Origin: Pseudomonadota bacterium
GTDB taxonomy: Bacteria; Desulfobacterota; JAPLJL01
Assembly (NCBI GenBank): GCA_026388655.1
Contig: JAPLJI010000161.1
Coordinates: forward strand, 1-47,706
DNA: 47,706 nt
Direction of reading: 5' to 3'
Shown here: piece by piece, positions 1 through 47,706 of the stretch
Layout: each line of letters starts with the position of its first letter
Position numbering within the stretch: position 1 is the first letter of the stretch
The notes under the pieces: model-generated
Told to the model about the DNA's origin: nothing
What the model saw: only the letters and a program-made list of their open reading frames with translations
The model's database searches: none
Made by a program: the position numbers and the translations under genes

Positions 1-212
1 TTATTGAGGGTGACCAGTTCCTGGTAGTCTTCTTCCGGAACCTCAATCCCATGCCGTTTGCGCAGTTCCATCACGATGTCGAGAAAATCCATGGAATCGA
101 GTTCAAGCTGTTCCCGGAGGGGAACATCGGGGGCCACGTTGTTCAGGTCTTCATCGGGGGCGATTTCGGCGATGATTTCAAAAATAAGCTTGATGATTTC
201 TTCCCGGGTCAT
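1..212 (-). CDS. Acyl carrier protein, partial (runs off the left edge)
   Basis: Carries acyl intermediates as thioesters on a 4'-phosphopantetheine arm in the cytoplasm. Seen: about 70 residues from ATG at 212, acidic and helical, with the attachment motif LELDSMDFLD; the modified serine would be Ser40. A Shine-Dalgarno-like AGAGGAC lies just upstream. Only the last helix should be missing, since carrier proteins are usually 75-90 residues. It is the last visible gene of a minus-strand series, downstream of a ketoacyl-ACP synthase and three membrane acyltransferases. I infer that it is a dedicated carrier for that cluster and not the housekeeping AcpP, because none of the usual fatty-acid synthesis neighbours are present. 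The family call is firm; the specific role is inferred. Confidence 0.9.
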   Translation of the reverse strand, partial: MTREEIIKLIFEIIAEIAPDEDLNNVAPDVPLREQLELDSMDFLDIVMELRKRHGIEVPEEDYQELVTLN

Positions 213-392
213 GTTTTGTCCTCTCCTCTATAAAATCCCAATTACCAATAACCAAATAAATCCCAATTCGAAAACCAAATATTTCAAATCTGAAACTTCT
301 ATTTACTTTGTTTTCATTCGTCAATCATCATTCGTTAATCGTAAATTTTTATTAACCCGAAACTTTCTTCGGTGTCAGTGTCGGTGTCGGTT

Positions 393-424
393 AACCTTGA
401 ACCTTGAACCTTGAACCTTGAACC
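393..424. repeat. Short tandem repeat (AACCTTG)4
   Basis: Four full copies and one partial copy of a 7-bp unit lie just downstream of the ketoacyl synthase stop, next to a second short reiteration (GTGTCGGTGTCGG) at 379-391. Similar low-complexity strings of the type TCAAAGTTCAAA occur at 9935-10020. The rest of the 213-427 spacer is AT-rich and I see no gene or clear terminator in it. Confidence 0.8.
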
Positions 425-427
425 CTA

Positions 428-1660
428 TTAGGGAACATACCGTTTCACGATCAGGGTACTATTCAGCCCCAGCATCCCAAAGGAGTTGTTGAGAATGTAA
501 TCGACCTTGTCTTTTTCCCGGGGTTTCCCGATCAGGAGGTTGGGGAGGTTGCATTCGGGATCCAGCTCTTCAATGTTTATGGTCGGGTGAACGATGCGGT
601 CGGTAAAAGACGGGAGATTCCCCGCCAGTTCGAGCGCGCCGGCCGCCCCCATGGTGTGGCCGATGAAGCTCTTGGTGTTATTGATGAAAACGCCGGTTTT
701 TTCCCCGAAGACTTTATGAATCGCCTTGCATTCGACAATGTCTCCTCCCCGGGTCCCGGTGGCGTGGGTATTGATGATATCAATGCTTTCCGGTTGGATC
801 CCGGCCTTGCGGATGGCCTTTTCCATGCATTCCGCCTGCCGCTCGGCATTGGGCAGGACGTAATCGCTCGCGTCGGAGTTGATGCAGTAGCCGGCCAGCT
901 CGGCGTAAATCCGGGCATTTCGTTTCCGCGCCTGATCGAGGCGCTCCAGGACCAACACACCTCCCCCGTTGGAGACGACCACGCCGGTGCGGTGTAGGTC
1001 AAACGGGCGGGAGGCCTTGGCCGGGTCTTCATGCTCGGCCAATTCCCCCTCGGCCTTGAAGCCGGCGAAAACCCCAAACTCCACGGCGCATTCGGAGACT
1101 CCCCCGGAGAGGGCGATGTCCACCTCATCTTGAAGCAGCATCTGCATCCCGTGGATTATCCCGATGTTTCCCGCCGCGCAGGCGCCTCCCAGGGTGTAAT
1201 GGGGCCCGGTAATTTTCAGATTCAGGGTAACTTCGCCGGCCGGGTTGTTGGCGATGGACCGCGGGTTCTGGTGGTGTGACCAGAAGCGAATTTCATCGTT
1301 GTGTTCCCGGAGACTCTGGATTTCGGTGAAGGTCTCCAGGGTTCCATGTTCCGTAATCCCGATGTAGACCCCGACGCGGGAGCGATCGATATTTTCCAGG
1401 CTGATCCCGGCATTCTGCAGGGCTTCCCCCGAGCAAAAAGTGGCAATCGAACCGGCCACCGTCCCACGGCGACGGGCCTTTTTGGTCTGATGGCGAAACT
1501 CGTCAAAGGCACAAATCCCGGCGCAAACCTTTCCCAGGTGCCGGACCTCGATATGCCGGATTCCGCTGATCCCGGCCAGGAGGCGGGAACGGTACTCTTC
1601 CAGACCGTTCCCGATGGGCGAGGCCAGACCTATACCGCTGATGACAACCCGATCATTTAT
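428..1660 (-). CDS. Beta-ketoacyl-ACP synthase, KAS II (FabF) type
   Basis: Condenses an acyl thioester with malonyl-ACP, releasing CO2. With the start at 1660 the protein is 410 residues. The Cys-His-His triad is visible: Cys161 in GGACAAG, His299 in THATGT and His335 in SFIGHTMGAAG, almost the spacing of E. coli FabF (163/303/340). The N-terminal strand VVISGIGLASPIG, typical of the family, lies upstream of the first canonical start (GTG at 1459), so the gene must begin further up. No ATG, GTG or TTG exists in frame between the upstream TGA and that strand. Initiation at ATA 1660 or ATC 1669, the latter behind AAGGGGG, is therefore proposed; a sequencing or assembly error is the alternative. 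It lies between the acyltransferases and the carrier protein and could be an ordinary elongation enzyme or part of a special lipid pathway. Confidence 0.88.
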   Translation of the reverse strand: MNDRVVISGIGLASPIGNGLEEYRSRLLAGISGIRHIEVRHLGKVCAGICAFDEFRHQTKKARRRGTVAGSIATFCSGEALQNAGISLENIDRSRVGVYIGITEHGTLETFTEIQSLREHNDEIRFWSHHQNPRSIANNPAGEVTLNLKITGPHYTLGGACAAGNIGIIHGMQMLLQDEVDIALSGGVSECAVEFGVFAGFKAEGELAEHEDPAKASRPFDLHRTGVVVSNGGGVLVLERLDQARKRNARIYAELAGYCINSDASDYVLPNAERQAECMEKAIRKAGIQPESIDIINTHATGTRGGDIVECKAIHKVFGEKTGVFINNTKSFIGHTMGAAGALELAGNLPSFTDRIVHPTINIEELDPECNLPNLLIGKPREKDKVDYILNNSFGMLGLNSTLIVKRYVP

Positions 1661-1791
1661 TCCGATGATGTTTTCCCCCTTAATAACCCTGAGCAGGTTA
1701 TATATTCAGATTTAATAATGGAGTATGCCAGGGAAGTCAAGTAATTATCTTCCCCGGCTGGCCCGTCTCTCCCGTCCATAGCCGGGCCACC

Positions 1792-1811
1792 TCCGCGAAC
1801 CGCGGATTTTT
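1792..1811 (+). terminator. Hairpin followed by T-run
   Basis: TCCGCG and CGCGGA pair across a 3-base loop and are followed by TTTTT on the plus strand. The genes on both sides run on the minus strand, where no T-run follows the hairpin. If functional it would stop antisense transcription. A second inverted pair, CCCGGC/GCCGGG, lies just to its left (about 1753-1786). Weak evidence. Confidence 0.25.
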
Positions 1812-1826
1812 CAGAAGGGGGAGATA

Positions 1827-2864
1827 TTAGGGGAAAGGGGGGAGAAAAGACGAAGACAACCACTCGCGGAGCGGCTCGATGTTGTGAAGATCAATAATGA
1901 GGTCAAAGGATTTGAGGGCGATGGATCCGGTTAGGATCATGAAAGTGATTTGCACGGGAACAAGAATGAAAGGCAGAACCGGACTCCGGGATGCCTGCTT
2001 ATAAAATTTGGTAAACCGTCTTCGGAGAATCCGCTTGATGACCAATTCCGCCGCCACGGCGAGACCTTGAAGAGCGAAAAATAACAACAGGTACCCCGTG
2101 ATCTTATTGGAACTGACATCGAACTGGTATTCATGGATTAACCCGCTGAAAAGAAAAGTGGCGAGGACCCCGGCCACGGCCCCCATCCGGTTGGCCAGCG
2201 GCAGGAATAAGTATTTAAACAGGGACTGTCCCACATAAAGATTGACCCGATTGGACCAGAAATCCCAGGGCGAGGTGGCCAGGATCGGTTCCCGGTAAAT
2301 GGGGGTGATTTTTTGACCCGCCAACAGGCAAAAACCGTAATAAAAATCGGTCAGTCCGACCGCGATGATATAAAAATAAATCACCTTGGAAGCCACGCTG
2401 ACCCAATAACCCCACTCCGGGGTACGAAAGTAGGTGTTGGCCAGAATGAGAACAAAGGTGAAGAGGAATTTCACCAGGCCAAAATGGAGGTAGCGAAGCC
2501 CAGTCTTTACCCTTTTATCCCGGTCGGTTTTTTCCGACGCGTCATGGTTTTCCCCCCCGAAACCGGAAGCAATATTGGAAAAATAATCGCGGAAGGAGAG
2601 GGTGGAGATCCGGCCTTGGGCGATGCAATCGGCCTGGTTCAGGTTTTGAATTACTAGGTTGAACAATGGTATGAAGAGAAAGAAACGGATCAGCTTGTGC
2701 TCGGGGGAAATCAGGAAAGGCAGGGCGAGAATGAGCAGATGAAGCGGGAGGAGGGTCAGGAAAGCGGATTTAAATTTTTTCGTATGGGCAAGGACAAAGT
2801 ATCCGGGCAGGAAGGCCAGAAAATAGAGGGAGAAAAAAACGCTGAGGGATTGAGCCAGATTCAT
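1827..2864 (-). CDS. MBOAT-family (wax synthase-like) membrane acyltransferase, copy 1
   Basis: Likely transfers an acyl group to an alcohol or hydroxyl acceptor within the inner membrane. It has 345 residues and many hydrophobic segments. The two hallmark motifs of plant wax-synthase-type MBOATs are present: an Asn-containing DFWSNRVNLY (Asn205) and ATFLFSGLIHEYQFD with the catalytic-type His244. A C-terminal FDLIIDLH is shared with the two upstream paralogues. The open frame extends further upstream, but that stretch overlaps the neighbouring gene and has no membrane character, so ATG at 2864 is chosen; its ribosome site is weak. It lies 83 bases behind copy 2. A soluble loop around residues 105-122 is richly charged. 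Substrate and acceptor cannot be read from the sequence; wax or sterol-like esters, or acylated glycolipids, are possibilities. Confidence 0.8.
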   Translation of the reverse strand: MNLAQSLSVFFSLYFLAFLPGYFVLAHTKKFKSAFLTLLPLHLLILALPFLISPEHKLIRFFLFIPLFNLVIQNLNQADCIAQGRISTLSFRDYFSNIASGFGGENHDASEKTDRDKRVKTGLRYLHFGLVKFLFTFVLILANTYFRTPEWGYWVSVASKVIYFYIIAVGLTDFYYGFCLLAGQKITPIYREPILATSPWDFWSNRVNLYVGQSLFKYLFLPLANRMGAVAGVLATFLFSGLIHEYQFDVSSNKITGYLLLFFALQGLAVAAELVIKRILRRRFTKFYKQASRSPVLPFILVPVQITFMILTGSIALKSFDLIIDLHNIEPLREWLSSSFLPPFP

Positions 2865-2947
2865 TAAAGGTTTCCCATTCCAAGATTCAGCCGGGGTGAC
2901 TTCACTGGGTTCAAACCGCAAGCTCTCCGGGGCCGGAATATTTTTCG

Positions 2948-4012
2948 CTAAATCGGGAAGGGTGGAAGGGGGAGGGAGGCCAGGAAGTGTTGGACAAACC
3001 CCAACTGGTGCAGATCCACGATCTTGTCGAAGGACATGAAACCGATCGCCCCGGTAAAGAGCTGCCAGAGGCAATGGATGGGCACGAAGACAAAAGGCAT
3101 GGCTGGGCTCTCGGAGGCCTTTTGATAGAAGGCTTTGTGGTTCCGGCGGAAGTAACGCTTGAGCTTCTGCTCGGTCATCACCGCCAGGCCGTGCATGTTG
3201 AAATATAGAAATACCCACCCGAATCCGGCCGGGTCCATGGAAGCGGTATCGAACTGGTATTCGTGGATCATCCCGCTGACCAGGAAGGTCGCCATGATCC
3301 CGATCCCGGGCCGCTTCGGCCCGCCGATCGGAAGGTAGACAAACCGCAGGAGATAGCCGCGGATGTAAAGATTAAGCCGGTTGGACCAGAAGTCCTCGGG
3401 TGAAATCGAGCGGATCGGGGCGTGATAAATGGCCGAGACTTCTTTCCCGGTGAAACGACAGTAGCTGAAATTCAAATTAGCCATCCCCGAGGCAAAAAAG
3501 TACATATACCCCACCTTGCTGATCACGCTGGAAGGGTAATTCCACTCCTCGGTCCGGAGGTAGGTATTGAGAAGAATTAAAAAGCACCCACAGCCGATGT
3601 CCCAGAGGGCTCCGAGGAGATAGGTAAACCCTTCTTTAAAATCCGGCCGGCGTTTTTCCTGGGGGGAGTCCTGGGTTCCGAATCCGGTGCTTAAAAAATT
3701 TATATAATATTTGAAAGTAATCGGTTCGTCGGGCGAGTTTTTCCGCTGGATGGCCAGGTCGATATTCCGGAGGACAAAATTAAACAAGGGCAGGAAAATA
3801 AAAAAACGAAGGAGTTTGTTGAAAATGGCTCCCTCCGTATTTGGGATTAAGAGGGGAAGGAACATGACAAAAGCGAAAAGCGGGATGAAGCAGAAAGTGA
3901 TAACCCGGGTGGATCTGGCCCGGGATTGAACCAGGTAAGCGGGCAGGAAAGCAAAAAGATACCCCAAAACGAAAAGGCCTATCCCGGAATATAATGAAAT
4001 CGAGCTGAACAT
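2948..4012 (-). CDS. MBOAT-family (wax synthase-like) membrane acyltransferase, copy 2
   Basis: Polytopic membrane protein of 354 residues, paralogous to the genes on both sides. It keeps both hallmark sites: DFWSNRLNLY (Asn211) and ATFLVSGMIHEYQFD (His250). Its C-terminal FDKIVDLHQLGF matches the other copies. Between the first four hydrophobic segments and the active-site half there is a hydrophilic loop (about 110-128) containing several Lys, Arg and Asp. It starts 12 bases after the stop of copy 3, so the two are surely co-transcribed. The closest resemblance is to copy 1, as both share the IHEYQFD sequence, which suggests a later duplication of this pair. Function is as for copy 1, and the different copies may have different acceptors. 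Confidence 0.8.
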   Translation of the reverse strand: MFSSISLYSGIGLFVLGYLFAFLPAYLVQSRARSTRVITFCFIPLFAFVMFLPLLIPNTEGAIFNKLLRFFIFLPLFNFVLRNIDLAIQRKNSPDEPITFKYYINFLSTGFGTQDSPQEKRRPDFKEGFTYLLGALWDIGCGCFLILLNTYLRTEEWNYPSSVISKVGYMYFFASGMANLNFSYCRFTGKEVSAIYHAPIRSISPEDFWSNRLNLYIRGYLLRFVYLPIGGPKRPGIGIMATFLVSGMIHEYQFDTASMDPAGFGWVFLYFNMHGLAVMTEQKLKRYFRRNHKAFYQKASESPAMPFVFVPIHCLWQLFTGAIGFMSFDKIVDLHQLGFVQHFLASLPLPPFPI

Positions 4013-4023
4013 TTAGGTAAAAT

Positions 4024-5049
4024 TTAGAATCGGCTACAAATTTCTATCATAAAACCAATCCGGTGAAAGTCAATTACGAGATCCACGGCCCGGAAGAAGA
4101 GCTGGCCGGTCAGGACGAAGAAAACAAGATTGGCGGCGATTTGCAGGGCCTCGGCCGGTTTTCCTTTCCACCAGAAACGGTAGATTTCCGGGAATCCCCT
4201 CCGGACCGGGCGCTTGATCGCCCGGATGAACATGACGGTAACCCCATGGATCATGAAAAAAGCGAGCATATAGCCTTTGATTCCGCCGATGGCAATGTCG
4301 AACCCGAATTCATGAAGCAGGCCGCTGGCCAGGAAGGTTAAAAAAGTGGCCCGGTAGGGATGGTGGAGCGCGTCCAGGGGAAGAAAAATATAGCGTTGAA
4401 TAAGGTCAATTATCGGCAGGTTCCACCGGTTAAACCAGAAATCGGCCGGGGAACGGGAAAGGACCGGTTCCCGGAGGTTCACCCGGCCGGCGATTCCAAC
4501 CATTCGGCCGATCCCATAGTAAATGTCCATGAACCCCACGAACATTAAGTACCATTCGGACATTTTGGAGATGAGGTTGAGCCAATAAAAAGTTATCGGG
4601 GTTTGAAAACAGGTATTGCCGGCCATTAAGAAAAAAACAAAACCGAACATTACGGTCCCGCGGAAGATTTGGAAGATGCCGGAGAAATCGCGCGGAAGAG
4701 GTTTCCCGTTGGGACCAGGGTATTGCAGGGCCAGGGCGAAAAAGGTGTAGAAGAAAAATTTGTAAAATGGCGGTCTTTCCGGAAAAGGTGGCTTGGCCGA
4801 CATAAAATCCAGGCTCCGGGCGGTGAGAAAACCCGAGCCCAGAACGATCAGGAGGCGAAACAGGCGGTAATCAAAAGGAATAACCAAGGGCAGGGCCAGG
4901 AGGGGCAGCCAGTTGATCCCCAGGAGGAGATTGCGGACCTTTTTATTTGAGATTTTGAAAATGATAATATAGGTAATAAAACAACTGGCCGAAAGGCAAA
5001 GCAGACTGGAGCAGAGTCGAAAAATAAAAATGCCGAAATCTAGAGGCAT
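4024..5049 (-). CDS. MBOAT-family (wax synthase-like) membrane acyltransferase, copy 3
   Basis: First gene of the leftward cluster; 341 residues with hydrophobic segments throughout. Hallmarks are DFWFNRWNL (Asn207) and TFLASGLLHEFGFD (His246). It is the most divergent of the three, with a shorter central loop (about 83-97, Pro/Lys-rich) and C-terminal VDLVIDFHRIGF. No Shine-Dalgarno sequence is seen before ATG 5049. A TATAAT hexamer lies immediately upstream on the minus strand (5051-5056), with only a poor -35 candidate (TTTGGT). Transcription might start almost at the ATG, giving a very short or absent leader; this is inference. The upstream spacer is largely filled by a repeat. Confidence 0.78.
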   Translation of the reverse strand: MPLDFGIFIFRLCSSLLCLSASCFITYIIIFKISNKKVRNLLLGINWLPLLALPLVIPFDYRLFRLLIVLGSGFLTARSLDFMSAKPPFPERPPFYKFFFYTFFALALQYPGPNGKPLPRDFSGIFQIFRGTVMFGFVFFLMAGNTCFQTPITFYWLNLISKMSEWYLMFVGFMDIYYGIGRMVGIAGRVNLREPVLSRSPADFWFNRWNLPIIDLIQRYIFLPLDALHHPYRATFLTFLASGLLHEFGFDIAIGGIKGYMLAFFMIHGVTVMFIRAIKRPVRRGFPEIYRFWWKGKPAEALQIAANLVFFVLTGQLFFRAVDLVIDFHRIGFMIEICSRF

Positions 5050-5097
5050 TATTATATGAGAGTAGCATTTTTACCAAATCTATCCAACCAAAATAAC

Positions 5098-5200
5098 CCT
5101 CTCCTTCAGGACGAGAGCCCTTTCCCTCGACCCCGAAAGGGGTCTCGGGACGAGAACCCCAGAGGGGCAGGACGAGTCCCTCGATGGGAGAGGGCCTGGG
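5098..5200. repeat. Interspersed repeat family A, copy 1
   Basis: The core 5101-5181 recurs in inverted orientation at 7643-7723 with a single mismatch in 81 bases, and a shorter diverged copy lies at 24898-24944. Each holds an internal palindrome (CGACCCCGAAAGGGGTCTCG). It occupies the intergenic space between the acyltransferase cluster and the secreted-protein gene, so translated frames through it are not credible protein. Confidence 0.85.
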
Positions 5201-5205
5201 TGAGG

Positions 5206-6633
5206 GTGACAAATCAAATCTGGAAATTCAGGCAAATCGCGGTGATTTTGATTATCGGGTTGATGTTTTTCTCTCCCCAAGCCCGGGCCGAAGCCACCTT
5301 TCCTGTCCCCGTAACCACTGAAGTCAGGACCCTGAAGCGGTTGATCGATCCGATCGTGATCAGGATGGGAAAGTTTCCCGGTTTTCCGGGTGAGAAAATC
5401 GGCCCGCTCCGATGGATGGCGGTCAGGAACGGGGCCTGGGAGGTAATCCCCTTCCAGGTTGATGAAGTTGATAAGAATGGGGAATACATCTTCCCGATCG
5501 TGTATAAAAATGGAAGTTTTCAGGCGGCCGGGGCCGGGAAAGGGCAGGGAATCGTCAGTTCCCGGGACGAGCTGGTTTTTATCTCCCGGGACCTGGGGGA
5601 CCGCGCGAAGGGGAACCAGTGGCCGGCGAGCCCGGGGATGGAGATCGAGGTCCGGGATCCTCTTGAAGGGGGGAGAGGCTATGCCTACTTTTTCCGTTTC
5701 CCGGAGACCCCGCCGCTGTCCCCGCGCGATTACGTGAATATCAGCCCGGATGGCAAACTGATCCTGACCGAGGAATATGTTTTCGGGTTTACCGATCCCG
5801 TGCACCCGGCTGTTTTCAACCTGGCGGCGTTTTTCGCCCGGGGGGCAAGCCGGAATATCGAAGAGTCCCGCCGGCGGAATATCCTCGACCGCCTGAAAAT
5901 CCGGGCCACCATCCGGTTTCTGGGGGGAAAGATCAGGATGAGCTGGGACGAGACCGACCCGAAATCGGAGTTGATTGCTTACCTGGACGGTCCGGTGAGG
6001 GTGATCCAGAAATACCGTTACTGGGTGGACCTGGTTCTCGGGATTCCTTCGCCTTCAATTGGCCGGCTCGTGTATAGTTACCCCAATCGCACCGTCTTGC
6101 CTAACGATATGTATCTGCCCTTCAACCCGGACGCATTTGTCACCGACGGAGCAATCTCGGTCGCCCTGGATTTTACCCGCCACGCCGTGGGCTCCTATCT
6201 TTACAATCCGATCCTGGAAAAACCCGTCCTCATTGACGGGAAGATGTCACCCGAAGAGAAAATGGTTTCGGATTTCACGATCGCACTTTCAGAGAAACTG
6301 GCTCCCTGGGTGCTTTTCTATAACCCCGAGGGAGCGGTCCTGGGGCGGCTTTTACTGAGCGACAAGATCTGGAATGAGTTTCACCGGCTCGAACCCCGGG
6401 GCACTTTTCGTTATTCGTTTTTCTATACCGATGACGCCGCCGCCTCGGATGACCCCGGGCTGGAGCCGGGTAAATTCGGGGAGTTTGGTTTCCAGGGCAA
6501 AGGCAAAGCGGATGTGCAGCAGGGACATTATTACGCCAGCATCATTTTCTTCGGGAAAAGAGGGTTCACGTTTGGGGAGCAGGGTGAATTTCTGCAGGTG
6601 GACGATAATCCGCTTGAGGTCACGATCAGATAA
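5206..6633 (+). CDS. Secreted protein of unknown function
   Basis: I do not recognise the family. From GTG 5206 the protein has 475 residues and begins with a signal peptide: a short basic start, a hydrophobic core (about residues 10-22) and a likely cleavage after PQARA. The mature part is rich in aromatic and beta-forming residues. It contains a conserved-looking IPFQVDEVDKNGEY near the start and later a segment reading ETDPKSELIAYLDGPVRV. No cofactor or catalytic motif is evident. The frame stays open upstream to 5056, but that part is repeat family A, so the longer start is rejected; GTG at 5200 is an alternative. The gene is divergent from the acyltransferase cluster and stands alone. 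A periplasmic or surface role is the most that can be inferred. Confidence 0.75.
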   Translation: MTNQIWKFRQIAVILIIGLMFFSPQARAEATFPVPVTTEVRTLKRLIDPIVIRMGKFPGFPGEKIGPLRWMAVRNGAWEVIPFQVDEVDKNGEYIFPIVYKNGSFQAAGAGKGQGIVSSRDELVFISRDLGDRAKGNQWPASPGMEIEVRDPLEGGRGYAYFFRFPETPPLSPRDYVNISPDGKLILTEEYVFGFTDPVHPAVFNLAAFFARGASRNIEESRRRNILDRLKIRATIRFLGGKIRMSWDETDPKSELIAYLDGPVRVIQKYRYWVDLVLGIPSPSIGRLVYSYPNRTVLPNDMYLPFNPDAFVTDGAISVALDFTRHAVGSYLYNPILEKPVLIDGKMSPEEKMVSDFTIALSEKLAPWVLFYNPEGAVLGRLLLSDKIWNEFHRLEPRGTFRYSFFYTDDAAASDDPGLEPGKFGEFGFQGKGKADVQQGHYYASIIFFGKRGFTFGEQGEFLQVDDNPLEVTIR

Positions 6634-6677
6634 ACAAAATTGTTAGCCGTCAGTTTTCAGCTATCAGCCATCAGCAA

Positions 6678-7445
6678 TCAGCGGTCAGCTATCGATTTCC
6701 TCTCCCGATCAAGAAATTCCAGAATCTCCCGCCGGTAGCGGTTGAATTCCGTCGAGGTTCGTTCCTTGGGATAATCGAGCTCGATGGAAAAGTCGGCCTT
6801 GATTTTCCCGGGACGCTGGGAGAGCCCGAGCACGGTCTGGCTCAAGAAAACGGCCTCGTCAATATTGTGGGTGACGAAAAGGATGGCGGGACGTTCATCC
6901 CGGAAAAGCTTGAGCAGAAATTCCTGCATGGAATTGCGGGTCTGGGAATCCAGGGCCCCAAAGGGTTCGTCCATCAGGATCACCCGGGGATGGGTGGCCA
7001 GGGTCCGGGCGATGGCCACCCTTTGCTGCATTCCTTCGGATAACTGGCGGGGGAAGTGGTTTTCGAATCCGGAAAGCCCGGTCTTCCGCAGAAGTTCCCG
7101 CGCCTGTTTTCTTCGCTCGGGAGGTTTTATCCCCTGGATTTCCAGACCGAATTCGATGTTCTTGAGGATGTTTCTCCAGGGGAAGAGGGCGAATTCCTGG
7201 AAGACCAGCCCGATTTTCGGGGTGGGGGCGGAGATTTCCTCCCCGTCCAGAAGAACCCGGCCGGCGGTGGGCCTGGAGAGACCGGCCGCGATCTTGAGGA
7301 GGGTGGTTTTCCCGCACCCGGATGGGCCGATCACCGTGGTGAACCGGCCGTTTTCGAGTTCCAGGTTTATCCCGGCCAGGGCCGGGGTGGGGATTTCCCC
7401 CGGGCCGGGGTATTCCTTGGAAATGTTTTCCAGAACCAGGCTCAT
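6678..7445 (-). CDS. ABC transporter ATP-binding protein, taurine/nitrate (SsuB/TauB) type
   Basis: Couples ATP hydrolysis to import through a membrane partner. It has 255 residues with Walker A GPSGCGKT (40-47), a Q-loop in FQEFALFPW, signature LSEGMQQR (135-142), Walker B VILMDE (155-160) followed by PFGALD, and the switch histidine in FVTHNIDEA. The strings FPWR and MDEPFGALDSQTR are typical of the sulfonate, taurine and nitrate importer group. The natural partner is the permease at 9083-9856, on the same strand but separated by an oppositely oriented oxidoreductase gene. No periplasmic binding protein is present in the window. Substrate is unknown. Confidence 0.92.
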   Translation of the reverse strand: MSLVLENISKEYPGPGEIPTPALAGINLELENGRFTTVIGPSGCGKTTLLKIAAGLSRPTAGRVLLDGEEISAPTPKIGLVFQEFALFPWRNILKNIEFGLEIQGIKPPERRKQARELLRKTGLSGFENHFPRQLSEGMQQRVAIARTLATHPRVILMDEPFGALDSQTRNSMQEFLLKLFRDERPAILFVTHNIDEAVFLSQTVLGLSQRPGKIKADFSIELDYPKERTSTEFNRYRREILEFLDRERKSIADR

Positions 7446-7504
7446 AAGTTAAATAAATCTATTAAAGTTGCAGCAGTGTCAATAGATTGGTAATATCCCC
7501 CTCA

Positions 7505-7573
7505 CCTCTCCGAGCCGTAGGCTCCTACCCTCCGGCCTGTAAGCCCTACGGGCTGGAAGCGGAGCCGGAGGCC
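7505..7573 (-). repeat. Interspersed repeat family B, short form
   Basis: Reverse complement of the element at 10066-10167 and 18598-18699. It lacks about 32 bases in the middle, where the longer copies carry a partial duplication of the CTTCCAGCCCGTA segment. Otherwise it is essentially identical. Confidence 0.8.
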
Positions 7574-7642
7574 TGCCCTCTCCCGCGAGGGGAGAGGGAT
7601 AGAACAAGAAGATTCTCATCCATGATAATTCCCCTCCCTTGA

Positions 7643-7723
7643 AGGGACTCGTCCTGCCCCTCTGGGGTTTTCGTCCCGAGACCCCTTTCGGGGTCGAGGG
7701 AAAGGGCTCTCGTCCTGAAGGAG
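7643..7723 (-). repeat. Interspersed repeat family A, copy 2
   Basis: Inverted copy of 5101-5181, with 80 of 81 bases identical. This level of identity between two intergenic sites about 2.5 kb apart suggests recent spread or gene conversion. Confidence 0.85.
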
Positions 7724-7868
7724 GGGAAGAAGGGGAGGGTGATATTTGAAATAAGCAGCGGTTGTGATATTTTCAATCTAATTTTTAAGTTTAATCCCAC
7801 TTTATCAAAAGGGGGACTGAGGGGGATTTTTAAGATATTTTTAGGGTGACGAATATCAAGGAGGGAAA

Positions 7869-8933
7869 GTGGCAAAGAAGATTCAGATACTAGGCGCCGG
7901 GCTTTCCGGGATGATCGCGGCGATCGATCTCTCCCGCCATGATTACGAGGTGACCATCCTCGAGGGCGCTCCCGGGATCGGCGGGCTGGGAAACTTTCAT
8001 CCTTCCACCCACGGGACCCCGATTGACGGCCCGGCCGCCTGGAAATACATCGGGCTGGATCTTTCCTCCTGCTTCGTGCCGCCGAAGGCGTTTCGCTGCT
8101 ATTTAGGGAAGCGCGGATTCGACCTGGATCCGGAAGGCCTTTTCCTGGTCGAGCGGGGGCCGCGGGAATCCTCCATCGATCATCTTCTTTACCGCGAAGC
8201 CCAGAAGGTGGGGGTAAAGTTCGAGTTTTCCCACCTTGTCCGGAAGCACCGGGACCTACCCCCGGGGAGCATCATCGCCACCGGGCTTTTCCCGGAGCTC
8301 TACGAAGAGCTCGGGGTGCCCAAACTTCAGGCTTTCGGTTGGGCTACACGCATGGAAATGCAGCGGCCGCCCGAGCTGGTGGCCTATTTTGATAATTATA
8401 TCGGGGATTATTATTACAGCGCCGTCGTCAACGGCATTTTCTTCGGCATGCTGTTCCAGAGAAGCCCGGTTCCCCGGGAGATTATGGAGCGCTGCCGGGC
8501 CTTTCTCCGCGAGCGGGAGGGGCTCGAATCCCCGGATTGGTTTTACGCCACCAATTATGTTCCGGTGATTGACCCTGATAATCCACGGCTTTTTGCCGGT
8601 GACAAGATTTTGGCCGGGACGATCGCCGGGATGATGGATCCGGTATTTCTTTTTGGAATCAACGGGGCAGTGCTCTCCGGACGGATCGCCGCCCGCGCCG
8701 TTTACGAGCGCGACGAGGCCATCAAGGATTTCAAACATTACACCCGCAACTTCCGCCTGAATCACCGGGCCCGGAAGTGGGGGGAGAAGATGCCTCCCCA
8801 GCTCCGGATGTTGTGGGGACGACTTTTCCTGGCCCTGCCCGAGTTTATCCGCCGGGCCCTGGTGCCGACCAGCAAGATCGGCATCCCGGGGATAAAGGAA
8901 TTTCCTTCCTGCCGGGTGATAAAAAAAATATAA
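7869..8933 (+). CDS. FAD/NAD(P)-binding oxidoreductase
   Basis: Probable flavin-dependent oxidoreductase of 354 residues. The N-terminus has a Rossmann dinucleotide fold, ILGAGLSGMIAAIDL (about 7-21) with the ribose-binding glutamate in VTILEGA, followed by GIGGLG. A second FAD-contacting region is GDKILAGTIAGMMDPVFLFGINGAVLSG (around 255-285, written here in parts), the usual site before the last helix of the FAD domain in geranylgeranyl-reductase-like and amine-oxidase-like enzymes. The start is GTG behind AAGGAGGG. No membrane segment is evident. It interrupts two ABC transporter genes of opposite strand, which gives no firm hint of substrate. Reduction of a lipid or quinone-like molecule is possible but unproven. 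Confidence 0.75.
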   Translation: MAKKIQILGAGLSGMIAAIDLSRHDYEVTILEGAPGIGGLGNFHPSTHGTPIDGPAAWKYIGLDLSSCFVPPKAFRCYLGKRGFDLDPEGLFLVERGPRESSIDHLLYREAQKVGVKFEFSHLVRKHRDLPPGSIIATGLFPELYEELGVPKLQAFGWATRMEMQRPPELVAYFDNYIGDYYYSAVVNGIFFGMLFQRSPVPREIMERCRAFLREREGLESPDWFYATNYVPVIDPDNPRLFAGDKILAGTIAGMMDPVFLFGINGAVLSGRIAARAVYERDEAIKDFKHYTRNFRLNHRARKWGEKMPPQLRMLWGRLFLALPEFIRRALVPTSKIGIPGIKEFPSCRVIKKI

Positions 8934-8960
8934 AAATGTTTACGAAGGATTTTCCGACAA

Positions 8961-9057
8961 TGTAGTTTGCCGATTTATCGGCGGTTTTATCACAGAAGGG
9001 CGTAGAAGCAGGGGCAAATCCACGCCCGTGTGGGAGGGCACGAGGCCCTCCCCTACA
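8961..9057. repeat. Half copy of repeat family C plus a strong hairpin
   Basis: 8961-8988 carries the left half of the family C palindrome (TGTAGTTTGCCGATTTATCG). It is followed at 9029-9057 by an inverted repeat in which GGGAGGGC pairs with GCCCTCCC. The latter lies between two convergent genes and could act as a bidirectional transcription stop, although the T-run is weak. Confidence 0.6.
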
Positions 9058-9082
9058 TTTTGGATTTTTTATCCTTACCGGT

Positions 9083-9856
9083 TTATTTTTCTCGGTGAAT
9101 ATTTGATTCGATCAGTAGGATTCCCCGGTCCATCAGGTAGCCGACCAGGCCGATGGCGGCCATGCCGGCGAGAATGGCGTCCACCCTCCCCAAGTCCCGG
9201 GCGGTCATAATCATAAATCCCAGGCCATAACCAGATCTGACCCCGGTCAGTTCGGCGGCGACCAGAGTCATCCAGCCCACGCCCAGGCCGATCCGGATGC
9301 CGGTCAGGACCATCGGCAGGGCCGCGGGGATGAGCACCCTGGTAATCAGGTGAAATTCCCCGGCCCCGAGGGTGCGGGCGGCGTCAAGAAATACCGGGTT
9401 CACTCCCCGGACCCCGGAGATGGTATTCAGGAGAACGGGAAAGAAAATTCCCAGGGCGATTAGAAAAGACGACGATTTCAACCCGATTCCGAACCAGACG
9501 ATCGCAATCGGGATCCAGGCCAGAGGCGGGATCGGCCGGATGAGGTTGACGATCGGGTTCAGGGCTCGGTTGATTTTGGGAGACCAGCCGGCGATGAATC
9601 CCAGGGGCAGGGCCAGGGAAAGGGCAATCGCGAAACCGAGGAAAACCCGGAAGAGGCTGAAGAGGGCATGAAGGTGAAGGCCATGACCGGGGGGAAGACC
9701 CCGGACCAGGAGTTCGATGACGGTTTTGCCCACCGTTGAAGGCGGGGGAAAGATAGCGGGAGAGACCAGGAATAGATCGGCGGCTAACTCCCAGATCAAC
9801 AGAATAATAAGAAGGGGAACAAATCTGAATTTGAAGCTTTTCCGAGGCTTTTCCAT
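9083..9856 (-). CDS. ABC transporter permease, SsuC/TauC type
   Basis: Inner-membrane channel subunit of an ABC importer; 257 residues with about six hydrophobic segments. The cytoplasmic EAA loop that docks on the ATPase is visible as DAARTLGAGEFHLITRVLIP, followed by ALPMVLTGIRIGLG, standard for the BPD_transp_1 family. LIRPIPPLAWIPIAIVWFGIG is the typical segment of the taurine/nitrate group. ATG 9856 is chosen; TTG 9862, two codons upstream, is an alternative. It presumably works with the ATPase at 6678-7445, though the two are about 1.6 kb apart. No substrate-binding protein adjoins it. Confidence 0.9.
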   Translation of the reverse strand: MEKPRKSFKFRFVPLLIILLIWELAADLFLVSPAIFPPPSTVGKTVIELLVRGLPPGHGLHLHALFSLFRVFLGFAIALSLALPLGFIAGWSPKINRALNPIVNLIRPIPPLAWIPIAIVWFGIGLKSSSFLIALGIFFPVLLNTISGVRGVNPVFLDAARTLGAGEFHLITRVLIPAALPMVLTGIRIGLGVGWMTLVAAELTGVRSGYGLGFMIMTARDLGRVDAILAGMAAIGLVGYLMDRGILLIESNIHREK

Positions 9857-10234
9857 AAACAATTTTAAAATACTACTTCCTGATACTTAAAGGTAGATCG
9901 GGGGTTGGAAATTAAGTAGAATGAGAGAGAAAGAAAGCTCAAAGGTCAAAGCTCAAAGTTCAAATCAAGCTCAAATCTCCAAACTTGACATTTTGGTATT
10001 TGGATTTTGAACTTTGAACTTAACTGTCGCTACTATTTATCCTTCTCCCTTGGTGGGAGAGGGGAGGCCTCCGGCTCCGCTTCCAGCCCGTAGGGCTTAC
10101 AGGCCGGCTTCCAGCCCGTAAGGGCCTCCAGCCCGGAGGGAGGGTAGGAGCCTACGGCTCGGAGAGGTGAGGGGGAACAGTATAAAATCCAAAGTCCAAA
10201 ATTCAAAATTTTTTAACCCACCAAAGGATAAATT
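9857..10234. other. Intergenic region, no gene seen
   Basis: Holds low-complexity strings built from CAAAG and TTCAAA units (9935-10020), the family B repeat (10066-10167), and an AT-rich stretch before the small membrane protein gene. No convincing reading frame or classical promoter was found. Confidence 0.7.
10066..10167 (+). repeat. Interspersed repeat family B, long copy 1
   Basis: 102 bases identical, as far as I can align them by eye, to 18598-18699. Both copies contain stacked inverted pairs such as CCGTAGG/CCTACGG and CCGGCTTCC/GGAGCC. Confidence 0.9.
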
Positions 10235-10483
10235 ATGAAAAAACTTAAAGCCCTAAAAATCATCAACCTGCTTCTCTTGATAGTTTTTTTTATCCAGGCT
10301 TCGACCGGGATGGGCCATAATTTTATTGACGGGGAATGGTTTGCCGTCATCCACCGGACCGGAGGGATCCTGCTCCTGATTTTCGCCGTTTCTCATTTGA
10401 TTTTGAATTGGGGATGGGTCAAAGCGAACTTTCTGAAAGCAAAAGGTGAAGGGTCAAAGGTCAAAGGTGAAAGGACAGAATAG
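10235..10483 (+). CDS. Small membrane protein, DUF4405-like
   Basis: 82 residues with two hydrophobic segments (about 9-25 and 44-62). The pattern of histidines (His28, His40, His54) and HRTGGILLLIFAVSHL resembles DUF4405 proteins, which are related to cytochrome b561/formate dehydrogenase membrane subunits and may bind haem. The last dozen residues (KGEGSKVKGERTE) come from a low-complexity AAAGGTGAAGG repeat and are probably not part of the ancestral fold. No redox partner lies nearby. The family call is tentative. Confidence 0.6.
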   Translation: MKKLKALKIINLLLLIVFFIQASTGMGHNFIDGEWFAVIHRTGGILLLIFAVSHLILNWGWVKANFLKAKGEGSKVKGERTE

Positions 10484-10537
10484 AGAAAGAAGGTGGCCCC
10501 AGACTTCGCCAAGGCTACGTCGGGCTCGCAGAGCTCG

Positions 10538-10560
10538 GTAGCCGCAGGCTTCAGCCTGCG
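10538..10560 (+). repeat. Repeat family D (CCGCAGGCTTCAGCCTGCG), copy 1
   Basis: A perfect stem of CGCAGGCT/AGCCTGCG with a tiny loop. The same unit recurs at 14767-14789 (one change) and 33406-33428, always between genes. The rest of the 10484-10727 spacer is low-complexity (GGTGGCTAGGTGG, AGACTAGATGGACCAG). Confidence 0.85.
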
Positions 10561-10727
10561 CGGTTGTTTGGTGGCCGGGTAATTGGGTGGCTAGGTGGTT
10601 AGATAAATCAGAAAAACCAGGAAATATTTTTAACGCTATGCCACTTGCCCCTTGCTCCATGCCATTCGTAGACCAGATAGACTAAATAGACTAGATGGAC
10701 CAGATAGACTGAATGGAGGAGGATAAA

Positions 10728-10967
10728 ATGCCGATCGTGACCGTGAAAATGGCGAAAGGCCGCCCGGTGGAAAAGAAAAGAAGTCTGGTTAAGGCAATTA
10801 CCAATACAGTCGCCAAGGAATTGGACTTAAAGCCCGAGTGGGTGACGGTTCTGATCGAGGAATACGATCAAAAGAACTGGGCGACGGGAGGAAAATTACA
10901 TAGCGATAAATTTGGAAGCGGATTTGGAAAAAAGGGAGTCTTGAAAAGTCCAGGGGCCAGGAAATGA
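10728..10967 (+). CDS. 4-oxalocrotonate tautomerase family protein
   Basis: Small cytoplasmic tautomerase, 79 residues. The start at ATG 10728, behind GGAGGA, makes Pro2 the N-terminal residue after Met removal (MPIVTVKMAKGR). This proline is the catalytic base of the family. A start five codons upstream would bury the proline and is rejected. The core helix VEKKRSLVKAITNTVAKEL and the segment VTVLIEEYDQKNWATGGK are typical. The C-terminus is longer and more basic than in 62-residue 4-OT. It overlaps the TspO gene by four bases (ATGA), so the two are translationally coupled. Substrate unknown. Confidence 0.88.
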   Translation: MPIVTVKMAKGRPVEKKRSLVKAITNTVAKELDLKPEWVTVLIEEYDQKNWATGGKLHSDKFGSGFGKKGVLKSPGARK

Positions 10968-11458
10968 ACGGAGCCGGCAGGTTCAATTATTGGGATACTT
11001 TTAAACTGGCCGGAAGCATAATCATCTGCCAGCTGGCCGGCCTGGCCGGGTCGATTTTTACCCGGCCCGCGATTTCCACCTGGTATGCCGGCCTGGTTAA
11101 ACCGTCATTCAACCCTCCCAACTGGGTTTTCGCCCCGGTCTGGATAACCCTTTATATCCTGATGGGAATCTCCCTTTACCTGGTGATCCGGAAAGGTTGG
11201 AACAGCCCCGGGGTTAAAAAGGCCTCGATGATTTTTGTCGTCCAGCTGATTTTTAACACCCTCTGGTCGTTTGTGTTTTTTGGCCTGCATTCACCCGGGG
11301 CGGGAATGCTGGTGATTGTGATTCTCTGGGCGGCGATTCTGCTAAGCTTGATTAATTTCATCCGGGTCCGGAAAATCGCCGGTTACTTGCTTCTTCCTTA
11401 TCTGCTCTGGGTTAGTTTCGCGGCGGTTCTGAATTTGTGGATTTTTCTCCTGAATTAG
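10964..11458 (+). CDS. tspO: TspO/MBR (translocator protein) family
   Basis: Five-helix membrane protein of 164 residues that in other bacteria binds porphyrins and related ligands and affects stress responses. Hallmarks seen are WYAGLVKPSFNPPNWVFAPVW (around residues 43-63, key NPPNW and PVW), then LYILMGISLYLV, and the aromatic-rich helix FNTLWSFVFFGLHSPGAG. Its length is normal. It is coupled to the tautomerase upstream and followed after 35 bases by a PNPOx-like gene; these form a small operon continuing into rmuC. Confidence 0.92.
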   Translation: MNGAGRFNYWDTFKLAGSIIICQLAGLAGSIFTRPAISTWYAGLVKPSFNPPNWVFAPVWITLYILMGISLYLVIRKGWNSPGVKKASMIFVVQLIFNTLWSFVFFGLHSPGAGMLVIVILWAAILLSLINFIRVRKIAGYLLLPYLLWVSFAAVLNLWIFLLN

Positions 11459-11493
11459 CGAGATTGAACGGATTGCCTAAGGAGGTTGACGAA

Positions 11494-11874
11494 ATGGAAC
11501 TTAGCGAGTATTTCGAAAAAACCCAGGGCCGAGGAGTCCTGGCCACCGCCGATGAGAAAGGGAAAGTGAATGTGGCCGTTTATTCCCGCCCTCATTTTAT
11601 TAACGAGAAAACCCTGGCTTTCATCATGGCCGACCGATTAACCCATAAAAACATCCTCGGCAATCCCGCCGCGGCCTACCTTTTTATGGAAGACGGGACC
11701 GGATATTCAGGAAAGAGATTATATTTAAAGTGGATCGGAGAAGGAAAAGACAGCTCGCTGATTGAGAAATTGCGCCGCCGAAAGTATTATCAGGGAAAAG
11801 AAGCCAGCGGCTCCAGGTATTTGGTTTATTTCCGGGTGGAAAAAGTATTGCCGTTGATCGGCGATAAAAAATAG
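11494..11874 (+). CDS. Pyridoxamine 5'-phosphate oxidase-family flavin-binding protein
   Basis: 126 residues from ATG 11494, placed after a clear AAGGAGGTT. An earlier in-frame start at 11437 overlaps tspO and is rejected. The split-barrel signature is visible: RGVLATADEKGKVNVAVYSRPHF (residues about 13-35; key GVLAT, NVAVYS), then LAFIMADRLTHKNILGNPAAAYLF. Members bind FMN, F420 or haem. The size and sequence fit a general stress-protein-type member, not PdxH itself. The partner substrate is unknown. Confidence 0.8.
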   Translation: MELSEYFEKTQGRGVLATADEKGKVNVAVYSRPHFINEKTLAFIMADRLTHKNILGNPAAAYLFMEDGTGYSGKRLYLKWIGEGKDSSLIEKLRRRKYYQGKEASGSRYLVYFRVEKVLPLIGDKK

Positions 11875-11879
11875 AAAAA

Positions 11880-13220
11880 ATGGTTCAGGCTTTATTATTA
11901 ATCGTGGGTGTGATCGTCGGCGGGGCGATTGCCTGGTTTCTTTCGCGGTCGCAGAGAGAGATTCTAGAAAACACCGCGGAAGAATTGCGCGGTCAGGTGC
12001 GAGCCCGGGAAGCCACGATCACCCAGCTCCAGGCGAACCTTGATACGGAAAGGACCGGCCGGGTGACCGCCGAAACCCGGCTGGCGGAAGCGTTTAAAAA
12101 TATTGAGGATCAGAAAAAACTCCTGGAGGAAGCCACCCGGCGGCTGACCGACACTTTCAACGCCCTTTCGGCGGACGCCCTGAAAAGCAATAACCAGCTT
12201 TTCCTCGAACTATCCAAGAATACCCTGGAAAAGGTTCTGGCCGACGCGAAAGGAGACCTGGGGAAGCGCCAGGAAGCAATTGACGGGATGATCAAACCCC
12301 TGAAGGAAACCCTGACCCGGTATGAAACCCAGATCCGCGAGCTCGAAAACGCCCGCCAGCAGGCCTACGGCGGCCTGAAAAAACAGCTGGAGGATATCGG
12401 TAAAACCAACGAGCAGCTCCAGAAGGAAACCGGCGCCCTGGTCACGGCCCTGAAAACACCCCAGGTGCGGGGCCGCTGGGGGGAGATCACCCTGAAAAGG
12501 GTGGTGGAAGTGGCGGGGATGTCGCAGTACTGTGATTTTGTCGAACAACCTTCGGTGGATACCGAGGAAGGACGCAAGCGCCCAGACCTGATCGTGAAGC
12601 TTCCCGGGGAAAGAACCGTGGTGGTGGACGCCAAGGTTCCCCTCAAGGCTTACCTGGAAGCCATGGAAGCTGACAGCGAGGAAAAAAGGAAAGCCCAGAT
12701 CGCCCGCCATTCCCAGGCGGTGCGGGAACATATGAAGGCCCTGGGTTCCAAGGCCTACTGGAACCAGTTCAATCCCACCCCCGATTTCGTGGTTTTATTC
12801 CTGCCCGGGGAATCTTATTTCAGCGCGGCCCTGGAGCAGGACCGCGCCCTGATCGAGGATGGGATCGCCAGCCGGGTGATCCTGGCCACTCCCACCACGC
12901 TGATCTCGCTTTTACGGACGGTGGCTTTGACCTGGCAGCAGCAGCAGGTAGCCGAGAATTCCCGGAAGATCTGGGAGGCCGGGGTGGATCTTTTTGACCG
13001 GGTGGTGAAGTTTGCCGAGCACTTGGATGGCATCCGTGATGGGCTCGGCAAGGCGATGAAATCTTATAATGCCGCCCTGGGATCCTGGGAAAGCAGGGTG
13101 GTCCCCGGGGCCCGGAGGCTGAAGGAACTGGGGGCTGCCGCCCCGGAGAAAGAGCTCAAGGAAATTGAACCGCTGGAATCCTCCCTCCGCGAACTTCCGG
13201 ATCCCGGCAAAAAGGAATGA
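11880..13220 (+). CDS. rmuC: RmuC family protein (DNA recombination-limiting)
   Basis: 446 residues. A single N-terminal hydrophobic anchor (about 3-21, followed by SRSQRE) precedes a long coiled coil (about 25-190) with heptad-like Glu/Leu/Gln patterns. The RmuC nuclease-like domain follows with RGRWGEITLKRVVEVAGM, VVVDAKVPLKAYLEA and DFVVLFLPGESYFSAAL. The latter two hold the Asp and Lys of a restriction-endonuclease-like fold. In E. coli RmuC limits inversions at short inverted repeats; this genome region is unusually rich in those. It follows the flavin protein by only 5 bases and is probably the last gene of the operon. Confidence 0.93.
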   Translation: MVQALLLIVGVIVGGAIAWFLSRSQREILENTAEELRGQVRAREATITQLQANLDTERTGRVTAETRLAEAFKNIEDQKKLLEEATRRLTDTFNALSADALKSNNQLFLELSKNTLEKVLADAKGDLGKRQEAIDGMIKPLKETLTRYETQIRELENARQQAYGGLKKQLEDIGKTNEQLQKETGALVTALKTPQVRGRWGEITLKRVVEVAGMSQYCDFVEQPSVDTEEGRKRPDLIVKLPGERTVVVDAKVPLKAYLEAMEADSEEKRKAQIARHSQAVREHMKALGSKAYWNQFNPTPDFVVLFLPGESYFSAALEQDRALIEDGIASRVILATPTTLISLLRTVALTWQQQQVAENSRKIWEAGVDLFDRVVKFAEHLDGIRDGLGKAMKSYNAALGSWESRVVPGARRLKELGAAAPEKELKEIEPLESSLRELPDPGKKE

Positions 13221-13269
13221 CCGGTCGGGAATTTTCTTGATCGAATAACAATAATAAGATACTCTCAGT

Positions 13270-14748
13270 TTGATGAATCGTTTCACAAAAATCATTATTA
13301 CCCTCGGTCCAAAGTCGAATTCCCCGGAGGTTCTGACCCAGATTGTGGAGGCGGGCGCGGACGCGATCCGGGTCAACCTGGCCCACGGAACCCGGGAATC
13401 CCAGGCGGAAATGGTCAGGCTCGCCCGGGAAACCGCGGAAAAGGTGGGAAGGCCGATCGCGGTGTTCGGAGATATCTCCGGACCCAAGTTCCGGGTAGGC
13501 GAGATCGAGGGCAAGACCATAAATCTGGTCCCGGGAGCGGAAATTATTATGACCCGGCAACCCCGGTCCGCCTCCCCGCGGGAAATCCCTGTCCGCGATT
13601 CCCGCTTTTTCGATTCCTTGAACCCGGATGATCCCATTTTGCTGGCCGACGGAATGATTGCGCTGAAGGTTAAAGAAGCCAACTCCGAGAGGGTAATTTG
13701 CCAGGTCACCGTGGGGGGAATTCTTTCCTCGGGCAAGGGGATCAACCTGCCTGGTTCCGCCTTGCAGATTGACCCCCTGGAAGGCCGGGGCCGGGAAGAC
13801 CTCGACTTCGGCGTGAAAGCCGGCCTGGATTATTTCGCCCTTTCCTTTGTCCGGGGCCCGGACGACGTTTCCGAGGCCAAGCGGATCATGCGGGAGATAG
13901 GGGCGGATATTCCCGTGATCGCCAAGATCGAGAGGCCCGAGGCGGTGGGGCGGATCAGGTGGATCTTGAATGCCGCCGACGGATTGATGGTGGCCCGGGG
14001 CGATCTGGGGGTGGAGATCCCGCTCGAGGAGGTTCCCATCGTCCAGAAGAGCCTGATTGCCCAGTCCCGCCAAGCCGGCAAACCGGTGATCACGGCCACC
14101 CAGATGCTCCGTTCGATGGTGGAGAATCCCCGCCCGACCCGGGCCGAGGTTTCCGACGTGGCCAACGCTATCCTCGACGGGACCGACGCGGTCATGCTTT
14201 CGGATGAAACCACTGTCGGTAACTATCCGGTTGAGGCGGTAAAAACCATGGTGCGGATCGCCGAATCCATCGAGCGGTCATTGCAAGGCCGCTCGGACCG
14301 GGGGAAGGAATTGTTCAGCTGGGCCTTGGCCCGCCCGGGGTATGTTCCGGGTGAGGGAGGATGGGAGGATTCCGCGCTCTCGACGGAGAATTCCATCCCG
14401 GAATCTGTGAGTCATGCGGCGGCGGTAATGGCGCAGGATCTGGGGGCCCGGCTTTTCGTGGTTCCGACCCGATCAGGAAGAACCCCGCGTTTGATCTCCC
14501 GGTTTCGGACCTTTATGCCGATTCTGGCCTTGAGCCGCAATGAGCAGACTATTCGTCAGATGGCGATTAGCTTTGGGGTGATACCGGTTTTGGTCAATGA
14601 AGCAAATCTCACCGGCAACATTGTCGAAATCGCCCGGAGGGTGGTGCTGGAACTCGGCCTCGCCAAACCCGGCAGCCGGATCGTGATTACCGCCGGGGAT
14701 CCGAACCACCCCGGCTCCACGGAGATGATCAAGGCGGCCGTAATCTGA
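13270..14748 (+). CDS. pyk: Pyruvate kinase, potassium-independent type predicted
   Basis: Transfers phosphate from phosphoenolpyruvate to ADP in the last step of glycolysis. 492 residues, normal length for a bacterial enzyme with C-terminal domain. Visible sites are [13 protein letters not shown] (here [13 protein letters not shown]) with the transition-state lysine, [12 protein letters not shown] with metal ligands, and [30 protein letters not shown]. Departures from the norm are RVNLAHG in place of [16 protein letters not shown] in place of DTKGPEIR, and LSDETT in place of SGETA. The Lys in GPK and Ile in place of the potassium-binding Thr are the pattern of potassium-independent pyruvate kinases. 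It stands as a single gene after rmuC. Confidence 0.9.
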
Positions 14749-14766
14749 GTGAAAAGTGAAAAGTTA

Positions 14767-14789
14767 TAGCCGCAGGCTTCAGACTGCGC
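14767..14789 (+). repeat. Repeat family D, copy 2
   Basis: Same hairpin as 10538-10560 with one change (CAGACTGCG), located between pyruvate kinase and the SPOR protein gene. The stem is slightly weakened and there is no T-run. Confidence 0.75.
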
Positions 14790-14854
14790 TTTTGGTTGCT
14801 GAATTGATAAAAAATATAAATTTGAGAAAATAGCAGAAGAAGGAGAGAAAACAG

Positions 14855-15844
14855 TTGCCCGATTCAAAAGTAAATGCCGGGGGAATACCCCTTAAAACCC
14901 TGATTCCTGTCGGGGCTCTGGTGTTTTTCCTGAGCACCTTTTTTTCCTATTCTCTTTTTCACCACAAAGAAGTCGCCGGGCCGGCGAAAACTCCTTCGGT
15001 TCAAACCGCTGAGATTTTCGAAGATGCCACTCAACCCCCCGAAGCTGCCGCGACGGCGCCAACCCCGTCCGGGATCGCCTCCGAACCGGCCGTAGCAACG
15101 GAACCATCGCCCCTCCAGGCGTTGCCTCAGGGATCCACCCCGGCGGCCAAGCCGGTTGCCCCGGCTCAAACCGCCAAGCCCCAAACCCAGGTCGAGACCG
15201 CGGTTTCCCAGGTCAAGGCTTCACCGGAAAAATCCCCGGTGGCAGCTGCGGCCCCGTCCCCGAAGCCGGAAACGGCCAAAGCCGCGCCGGTAAAAGCCGA
15301 GGCGGAAACCGAGGACACCCCCGTTTTGACTCAACCGAAAAAAGAGGAAGTGGCCAAAGCCCCGGCGGGGAAGAATCAGGGCCAGCTCAAGCTTCAGATC
15401 GGCACGTATCCTGATTTAAAAACAATGCTTCAGGATCTGAACCGGGTTAAGGAGCTGGGATTCGAGGCCGCTTTCGAAGAAAAGGAAACGGAAGGGGGAG
15501 GAAAGGATTATTTCCTGATTTTAGACAAGGTATTTAACGAAGGGGAAGCCAAGGCAGACTCCCTGAAGCTGAAAGTGGTTCATAAACTCGAAAACACCAT
15601 CAAACCACAGCCGGGCGGTACAGATCAGGTTTGGATCGGGCCCTTCGAAAAATTGACCGAAGCGGTAAAAACCACTAAAATGCTGAAAGATAAAGGCTAC
15701 GAAACACGGGTGCAAATAAAGAAGAAACCCGGGAAGAAGATGTTTTTATTTGCCGGGCCGTTTGCCAGCAAAGTGGATATGATCAAGGCCAAGGCGGTTT
15801 TGAAGAAAAACGGGTTCTCGCCTGAGGCCCCCGCCCTTCCATAA
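14855..15844 (+). CDS. SPOR-domain envelope protein
   Basis: 329 residues from TTG 14855 behind AGAAGGAGAG. It has a short cytoplasmic start, one membrane anchor (about 16-32), a long Ala/Pro/Lys-rich flexible linker (about 45-175) and a C-terminal pair of SPOR-like repeats: VWIGPFEKLTEAVKTTKMLK, then LFAGPFASKVDMIKAKAVLK. SPOR domains bind glycan strands stripped of stem peptides at division septa, so a periplasmic cell-division or envelope role is inferred. A third, degenerate repeat may start at LKLQIGTYPDLKTM. The linker composition makes its fold unlikely to be ordered. Confidence 0.85.
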   Translation: MPDSKVNAGGIPLKTLIPVGALVFFLSTFFSYSLFHHKEVAGPAKTPSVQTAEIFEDATQPPEAAATAPTPSGIASEPAVATEPSPLQALPQGSTPAAKPVAPAQTAKPQTQVETAVSQVKASPEKSPVAAAAPSPKPETAKAAPVKAEAETEDTPVLTQPKKEEVAKAPAGKNQGQLKLQIGTYPDLKTMLQDLNRVKELGFEAAFEEKETEGGGKDYFLILDKVFNEGEAKADSLKLKVVHKLENTIKPQPGGTDQVWIGPFEKLTEAVKTTKMLKDKGYETRVQIKKKPGKKMFLFAGPFASKVDMIKAKAVLKKNGFSPEAPALP

Positions 15845-15944
15845 AGGTAATGCTCTTGCGTTTATTCCGCTTTTTTCTCCGCTAATAATATTTTTCGAAT
15901 GATCACCAGAATTTAATTTTTTCCATAGTTTTAATCTCGCGTTT

Positions 15945-16967
15945 ATGAAGGCCGCGCTGGTCAGGTCCGGGGAAAATTTTGAAATAGTCGAGCTTCCCCT
16001 GCCCGCGCCCGGTCCAGGGGAGGTGCTGATCAAGGTGGCCTACTGCGGGATCTGCGGTTCGGATATCCACCTTCTCCAGACCGGTCTGCTTCCTTCCGAT
16101 TGCATTATCGGCCATGAGATTTCCGGCTGGGTTTACGCCTGCGGGGAAGGAGTGGAGGGGTGGGAAAAGGGAACCCCGGTGGTAATCCTCCCGATGGATT
16201 CCTGTTACCAGTGCCGCTCCTGCAAAGCCGGGCATCCGCAGATCTGCAGTAACGGCATTCACCGAAGCTACGGACTGGGAGTGAACCCCGGGGGATTCAG
16301 CGAGTATATGCTGGCCAAGACCTCCATGTTGTTCCGGATTCCCGAGAACCTGGATCTCAAAACCGCCGCCCTGGCCGAGCCCCTGGCCGTCGCGATTCAC
16401 GGGGTCGATATGCTCGGCGCGAAAAGCGGGGACCTGGCCCTGGTAATCGGAGCCGGTCCCATCGGGATTTTCAGCACCTACGCCTTGAAGGCCAAGGGGG
16501 TTTCCGACTTGTATGTTTCTGAACCGGATCGGTATCGGGCCGGGAAAGCCGGGGCCGTGGGAGTAAAAGCGGTGATCGATCCGGCGGAAAGCATGCCCGG
16601 CTCGATTATCCCGGAGCGCTCCGGACGTCACCCGGATTTTGTTCTAGATTGCGCCGGGACGGAATCTTCCATCAGCGAGTCCGCCTCGGTGGTTGGGCAC
16701 CGCGGCCTGGTGCTTGTCCTGGGGGTGATGATGGGACAGGCTTACCTAATGCCGTTGATCTGCTTCGCCAAGGAGGTCAGGATTTATTTCAGTTTTGGCT
16801 ATACCCGGAAGGATTATGATGAGGGACTCAATCTGCTGATGAAAAAATTTGTCGATCCCCGGGTGGCGATCAGCGACGTTTTACCTTTGCAAGAAATCGG
16901 GAAGGCGTTTCAGATGCTGCACGGGCCGGGGCACATGAAGGTTTTGATTGACTGCCAGGCCGGTTAA
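15945..16967 (+). CDS. Zinc-dependent alcohol/polyol dehydrogenase (MDR superfamily)
   Basis: 340 residues. Catalytic zinc ligands are seen in YCGICGSDIH (Cys) and CIIGHEISG (His-Glu). The structural zinc site is CYQCRSCKAGHPQIC, giving the four-cysteine spacing 3-3-8. The Rossmann motif VIGAGPIGIF binds NAD(P), with an acidic residue after the second strand (YVSEPDRYRAGKAGA) that favours NAD. It resembles sorbitol, threonine and butanediol dehydrogenases. Neighbours do not reveal the alcohol. It starts about 100 bases after the SPOR gene and may have its own promoter. Confidence 0.88.
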   Translation: MKAALVRSGENFEIVELPLPAPGPGEVLIKVAYCGICGSDIHLLQTGLLPSDCIIGHEISGWVYACGEGVEGWEKGTPVVILPMDSCYQCRSCKAGHPQICSNGIHRSYGLGVNPGGFSEYMLAKTSMLFRIPENLDLKTAALAEPLAVAIHGVDMLGAKSGDLALVIGAGPIGIFSTYALKAKGVSDLYVSEPDRYRAGKAGAVGVKAVIDPAESMPGSIIPERSGRHPDFVLDCAGTESSISESASVVGHRGLVLVLGVMMGQAYLMPLICFAKEVRIYFSFGYTRKDYDEGLNLLMKKFVDPRVAISDVLPLQEIGKAFQMLHGPGHMKVLIDCQAG

Positions 16968-16979
16968 TATTGGGCTCGG

Positions 16980-17006
16980 AAGGAGGTGATGAAAAAAATG
17001 AACTGA
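16980..17006 (+). other. Isolated Shine-Dalgarno with minimal ORF
   Basis: AAGGAGGTGATG is followed by AAA AAA ATG AAC TGA, so a possible five-codon peptide MKKMN (16989-17006), or only two codons if the second ATG (16998) is used with normal spacing. It sits about 65 bases ahead of the RRM gene. It could be a leader peptide or a relic of a lost gene. Confidence 0.35.
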
Positions 17007-17071
17007 ATTGGATTTTTGGCGTTGGCTTTGATCAGTAAACACGGTGGAATAATTTTAAGGAGGTTTTTTCA

Positions 17072-17395
17072 ATGCAGGGAAGTAAACTTTATGTCGGCAA
17101 TCTGAAGTATTCCGTCGCCAATAAACAGCTGGAAGAATTGTTTTCCAAGCACGGTCAGGTCAAGGAAGTAAACGTTATCTCCGGCAAGGGTTTCGGGTTT
17201 ATCGAGATGGCCACCCCGGAAGAAGCCCAGAAAGCCATGGACGCCCTAAACGGCACCGATTTCGACGGCCGGACCCTCCGGATCGGGGAAGCCCACCCCC
17301 CGAAAGCCAAGGAAGGCGAACGCCGGGATTTTGACGGCCGGAGCGGGGGTGGAGGCGGCGACCGCCGGGGCGGTGGAGGTTTTAATAGGTTCTAA
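17072..17395 (+). CDS. RRM-domain RNA-binding protein with glycine-rich tail
   Basis: 107 residues. One RNA recognition motif spans residues 3-75, with RNP2 KLYVGNL and RNP1 KGFGFIEM carrying the aromatic RNA-stacking residues, plus the helix TPEEAQKAMDALNGTDFDGR typical of bacterial and cyanobacterial Rbp proteins. A short tail rich in Gly, Arg and Asp ends in GGGGFNRF. It has a strong AAGGAGG seven bases before ATG. Such proteins often respond to cold and may have regulated leaders; the upstream region holds a tiny reading frame that could matter. A stand-alone gene. Confidence 0.93.
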   Translation: MQGSKLYVGNLKYSVANKQLEELFSKHGQVKEVNVISGKGFGFIEMATPEEAQKAMDALNGTDFDGRTLRIGEAHPPKAKEGERRDFDGRSGGGGGDRRGGGGFNRF

Positions 17396-17518
17396 GCGGT
17401 CTTTTCGTTCATTTCCGAACCTGATTTTTTTACTGGGCGAGGCACCCCGGCCCGGGGATTGCTTTTCTGATACATTCTCATCAATTCCTGCCCGGGATGA
17501 TCGTTTCCTGATTTCCTG

Positions 17519-18526
17519 ATGAAAAACCGTTCTTTTATCTCGAAATATCCGGGAATAACCGGGGCATTGTTGATCTTCCTGTTTTCTGGAGGCTGCGCGG
17601 GTTTGTCCTCCCAGCTGAAAGTCAAGACGGTGGAATCTGATCTGGGGAATCACCGGGGAGTGGCGCTGGTGAGCGGGATGAAAGGATGCGAGAACCTCTA
17701 CCTCGACCAAAATTCCCTCAGGCTATACGTTACGGACCTGCACGGTTATATCCACCTGATCAACGGTCCCTCGCGGAGCGATCTCAAGCTGGTGAAATCG
17801 AAAATGGTCGCGGGTGAATTTGCCCTGGGGGTGGGCGCCGGTCCGGACGGCTACCTGTATGTGGCCGCGAGCGAGAGAGACTGGATGAAGCAGGGCGGAT
17901 CCGTTTACCGGGTGGATCGGGACCTGGAGAAGACGGAAAAATTGACCGGGAACCTCCCCGGGATCAACGGCCTGGCCTTTGACCAATCCGGCAACCTGTA
18001 TGTGGCCGCGAGCAACATGAGTTTCTGGCGTCCCCGGGGCGCGATTTACCTGATGAAGATCGGTCCGGACGGGAAATTCACCCCTCCCGAGGTGTGGACC
18101 GGCGGAAGGAAGATCGTGAACGGGATGTATTTTTCCGGAAAGGACAATCGTTTGTATTTTTCCGAAACCCTTTCGGGGGTATACCAGCTTTTGCCGGGGC
18201 GGGGACAGGTGGAAAAAGTTTTTGCCAAAGCTAAAACCATGGATTTTTTCGACGATCTTTGCCAGGATCAGGCCGGAAATTTATGGGTCGCGGATCCCGG
18301 CAGCGGTTCACTAAAGGAATATATCCCCGGGAGCGGGGAAGTGATCCGATTCAAGATCAGGGGCATCGGCCAGGTTTCTTCCTGCCGGATCCGGATCGAG
18401 AATGGCGAGGAAATTATTTACCTGACCGAGCTGAAGCAGAATCCGAATAAAATGCTTTCTGGGCCCTTTGACGGCCGGGGAGTTTTCAGCATGCCGCTGG
18501 CTGAATTGGAGAAGAATAATAAATAA
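17519..18526 (+). CDS. Beta-propeller lipoprotein (SMP-30/NHL-like)
   Basis: 335 residues. A lipoprotein signal peptide ends in FSGGC with the lipidated Cys26. The remainder carries repeated propeller blades of the type LAFDQSGNLYVAAS, DDLCQDQAGNLWVADPG and VGAGPDGYLYVAAS, as in SMP-30/gluconolactonase and NHL proteins. About five to six blades can be recognised. It probably faces the periplasm. The sequence alone does not show whether the metal and catalytic residues of true lactonases are kept, so a binding function is just as likely. No close operon partner. Confidence 0.8.
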   Translation: MKNRSFISKYPGITGALLIFLFSGGCAGLSSQLKVKTVESDLGNHRGVALVSGMKGCENLYLDQNSLRLYVTDLHGYIHLINGPSRSDLKLVKSKMVAGEFALGVGAGPDGYLYVAASERDWMKQGGSVYRVDRDLEKTEKLTGNLPGINGLAFDQSGNLYVAASNMSFWRPRGAIYLMKIGPDGKFTPPEVWTGGRKIVNGMYFSGKDNRLYFSETLSGVYQLLPGRGQVEKVFAKAKTMDFFDDLCQDQAGNLWVADPGSGSLKEYIPGSGEVIRFKIRGIGQVSSCRIRIENGEEIIYLTELKQNPNKMLSGPFDGRGVFSMPLAELEKNNK

Positions 18527-18597
18527 AATTATTTTATTTCTGTCCAGATGATATTTTCACCCTCACCCTTTCCCTCCCCCCTCGAGGGGGAGGGTGG

Positions 18598-18699
18598 GGC
18601 CTCCGGCTCCGCTTCCAGCCCGTAGGGCTTACAGGCCGGCTTCCAGCCCGTAAGGGCCTCCAGCCCGGAGGGAGGGTAGGAGCCTACGGCTCGGAGAGG
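18598..18699 (+). repeat. Interspersed repeat family B, long copy 2
   Basis: Identical to 10066-10167 over 102 bases. It ends only 16 bases before the acyl-CoA synthetase start, and the following GGAGAGGGGGG supplies that gene's ribosome binding site. The repeat is thus part of its leader. Confidence 0.9.
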
Positions 18700-18715
18700 A
18701 GAGGGGGGCATATCA

Positions 18716-20167
18716 ATGGTTTTCAATTCCGGGATGATGGATTCCGCATATCAAAAACTCGATCAGATTTTCCACCCCCGTTCGATCGCGGTGATCGGGG
18801 CCAGCAACCGTACGGGCAATACCGCCGGGATGTTCCTGGAGGCCCACCGGGTTCTGAATTTTAACGGCCCGATTTACGCGGTCGCCCCCACGGGCGACGA
18901 GATCCCGGATTTTCCCTCATTCCGGAGCCTCAACGATATTCCCGGGCCGGTGGACCACGTGATCATCGCGGTTCCGGCGATGTACCTGCCGGGGGTGATC
19001 TCCGATTGCGTCCAAAAAAGGGTCCGCTCGGTGGCGATCTTTACTTCCGGTTTCTCCGAGACCGGCGAACCGGAAGGGATGGAACTGGAGAAAATGATCC
19101 GGGAAAAAGCCCGGGAAAGCGGGATGAGGGTGATCGGGCCGAATTGCATGGGTATTTACTATCCCCAGAACGGCATGAGCTTCCGCGCGGATCTTCCCCC
19201 GGGGGAGGGGCCGGGGGAGGTCAGTTATCTTTCCCAGAGCGGCGGGATGGCCTTCGGCGCTATCTTTCTGGGTAACCGTTTCGGGCTTAAATATCACAAG
19301 GTGGTGAGCTACGGGAATGAAGTGGACCTCTGCAGCCCGGAGCTTCTCGATTATTTTACCGAGGACCCGGAAACCAAAATCATTCTAACCTACATTGAAG
19401 GCACCCGGGATGGCCGGGCCCTGGCCCCGGCCTTGATCCGGGCGGGGGCGAAGAAACCCGTAGTGGTGCTGAAGGGCGGATTGAGCGAGACCGGGGTCAG
19501 GGCCGCGGCTTCGCACACCGGGGCCATGGGGGGATCCCAGGCGACCTGGGAGGCGGTTTTCCGGCAGGCGGGAGCCATCCAGGTTGACAACCTGGATGAG
19601 ATGATCGGGGTCACGCTGGTGCTCCGGCGCCTGCCGAAATTTACCGGCCGGAAAATGATCATTATCAGCATCAGCGGGGGGCTTTCGGTCAACTTTACGG
19701 ACCGGGCGGAATTCTGGGGTTTCGAGGTGCCCGAGCTTTCCGCAGAAACCAACCAGAAGCTGAAGCGGTTCTTTGACCTGCCCGGGACCAGCGTGAAAAA
19801 TCCGATCGATATGGCCGCCGCGTTCATGATCTTCCCGATCTACCAGGATGTCTTCCGGACCCTGGATGAGGATGCCGGGAGCGACCTGATCCTCCTGGTC
19901 ATTAATATCGAGTTTTACGCCTACGTGGAAAATTTCGCGCCGGGGATAACGGATAACTCCCTCCACGCCTTTCTGGAGGCGATCAAGGGAATGAAGAAGC
20001 CGCTGGCGGTGGTGCTTCCCTCGGTGATCACCGAGGAAAAGCGGCTGGCTTTTGAGCAACTGTTCGTGCAGGCCGGTTTTCCGGTCTTCGAAAGCGTTGA
20101 CCGGGCTTTAAAGGTGTTGAATCTCGCCCGCCGGTATCATCAGAGAAAATCCGCCGGCGGAAGGTAA
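18716..20167 (+). CDS. Acyl-CoA synthetase (NDP-forming), alpha-type domains only
   Basis: NDP-forming acyl-CoA synthetases interconvert an acyl-CoA and ADP or GDP with the acid and ATP or GTP. 483 residues: a CoA-binding Rossmann domain begins at HPRSIAVIGASNRTGNTAG (19-37), and succinyl-CoA-ligase-like domains follow. Visible sites are GPNCMGIY, LSQSGGMAFGAI and ASHTGAMGGS, whose His267 corresponds to the histidine phosphorylated in the alpha subunit. The ATP-grasp (beta) domain that would complete the reaction is absent from this protein and from its neighbours. It must pair with a beta subunit elsewhere or serve another purpose. ATG 18734 is an alternative start. Confidence 0.88.
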   Translation: MVFNSGMMDSAYQKLDQIFHPRSIAVIGASNRTGNTAGMFLEAHRVLNFNGPIYAVAPTGDEIPDFPSFRSLNDIPGPVDHVIIAVPAMYLPGVISDCVQKRVRSVAIFTSGFSETGEPEGMELEKMIREKARESGMRVIGPNCMGIYYPQNGMSFRADLPPGEGPGEVSYLSQSGGMAFGAIFLGNRFGLKYHKVVSYGNEVDLCSPELLDYFTEDPETKIILTYIEGTRDGRALAPALIRAGAKKPVVVLKGGLSETGVRAAASHTGAMGGSQATWEAVFRQAGAIQVDNLDEMIGVTLVLRRLPKFTGRKMIIISISGGLSVNFTDRAEFWGFEVPELSAETNQKLKRFFDLPGTSVKNPIDMAAAFMIFPIYQDVFRTLDEDAGSDLILLVINIEFYAYVENFAPGITDNSLHAFLEAIKGMKKPLAVVLPSVITEEKRLAFEQLFVQAGFPVFESVDRALKVLNLARRYHQRKSAGGR

Positions 20168-20655
20168 CGGGTTCCTTTCTCCAGATCCTTCTTTTATTGT
20201 GTTTTGGTAAAACGGTTGCGGTTGCGCGGCTCGTATCGGTTGGGTTTTGCGGTCGCGGTTTCTGTAAAACCGAAAAATGCGATTGAATCCGTTCCTCCGT
20301 ACTTCTTGGGCGGATTTTTTTGTAGTCTGCCGATTCATCGGCGGTTTTCAAAAGCGCCCGATCCCTCCCGTATCGGGATAAATCCCTCTGAAGTCGGGAC
20401 AAGTCCCTCTAAAATCGGGATAAATAAATCGGGCAACTACGAAGCATTAGGAAATAACAACTGCATTTTTCGGGATAAAACCGATGCACGTTGCCCGTAA
20501 TACGAGACAAGCGGCGTAACCCAACGACGTAAGCCGGTGATGGAAATTCGACAATAGATATTAGGAATTTACAAATTTTGGGAGGCCGTTGAAGGGGTGA
20601 TGAAGGGGTATTATGATTTGTCAAGTTTTAGAATAAAGGAGGGGGATGAAAAACC
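20168..20655. other. Long intergenic region with repeats
   Basis: No credible gene. It contains GGTTGCGGTTGCGCGG-type low complexity (20204-20270), the largest family C repeat (20321-20440), and an AT-rich end (20550-20640) that is the likely promoter area of the efflux operon. GGAGGGGG at 20639-20646 is the ribosome site. Confidence 0.7.
20321..20440. repeat. Repeat family C, expanded copy
   Basis: Opens with TGTAGTCTGCCGATTCATCG and closes with ATCGGGCAACTAC. Compared with 21845-21905 it has extra internal units of the form TCGGGATAAATCCCTCT repeated three times with variation, so it has grown by internal duplication. Confidence 0.8.
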
Positions 20656-21681
20656 ATGGAAAATAAACGTCCGGGAGGGCCTACGGGGCCCGCGGAGAAT
20701 TACAAACCCGGGATGGCGCCCGGACCCGTGAATTCGGGGAATGGGGGAGACGAATCCATCGATTCGGTTCCGCTTTTCCGGAAAAAGCGGGTGGTCGTTC
20801 CGCTGCTGATTTTCACCGTCGTGATCATCGTGGCGGCGGCCTACTGGTACGTCAAACTGCGCCGGTTTGTCTCAACTGACAACGCTTATATCGATGGGAA
20901 CCGGGTTTCCATCAGTTCGAAGATACTGGGGCGCATCGCCCAGCTGACCGTGGAGGAAGGCGACGGGGTCAAGCCGGGGCAAGTCCTGGTTCACCTGGAT
21001 GACTCCGACCTCAAGGCCCAGGAAGCGCAATCCCTGGCCGGGCTGGAGCAGGCGGAGAAGAACGTGGCCCTGGCCAAAATTAATTGGGAAAGGGCCCAGG
21101 AGGACTTCGAACGGGCGAAGACCCTTTTGAAAGGCGGCAGCGCGACCAAGGAACAGTTTGACCACGCCCAGAAAGGCCTGGAAATTTCCCGGGCCCAGTA
21201 CAATATCGCCCTGGCCCAGGTGGGGGTATCCAAGGCCCAGCTGGGAGTAATCAGGACGCAACTGCAGAATACCATTATCTCCTCACCGCTCGAGGGCGTG
21301 GTCGCCAAGAAATGGGTTATGCCGGGGGACGTGGTTCAGCCCGCCCAGCCGATTTATTCGGTCAATGATGGCGAGCACGTCTGGATCACCGCCAATTTCG
21401 AAGAAACCAAGCTGGCGGTAATAAGGATCGGCGACCCCGTGGAAATTTCCATCGACACTTATTCCCAACGGGCTTTTGCCGGTAAGGTGATCCAGATCGG
21501 TTCCAATACCGCTTCCAAGTTTTCCCTGATTCCCCCCGATAACGCCTCCGGGAACTTCACCAAGGTGACCCAGCGGGTTCCGATCAAGATTTCGGTGGAG
21601 GCCCCGGGTTCTCCGGGCGATCCCAATTCTCCCCGGCTTCTGCCCGGGATGTCGGTCGAGGTCAAGATCAAGGTGAAATAA
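20656..21681 (+). CDS. HlyD/EmrA-family membrane fusion (periplasmic adaptor) protein
   Basis: Links an inner-membrane exporter to the outer membrane. 341 residues: a Pro/Gly-rich cytoplasmic start, one membrane anchor (about 50-66), a biotinyl-lipoyl-like half domain (VSISSKILGRIAQLTVEEGDGV; about 86-107), a coiled-coil hairpin (about 120-200), the second lipoyl half (TIISSPLEGVVAKKWVMPGD) and a beta-barrel end. DNAYIDGNRV is the usual EmrA start of the periplasmic part. ATG 20656 is chosen; a six-codon frame beginning at 20646 overlaps the start. It is followed by the EmrB-like transporter and the two surely act together; no outer-membrane TolC gene is visible. Confidence 0.92.
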   Translation: MENKRPGGPTGPAENYKPGMAPGPVNSGNGGDESIDSVPLFRKKRVVVPLLIFTVVIIVAAAYWYVKLRRFVSTDNAYIDGNRVSISSKILGRIAQLTVEEGDGVKPGQVLVHLDDSDLKAQEAQSLAGLEQAEKNVALAKINWERAQEDFERAKTLLKGGSATKEQFDHAQKGLEISRAQYNIALAQVGVSKAQLGVIRTQLQNTIISSPLEGVVAKKWVMPGDVVQPAQPIYSVNDGEHVWITANFEETKLAVIRIGDPVEISIDTYSQRAFAGKVIQIGSNTASKFSLIPPDNASGNFTKVTQRVPIKISVEAPGSPGDPNSPRLLPGMSVEVKIKVK

Positions 21682-21844
21682 GCATACCTGAAGCGAGAAA
21701 GGCGAGAAACGCGGGAAATGTAGGACAGGACAGTAATGAACGTATTCATCCTTTCTCGCCTTTCCCGCTTGTCCAACCTTTCTCGCTTTAAACCCGAGAA
21801 AAGCATTTGAACCCGTCTCATCGTCTTTCACGACCTGATCTTTT

Positions 21845-21905
21845 TGTAGTATGCCGATTCATCGGCGTTTTTTTTAAAAAGCGCCCGATAAATCGGGCAA
21901 CTACA
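21845..21905. repeat. Repeat family C, compact copy
   Basis: TGTAGTATGCCGATTCATCG at the left and CGATAAATCGGGCAACTACA at the right form an imperfect inverted repeat around a T/A-rich centre. It lies within the efflux operon between adaptor and transporter, so the pair is not tightly packed. Just before it, AAGCGAGAAAGG at 21702 pairs with CCTTTCTCGCTT near 21780. Confidence 0.8.
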
Positions 21906-21951
21906 GGATTGTTTGCGAATACCAACAGCATTTTTCGGGTTAAAGACTGAG

Positions 21952-23562
21952 ATGGCGGCTTCACCGGCACAGGATTTCCGAAAAAGCCTGACCCGCCAGG
22001 TGGGATCGCTCCACCACGAGCACGATTTATACCGCTGGTGGGTCCTGGCCAACATCATGATCGGCACCTTCATGGCGGTTCTGGACGCGACCATTGTGAA
22101 TGTGGCCCTGCCCAAGATCATGGCGACTTTCGGGGTGAGCGTGGACAAGGCCGAATGGGTAATCACCGCCTACATGCTGGTTTTCGCGGTGATGCTACCC
22201 ACCTCGGGCTGGCTCGCCGACCACTTTGGCTATAAACGCACCTACTTCTGGGCCCTTTTTTTATTTACCTTCGGATCATTGCTTTGCGGGCTTTCCTGGA
22301 ACGAGAGCGCGCTAATATTTTTCCGGGTCATCCAGGGGATCGGCGCCGGCCTGATGATGCCGGTCGGGATGGCGATCGTAACCCGGGAGTTCCCCGTGGA
22401 AAAGCGGGGAATGGCGATGGGCTTCTGGTCGATTGCCGCAGCTACTTCGGTTTCTTTCGGCCCTATGATCGGCGGGTGGCTGATCGACAATTTCAGGTGG
22501 CACGCCATTTTCGACGTCAACGTGCCCGTGGGGATCCTGGGAATGCTCGCCACCTGGATCGTCCAGCGGGAGTACAAGACCGAAAAGATCGTCTCCTTCG
22601 ATCTAATCGGGTTTGTCTCCCTGACCGTGTTCCTGGTTTCTCTTTTGCTGGCCATGGCGGAAGGGAATGCCGCCTGGAACACCGGCGGCTGGACCTCGAG
22701 ATTCATCCTCTCCTGTTTCGCCATTTCCCTGGTCGGGCTGGTGGTGTTTTTGATTGACGAGTTTACCGTTCCGGATCCACTCATAGACCTCTCTCTTTTT
22801 AAAAGCTTCAATTTCACGATCATTAATCTAATCCTCTTTATTTTCGGGCTCGGGATGTTCGGCAGTACCTTTCTGCTTCCCTTATATTTGCAGGGGTCGC
22901 TCGGGTATACTGCCTTGCAGGCCGGGATGGTATTTCTTCCGGTGGGCATATTGCAGGGAGTGACGGCCCCCATCTCCGGGATTATGGCCGATCGGGCCAA
23001 TCCCAAGATTCCGATCGTAATCGGGATTGCCGCTTTGGCCTTAAGCTTGTATCTAAACAGTTTTCTTTCCCTTTATTCCGAGCATTACCAGATCATGCGC
23101 CCTCTTTATATCCGGGGAGCGGCCATGGGATTGATGTTTGCTCCTTTATCCACGGTCGCGCTTTCCGCCGTTCCGCGAAACAAGATCGCCCAAGCTTCTG
23201 GGATAATTAATGTGATCCGCCAGATCGGGGGAAGTTTTGGCATCGCGGTTCTCGGTACCCTCTTAATCCGCCGGGGGATTTTCCATGCCGCCGTTTACGG
23301 GCAGGCCCTGAACCAATACGATCCCACCTTCAAGCATATTGCCGCCTCCCTGGCCCATTTCGTCCAGCAATCGGTCGGGGGCACGCTGGCCGAGGCGACG
23401 ACCAAGGCCACCGTCCTGATCGGTTCGCTGGTGGGGAAACAGGCCCTGGTCCAGGCGATCAACGATGATTTTTTATTTGCCTCGATAATTATTGCTCTCG
23501 CGGTGATCCCGATTCTTTTAATCCGGAACAGCAAGCCGGGCCCGGGAAAACCGGGGAGTTAG
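21952..23562 (+). CDS. EmrB/QacA-type drug efflux transporter (MFS, DHA2 family)
   Basis: Proton-driven exporter of the inner membrane; 536 residues and about 14 transmembrane helices, the number usual for DHA2. Helix 1 motif FMAVLDATIVNVALP (D1 motif), motif A in GWLADHFGYKRTY, and motif C-like GIGAGLMMPVGMAI are all seen. Start at ATG 21952 is preferred; the frame stays open to 21913 but that part lies in and after repeat family C. Together with the HlyD-like protein it forms an EmrAB-type tripartite pump. The substrates may be hydrophobic drugs or cell-made fatty acids. Confidence 0.93.
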   Translation: MAASPAQDFRKSLTRQVGSLHHEHDLYRWWVLANIMIGTFMAVLDATIVNVALPKIMATFGVSVDKAEWVITAYMLVFAVMLPTSGWLADHFGYKRTYFWALFLFTFGSLLCGLSWNESALIFFRVIQGIGAGLMMPVGMAIVTREFPVEKRGMAMGFWSIAAATSVSFGPMIGGWLIDNFRWHAIFDVNVPVGILGMLATWIVQREYKTEKIVSFDLIGFVSLTVFLVSLLLAMAEGNAAWNTGGWTSRFILSCFAISLVGLVVFLIDEFTVPDPLIDLSLFKSFNFTIINLILFIFGLGMFGSTFLLPLYLQGSLGYTALQAGMVFLPVGILQGVTAPISGIMADRANPKIPIVIGIAALALSLYLNSFLSLYSEHYQIMRPLYIRGAAMGLMFAPLSTVALSAVPRNKIAQASGIINVIRQIGGSFGIAVLGTLLIRRGIFHAAVYGQALNQYDPTFKHIAASLAHFVQQSVGGTLAEATTKATVLIGSLVGKQALVQAINDDFLFASIIIALAVIPILLIRNSKPGPGKPGS

Positions 23563-23620
23563 AGCGCCCAAAAGCCAGCGGCCAGAACATTGGGACGTTG
23601 GAAGGCTTGAAGGCTGAGAA

Positions 23621-23690
23621 GTTGGAAAGCCGGATCACCAGAACAATAGCTTACCAACTTTCTAACTCACCAACTTTTAACCTTTCCAAC
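23621..23690. repeat. Inverted low-complexity repeat
   Basis: GTTGGAAAG near 23621 and CTTTCCAAC ending at 23690 flank variants of CCAACTTTC/CACCAACTTT. The 23563-23779 spacer contains nothing else that I can name. Confidence 0.45.
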
Positions 23691-23779
23691 TCACTGCTTG
23701 AGGGAGGGTTCGCAAATCCATAAAAAAAGGATAAAATCTTTCCGTCCAATCATTTGCTTCTGGAGGAGGTTAAGAAAAG

Positions 23780-24871
23780 ATGTCCGATCTGGAACGCGGC
23801 AAACTCGAGACTTACCTGGCCGGGAAGCTTGGAACCGACCGGCTGGCTATCACGAGCTTATGGAAAAACCTCGAGGGCTGGTCCATGCAGACCTACAGCA
23901 TCGGGGTTTCCTATCAACGGGACGGACGGGCGGTTGAACAAAAACTGATTCTTCGAAAAGAGCCGGAATCAGGCCTGGTCGAGCCCTATGACGCTTCCAA
24001 GGAATACCGGGTCATAACCGCCCTGGCCCAGACCGGGGTGGCGGTTCCCAAAACCTATTGGCATGAGCCTGACCCCGCCATTCTGGGCAAGCCCTTTTAC
24101 GTGATGGAAATGGTGGAAGGGGTCGTGCACCAGTGGTCGCTTTCTAAAACCATTTTTGACCCGGATTTTCGCCTGATCCCCGACGATCGGGAGCGGGAAT
24201 CCCTGGGGCGGGATTTCGTCAAGAATATCGCCCTGATTCACCGCGCCGACTGGCGGAAACTGGGGCTCTCGTTCCTGGGCGATCCCGGCCCGGGCCAAGG
24301 CTCGGCCCAATCCCAGGTCCTTTACTGGGAAGACGTGATTAGCCGGGCGGGGTTCCGGAATCATCCCGTGGTGGCCTACGCCACGAACTGGCTCAAGGAC
24401 AATCTGGTCAGCAACGACCGGGTTACCGTTATCCACGGTGATTACCGCACCGGCAATTACATCGCCCGGGACAGCCGGATCGCGGCGGTGATCGATTGGG
24501 AGATGGTTCATCTCGGCGACCCGATTGAGGATATCTCCTACATTATCGGCGGCGCCTGGAAATCGGCCCGGCCGCTTTCCTGGATCAGCCATTTAATGAC
24601 CCAGGAGGAATTCTTCGCCCGTTACGAAGAAGAAAGCGGGAACAAGATCGACGAGGATAAGGTCAGGTATTACCACGTATTCACCGACTACAAATCCATC
24701 GGAATCGGGGTCACCGCCGCCAATGCCTTTATCAACAAGGCGAACCCCGATCTCCGGGTCGGGATTTTCGGGTTGACCCGTTATCTTACGTGTTTCAACG
24801 TCCTGAAGAACCTGAGCATGTACCAGGAAGCTAACGCAAATGTCATTCTGAGCGAAAAGCGAAGAATCTGA
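23780..24871 (+). CDS. Aminoglycoside phosphotransferase-fold kinase (ACAD10-like phosphotransferase)
   Basis: 363 residues with a complete APH kinase core. The catalytic loop is VIHGDYRTGNY (His219-Gly-Asp221, Asn226) and the metal-binding loop is AAVIDWEMVHLGDP (Asp239). The N-lobe holds the ATP-binding lysine candidate in KLILRKEP. This APH branch is usually found beside acyl-CoA dehydrogenases, and in eukaryotes is fused to one in ACAD10/11, which phosphorylates hydroxylated acyl groups. Here it precedes an unknown helical protein and a CrtC-like protein, and sits close to the acyl-CoA gene block. I infer a role in modifying a hydroxy-acyl or alcohol substrate, not antibiotic resistance. 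Confidence 0.85.
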   Translation: MSDLERGKLETYLAGKLGTDRLAITSLWKNLEGWSMQTYSIGVSYQRDGRAVEQKLILRKEPESGLVEPYDASKEYRVITALAQTGVAVPKTYWHEPDPAILGKPFYVMEMVEGVVHQWSLSKTIFDPDFRLIPDDRERESLGRDFVKNIALIHRADWRKLGLSFLGDPGPGQGSAQSQVLYWEDVISRAGFRNHPVVAYATNWLKDNLVSNDRVTVIHGDYRTGNYIARDSRIAAVIDWEMVHLGDPIEDISYIIGGAWKSARPLSWISHLMTQEEFFARYEEESGNKIDEDKVRYYHVFTDYKSIGIGVTAANAFINKANPDLRVGIFGLTRYLTCFNVLKNLSMYQEANANVILSEKRRI

Positions 24872-24897
24872 ATTTGTTAATTTCAAAGGTCAAAGCT

Positions 24898-24944
24898 TCC
24901 CTCGACCCCGAATGGGGTCTCGGGACGAGGACCCCGGAGGGGCA
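24898..24944 (+). repeat. Repeat family A, partial diverged copy
   Basis: Contains CGACCCCGAATGGGGTCTCG and GGACCCCGGAGGGGCA, matching the middle of 5101-5181 with a few changes. Confidence 0.7.
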
Positions 24945-25000
24945 AAGTCCAAATAAAGTTCAAAAATCAAAATGACTAAAAAAGGGAGGAAAAATTAAAC

Positions 25001-25519
25001 ATGTTCGCGCCGATCGAAACCTATTTGGAAAGGATTTTCGCCACCCTCGAGAACGTGGTGGCGCCGGAGATTGAATCCGATTATGCCCGGATCCAGCTTT
25101 TTGCCGCGATCGGTTTGCTCCAGTCCCTGGGGAAAAAGGTCGAGTACCGGCATGAGCTCATCGACGAAAGGATCCGCCTGTATTCCGAGGTTGTTTCCCG
25201 GGTCTTCGCCGCGGTGGAAAAAAGCGGGGGGGAGCCCGCCGGCGAACTCCGCGATTTCGTCCGGGAATTTGAGGCCCACGGCCCGGGCAGCGGGGTGAGT
25301 TATTTAGAGAAGCTGGAAGAGAAGTTCAGCCGGACCATTGATTTCTTTTATGCCAATCGGAAGAAACTCGGACAGGAAAAAGCGCAAGAAATGGATCAGG
25401 AGATCATGGAGGTACTCAGCCGGGTCTGCCTGGGAGAACTGAACTTTCTCGCTACCGATAACATCGATAAGGCTAAGAAATCTAAGGGAAAAGGAGAAAA
25501 TAATGGAACCACAGGATGA
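25001..25519 (+). CDS. Helical protein of unknown function
   Basis: 172 residues, almost entirely helical by composition, with no membrane segment and no cysteine-rich or catalytic motif. Notable runs are YARIQLFAAIGLLQSLGKKV and EMDQEIMEVLSRVCLGELNF, followed by a lysine-rich tail. I do not recognise it. It begins after a clear GGGAGGAAAA. Its last 17 bases overlap the next gene in another frame, so the two are translationally coupled. The link to the kinase upstream and the CrtC-like protein downstream suggests it is an accessory subunit. Confidence 0.75.
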   Translation: MFAPIETYLERIFATLENVVAPEIESDYARIQLFAAIGLLQSLGKKVEYRHELIDERIRLYSEVVSRVFAAVEKSGGEPAGELRDFVREFEAHGPGSGVSYLEKLEEKFSRTIDFFYANRKKLGQEKAQEMDQEIMEVLSRVCLGELNFLATDNIDKAKKSKGKGENNGTTG

Positions 25520-26390
25520 ATTCGTGCATGAATACCCCAAACCGCTGGACACTCCCTGGAAAGAGAACTGGTACTTTAACTTCATCGACCGGAAAAACCA
25601 GGCTTGGGGGATAAACCATATTTCCCTGACCCGCCACGAAGGCAAGGGCCGTTTTACCGCCTTTCACGTGGTCGATGATCAGATCCTGATGTATTCAAAC
25701 CTGATCGCGGTGGAGGATCATCCGAAAGAGCTCACCGATGGCCGGCTCAAGTTCGAGTTCCTCGAGCCGGAGCGAAAATTCCGGGTGACCTTCAACGGCC
25801 CCCAGCATAAGGTTGAGCTCAATTGCCAGGCCCGTTTCCCGGTTTTCGATTATGCCACCGGCAAGTCGGGAAAACCCCGAAAAAAGGGCGCCATGTCCAT
25901 CAATCATTACGAACAGGCCCTGACCGTGAAAGGCACCCTGGAGCTCGAAGGAAAATCGCGGCCGGTGGAATGCCTGGGGCACCGGGACCACTCCTGGGGA
26001 TACCGCGATGAATCCAAGGTCACGGGTTGGAACTGGATCGCGGTCCAGATGTCCGACAAGACTATTAACATGTCCCGGGTAGTTGTCGGCGAGGCGTTTA
26101 TGGGCTCGGGCTTTGTTTCCCGGGCAGAGGGGAATCTCCGGATCGTGAGCGTGCGGATTGAGGAGACGAAATTCGATAACGGCGTCCCGCGGTCATCGGT
26201 TTTCATCGGGGAGGACGAGCAGGGCAAAATCTGGAGACTGAAATCGGAGAAATTTTCCGGACTTTATCTGCCGATGCGGGAGAAGGGCGACAGCGTGGCC
26301 ATTCATGAGAATTTCGCGGAATACACCAACCTCGATACCGGCGAACAGGGCGTGGGGATTGACGAGTACCTGATCAATACCGGGATTTAG
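25503..26390 (+). CDS. CrtC/AttH-like (lipocalin-fold) protein
   Basis: 295 residues. The central segment ECLGHRDHSWGYRDE (about 160-174) and WNWIAVQMSDKTINMSR are typical of the AttH/CrtC-like group, which includes carotenoid 1,2-hydratase and several uncharacterised lipocalin-like proteins. His and Asp residues of HRDHSWG are the likely active-site or ligand residues. No signal peptide is seen, so it is probably cytoplasmic. It is coupled to the unknown helical protein and sits in the same unit as the kinase. No carotenoid genes are near, so a hydratase-like action on an isoprenoid or unsaturated acyl chain is only a suggestion. Confidence 0.7.
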   Translation: MEPQDEFVHEYPKPLDTPWKENWYFNFIDRKNQAWGINHISLTRHEGKGRFTAFHVVDDQILMYSNLIAVEDHPKELTDGRLKFEFLEPERKFRVTFNGPQHKVELNCQARFPVFDYATGKSGKPRKKGAMSINHYEQALTVKGTLELEGKSRPVECLGHRDHSWGYRDESKVTGWNWIAVQMSDKTINMSRVVVGEAFMGSGFVSRAEGNLRIVSVRIEETKFDNGVPRSSVFIGEDEQGKIWRLKSEKFSGLYLPMREKGDSVAIHENFAEYTNLDTGEQGVGIDEYLINTGI

Positions 26391-26398
26391 TGAAGACG

Positions 26399-26765
26399 CT
26401 AGTGTAGTGTCTCGGCAACGGCTTTACAGTGATCAAGATCCTTGGTTTTGATTATGCAGGGGCGGCTTTCTATTTATCCTGAGCGAAGTCGAAGGACAGC
26501 CGTCTATTATATCCCTCCCCCTACTTCGCTAATCCTACGACGCTGAAGCTTCGAAGGACGGGAGCTACGAAGGGCAGGCTCTCAGTCCCCTCCCATCCCC
26601 GCCTTTGGCGGGGCACGCCAAGGGAGGGGAAGGTTTAGGCGACAAGCCAGTCCCTCGATGTTACTCGGGATAAATGGAATGGTTTATCCTGAAGGGACTC
26701 ATCCTGAAGGGCTCCCCTACGAAAAAGATGTTTATTGTAAAGGCTTTTCTGAAACATAACACTAG
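26399..26765. mobile_element. Putative MITE-like element with about 30-bp terminal inverted repeats
   Basis: Ends CTAGTGTAGTGTCTC at the left and, read on the other strand, CTAGTGTTATGTTTC at the right. The 30-base ends agree at about 22 positions and both finish in CTTTACA. The 367-base body has no gene; it contains pieces related to families A and F (GTCCCTCGATG, GACTCATCCTGAAGG) and a GCCTTTGGCGGGG hairpin. It fills the 400-base gap between convergent genes. Confidence 0.5.
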
Positions 26766-26790
26766 AAAGCTGGAAGGCTGGAAAGTGGGA

Positions 26791-27597
26791 CTAGCTTCGG
26801 AGATTTAAAACCCCGTCCTGGACGAGTTTTCGGGACAGGCCGGCTCCGGTTTCGGCCGGACTTTCCCCTTCGATTACCTGGCAATGGCGTTCCCGCTTCG
26901 GGGCTTCGAGCCGGGTTAACTCAACGGACCGGCCGGGAAGCTTGCCGATTTCCAGATCGGCCAGCGTCCAGGAATGGGTCGGCTTGGTTTTGGCCTTGCG
27001 GACATTGATTATGTTCGGCATCCGAAGCGCCCCCGCTTCGTGGCTCACGGTGACCAGGGCCGGGAGGGTTCCCGCAAGGATCTCGCAGCCTTCGGGGACC
27101 ACTCTTTCCACCCGGAGGAGTTTTTCTTCCAGCTCGATCTTGCGCGCCCACGAGACTGCGGGGATATCGAGAAGCCCGGCCAGGGCCAGGCCCACCCCGC
27201 CCGCGTTGGTGTCGGCGGCCTGCCGTCCGGCCAGGATCAGGTCGAACCCGATCTTCCGCGCCGCTGCTGCCAGGATATGGGCGGTGATCATCCCATCCGC
27301 TTCGACTGAAGGATCCTCGATCAGGTAAAGCTCGTCGGCCCCGACCGCGAGCGATTTCATCAGCACGGCCCGGGCCAGTTTGGCCCCGAAGGCCACGGCG
27401 GAGAGCCGAACATCTGGATTGGCTTCTTTCAGGCGCACCGCCAGTTCCAGGGCGCTTTCGTCGTAGGGGTTGATCACCGGCGGCACCCCCTCGGCGGTGA
27501 TGGTCTTGGTTTCCGAATGGATCCGGAAGCTCGAGGCTGGCGCCTCCGGGTCGGGCACTTGTTTTATACACACCAGTATGCGGATCGTTTCACTCAT
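26791..27597 (-). CDS. etfB: Electron transfer flavoprotein, beta subunit
   Basis: 268 residues. Half of the soluble heterodimer that collects electrons from acyl-CoA dehydrogenases. Seen: ICIKQVPDP-type start (LVCIKQVPDPEAP), NPYDESALELAVRLKE, and DLILAGRQAADTNAGGVGLALAGLL, the AMP-binding region. It carries the usual ETF-beta ending, KPTHSWTLADLEIG. Its ATG overlaps the stop of the alpha gene (ATGA), so it is translated after alpha. The order alpha then beta is the reverse of the common fixA-fixB order. It presumably serves the dehydrogenases at 33-36 kb. Confidence 0.95.
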   Translation of the reverse strand: MSETIRILVCIKQVPDPEAPASSFRIHSETKTITAEGVPPVINPYDESALELAVRLKEANPDVRLSAVAFGAKLARAVLMKSLAVGADELYLIEDPSVEADGMITAHILAAAARKIGFDLILAGRQAADTNAGGVGLALAGLLDIPAVSWARKIELEEKLLRVERVVPEGCEILAGTLPALVTVSHEAGALRMPNIINVRKAKTKPTHSWTLADLEIGKLPGRSVELTRLEAPKRERHCQVIEGESPAETGAGLSRKLVQDGVLNLRS

Positions 27598-28574
27598 AAC
27601 TCACTTTTTATTTTTTCGAGGGTTTCGATCATCGCGGGGAGAATTTGCCGGCAATCCCCCACCGCGCCGTAGTCGGCCGTCTTGAAAATGTTGGCATCGG
27701 GGTCCTTGTTAATGGCCACGATTTTCTTGGCGTCGCCCATCCCGGACAGGTGCTGGCTGGCGCCGGAGATGGCCACGGCGATATAAACCTGCGGGCTGAT
27801 GACCTTGCCGGTGATCCCGACCTGCTGGGAGGAGGGGATCCAGCCCGAGTCGCAGGGGGGCCGGCTCGCTCCCACCGCCGCCCCGATGAGTCCGGCCAGT
27901 TCGCGTAAAAGCTCGAAGCCCTCCGGCCCGCCCAGACCCCGGCCGCCGCTGACCACCACCTGGGCTTCCTCGAGCTTGATCTCCGCCGACTTTTCCTCGA
28001 TCCGGTTGACGAGTTCCCAATGCGGTTTCCCGCCACCTTCCGGGAGCTTGACCTCCACCGTTTCCGTTGACCGTCCCGGCTCTTTCGGCGGGATTTTTCC
28101 CAACCGTGACCTCAAGGTGATGATCTGGGGCGTGGAATTCAAGGAATAGGTGGCGAGTGCTACCCCGCCATAGACCGCCTTGGTGACCAGGAGTTTTTTC
28201 CCCTCCGCCCGGATCCCGGCGGCGTCGGTTACCAGGCCGGTGCCGAGCTTTTGTGCCAGGCGGGGAGCCAGGTCCTGCCCCAGGGGGGTATGGGCGAAGA
28301 GGACCGCCTCCGGTTCGGTCAGGCGGGCGGCCTCCCCGAGGAAGGAGGCGTACCATTCGGGAAAATAGCCGGTGGGGGCGGAGGAGGGGGCGATATAAAT
28401 GCAGCTCGGACCGCATTCCGCTACTTCCCCGGAGATTTCCCGGGGGGCAGCCGCGGCCACTTCGAGCTTCATCGGGCCGGAGAGCTCCCGGGCCAATCCC
28501 AGGACCTCGAGGGAAGCGGGCGCTACGGCGCCCCGGTCACCGATTTCGCAAAAGACAAGGAGATATTTGCCCAT
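27594..28574 (-). CDS. etfA: Electron transfer flavoprotein, alpha subunit
   Basis: 326 residues. FAD-binding C-terminal half is clear: VVSGGRGLGGPEGFELL, VGASRPPCDSGWIPSSQQVG with the contact residues, and IAVAISGASQHLSGMGDAKKIVAINKD with the FAD-binding acidic end. The N-terminal half corresponds to the alternating alpha/beta ETF domain. No ferredoxin domain is fused. The gene is divergent from the acyl-CoA ligase; about 200 AT-rich bases (28575-28776) separate them and must hold both promoters. Confidence 0.95.
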   Translation of the reverse strand: MGKYLLVFCEIGDRGAVAPASLEVLGLARELSGPMKLEVAAAAPREISGEVAECGPSCIYIAPSSAPTGYFPEWYASFLGEAARLTEPEAVLFAHTPLGQDLAPRLAQKLGTGLVTDAAGIRAEGKKLLVTKAVYGGVALATYSLNSTPQIITLRSRLGKIPPKEPGRSTETVEVKLPEGGGKPHWELVNRIEEKSAEIKLEEAQVVVSGGRGLGGPEGFELLRELAGLIGAAVGASRPPCDSGWIPSSQQVGITGKVISPQVYIAVAISGASQHLSGMGDAKKIVAINKDPDANIFKTADYGAVGDCRQILPAMIETLEKIKSEL

Positions 28575-28776
28575 CGTGGTTTTACCTTTCCGCGGGAGGA
28601 TATTACCACGAATCTCCGATTTTTTCAGGAGCCGAACAAACGGCCGGAGATGTTAAAAAAATTCTATTAATTTTTATAAAATAGGATAAAATAAAAACAA
28701 TTCAGGTCATCAGATTCATTAACGATGATTCTAAATGATAAGAGGCGCTTTATTTAGCTTGTTCCGGGAGAGCGGA

Positions 28777-30504
28777 ATGGACACCAGGAAAATCAAGTCG
28801 TATGGCACGATGGCGTTTCTTTTCAGCCGGGTTATCTATCGGGTTACGCGGGACCAGCTCACCGAAGGCTCCCTGGGGCCGATGATCCGGGAAACCATTA
28901 AACGGCGGAGCCTGGCCATCCCGGAGGACATCTCGTTTTCCGATCTCCTGGAAAAGCAGGCGGAAAAGAACGGCGACCACCCGTTTCTCCATTACCAGGA
29001 TCAGGTAATCAGTTTCCGGCACTTGAATGAACGGTCCAACCGGGTCGCCCACGCCCTCAAGGAGCGGGGGGCGCGGCCGGGAGAGGGCGTTGGAATCATG
29101 ATGTCCAACTGCCCCGAGTTTCTCTACGCCTTCTATGCCCTGCAGAAGCTGGGGATGTACGCGATCCCCATCAACACCCAGCTCAAGGGCGACGGTCTCG
29201 CCTACATCATCAACCACTCCGAAATCAAATATGTCTTTTTCGATCAAACCGTGTCCGAAGAAATCCAAAAGATCCGAGACAAGACCTCCCAGGTCCGGGA
29301 GTTCATCTGTTTCCGCGGGGAGGCCCCCCCGGATTTTCTGCTTCCTCCCGGCAGCCGGGATTACCGGGAACTTCTGGACCCGAAATATCCGGCCACCAAC
29401 CCGGGGATCTCCTACGATCGGAACAATATGTGCATCATCATGTACACCTCGGGAACCACCGGACTGCCCAAGGGGGTGGTTTACCGTTACATTCATTCCG
29501 GGGTCAGGCGCCTGGGAATGGGGGCCCGGCTCCTCTACAGTAAAAACGACATCCTTTTCACCTGCCTCCCGCTTTTCCACGCCAACGCCCTCTGGATTAC
29601 GGTTACCCAGGCGATGTGGGCCAATGCGCAGGTGGCTTTGAACAAGCGTTTCTCCGCCCGGCGTTTCTGGGACGAGATTCGGCATTCCCGGGCCACCACC
29701 TTTAACTCCCTGGGGGCGATGGCTGCCATCCTGCTCAAACAGCCCCCCGACCCGAGGGACAAGGAGCATAATGTCCGCTTCATCCTGAGCTCGGCCTGTC
29801 CCCCGGAAGCGGCTGAGCCCTTCGAAAAGCGCTTCGGGGTTCAACTCTGGGAAACCTACGGGGCGGTGGATGGGGGCGGAATGGTCACCTTCAACGTCGG
29901 AAACGCCCCTTACGGATCGATCGGCAAGCCGATGATGGGCAACAAGTATCGCCTGGTGGACGAGGAGATGAAGGACGTGCCGGTGGGTGAGCCGGGGGAA
30001 CTGGTTTTCTGGGTGGGTGAGAACCGGGAGAGCTCGGTCGAATATTTAAAGGATCAGAAAGCCACCAGCCAGAAAATGCGTGACGGCTGGCTGCATACCG
30101 GCGACCTGATTTCGCGGGATGAGGAAGGGTATCTTTATTTCCGGGGCCGGGGCTCGGACTACATGCGCCGCCGGGGCGAGAACGTCTCCGCCTACGAGGT
30201 GGAATCGCAGGTGATCAATCACCCCGCGGTCCTGGAGTGCGCGGTTTACGGAGTGCCTTCAGAACTCGGCGAGGATGACATCATGGTTACGGTGGTCCCG
30301 CGCGAGGAGCAGAAGGTCGACCCCGCCGACCTGATTAAGTTCCTCGAAGAAAAATTGCCCCGCTTTGCCGTGCCTCGCTACGTGAACGTGGTGGACAAGT
30401 TGCCGAAGACCGAGACCCACCGGGTGCAGAAAAATATCCTGAAGGCCCAGAGGGTGACTCCCTCCACCTGGGACCGGGAGAAATATGAAGAGGAGAAAAA
30501 ATAA
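28777..30504 (+). CDS. Acyl-CoA synthetase (AMP-forming), FadD/CaiC-like
   Basis: Activates a carboxylic acid to its CoA thioester with ATP. 575 residues from ATG 28777, which has GGGAGAG at good distance; ATG 28735, 14 codons earlier, has none. Adenylation motifs seen: P-loop MYTSGTTGLPKGV, then ETYGAVDGGGMVTF, GWLHTGDLISRDEEGYLYFRGR (broken in two by the hinge Asp/Arg), and the C-terminal KTETHRVQKN with the catalytic Lys position. SDYMRRRGENVSAYEVE is the usual hinge with Arg. Closest resemblance is to crotonobetaine/carnitine and long-chain fatty acid ligases. It starts the catabolic run nitroreductase, ferredoxin, thiolase and dehydrogenases. Confidence 0.9.
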   Translation: MDTRKIKSYGTMAFLFSRVIYRVTRDQLTEGSLGPMIRETIKRRSLAIPEDISFSDLLEKQAEKNGDHPFLHYQDQVISFRHLNERSNRVAHALKERGARPGEGVGIMMSNCPEFLYAFYALQKLGMYAIPINTQLKGDGLAYIINHSEIKYVFFDQTVSEEIQKIRDKTSQVREFICFRGEAPPDFLLPPGSRDYRELLDPKYPATNPGISYDRNNMCIIMYTSGTTGLPKGVVYRYIHSGVRRLGMGARLLYSKNDILFTCLPLFHANALWITVTQAMWANAQVALNKRFSARRFWDEIRHSRATTFNSLGAMAAILLKQPPDPRDKEHNVRFILSSACPPEAAEPFEKRFGVQLWETYGAVDGGGMVTFNVGNAPYGSIGKPMMGNKYRLVDEEMKDVPVGEPGELVFWVGENRESSVEYLKDQKATSQKMRDGWLHTGDLISRDEEGYLYFRGRGSDYMRRRGENVSAYEVESQVINHPAVLECAVYGVPSELGEDDIMVTVVPREEQKVDPADLIKFLEEKLPRFAVPRYVNVVDKLPKTETHRVQKNILKAQRVTPSTWDREKYEEEKK

Positions 30505-30564
30505 ATAATCTGAAGCAAAGTTTTTTAGTTGAAATGTTTTTGAGTTTTGTTTTGACCGGCTCTG

Positions 30565-30662
30565 AGATTGCCACGCCCTTCGGGCTCGCAATGACATCTT
30601 CTTTTGTCATTGCGAGGAGCACATTCACTCCGTTCAGTGTAAACTCTGCGACGAAGCAATCT
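30565..30662. repeat. Palindromic repeat (ATTGC family E)
   Basis: AGATTGC at the left pairs with GCAATCT at the right; inside, CTCGCAATGACA pairs with TGTCATTGCGAG over an 8-base loop. It lies between ligase and nitroreductase genes. Confidence 0.8.
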
Positions 30663-30720
30663 ATTTTTGAAATGAATTTACTGCTCAACGATTGGGTACA
30701 GTTATGACAGAGGAGAAGAA

Positions 30721-31467
30721 ATGAACGAGGTTAAGGAAGATCTGGAACAGGGGACGAAAAGCAAAATCATCCCCCCGGAGTCGGGTGCGCCCTTCAACGC
30801 GGTGGAGGAGGTGATCTACCGCCGCCGGAGCGTGCGCTATTATCAAGACAAGCAGGTGCCGGATTACCTGATCCGGCGGATCCTCGAGACCGGCCGGTTC
30901 GCGCCTTCCTCCGGCAACACCCAGCCCTGGAAGTTCATGGTCATCCAGAACCAGGAGTTGATCAAGGAGATGAGCCGGGACGTGGTCAAGATGATGCGCC
31001 TCCTGATGAAATTCGCGGACTACATCGAAAAGGGAACCTGGTGGAAGGAGTGGATCAGCAAGCTGTTCCAGCGGTTCAGCAATAATATGTTCCACCCCGT
31101 TCCCGCCGCGGCGATGAAATTGATCGCGGAGGAAAAGCTCGGGGTCTGGCACGGCGCCCCCACCGTGATCTTCCTCCTGATGGACCGGCGCTCCGCGGGC
31201 GATCCCATGGTTGATGTCGGCATCTCCGGGCAGAACATGGTGCTCACCGCCCACAGCTTCGGGCTCGGGACCTGCTGGGTCAGTTTCTGCAAACCGATCG
31301 GGATGATGCCCAAGTGGAAGAAGCGCCTGGGGATCAAGTTTCCTTATAAACTGGTCACGACCGTTGCTCTGGGTTATCCGCGCGGGGTTCCGGATGGCCA
31401 AGTGCCCCGCGAGACCCAGGCGATTGACTGGTATGAAGAAGACGGAAGCTTCAAAGTAATATATTAA
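30721..31467 (+). CDS. Nitroreductase-family FMN oxidoreductase
   Basis: 248 residues. The FMN-binding start EVIYRRRSVRYYQDKQV with its paired arginines, and RFAPSSGNTQPWKFMVI, are hallmarks of the family. VDVGISGQNMVLTAHSFGLGTCWV is the conserved dimer and flavin region. An insertion around residues 80-130 (ADYIEKGTWWKEWISKLF) is longer than in NfsB-type enzymes and could bind a bulky substrate. It is immediately upstream of a ferredoxin and within the acyl-CoA block, where such proteins can act as electron-transfer or enoyl-reducing partners. Its true substrate is unknown. Confidence 0.88.
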   Translation: MNEVKEDLEQGTKSKIIPPESGAPFNAVEEVIYRRRSVRYYQDKQVPDYLIRRILETGRFAPSSGNTQPWKFMVIQNQELIKEMSRDVVKMMRLLMKFADYIEKGTWWKEWISKLFQRFSNNMFHPVPAAAMKLIAEEKLGVWHGAPTVIFLLMDRRSAGDPMVDVGISGQNMVLTAHSFGLGTCWVSFCKPIGMMPKWKKRLGIKFPYKLVTTVALGYPRGVPDGQVPRETQAIDWYEEDGSFKVIY

Positions 31468-31501
31468 AAGGATGTCTATCGGTCTCTTGGGTAAGTAATT
31501 T

Positions 31502-31572
31502 TGTAGTTGCCTCATTTATGAGGCTCTTTATGGAAAAAATATCTTATCGGCCCGATAAATCGGGCAACTACA
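31502..31572. repeat. Repeat family C, diverged copy
   Basis: TTGTAGTTGCCTCATTTATG at the left and CCCGATAAATCGGGCAACTA at the right. The left half is replaced by a different short palindrome (GCCTCATTTATGAGGC), which suggests compensating or chimeric change. Confidence 0.7.
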
Positions 31573-31594
31573 CTAACCATTATAGAGGTGTTAT

Positions 31595-31918
31595 ATGCCG
31601 GAATATTTAAAATGCAAGGATTGGTGGAAAATCGAAAGCTTTCGCAAACTCGGGAAGGATATCATCCTGGGCACGGTGGAGATCGACCGGGCGAAATGCA
31701 AGGGATGCGGACTCTGTGCCGGGGCTTGCGCGGCGAGCGCCCTTGAATTGAAGGATAAGAAGGTCAAGATGATCGATGTGCTCCCGGCCTGCATGTCCTG
31801 CGGCGACTGCGTGGCGATCTGCCCGAGGGGGGCGATCCAGCTCAAGGGATATTTTCAATTGAAGCGGTATTTCCGATATCTCGACCGGGGAGAACCCTCG
31901 TTGCCGAGAAAGTTTTAA
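31595..31918 (+). CDS. 2x[4Fe-4S] ferredoxin
   Basis: 107 residues. Two classical cluster motifs: Cys35-x2-Cys38-x2-Cys41-x3-Cys45 and Cys66-x2-Cys69-x2-Cys72-x3-Cys76 followed by Pro. The N-terminal 30 residues and C-terminal 28 residues form extensions beyond a minimal clostridial ferredoxin, with aromatic and basic residues (WWKIESFRKLG; FQLKRYFRYL) that could dock a partner. Its position between a nitroreductase and a thiolase suggests electron supply to or from an enzyme of this block. Confidence 0.93.
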   Translation: MPEYLKCKDWWKIESFRKLGKDIILGTVEIDRAKCKGCGLCAGACAASALELKDKKVKMIDVLPACMSCGDCVAICPRGAIQLKGYFQLKRYFRYLDRGEPSLPRKF

Positions 31919-31987
31919 TCAAAATGACCCATTTCCAAACTAGAAACTAGAAACCCGAAACCCGAAACGAAAGAAGGAGATAAATAA

Positions 31988-33364
31988 ATGAGGGATGTTT
32001 ACGTGATCGGCGTGCACATGACCAAGTTCGGGAAATACCTGGATAATAAGATCCCCGAACTCGCCGCCTGGGCGGTGGAGGGAGTGCTTAAGGATGCCGG
32101 GGTGGGGAAAAAGGATATCCAGTCGGCCTGGTTCGCCAATTCCGGCTGGGGGATCCGGAACTTCCAGCACTGCATCCGGGGCCAGGTGGCCCTCCGGCCC
32201 CTCGGGATTGACGGCATCCCGATCACGAACGTGGAGAACGCCTGCGCCGGCGGGTCGACCGCCTTTCACGGGGCCTGGAAAGACGTGGCCCTCGGATTGA
32301 CCGATATTTCCCTGGCCCTGGGCGCCGAGAAGATATATGACCGGAACAAGTTCGGGGTTTTCGCCGGCTTCATCTCGGGGATGGACGCGGACGCGCTTTC
32401 CCAGACGGTCGACCGCCTGAAGGAGTTCGCCCCCGATCCCGCCGAGATCCCTCCCGCGCAGGTCACGGCCGCCCGGAAAACCAGGAAAGAGCGGAAATCG
32501 AAGTCTCTACGGGATCGGCTCCAGGATTATTGGTATCAGTTCTACACCTTCGTTTTGTTAGGCGAGACCCTGGGCTATGACACGGTGAAAAAGGTGGTTC
32601 GGGTCGGGATGAAGGGTGACCGCTCTCCCTTCATGGATGTCTATGCCTACGCGGCCCGCCGGCACATGAAAACCTACGGCACCACCCAGCGGCAGATCGC
32701 CGCCGTCGCCGCCAAGAACCATTGGCATTCCACCATGAACCCGAACGCCCAGTACACCTTCGACATTTCCATCGAGGATATTCTCAAAGACCGCCTGGTT
32801 TCCTACCCGCTGACCCGGAGCATGTGCGCGCCGATCGGTGACGGGGCGGCCGCGGCCATCCTGGTTTCCGAGGAAGTCGTCAAGCGGCTCGGGGTTTCCT
32901 CCCGGGCAATCAAAATCCGGGCTTCGGTTCTGGCCTCCGGGCGGGAGCGGGAATGGGATGATATCGATATCGCCGTGCGGGCTTCTCAAATCGCTTATAA
33001 GCAGGCCGGCCTCGGCCCCCGGGACATCAACGTCTGCGAGGTGCACGACGCTACCGCCTTCGGCGAGCTCGCCCAGACCGAAAACCTGGGATTTTTCCCC
33101 AAGGGGGAGGGCGGGGTAAACGCCGAGCGGGGAGAAACGAAGATCGGGGGCAAGATCCCGGTCAATCCATCCGGGGGTCTTTTGTCGCGCGGCCATCCCA
33201 TCGGGGCTTCCGGACTGGCGCAGATTCATGAACTGACAACCCAGTTGCGGGGGGAGGCCGGTAAAAGGCAGGTGGCGGGGGCACGAATCGCACTCGCCGA
33301 GAACGGCGGCGGCGTCATCGGCAACGAGGAAGCGGCGATGTGCGTCCACATTCTGAGTAAATAG
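31988..33364 (+). CDS. Thiolase-family protein, SCP2/lipid-transfer type
   Basis: 458 residues, behind a strong GAAGGAGAT. Nucleophile Cys86 is in ENACAGGS, His is seen in EVHDATAFGE and in SRGHPIGASG, and the end motif GGGVIGNEEAAMC replaces the CGG loop of ordinary thiolases, as in SCP2-thiolase-like proteins. These cleave or form 3-ketoacyl-CoA, often with branched, steroid or aromatic chains. A basic insert (about 160-180, rich in Lys and Arg) lies between the two halves, unlike standard thiolases of about 390 residues. No partner DUF35 (OB-fold) protein is present, although archaeal and some bacterial homologues need one. Confidence 0.87.
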   Translation: MRDVYVIGVHMTKFGKYLDNKIPELAAWAVEGVLKDAGVGKKDIQSAWFANSGWGIRNFQHCIRGQVALRPLGIDGIPITNVENACAGGSTAFHGAWKDVALGLTDISLALGAEKIYDRNKFGVFAGFISGMDADALSQTVDRLKEFAPDPAEIPPAQVTAARKTRKERKSKSLRDRLQDYWYQFYTFVLLGETLGYDTVKKVVRVGMKGDRSPFMDVYAYAARRHMKTYGTTQRQIAAVAAKNHWHSTMNPNAQYTFDISIEDILKDRLVSYPLTRSMCAPIGDGAAAAILVSEEVVKRLGVSSRAIKIRASVLASGREREWDDIDIAVRASQIAYKQAGLGPRDINVCEVHDATAFGELAQTENLGFFPKGEGGVNAERGETKIGGKIPVNPSGGLLSRGHPIGASGLAQIHELTTQLRGEAGKRQVAGARIALAENGGGVIGNEEAAMCVHILSK

Positions 33365-33405
33365 CAGGGAGCACGGGGCAAGGAGCAAGGTGCAAAAAGA
33401 TGCAG

Positions 33406-33428
33406 GTAGCCGCAGGCTTCAGCCTGCG
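33406..33428 (+). repeat. Repeat family D, copy 3
   Basis: Identical to 10538-10560 over 23 bases, located between thiolase and acyl-CoA dehydrogenase genes. Confidence 0.85.
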
Positions 33429-33465
33429 TTAAGAAAAGCATGAATGAAGCGAAGGGGGCGAAAGC

Positions 33466-34959
33466 ATGACCTATAAACTTAACTTCGACCAGGACGAGCG
33501 TTTCGATTTTGACGGCAACTTTCCCAGTCTCGCGGTCCTCGCCAAGTATAAACCCGCGATGGTGAAGAGGGTCCGGAAGTCATGGGAGGATGAGCGGAAT
33601 TTTCTCCGCGAGCACCTGTCCCCCCTGGTTCTTTCCGAGGACCTTAAACACGCGCAAAACCCGGATCACATCAGCTGGGAGATGCTCCGGGTCGCCGGCC
33701 GGCACGGCCGTCTGTCCCAATACATACCCGGATTCATGGGCGGACTGGGTAACTCCCTGGGTTTGTCCATGATGGTAAACCTGGAAGAGCAGGCCGCGCT
33801 CGATTGCGCCTTCTGCGGGATGATGGGGGGGCACGGCCTGGGCCTCGCGGCCGTGTTCATGACCTTTAACATGAGAATCCTCCAGCGGGTGGCGGACCAG
33901 ATCGCCGCGCATCAAAACGATGAAAAGCCCTACGTGATCGATTGCGCCATCACCGAGCCCACCGCCGGCACGGACGTGGAGGAGGTCGAGCTTTATCCCA
34001 AGGCCCGGCTCATGTGCCAGGCCAAACGCGTCTCCGGCGGGGCGGTTCTCAACGGCCGCAAGGTTTTCATCAGCACCGGCCACATGGCTACCGATCATGT
34101 CGTGATCATGCCCTTCGACCAGAGGGACGCCGTCAATACCATGGGGTGTTTCCTGGTCTCCAACGGTACCCCGGGGTTTTCGCTCGGCCGGATGGAAAGA
34201 AAGATGGGACAGAAGGCCGGCTCCGCGAGCGAGCTGATCTTCGAGGACTGCCTGGTCCCGGAGGAGAGCATCCTGCTCGCCCAGGACCAGTTCCCGGAGG
34301 AAAAATTCCAGGAACAGTTCCGGATGCTTTTGCACGGGGTTCTCGGGATTACCCGGACCGCGGTCGGGGCCTGGTCTACCGGCACGGCCCGGGGGGCCTT
34401 CGACCGGGCGCTTTACCTAGCCAAGCGCATCAAGCACAAGGGCCGGACCCTGATTCACCAGCAGTGGGCCCAGGCTCTTCTCACCAACATGCACATCAAC
34501 GTGATGATGGCCCGCGGAGCCTATCTCGAATCGCAGTTCGCCCTGATGCGGGGTTTCGAGAAAATTCCCCTCGTCACCGGATTTCCGCCATGGATAAGTG
34601 ATTCCTCCATTCTCGCCTGGCTCTTCCGGCAAAACTGGTACCGGAAATTCCTGCACTCGCGTTGGATGCACCGACAAATCCTGGATTATGCCAGGTCCTC
34701 GATCTCGGAGGATCAGGACGCGCGCGTCCAGTTTATGTCCTCCCTGGCCAAGGTGGTGGGCTCGGATATGGCGATGGAAAACTGCCAGCTCGCGACCGAA
34801 TTTTTGGGGCAGGCCGGCCTCCGCCACGACCAGGGGGTGGAGAAGATTTTCCGCGACGCCAAGCTCCTCCAGATCTTCGAAGGCACTAACCAGCTCAATC
34901 GCCTGAATATTTTCACGCATTACCTCGCCCGGCATCTTTCCGGGGTGGAGGTTTTTTAG
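33466..34959 (+). CDS. Acyl-CoA dehydrogenase (long form)
   Basis: Introduces a double bond next to the CoA thioester, passing electrons to ETF. 497 residues, about 100 more than the 380-390 of the common enzymes. FAD and substrate motifs are seen: CAITEPTAGTDVEEV, NGRKVFISTGHMATDHVV and GLRHDQGVEKIFRDAKLL. The catalytic base is Glu472 in IFEGTNQLNR, at the position of MCAD Glu376. The extra length is mostly at the N-terminus and in a middle segment (about 365-405, TGFPPWISDSSILAWLF). The gene follows thiolase and precedes the second dehydrogenase; both may form a mixed oligomer. Confidence 0.93.
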   Translation: MTYKLNFDQDERFDFDGNFPSLAVLAKYKPAMVKRVRKSWEDERNFLREHLSPLVLSEDLKHAQNPDHISWEMLRVAGRHGRLSQYIPGFMGGLGNSLGLSMMVNLEEQAALDCAFCGMMGGHGLGLAAVFMTFNMRILQRVADQIAAHQNDEKPYVIDCAITEPTAGTDVEEVELYPKARLMCQAKRVSGGAVLNGRKVFISTGHMATDHVVIMPFDQRDAVNTMGCFLVSNGTPGFSLGRMERKMGQKAGSASELIFEDCLVPEESILLAQDQFPEEKFQEQFRMLLHGVLGITRTAVGAWSTGTARGAFDRALYLAKRIKHKGRTLIHQQWAQALLTNMHINVMMARGAYLESQFALMRGFEKIPLVTGFPPWISDSSILAWLFRQNWYRKFLHSRWMHRQILDYARSSISEDQDARVQFMSSLAKVVGSDMAMENCQLATEFLGQAGLRHDQGVEKIFRDAKLLQIFEGTNQLNRLNIFTHYLARHLSGVEVF

Positions 34960-35140
34960 CGGAATATATTTCCTTATTAATTCCCTCCCCCTTCGCTTGC
35001 CCCGTCAAGGGCGGGGATGGGGGAGGGTTAGGGAGAGGGTGAAAAAAGATTTCAAAAAAATCTGATGAATCCGGTTTATTTCGATGCCCTGCGTTTTTCG
35101 GGCTGGGCAGTTCATTTGAATAACTAAAAAGGGGGTAATC

Positions 35141-36250
35141 ATGGGTTCCGCCGATCAAGCCAGTCTGGCCGCTTTCCGGGAAACCGCGCAAAGGTTCGCC
35201 CAGAAGGAACTGAAAACCCGGGCGATCGACTTTGACCGATATCCCTACGCGGAATTCAATGCCGGGGCGGTCCAGGCGGCCCGGGAGGTGGGGCTTTTGC
35301 AGGTTCTCCTGCCCGAAGCCAGGGGCGGTACCGGCCAGGGGATAGAGGTTTTCAGTGAGATTCTTTTTTTCCTGGCCCAGGCCGATGCCAGCATCGCCGC
35401 GATTCTTCTAATCAATGCCCTGGCGCAATCGGCGCTCCTCAAGTGGGGGAAGCCTTCCCTCCAGGAGAAATACCTGTCGGCCAAACTCCTGGCTTTTCCC
35501 GTTTATGATTCACCCGCGAACCTGCCGCGGGGCGTGGAGGCGGAGAAAAAGGGGGGTGGCTATGTGCTTAAGGGAAAGTTGGAATACCTGGCCCTCGCCC
35601 CGGTAGCCGAGGCCGCAGTGATTCCCGCCGTCCTGAAGGGGACGGAAAAGGTTGCTTTTTTCCTGGTAGATCTTACGACTCCGGGGATATCCTTGAGCGC
35701 GCCGATCCTGAGCCTCGGTCTCCGGGGCGCCCCGGTTGCGGATCTGGAAATCGGGGGATCAGAGGTTTCGGCCGATTATCTCCTCTGCCCGGATGCCGGA
35801 TCGGAATATCCCGGTTTCACGATGAGATTTCGTCCGGCCGCCGCGGCCCTGGCCGTGGGGGTGGCCGCCGGCTCCTACGAGACGGCCAAGGCCTACGCCC
35901 AGGAGCGTTACCAGGCCGGCAAGATTATCATCGAACACGAACTGATCCGGCTTCTGCTTTCCAACGTGGCTGTGATCGCGGAGTCCGGGCGCGCCCTTTT
36001 CGGGGCCATGGCCCGGGCCGTGGACGAGGGACGGGAAGAACTCTTGGCGGAAACCGGCCTGATCCTTTCCACCGAGCTGGCCAGCCGGGCCGTCTCCGAC
36101 GGGGTGCAGGTGCTCGGGGGTTACGGCTACATCGAGGATTACGGGCAGGAAAAAAGGATGCGCGACGCCAAGCAGATCGAATCATTTTTCGGGCCCGCCC
36201 CGGTGAAGCGCCTGGAACTCCTGGAGGGGATCCTCCGCCGCGAAAAATAA
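35141..36250 (+). CDS. Acyl-CoA dehydrogenase-like protein, catalytic Glu absent
   Basis: 369 residues, normal ACAD length. Helical N-domain, the beta-barrel region (KGKLEYLALAPVAEAAV) and the C-terminal helices with VLGGYGYIEDYGQEKRMRDAKQIE are recognisable. The usual IxEGT motif is replaced: aligning DAK in the two neighbours puts Phe350 (SFFGPAP) where the first dehydrogenase has Glu472. Unless another Glu (for example Glu347, three residues before, or one elsewhere in the chain) acts as base, it should not dehydrogenate in the standard way. In mycobacterial steroid enzymes such partners bind FAD or structure while the other subunit catalyses. I infer a heteromer with the upstream gene. 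Confidence 0.85.
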   Translation: MGSADQASLAAFRETAQRFAQKELKTRAIDFDRYPYAEFNAGAVQAAREVGLLQVLLPEARGGTGQGIEVFSEILFFLAQADASIAAILLINALAQSALLKWGKPSLQEKYLSAKLLAFPVYDSPANLPRGVEAEKKGGGYVLKGKLEYLALAPVAEAAVIPAVLKGTEKVAFFLVDLTTPGISLSAPILSLGLRGAPVADLEIGGSEVSADYLLCPDAGSEYPGFTMRFRPAAAALAVGVAAGSYETAKAYAQERYQAGKIIIEHELIRLLLSNVAVIAESGRALFGAMARAVDEGREELLAETGLILSTELASRAVSDGVQVLGGYGYIEDYGQEKRMRDAKQIESFFGPAPVKRLELLEGILRREK

Positions 36251-36254
36251 AAAA

Positions 36255-36444
36255 GAGACTATTGCAAAAAGCTTTTTCTGTCATTCTGAGCCCCTTTAGT
36301 AACGGGGCGAAGAATCTCGCTTCCGTCGGAGAAATCCGAAAATCCAGATCCTTCGCTTTGCTCAGGATGACAAAGAGTGAAGGGCTCAGGCGCCGTCCTG
36401 AATGAAATGAAGGAATGACATATCGGGGGTTTTGCAACGGTTTC
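36255..36444. repeat. Putative MITE-like element
   Basis: GAGACTATTGCAAAAAGC at the left and, on the other strand, GAAACCGTTGCAAAACC at the right agree at 12 of the first 16 bases. The 190-base interior has TTCTGTCATTCTGAGC and GCTCAGGATGACAAAG as internal inverted pieces. Shared GCAACGGTTT/GCAACGGCTT ends relate it to 26399-26765. The gap 36251-36537 holds nothing else. Confidence 0.5.
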
Positions 36445-36537
36445 ATAAAGTTTTAAAAGGGGATTAAGAAATGATTTTGTCATTCCGAGCCGATGGCGAA
36501 GAATCAAAAAGGAAATATTATCGAGAAGGAGGTTATT

Positions 36538-36786
36538 ATGAAAACCAAAAAATGGTTTGAATATGAGATCACCAGGCATCCACTCAAGGAATTCCGGGAC
36601 CTGGCCTTTTTTTGCTCGGAAACCGGGGAATGCAAGTTGGAAGAAGTCGATCGGGACCAGTTTCGGAGGCTCAAGGAGATTTTGAACCTCAGGGGTAAAA
36701 AAGGCTTGGAACTGGTCCAGATTTTCTTCGGCCAGGACGGGGCGGTAGCGATCTGGAAGCGGAAGATAAAGAAGGAAGGAAAATAA
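36538..36786 (+). CDS. Small DUF4177-like protein
   Basis: 82 residues from ATG 36538, after AAGGAGG; an earlier in-frame ATG at 36493 lacks a ribosome site. The pattern WFEYEI ... LNLRGKKGLELVQIFFGQDG ... IWKRKI matches the short alpha/beta DUF4177-type fold (start WEYK, then LNxxGxxGWELV, end KR). Here WELV is changed to LELV. No function is known. Charged and probably cytoplasmic. Confidence 0.65.
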   Translation: MKTKKWFEYEITRHPLKEFRDLAFFCSETGECKLEEVDRDQFRRLKEILNLRGKKGLELVQIFFGQDGAVAIWKRKIKKEGK

Positions 36787-36907
36787 CAATATTAATCCCC
36801 TTATATTTTCCCTCTCCCCGGTTAGCCCCCGAGTTTTACTCGGGGGGAGAGGGTTTACCCTGAGCGAAGACGAAGGGGAGGGTAAGGGGGAAAACAGGAA
36901 ACAAGTG

Positions 36908-37384
36908 ATGATCAATGCCAAAGAAAGAAACGGTCTCAAACTCCTGACCTATGGGGTCTATTTCCTGGGATGCCGGGCAGGTGACGGCGTCAACGGGATG
37001 ATCGCTTCCTGGGTCACGCAGGTGTCGTTTCAACCCCGGCTCGTGGCCGTGGGGGTAAAGAAGGAACGCCGCTCCCACGATCTGATCAAAGAAGGCGGGG
37101 TGTTTTCTCTCTGCGTATTGGATAAAAACCAGTCCAACCAGATGGGATTATTCAAGGGTGAAAAAAGGATAGATGATAAAACCATCGAAGGTGTTTCCTA
37201 TGAGAAGCTCAAGACCGGGGCCCCGGTCTTGAAGGAATGTGTCGGATTCGTGGAATGCCGGCTGGTCCAATCAGTCGAAACCGGCGACCATACCGTTTTT
37301 ATCGGCGAGGTCGTGAACGAAGGAGTCAGGGGAGGGGATCCCCTGACGGTCTGGGACCTCGGGGGACATTATTATGGAGGTTAA
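36908..37384 (+). CDS. Flavin reductase-like (flavoredoxin-type) protein
   Basis: 158 residues from ATG 36908; a GTG one codon earlier is possible. The split-barrel FMN-binding sites are seen: NGMIASWVTQVSFQPRLVAVGV, with the flavin-contacting Ser/Thr and the FQPRL turn, then RRSHDLIKEGGVFSLCVL. Members reduce FMN with NAD(P)H or, as flavoredoxins and high-molecular-weight rubredoxins, pass electrons among redox partners. The next gene begins 11 bases before its stop, so the two may be translationally coupled, although their functions appear unrelated. Confidence 0.85.
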   Translation: MINAKERNGLKLLTYGVYFLGCRAGDGVNGMIASWVTQVSFQPRLVAVGVKKERRSHDLIKEGGVFSLCVLDKNQSNQMGLFKGEKRIDDKTIEGVSYEKLKTGAPVLKECVGFVECRLVQSVETGDHTVFIGEVVNEGVRGGDPLTVWDLGGHYYGG

Positions 37385-38903
37385 TAAAGTATTTAAGAAA
37401 AATAATTCGCATTTCTATTTGGTGTTGTTACCCGGAACCGTTCTGCTCGCTGGGTTACAGCTTGGTTGTTCTAATAGCTCCGGCTTAAACCCTGCTCAAG
37501 TACCCATAGGCATTGAACGCTTGACCCGCCTGGATCAAATCTACCGGGTTCCCGTAAACGTCCAGGTGGTCGGGGAATCGTCTTATGATCGGACCGGGGG
37601 GAATGACGACGGTTTCTCCGGGGCTTATTCCTATCTCTACCGGGATGAGAAAGGATATGTAATCTTCGACCGGCAGGGACCCGGCTGTGTTTACCAAATG
37701 TGGTTTACCAGCATGCTGATGTCCTTCGGCCTTCCCTATGATCTTTCTTTTTATCCGGATGGTGCTTCCCCGGCGGTCCTGACGATTCCCTCCGGGACGG
37801 GTTTCTCCGGAGAAACACCGGGGTTGCCTTTTCCCCTGGTGGGCTCGTTTACCCGGTCCAGCGGGGGATTATTTTCCTACTTGCCGATTTGTTTCCAGGA
37901 GCGTCTGGTCATTGCCGCTTCAACCCTTCCCACCTTTTACCAGGTGATCGCCCACCTTTATCCACCCGGTACGGAAGTGCCCGTCTTCAATGGGGAAGAG
38001 AAAGTTCAAGAAGCGGCGGAAAACCTCGGACGGGTGGGATCGGATTTCCTCCCGGAGGAGAAGAAAGAAATAGAGAAATCTCAGGTAACGGTTTCTGTCG
38101 GAGAAAAGAAACAGCTCTTCGAGCTAACCGGCCATGGAATTATTTACGGCCTGAAATTCACCCTGGAGGATTATTCGGAAGAATCCCTGAATTCGTTATA
38201 CCTTTCCGTCTTTTTTGATGATGCAGTTACCGCCCAGGTTCTATCGCCGATGGGAATATTATTCGGGTCGGGGTTTGGACCGGCAGAGATCAGGTCACGA
38301 CCGATCGTGATGGACCCCGGGGCGCGGACACTTTCCTGCTTTTTTCTAATGCCGTTTTTGAAAAAGGCCTGGATTGAGCTGGAAAACCGGGGAATCTCAC
38401 CGATATCAATCTCTTCCGAGGTTTCCTGGGTTAAAGACAAGCCGGCCCCGGATTTTGGCTACTTTCACGCTCAATATCGGGAAGAAAAACCGACTTCACC
38501 GGGCGCGGATTATTTAATCCTGGATGAAAAAGGGCAAGGCCAGTTGGTTGGGGTTACTCTCGCCATGGCCGAATTGCGGGACTCCCATCGCAATTACCTG
38601 GAAGGGGACCATCATATTTACCTGGAAGGAAGCACCTCGCCCGTGCTTAACGGCACCGGGACGGAGGATTATTTCGAAGGGGGCTGGTATTTCCTGAACG
38701 GGACATTCTCGCTTCCCACCCACGGGAACCCGGTTCATCGTTCCCTTTCCAACGGGGGAGACGCCACCGGGGCTTACCGTTTTCATCTTTCCGATACTAT
38801 TCCGTTCCAGTCCTCGATCCGCTTCTCGATCGAGCACGGCCCCGCCAACGATGTCGAAGCCGAATACGCCAGCGTGGTGTATTATTATTTGCGTTCCAAA
38901 TAA
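37374..38903 (+). CDS. GH172 (DUF2961) glycoside hydrolase-like lipoprotein
   Basis: 509 residues. Lipoprotein signal: basic start, hydrophobic stretch and LQLGC with Cys32, so outer-membrane or periplasmic lipid-anchored. The DUF2961 family signature GTGTEDYFEGGWYF (427-440) is present, with the family's conserved Glu431, then HGNPVHRSLSNGG and VEAEYASVVYYY at the end. GH172 enzymes act on alpha-D-fructofuranosides or D-arabinofuranosides (difructose dianhydride, mycobacterial arabinan) and form ring-like oligomers. ATG 37374 overlaps the upstream gene by 11 bases and no other start gives a signal peptide. No other carbohydrate genes are near, which leaves the target glycan open. Confidence 0.88.
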   Translation: MEVNKVFKKNNSHFYLVLLPGTVLLAGLQLGCSNSSGLNPAQVPIGIERLTRLDQIYRVPVNVQVVGESSYDRTGGNDDGFSGAYSYLYRDEKGYVIFDRQGPGCVYQMWFTSMLMSFGLPYDLSFYPDGASPAVLTIPSGTGFSGETPGLPFPLVGSFTRSSGGLFSYLPICFQERLVIAASTLPTFYQVIAHLYPPGTEVPVFNGEEKVQEAAENLGRVGSDFLPEEKKEIEKSQVTVSVGEKKQLFELTGHGIIYGLKFTLEDYSEESLNSLYLSVFFDDAVTAQVLSPMGILFGSGFGPAEIRSRPIVMDPGARTLSCFFLMPFLKKAWIELENRGISPISISSEVSWVKDKPAPDFGYFHAQYREEKPTSPGADYLILDEKGQGQLVGVTLAMAELRDSHRNYLEGDHHIYLEGSTSPVLNGTGTEDYFEGGWYFLNGTFSLPTHGNPVHRSLSNGGDATGAYRFHLSDTIPFQSSIRFSIEHGPANDVEAEYASVVYYYLRSK

Positions 38904-38936
38904 TATTTTATCGATCTAGAAAAGAGGGAATGAAAT

Positions 38937-39635
38937 ATGAGTAAAGTCAAGAAAATATCGATTGCGTTGATCGCTATTATTCTTTGCGTGGTGGGCTTGC
39001 TGGCCGGCGGGATTATTTACACGGTAGTACCGACGCGAGGCGAGAAGATTGATAAATATTCAAATCCGCAAAAGGCCTTGTTGGTAATTGATATTCAGGA
39101 GGACTATACAGGTACGGCGGCGAAACCTCCCTTTCCTTTTAGGGATTCGGAAAAATTGATCGCTGTCGTTAATAAAATCATTGCCGAGGCGCCCCGAAAG
39201 AATATCGTAATCGTATATATCAAACAGGAATTTGCAGGTTTTTGGGGAACGATCTTCTCCAGGGTTTTTGCCAAGGGCACGGCCATCAAAGGAAATCCGG
39301 GAGCCGAAATCGATAAGCGCATCTCCCTGTCCTCCGACCATATATTCTCCAAACCGAAGGGAGACGCGTTTGCCAATCCGGAATTGGGATCATTTTTAAT
39401 AAAGAATCAGGTTAATGATCTTTATCTCGTCGGTTTGGACGCCGAATATTGCGTTTATGCAACCGCCCAGGGGGCTTTAAACAGAGGATATACCGTGAAT
39501 ATTATTACCGACAGCGTTCTCTGGGACGGCCATATTCTGCAAACGGATGAAAAACGGGACAAGCTGATCGAAAAATACAAAAAAAGCGGCATAATCCTGA
39601 AATCGAGCGGAGAATTTTTACCAGGAAATCCATGA
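38937..39635 (+). CDS. Isochorismatase-family cysteine hydrolase, membrane-anchored
   Basis: 232 residues. An N-terminal hydrophobic segment (8-31) precedes the hydrolase domain and is a signal anchor or uncleaved signal peptide. Triad candidates: Asp52 in LVIDIQEDY, a Lys in FSKPKGDAF (138 or 140), and Cys171 in DAEYCVYATAQGAL. The fold is that of nicotinamidases and isochorismatases, most of which are cytoplasmic, so a membrane-bound and perhaps periplasmic form is unusual. Spaced 33 bases after the GH172 gene, likely in the same transcript. Confidence 0.85.
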   Translation: MSKVKKISIALIAIILCVVGLLAGGIIYTVVPTRGEKIDKYSNPQKALLVIDIQEDYTGTAAKPPFPFRDSEKLIAVVNKIIAEAPRKNIVIVYIKQEFAGFWGTIFSRVFAKGTAIKGNPGAEIDKRISLSSDHIFSKPKGDAFANPELGSFLIKNQVNDLYLVGLDAEYCVYATAQGALNRGYTVNIITDSVLWDGHILQTDEKRDKLIEKYKKSGIILKSSGEFLPGNP

Positions 39636-39660
39636 AGAATTAGGGGATTGCCTTGTTCTC

Positions 39661-39768
39661 GTCATTCCGCACTTGATGCGGAATCCAGGATTTCATGTTT
39701 TTAAAGAATCTTTAGTCCATTGCTTTTAAGAAGACGGTGCCTGGATTCCTGCTTTCGCAGGAATGACG
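39661..39768. repeat. Palindromic repeat (family F)
   Basis: GTCATTCCGCACTTGATGCG-GAATCCAGG at the left matches CCTGGATTCCTGCTTTCGCA-GGAATGAC at the right on the opposite strand. It is a typical intergenic repeat, 40 bases of AT-rich centre between two hairpin arms. It marks the 39636-39832 spacer before the accessory region. Confidence 0.8.
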
Positions 39769-39832
39769 ATAAACGATGTAAAAGCCTTTTTGACATTGAA
39801 TGCAGTAAAGACCGCCAAGAAGAGAATTAAAA

Positions 39833-40195
39833 ATGAAAGAGGTTAAGGCCGGATCAGATCTTCAATCGGTTCCTAGTGTCGGCCCAAGTATTGAGAAGGA
39901 TTTGATCAGTATTGGAATAAATAGCGTTAAGGATTTAAAAGGGAAAAATCCCGAATTGCTGTACCGGCGATTATGTGAAATTAATAAAAAACAGATTGAC
40001 AGATGCGTTTTGTATTCTTTCAGATGCGCGGTTTATTTTGCGGGAAATCCAAACCCCAAGCCAAAACTTTTAAAATGGTGGAATTGGAAGGACGACTCAG
40101 AAACTGCCGGAATCCGCTTCAACGAAGAACTGACCAATCGCTTGCGAAAAGGTTCCCGCGACGCCAAGAGGAAAAAGGGAAAGATGATTGGTTAA
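39833..40195 (+). CDS. Helix-hairpin-helix protein, Cdd1 family
   Basis: 120 residues. The start SVPSVGPSIEKDLISIGINSVKDLKGKNPELLYRRL is a helix-hairpin-helix of the kind that touches DNA backbone, and the following CEINKKQIDRCVLYSFRCAVYFA is the Cdd1 (pathogenicity locus) family pattern. Lysine-rich tail. Function unknown; DNA binding is plausible. It sits immediately upstream of the island promoter and runs in the same direction, but its base use resembles the host genes more than the AT-rich island. Confidence 0.75.
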   Translation: MKEVKAGSDLQSVPSVGPSIEKDLISIGINSVKDLKGKNPELLYRRLCEINKKQIDRCVLYSFRCAVYFAGNPNPKPKLLKWWNWKDDSETAGIRFNEELTNRLRKGSRDAKRKKGKMIG

Positions 40196-40253
40196 TTTTC
40201 CAGGTAGGGGATGATCTGTAATAATATATATAAACAAAATGGACATAATTAAG

Positions 40254-40275
40254 GACATTTGTCTAGACAAATGTC
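40254..40275. promoter_or_regulatory. Perfect 22-bp palindrome, predicted operator
   Basis: Two halves GACATTTGTCT/AGACAAATGTC meet at CTAG with no mismatch. The right end touches the TTGACA hexamer directly. A related GGACAT direct repeat lies just left (40240-40257). A dimeric repressor bound here would block RNA polymerase. The binder is likely the Fic protein's own C-terminal winged helix, which is inference. Confidence 0.75.
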
Positions 40276-40303
40276 TTGACATTTTTAAAATATATTATAT
40301 AAT
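40276..40303 (+). promoter_or_regulatory. Consensus sigma-70 promoter of the island
   Basis: TTGACA at 40276-40281 and TATAAT at 40298-40303, with 16 bases between. Both hexamers are perfect matches. Transcription should start near 40310, about 28 bases before the Fic ATG. No other promoter in the window is this clear. Confidence 0.85.
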
Positions 40304-40337
40304 TCAACTAATTAGATAAAAATAAAAGTGGACACAG

Positions 40338-41522
40338 ATGCGGAAATTTGAAGAGACACATTCTTGGATATCTTTCGGGTTTAACCTGGGTAATGCTCCC
40401 CCGGAGCTATGGATCAACCTTGGCGAAGCTGCATCGAAGTGCGAACACCTATCGATGGTTCCGCTTCGGCCCGCAACTGCCACATTACTTCACCGTCTTT
40501 ATCTCGCCAAAGGTGTCCAGGCTACAACCGCGATCGAAGGTAATACCCTTTCCGAAGCCGAGGTTTTAAAAGCGGTCGATGGAAAATTAGAGGTTCCTCC
40601 CTCGAAGCAGTACCTGAAGCAGGAAGTGGATAATATCATCGCGTCCTGCAACTCCATCGGGAAGCAGCTGTCAGAAAGAACCTTGCCGGCGATATCGCCC
40701 GAACTGATAAGCAGTTATGACCGTCAGATACTTACCAATCTGACGGTTAAAGAAGGGGAAGCCGCTCCGGGCGAATTGCGCAACTATTCTGTGGCGGTTG
40801 GCAATGTTTATCGGGGCGCGCCTCCGGAAGATTGCCCGTATCTGCTTGACCGGCTTTGCCAGTGGTTGAATGGGCCGGATTTCCAGGCCAAACCCGGCTT
40901 AGAAATGTTATATGCGATCATTAAAGCGGTGGTTGCGCATCTTTACCTGGCGTGGATTCATCCCTTTGGCGATGGCAACGGGCGAACGGCTAGATTGCTC
41001 GAGTTTCATATCATGTTTTCAGCCGGGATACCTTCGCCAGCGGCCCATCTTTTAAGCAACCATTACAATCAGACCCGTACCGAGTATTACCGGCAACTGG
41101 ATATCGCCAGCAAATCAGGCGGCGATATCCTCCCTTTTCTTCACTACGCGGTCCAGGGATTAGTAGATGGACTGCGGGAACAGCTCGATTTTGTTTGGAA
41201 ACAGCAATGGGATGTGGTTTGGCGCAACTATGTGCATGAAAGATTTCAAGAAAAAAATAGCCCGAGTGATATCCGTCAACGGCATTTGGCGCTCGATTTG
41301 GGTGCGAAGGGTGATTGGGTTCAGATTCCTGAAATAACGGAGCTTACCCCTCGCTTGGCCAAGGCTTATGCCGGGAAAACCTCAAAGACAGTAAAGAGGG
41401 ATTTAAACGTATTAAAAACAATGGAATTGATTGTCATGGAAGGCCGAAAGATTCGCGCAAAAAGAGAAATAATCCAATCTTTCCTGCCCTTACGTAAAAT
41501 ATCGGATAAAGAAAAAGCATAA
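40338..41522 (+). CDS. Fic-domain protein with C-terminal winged helix
   Basis: 394 residues. Fic proteins transfer AMP (or other phosphate-linked groups) to target hydroxyls. The active motif HPFGDGNGR spans residues 208-216, with the catalytic His208. The N-terminal TTAIEG (63-68) fits the inhibitory (S/T)xxxE(G/N) helix of class II Fics, so the enzyme is self-inhibited through Glu67. The C-terminal part (about 325-385; PEITELTPRLAKAYAGKTSK, then TVKRDLNVLKTMELIVMEGR) is a winged helix-turn-helix. No separate antitoxin gene is adjacent. Its promoter carries a palindrome, which makes self-control likely. Target proteins are unknown. Confidence 0.92.
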   Translation: MRKFEETHSWISFGFNLGNAPPELWINLGEAASKCEHLSMVPLRPATATLLHRLYLAKGVQATTAIEGNTLSEAEVLKAVDGKLEVPPSKQYLKQEVDNIIASCNSIGKQLSERTLPAISPELISSYDRQILTNLTVKEGEAAPGELRNYSVAVGNVYRGAPPEDCPYLLDRLCQWLNGPDFQAKPGLEMLYAIIKAVVAHLYLAWIHPFGDGNGRTARLLEFHIMFSAGIPSPAAHLLSNHYNQTRTEYYRQLDIASKSGGDILPFLHYAVQGLVDGLREQLDFVWKQQWDVVWRNYVHERFQEKNSPSDIRQRHLALDLGAKGDWVQIPEITELTPRLAKAYAGKTSKTVKRDLNVLKTMELIVMEGRKIRAKREIIQSFLPLRKISDKEKA

Positions 41523-41593
41523 TGTCGCGTGATTGTTCAGATTGCTGAATCATAATGTGTTTTATCCATTGAATTGAAAATGAATTGAAAATC

Positions 41594-44545
41594 ATGAACG
41601 TCTCCGAATTCATCGCCAAGTGGAGAAAGGCGGAGTTGAAGGAGAGCGCCGCGGCTCAGGAACATTTCATTGACCTTTGCCGCACACTTGACCATCCGAC
41701 CCCAGCGGAGGCCGATCCAACTGGAGAAAAGTTCTGCTTTGAAAAGGGCGCGGAGAAACATGGCGGTGGGGATGGCTATGCCGATGTCTGGAAGAAAGAC
41801 TTTTTCGGATGGGAGTATAAAGGCAAGCACAAAGATCTGGTCGCGGCTTATAACCAGTTACTTTTATACCGTGATTCTTTGGAAAACCCGCCTCTTCTTG
41901 TCGTTTGCGATTTAGACCGGATCATTGTCCATACCAATTTTACGAATACCGTTTCTATAACCCACGAAATTTCTCTTGAAAAGTTTGGCGAACCGCGCAA
42001 TCTGGAAATCATTCGGGCCGTATTTTTCGATCCGGAAAAACTCAAACCCGGCAAGACCAGCGAAGCGGTCACCCAGGAAGCCGCGGAGCAGGTCGCGGGC
42101 ATCGCCGAGTTCATGCGCAAGCGGGGGATTGAGTCCGAAAAGGCGGCTCATTTTCTGGACCGGATTGTTTTCTGCCAGTTCGCGGAGGATGTCGGGCTTC
42201 TGCCGGAAATGATTTTCTCCCGAATCGTGGAGAAGGCGGAGGGGAACCCGGTGAAATTTGGGCGGTTCATCGGCCAGTTGTTTGAAGCTATGAAGAAAGG
42301 CGGAGAATTCGGTCTCGAAAGTATTAAACATTTCAATGGCAGTCTATTTGACGAAGCGTCCGTTCCGGACTTGACGGAAGAGGAAGTAAAACGAATCACC
42401 GAAACATCAAGGCTGGACTGGAGCGCGGTTGATCCCTCGATTTTCGGAACGCTTTTTGAACGCGGTCTTGACCCGGACAAGAGATCCCAGATCGGAGCGC
42501 ATTTCACGGGTAAAGAAGATATCGAAATCCTGGTTGAGGCTGTCGTTATGCAACCCTTGCGGAAGGAGTGGAATGATACGAGAGAGATCGTAGAAAACCT
42601 GCTGGCTACGGGAGAGAAGAAATCAGAAAAGGGGAAAAGCAAGAATTTGACCCCGACGGCATTGAGAAAAGCCAGGATGGAATCGGAAAGTTTGCTTCAC
42701 CATTTCCTTTCCCAGCTTCAGAGGATCAAGGTTCTTGATCCGGCCTGCGGCTCCGGCAATTTCCTGTATGTGACCCTGCAAAAACTGAAAGACTTGGAGA
42801 AGGAAGCGATAGTCTTCGCAATGGAAAAAGGTATGAGCGCGTTCCTGCCGCTAGTTGGTCCCTGGCAGTTATACGGTATTGAAATAAACCCCTACGCTTA
42901 CGACCTGGCGCAAATGACGGTCTGGATTGGTTGGCTTCAGTGGATCAGATTTAACGGTTTCGGTTATCCATCGGAACCGATCTTGCGCCCTATGGAAGGC
43001 AACTTCCAATGCAAGGATGCCATTCTTGATTTATCAGATCCGAAAAACCCGAAGGAACCTGACTGGCCGAAGGTTGATTTCATTGTCGGCAATCCGCCTT
43101 TTCTTGGAAGTAAATTCCTTCGCCGGGAACTCGGTGATGATTATGTTGATAAAATGCTCCAACTTTGGAATGGCCGAGTAACCGCCGAAGCCGATCTATG
43201 CTGTTACTGGTTTGAGAAAGCCCGCGCCTATATAGAAAAAGGCCGCTGCAAGCGTGCCGGGTTGCTTGCGACGCAAGGAATACGTGGTGGGGCAAACCGC
43301 AAAGTATTAAAACGTATCAAGGAAACCGGGGACATCTTCTGGGCCATCGCAGATAGGGATTGGATCTTGGACGGCGCAAACGTTCACGTAAGTATGGTTG
43401 CTTTCGATAACGGTATAGAAGAAACTAAAATATTGGATGGAAAAATAATCAGAAAAATTAATTCAAACTTGTCTTCGACGGCCGACATTACAAAAGCCGA
43501 ATCACTTCTGGAAAATAAAAGTATTTTCTTAAGACCGCCTGAAAAAGGCGGCGCGTTTGAATTGAATGATGAACAAGCGCTTGAATTACTTCAATTACCA
43601 AATCCTCATGGCCGACCTAATTCCGATGTGATTTTTCCTTGGGTCAATGCAGAGACGCTCGTTAAAGTGCGCCAATTCATTTGGACTATTGATTTTCCAC
43701 CAGGATTGTCCGAAGCCGAAGCCTCGCACTATGAAGCTCCATTTGAGTACATATTGAAAAAAGTTAGACCAGAACGCGAAAAAAACCGTGACGAGCGACT
43801 TCGTCGTCTTTGGTGGATTTATCGGCGTAGCGGTGAAGGTGTTAGAAGTGCATCAAAGCAGTTTGCACGTTTAATATGTACGCCGCGAGTATCTAAATAT
43901 CGTTTGTTTGTTTGGATTGATTCGATCGTTGAACCCGACACTGCGACATATGCTTTTGCTCGCGATGACGATTTTTTCTTTGGTGTTTTGCATTCAAGAA
44001 TTCATGAAGTATGGTCAAGGTCGCAGGGTACGCAAGTTCGGGAAAGAGAAAGTGGTTTTCGGTACACTCCAACTTCTTGCTTTGAGACGTTCCCTTTACC
44101 GAAGCCAAACCCGGAGCAAGGGAAGACAATCGCAGACGCGGCACGGGAATTGAACGATCTGCGGAAGCTCTGGCTAAATCCGACGGAGTTGACGCGCGAG
44201 GAAATCCTGGAATTTCACGGCACGGCAGGGGGTCCGTGGGACGGGTACATTAACAAGGCGACGGTGAATGGTAAGACCAACATCGGCCTTGTACGCTACC
44301 CGCGACTTGTGCCGAAAGACGAAGCGAGTTCAAAACATTTGCAGAAGCGTACCTTAACTCAGCTTTATAACGATCGCCCTACGTGGCTTGACCTGGCCCA
44401 CCGTAAACTCGACGAAGCCGTTTTTATGGCATACGGTTGGGATCCCGGAATAACTGATGATCAGATTCTCGCGGCACTTCTCGAACTCAATTTGCAAAAG
44501 GCTGGGAAGATTAAAAAAAGTAAAAATATGAATAATGAAGGGTGA
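41594..44545 (+). CDS. MmeI-like type IIG/IIL restriction-methyltransferase
   Basis: Single-chain enzyme that methylates adenine in one strand of its site and cuts DNA downstream. 983 residues from ATG 41594 (a TTG three codons earlier is possible). The nuclease domain has Asp64-x9-Glu74-x-Lys76, the same spacing as in MmeI. A helical linker follows (about 150-350). The methylase has motif I DPACGSGNF (from Asp382) and motif IV NPPF (from Asn500). A target recognition region and a C-terminal domain (around 600-983) follow. Its separate promoter is not evident, so it is probably read with the Fic gene. Recognition sequence cannot be deduced. Confidence 0.93.
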   Translation: MNVSEFIAKWRKAELKESAAAQEHFIDLCRTLDHPTPAEADPTGEKFCFEKGAEKHGGGDGYADVWKKDFFGWEYKGKHKDLVAAYNQLLLYRDSLENPPLLVVCDLDRIIVHTNFTNTVSITHEISLEKFGEPRNLEIIRAVFFDPEKLKPGKTSEAVTQEAAEQVAGIAEFMRKRGIESEKAAHFLDRIVFCQFAEDVGLLPEMIFSRIVEKAEGNPVKFGRFIGQLFEAMKKGGEFGLESIKHFNGSLFDEASVPDLTEEEVKRITETSRLDWSAVDPSIFGTLFERGLDPDKRSQIGAHFTGKEDIEILVEAVVMQPLRKEWNDTREIVENLLATGEKKSEKGKSKNLTPTALRKARMESESLLHHFLSQLQRIKVLDPACGSGNFLYVTLQKLKDLEKEAIVFAMEKGMSAFLPLVGPWQLYGIEINPYAYDLAQMTVWIGWLQWIRFNGFGYPSEPILRPMEGNFQCKDAILDLSDPKNPKEPDWPKVDFIVGNPPFLGSKFLRRELGDDYVDKMLQLWNGRVTAEADLCCYWFEKARAYIEKGRCKRAGLLATQGIRGGANRKVLKRIKETGDIFWAIADRDWILDGANVHVSMVAFDNGIEETKILDGKIIRKINSNLSSTADITKAESLLENKSIFLRPPEKGGAFELNDEQALELLQLPNPHGRPNSDVIFPWVNAETLVKVRQFIWTIDFPPGLSEAEASHYEAPFEYILKKVRPEREKNRDERLRRLWWIYRRSGEGVRSASKQFARLICTPRVSKYRLFVWIDSIVEPDTATYAFARDDDFFFGVLHSRIHEVWSRSQGTQVRERESGFRYTPTSCFETFPLPKPNPEQGKTIADAARELNDLRKLWLNPTELTREEILEFHGTAGGPWDGYINKATVNGKTNIGLVRYPRLVPKDEASSKHLQKRTLTQLYNDRPTWLDLAHRKLDEAVFMAYGWDPGITDDQILAALLELNLQKAGKIKKSKNMNNEG

Positions 44546-44550
44546 TATGA

Positions 44551-45351
44551 ATGAAAATCAATGATTTAAAAGCTTTATTCCCTCAAAAAGCAGAATTAAT
44601 AATAAAATATGAAAATAAGATTGAACACTTAATAACTCAACAACCTGTATATCCGGGATTCATTAAAATATTTAATTTGTTCATATTTCTTTTTTCCGAC
44701 GACACAAACAATACATTAATTGGAATAGATAATATGGATATGCGTATTTTATTGTATAGCGAAGCTTTTAAAAGAATCAGATCTTCATCTATTATAGCTA
44801 CCAAAGGATATTATGTTGATGCCCTTAGCATTTTAAGGTCAGTGTTTGAATTAAATAAAGGTTTAAATGCTATACAAAATGGCGTCATAAAAGTGCAAGA
44901 TTATTTTGGAAAAATGAGAAATAGTAGTTTCCGTAACTTACCTGATAAGGAGAAAGAAAAATTGATAAACGAACATGTCAAGGATATTGATAATAAAATT
45001 AATAATTATGATGATAGAAATATCCCCAGCGATTTGAAAGATTCATTGCGTGCATTTAAATCGATTATGCATATCTCTGTGCATAAATCATTTGGGAATT
45101 TAGTTTTAAATATTAATAAAAGGGACAATCTTTTTCTTCCAGATAATAGAGTATTATTATTTGATTTATTTGTTAACAATGCTTCATTTCAGATGCTTAT
45201 GTTTTTAAAAAATATGATAAAAAGTGGATTCTTATTAGAAAATAATAAAGAGAAAATTGTAAGCCTTGCGGAATTTATAGAACATGCCTATTTGGACATG
45301 AATGAAAAATACCATAGTGATATTGCGAAATATATAAAGAGAAAATATTAG
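44551..45351 (+). CDS. Helical protein of unknown function, DUF5677-like
   Basis: 266 residues, very AT-rich coding sequence and many Lys, Asn and Ile. The stretch EAFKRIRSSSIIATKGYYVDA, then LSILRSVFELNKGLNAI, resembles the central helices of DUF5677/HEPN-like proteins, in which a conserved Arg and Glu (LRSVFE) lie together. His residues at MHISVHKSFGN could complete an active site, as in HEPN ribonucleases. It follows the restriction enzyme by 5 bases, so it is co-transcribed. No membrane segment. The family assignment is weak and it may be a defence effector or accessory factor. Confidence 0.5.
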   Translation: MKINDLKALFPQKAELIIKYENKIEHLITQQPVYPGFIKIFNLFIFLFSDDTNNTLIGIDNMDMRILLYSEAFKRIRSSSIIATKGYYVDALSILRSVFELNKGLNAIQNGVIKVQDYFGKMRNSSFRNLPDKEKEKLINEHVKDIDNKINNYDDRNIPSDLKDSLRAFKSIMHISVHKSFGNLVLNINKRDNLFLPDNRVLLFDLFVNNASFQMLMFLKNMIKSGFLLENNKEKIVSLAEFIEHAYLDMNEKYHSDIAKYIKRKY

Positions 45352-45409
45352 TTGTCTCTTAATAAAGATGAAGCCATTTTTAATTCAATAATATAAGGAG
45401 ATAATTCAA

Positions 45410-46369
45410 ATGAAATATTGGCTTGTGGTAACATCAGCTGATAACTTTAAACATGATCAGGAACATATAGGTTTTAAATTCCAGGGAATTCCCATAAGGT
45501 TCAAACGACAAGTTCAAAAAATGGATATTAATGATAAGGTTATTTATTACATAATGGGCCTTCAAAAGTTTGGCGCAATTGCAAGAATCACCGGAGAATA
45601 TTATGAAGATCATTCTAAAGTTTGGATTGATGATGAAGAAATGTGGCCAGCAAGAAGACCATCAGAGCCTGAAATTGTATTACAGGATGACGAGTTAATT
45701 GACGCCAAACGCCTTGTGCCAGATCTCAGTTTTATTAAAAAGAAAGAATTCTGGGGTGTATATTTCCAAGGTAGTATTCGCGAAATTCCTGAAGAAGATT
45801 TCTGTTTGATAGAATCCGAAATGCGTAAAATAATGGCTGAACGAAAGATTGTTCAAGAGCAGCCAGATAAAATAGTAAGGAAAAAGAAAATTGGTGAGGA
45901 TGGTTATCAAAAATTAATCCTTGGTTTGCCTTTAAATTCAAAATCACTTCATGATCGTTTGGCGGAAATGCTTGAACAGATTGGTTCATGGATGGATTTT
46001 AATACCCAAACGAAGTATAAAATCTCACCGGATCATTCTTATCAATTGGATGTTGCTTGGTTGAGAGGAAAAAATCCTGAGGTTGCGGTAGAAATTCAGA
46101 TATCAGGGAACATAACCGAAGCCAAAGACCGCTTGGCTCAGGCAAGGAAGTTCAATTATAGAAAAGTTGTAATTGTTCTTATGGAAAATGATTTGAAGCG
46201 TTTAAATTCTCTTATGAAATATGAACCAGATCTAAGAAGCTGGATGGAAGCGTGGTCAATAGGTGCGGTTTACGAAATGTGGACCTTAGGGAAGGGATTT
46301 TTTAAATATTATCTTCAATTAATTGAAGCAGTATATAAAGATAAGAAAGAATTAGAACTTGTTTTGTAA
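45410..46369 (+). CDS. EVE domain fused to a PD-(D/E)xK-like nuclease domain
   Basis: 319 residues. Residues 1-140 match the EVE fold (start KYWLVVTSADNF, then FKRQVQKMDINDKVIYYI, and the end FWGVYFQGSIREIP), which is linked to recognition of modified cytosines. After a basic linker (150-165) comes an alpha/beta domain with YQLDVAWLRG (Asp214) and VAVEIQISGN (Glu228-x-Gln230), then RKVVIVLMEN. This is the pattern of a PD-(D/E)xK nuclease with Gln in place of Lys, known in several restriction families. A type IV-like enzyme cutting modified DNA is inferred. It has a clean AAGGAGAT ribosome site and low GC. Confidence 0.75.
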   Translation: MKYWLVVTSADNFKHDQEHIGFKFQGIPIRFKRQVQKMDINDKVIYYIMGLQKFGAIARITGEYYEDHSKVWIDDEEMWPARRPSEPEIVLQDDELIDAKRLVPDLSFIKKKEFWGVYFQGSIREIPEEDFCLIESEMRKIMAERKIVQEQPDKIVRKKKIGEDGYQKLILGLPLNSKSLHDRLAEMLEQIGSWMDFNTQTKYKISPDHSYQLDVAWLRGKNPEVAVEIQISGNITEAKDRLAQARKFNYRKVVIVLMENDLKRLNSLMKYEPDLRSWMEAWSIGAVYEMWTLGKGFFKYYLQLIEAVYKDKKELELVL

Positions 46370-46442
46370 ATAAGTTGAAATTGAGCATATCGGGGTTAAT
46401 TATAAATAGTCTGAAAAGAATTAAATTAAGTAGGGGTGTTTT

Positions 46443-47021
46443 ATGCAAAATTCAAATGAAAAAGATTTCAGCAAAAAGCTTATAGAAGAATACAGAAATA
46501 TATATTCCGTACAAATAAATAGATGAAATTATACTTATAATAGAATCTCATTGCTTCTTATTATTTTGGTATTAAATATTAACCTACTTATCTTTTCAAT
46601 AAAAGAAATTCCACAATTATTTTTAGTAAATGTTTATTATTCAAAATATCTATGTGAGCTTGTAATAGTATTTTTTATGACAATAATTTCAATAATATCA
46701 ATTTATTATTTTATCAATATTGTTTCTCCAAGAAATTTTGCTTATCCGACTTTGCCTCTTGATATGAATATTTTTATCAATAAGCTTAAAGAATACTATT
46801 CATCGATAACCAATTCACAAGCGCAGAAAAATGAAAATATTGATTCTGAATTTGATAAATTATTAATTGAAAACTATACGGGAATGGTAGAAATTAATAA
46901 TAAAAGAAATGACGAAGATGCAGAAATATTAAATAAAATAGATAAAATTATAATATTTTCATTGTCATTATATATAACATATATCGTTATATATTTTATA
47001 AATAGAAAATTATTGTTATAA
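46443..47021 (+). pseudogene. Membrane protein interrupted by an in-frame TGA
   Basis: ATG 46443 follows AGGGGTG and opens a frame of 27 codons, then TGA at 46524-46526. The same frame continues for 164 further codons to a TAA at 47019-47021. The context INR-TGA-NYTYNR fits a Trp (TGG) changed to TGA. The whole would be 192 residues: a charged start, two close hydrophobic segments (about 37-51 and 66-93), a soluble Asn/Glu/Lys-rich loop and one more membrane segment at the end. TTG 46551 could re-initiate and give a 156-residue protein that keeps all membrane segments. A recent nonsense mutation, phase-variation remnant or readthrough is possible. Family not recognised. Confidence 0.65.
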
Positions 47022-47046
47022 TTTCTATTAATCAAGGAGGTTGAAC

Positions 47047-47250
47047 ATGGGAGAAGACGATAAAAAAAATCAAAAGAAGGTTACACTACCAGAACCAAAT
47101 TTAGATAAAAAAAAGGAAAAACCAGTTGGACCAACTTATAGGATAGTAAAAGAGGGGGAAGAAAAAACAACTAATGATTATATTTTAGAGATTACTACTT
47201 TAAGAAAAGAAATAGAAAGATTAACGAACCTGGTAAAACGGAAAAAATAG
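47047..47250 (+). CDS. Small charged coiled-coil protein
   Basis: 67 residues from ATG 47047, six bases after a perfect AAGGAGG; a TTG two codons earlier is not needed. The N-terminal half is Lys/Glu/Pro-rich and likely disordered. The second half, NDYILEITTLRKEIERLTNL, forms a short coiled coil. Not recognised. It follows the membrane protein by 25 bases and ends the AT-rich run, so it may be its partner. Confidence 0.65.
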   Translation: MGEDDKKNQKKVTLPEPNLDKKKEKPVGPTYRIVKEGEEKTTNDYILEITTLRKEIERLTNLVKRKK

Positions 47251-47323
47251 ATATTTTAAGCAGAGGCTATTCGCCTGCGGAGCAGACAGAACGTTTGAAG
47301 CCCCGGCCTTTAGGGCGGGAGAA

Positions 47324-47567
47324 TTAACTATTTAAAGAGATCAATTCACACAAAATCTCAAGATTTCCAATAACAATATCCTGGTGATCGAGTTTTTTTT
47401 CAACCTTAGTTGGAAGCCAGGTAATTCTATATTCCTTTTGGTAGGCGTAACGAAAATGTTTTGAAACAAAAACATCTATATTTTCTGATTTTGTATTTAG
47501 GGGATCAATATATACTACTTGCTTGTGAATCCCAGACAAATCCGGCAATTTTTCTTCCAAGCCACAC
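47324..47567 (-). pseudogene. 3' fragment of a gene cut by an insertion sequence
   Basis: About 80 residues of the C-terminus of an unidentified protein, ending at TAA (47324-47326). The frame has no proper start of its own; it runs without a stop into the left end of the IS at 47568. The TTG at 47560 is not preceded by a ribosome site. The phrase KHFRYAYQKEYRITWLP resembles the ends of DUF2971-like proteins, but this is a weak match. The missing part should lie on the far side of the IS, outside the window. Confidence 0.6.
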
Positions 47568-47706
47568 TGACCTGTCCCTGAAATATGGACACATCGAAAA
47601 CCAAAGGTAATCTAATGGGAGGAGGTGTGTTCATGGAAGCGAAGCGGAAGAAGAAGTTTGAACCGTCTTTCAAGCGGGAGGCGGTGCGGTTGGCGGAAGG
47701 AAAGAC
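47568..47706 (+). mobile_element. Insertion sequence, IS3-type, left part
   Basis: Begins with TGACCTGTCCCTGAAATATG, typical of IS3-family ends that start in TG, followed by a short leader and a transposase orfA start. The window ends inside it. Its left boundary is placed where the minus-strand gene fragment loses sense; the matching right end and any target duplication lie outside. Confidence 0.65.
47633..47706 (+). CDS. Transposase OrfA (IS3/IS911-like), 5' end only
   Basis: 24 codons are visible after GGAGGAGGTG: a lysine-rich start and FEPSFKREAVRLAEGK, the usual beginning of the OrfA helix-turn-helix that binds the IS ends. GC-rich unlike the island beside it, so the IS did not arrive with those AT-rich genes. 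The rest is beyond the window. Confidence 0.8.
   Translation, partial: MEAKRKKKFEPSFKREAVRLAEGK

Follow-up and report, generated by a model that had tools for sequence, protein, structure and literature searches.

Why would three adjacent MBOAT genes stand directly in front of genes for a beta-ketoacyl-ACP synthase (KAS) and an acyl carrier protein (ACP)? The question is raised by one end of the window, by which we mean the whole stretch of 47,706 nucleotides that was analysed, and which is all of contig C136 of genome G000. The original prediction was that the KAS and ACP make an acyl chain that the MBOATs then transfer, and that no system of this make-up had been described. We compared the locus with sister genomes and with the rest of the phylum, and modelled the structure of one of the MBOATs.

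The five-gene block is conserved in a second species

Five ORFs, all on the minus strand, were found as predicted. MBOAT-A (4024..5049, 341 aa) is the first gene of the operon and the most divergent of the three MBOATs. It is followed by MBOAT-B (2948..4012, 354 aa), MBOAT-C (1827..2864, 345 aa), the KAS (428..1666) and the ACP (1..212); the genes from MBOAT-A to the KAS are separated by 11, 83 and about 160 bases. The ACP is cut off because the window begins at base 1 of the contig; 70 of its 81 aa are present, with a PP-binding score of 38.1 bits and the phosphopantetheine motif DSMDFLDIVMELRKR.

A search of related genomes for the same gene order found A-B-C-KAS-ACP, in one direction, in G002 (MAG STA_72), a second species of the genus, at 73–88% identity. 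The individual values are 74% for MBOAT-A, 88% for MBOAT-B, 81% for MBOAT-C, 82% for the KAS and 88% for the ACP. Between the two species dN/dS is 0.20 for MBOAT-A, 0.15 for MBOAT-B and 0.16 for MBOAT-C, and all values determined (the three MBOATs, KAS, CrtI2 and FabG) are within 0.11–0.20. The five-gene block is under purifying selection. Thus, the predicted linkage between the MBOATs, the KAS and the ACP is real.

The KAS clearly belongs to the Pfam ketoacyl-synthase family, and its catalytic Cys, His, Lys and His are conserved, giving a canonical active site. It had been labelled a KAS II. The family assignment stands, but the score of 314 bits against the FabF equivalog TIGR03150 is far under the cut-off of 493.75, so the "II" is too specific. 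There is no ATG, GTG or TTG ahead of the conserved KAS N-terminus in the frame of the window. Eight bases past AAGGGGG there is an ATC (1666–1664), a codon that is conserved in G002, and the sequence context makes this rare codon at 1666 the likely start. In the G002 gene an upstream in-frame GTG is an alternative start. The genome has only one other KAS of the same type, 35% identical to this one, which is presumably the housekeeping FabF. A tblastn search of plasmids with the KAS gave only generic FabF-level matches (36% identity), and the same search with MBOAT-B gave no match.

One modelled acyltransferase has an MBOAT fold

The three MBOATs are paralogues, with 29–39% identity to MBOAT-C. 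The original prediction likened their Asn and His positions to those of wax-synthase-type MBOATs. All eight MBOATs of the genus match Pfam MBOAT_2, the curated wax-synthase-type family, with E <0.01, but MBOAT-A, -B and -C score 23.6, 24.4 and 23.0 bits and fall 0.6 to 2 bits under the gathering score of 25; these three are therefore filed in the MBOAT superfamily and not in the MBOAT_2 subfamily. Against Pfam MBOAT, MBOAT-C scores 23.0 bits. A paralogue from the sister genome, MBOAT-D, clears MBOAT_2 with 35.8 bits. A PDB sequence search with the MBOAT profile returned two weak hits, both to one GPCR and taken as chance.

We modelled MBOAT-C from eight aligned sequences (pLDDT 79.5, pTM 0.75). 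Over about 300 aligned residues, known structures among the closest were DGAT1 (Z 19.2), DltB (19.1), PORCN (18.6) and ACAT1 (17.2), with LPCAT3 and MBOAT7 at Z 16–17, whereas the best non-MBOAT fold reached Z 6.9. The model thus confirmed the predicted MBOAT fold of MBOAT-C, to which MBOAT-A and -B are tied by common invariant columns. The Asn and His positions pointed out originally are invariant among the eight MBOATs of the genus (N206 and H245 in A1 numbering), and lie in the conserved blocks S-x-x-D-F/L-W-S/F-N-R-x-N and S-G-x-x-H-E that carry the candidate catalytic residues. The choice of Asn is not unique, however; N209, three residues further on, is equally invariant, and the catalytic Asn may be either one, with N206 a possible assignment.

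In the phylum search only two genomes had full-length matches to the MBOAT profile; the other matches covered the core only, mostly in frames of 450–600 aa (the AlgI size class). A contig scan based on the MBOAT alignment used two exact peptide patterns, which limits its sensitivity, and returned only the sister MAG (JAQTNV010000028.1, isolate STA_72). G000 and G002 each have an additional paralogue. MBOAT-D of G002 (L033:817-1878) lies between an exported protein and a glycerol kinase and is not present at the corresponding place in G001, the third member of the genus. MBOAT-E (L035:461-1489), on contig C107, is the fourth full-length MBOAT of G000 and is about 45% identical to MBOAT-B and MBOAT-D of G002. 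Directly 3' of it (L035:1492-2055) is a gene for a 187-aa protein, probably a membrane protein. The genes for D and E lie apart from any KAS; some members, at a minimum, may thus not depend on one.

The operon very probably extends into a dedicated FASII

The G002 operon is contained on one contig and one strand, and reads A-B-C-KAS-ACP-CrtI1-CrtI2-FabG-FabZ-FabI. In G000, contig C178 opens inside CrtI1 (88% identity to G002) and continues with the remaining genes in the G002 order, so it is very probably the continuation of the window to the left of base 1; we infer that one operon very probably spans the two contigs. Judged by sequence, the KAS, ACP, two CrtI-like flavoproteins, FabG, FabZ and FabI are a second, dedicated FASII, with all its genes linked on the single G002 contig and divided between two contigs of G000. 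The operon is thus larger than the five genes originally considered. In both species an MGT/UDPGT-like glycosyltransferase gene lies past FabI in convergent orientation (L032:7196-8500 and L044:5415-6722; 84% identity). Neither the G000 nor the G002 cluster contains a radical SAM ORF.

In G001 one contig ends inside CrtI1 and another ends just upstream of the exported neighbour of MBOAT-A, so that the MBOAT-KAS-ACP stretch would fall into the gap. The complete linkage of MBOATs and cassette is visible in only two genomes, G000 and G002.

Genes on the other side of MBOAT-A

An exported protein of no recognised family is encoded divergently from MBOAT-A (5206..6633, plus strand), and is a candidate accessory part only. 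It is 68–71% identical to its G002 counterparts, is retained by each of the three genomes in the genus, and in G002 lies directly upstream of MBOAT-D. No Pfam or NCBIfam model matched it, and its structure model (pLDDT 50) was too poor to read. The family occurs in 13 genomes of the phylum, with three members in each genome of the genus and homologues in 10 others. Between MBOAT-A and the likely start of this gene is one copy of a dispersed repeat of 48–91 bp (GGGACTCGTCCTGCCCCTCTGGGG...), which is found in the window at 5110-5200 (minus), 7631-7714 (plus) and 24897-24944 (minus) and has about 31 matches in the G000 genome. Further on are the ATPase (6678-7445, minus) and permease (9083-9862, minus) of a taurine/sulfonate-type ABC transporter, and between them an FAD protein with weak similarity to geranylgeranyl reductases (7869-8933, plus). 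This group (6678-9862) was not found beside the operon in G002.

Related cassettes occur with OleA

We used CrtI1 as a marker for the cassette. The CrtI1 family (E<=1e-40) was found in 21 of 395 genomes of the phylum, and 18 genomes outside the genus have orthologues (E <1e-100, 42–57% identity). The neighbourhoods fetched around CrtI1 contain a KAS and an ACP, and most also contain CrtI2, FabG, FabZ and FabI. Identity between the cassette of the genus and those of the 18 outside genomes is about 40–65%; for the KAS it is 56–63%, and for the G002 ACP 54–65%. The motif DSMDFLDIVMEL is near-invariant among the cassette ACPs.

OleA was detected in 17 of the 18 cassette genomes outside the genus, which provides the start of a head-to-head olefin pathway there. 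In ten cassette neighbourhoods OleA is inside the cluster or adjoins the KAS, and eight of these ten also have OleB and OleC, mostly with OleD. The OleC and OleD of the relatives have NCBIfam olefin models as their best or near-best match, with strong scores that are below the equivalog cut-offs. Overall, 38 of the 395 genomes have OleA, comprising 17 of 21 with the cassette versus 21 of 374 without it (Fisher p 5e-16); the test ignores shared ancestry, so this value overstates independence, but the pattern still spans several families. One relative (G188, L092:380-6183) has the order OleA-KAS-ACP-CrtI1, with a gene for a B12-binding radical SAM enzyme next in line, an arrangement reminiscent of ladderane clusters.

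By contrast, an OleA-specific profile that scored 495–596 bits in three controls gave no more than FabH-level matches of 50–56 bits in the genus, whose three genomes are 82–94% complete. OleB, OleC and OleD are not in the operon cluster of the genus. In one other genome, G005 (84% complete), the cassette was found and no OleA or MBOAT was detected. The CrtI2 tree places the genus together with lineages that carry Ole (support 97/99). Very long branches weaken a rooting by CrtI1/CrtI2 paralogy, and only the grouping was used. Although the root is uncertain, this grouping makes a loss of Ole plausible, and favours such a loss together with a gain of the MBOATs. The gene swap as such, with OleA missing and MBOATs at the head of the operon, is well supported.

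A possible role for the MBOATs

An operon that is missing the key hydrocarbon gene and has three MBOATs in front suggests that the chain is attached as an ester lipid. In the pathway we propose, the KAS, FabG, FabZ and FabI would elongate an acyl chain on the dedicated ACP, and the two CrtI-like flavoproteins would change its unsaturation, with double bonds probably introduced or repositioned without oxygen. The acyl-ACP product would probably be polyunsaturated, which is an extension from the FASII/CrtI clusters and hydrocarbons of Desulfotalea psychrophila. In relatives that have both the cassette and OleA, OleABCD would condense two such chains head to head to a long olefin. In the genus, where OleA was not detected, the MBOATs would esterify hydroxylated acceptors with the chain, taken either from the ACP or once moved to CoA; candidate acceptors are a fatty alcohol, a glyceride or glycolipid, and a surface molecule, and each MBOAT probably has its own acceptor or position.

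That the operon makes a special, probably polyunsaturated acyl-ACP, which the MBOATs esterify instead of OleABCD condensing it, is a reading to which we give an even chance. The linkage, the selection and the fold all favour it, and the transfer of a KAS- and ACP-made chain by the MBOATs, as first suggested, is still the best reading of the locus. Points against it include the linkage being visible in only two genomes, the absence of OleA coming from incomplete assemblies, the G005 cassette that has neither OleA nor MBOATs detected, the acyl-CoA donors of DGAT- and ACAT-type MBOATs, the paralogues D and E that lie apart from a KAS, and polyunsaturation going back to a proposal when the anammox CrtI-like proteins that were assayed did not behave as phytoene desaturases. 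The product, acyl donor, acceptors, polyunsaturation and use of the cassette chain by the MBOATs are what we infer here. We hold more tentatively to a fuller version, in which a Pfa-independent, anaerobic FASII/CrtI route would yield a polyunsaturated (or otherwise unprecedented) acyl-ACP, the three MBOATs would transfer it directly from the ACP to distinct acceptors to give bacterial polyunsaturated ester lipids of a new class, and the lineage would have swapped a hydrocarbon-forming for an esterifying module.

The usual donor of DGAT-, ACAT- and wax-synthase-type MBOATs is acyl-CoA. The MBOATs might therefore act on ordinary acyl-CoA as wax-ester or glyceride synthases of a general kind, and lie beside the cassette for co-regulation, for example in cold or membrane adaptation, leaving its product unused. 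DGAT1 and ACAT are among the closest folds to the MBOAT-C model, and paralogues D and E are distant from a KAS, as this explanation would have it. Nonetheless we think it unlikely. A-B-C precede the KAS co-directionally in both species, with gaps of at most about 160 bases in the window, and the pathway that usually consumes the chain lacks its first enzyme, OleA; the MBOATs are the only outlet visible for the cassette.

Could the MBOATs instead work like DltB, AlgI or PatA, adding acyl groups to a surface polymer, a lipoprotein or a glycolipid, while the exported protein at 5206-6633 serves as an extracytoplasmic partner? The position of that protein beside MBOAT-A, its retention in all three genomes and its place next to MBOAT-D would fit, as would the glycosyltransferase past FabI and the high rank of DltB (Z 19.1) among the matching folds. 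On the other hand, it has no recognisable partner domain, and none of the ten other genomes in the phylum with homologues of it has a full-length MBOAT of this kind. The original prediction had drawn an analogy to DltB, which takes its acyl group from an ACP-like carrier; this analogy has proved weak because the ACP is not DltC-like, scoring 23.7 and 24.5 bits against dltC models with cut-offs of 52.35 and 68. Taken together, these observations make a surface-acylating role quite unlikely.

Some MBOATs, such as LPCAT3 and MBOAT7, are lysophospholipid acyltransferases. It is improbable, although these two align with the MBOAT-C model and the cassette resembles the FASII/CrtI clusters of ladderane makers and D. 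psychrophila (PMC2649909), that the operon serves membrane lipids in a ladderane-like or polyene pathway, with the MBOATs loading the special chain onto glycerol backbones in parallel to PlsB/PlsC, given that DGAT1, DltB and PORCN align better than LPCAT3, that the KAS active site is canonical and that no radical SAM gene lies beside the cassette in the genus when ladderane clusters hold several (PMC2649909).

Comparison with known systems

The chain-making half of the operon is already known in outline. In D. psychrophila, a described relative, CrtI-like genes occur within FASII clusters, there is no Pfa-type synthase, and C31:8 and C31:9 hydrocarbons are made; an anaerobic route to polyunsaturated fatty acids, common in part to ladderane-making anammox bacteria, was proposed for it (Rattray et al. 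2009, PMC2649909). Compared by description and gene content only, the cassette is likely to be orthologous to the D. psychrophila genes DP2405/DP2406. Like those clusters it combines an extra KAS and FASII genes with CrtI-like flavoproteins in an anaerobe, and similar cassettes occur across the phylum of the window. Unlike D. psychrophila, which makes hydrocarbons, and the cassette relatives, which carry OleA, the genus shows no detectable OleA and carries three MBOATs before the KAS. PMC2649909 never uses the word "acyltransferase". In the openly licensed papers searched we found no described MBOAT, KAS and ACP lipid operon, no link of CrtI-like FASII cassettes to ole genes, and no demonstration of the cassette chemistry. 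The claim that no such system had been described therefore needs to be narrowed; a FASII/CrtI half of known type occurs elsewhere with OleA, and it is the MBOATs in the place of OleABCD that look new.

How anaerobes without Pfa make polyunsaturated chains, and what CrtI-like enzymes do in FASII clusters, was asked in 2009, and we found no answer to it; the same question bears on ladderane biosynthesis. The natural exchange of the terminal module sets the chain-making half apart. Should the MBOATs esterify what that half makes, one could release the chain from the ester and identify it directly, rather than deduce it from a condensed hydrocarbon, and the operon would be an example of MBOATs supplied by a dedicated fatty-acid ACP.

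Other known systems share parts of this arrangement. In relatives, the OleABCD genes belong to or neighbour the cassette, whose acyl product their enzymes would consume, but in the genus OleA gives way to FabH-level matches. The candidate ladderane clusters of anammox bacteria (kuste3335-3352 and kuste3603-3608; PMC2649909, PMC4790861) likewise combine FASII genes with CrtI-like homologues of phytoene desaturase; the operon has neither their radical SAM genes nor a non-canonical FabF lacking the active site, and nothing in it points to ladderanes. When the anammox genes were expressed no ladderane was obtained, and neither of the two CrtI-like proteins tested desaturated phytoene (PMC4790861). 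DltB and DltC of D-alanylation also pair an MBOAT with a carrier protein, whereas the ACP here is of the fatty-acid type, DltA and DltD are missing from the operon and there are three MBOATs. With the DGAT1/ACAT/wax-synthase-type MBOATs (PF13813, PF03062), the three enzymes share the fold and the conserved D-F/L-W...N and H-E motifs, but they score slightly too low for the Pfam cut-offs and have a dedicated KAS and ACP encoded alongside. Geobacter bemidjiensis, which has a Pfa synthase with Ole and C31:9 (PMC4882568), is also an anaerobe in which a polyunsaturated chain is handed to a dedicated downstream module; its Pfa is a multidomain PKS-like synthase, whereas the operon described here is a dissociated FASII with CrtI-like enzymes and, as the putative downstream module, MBOATs.
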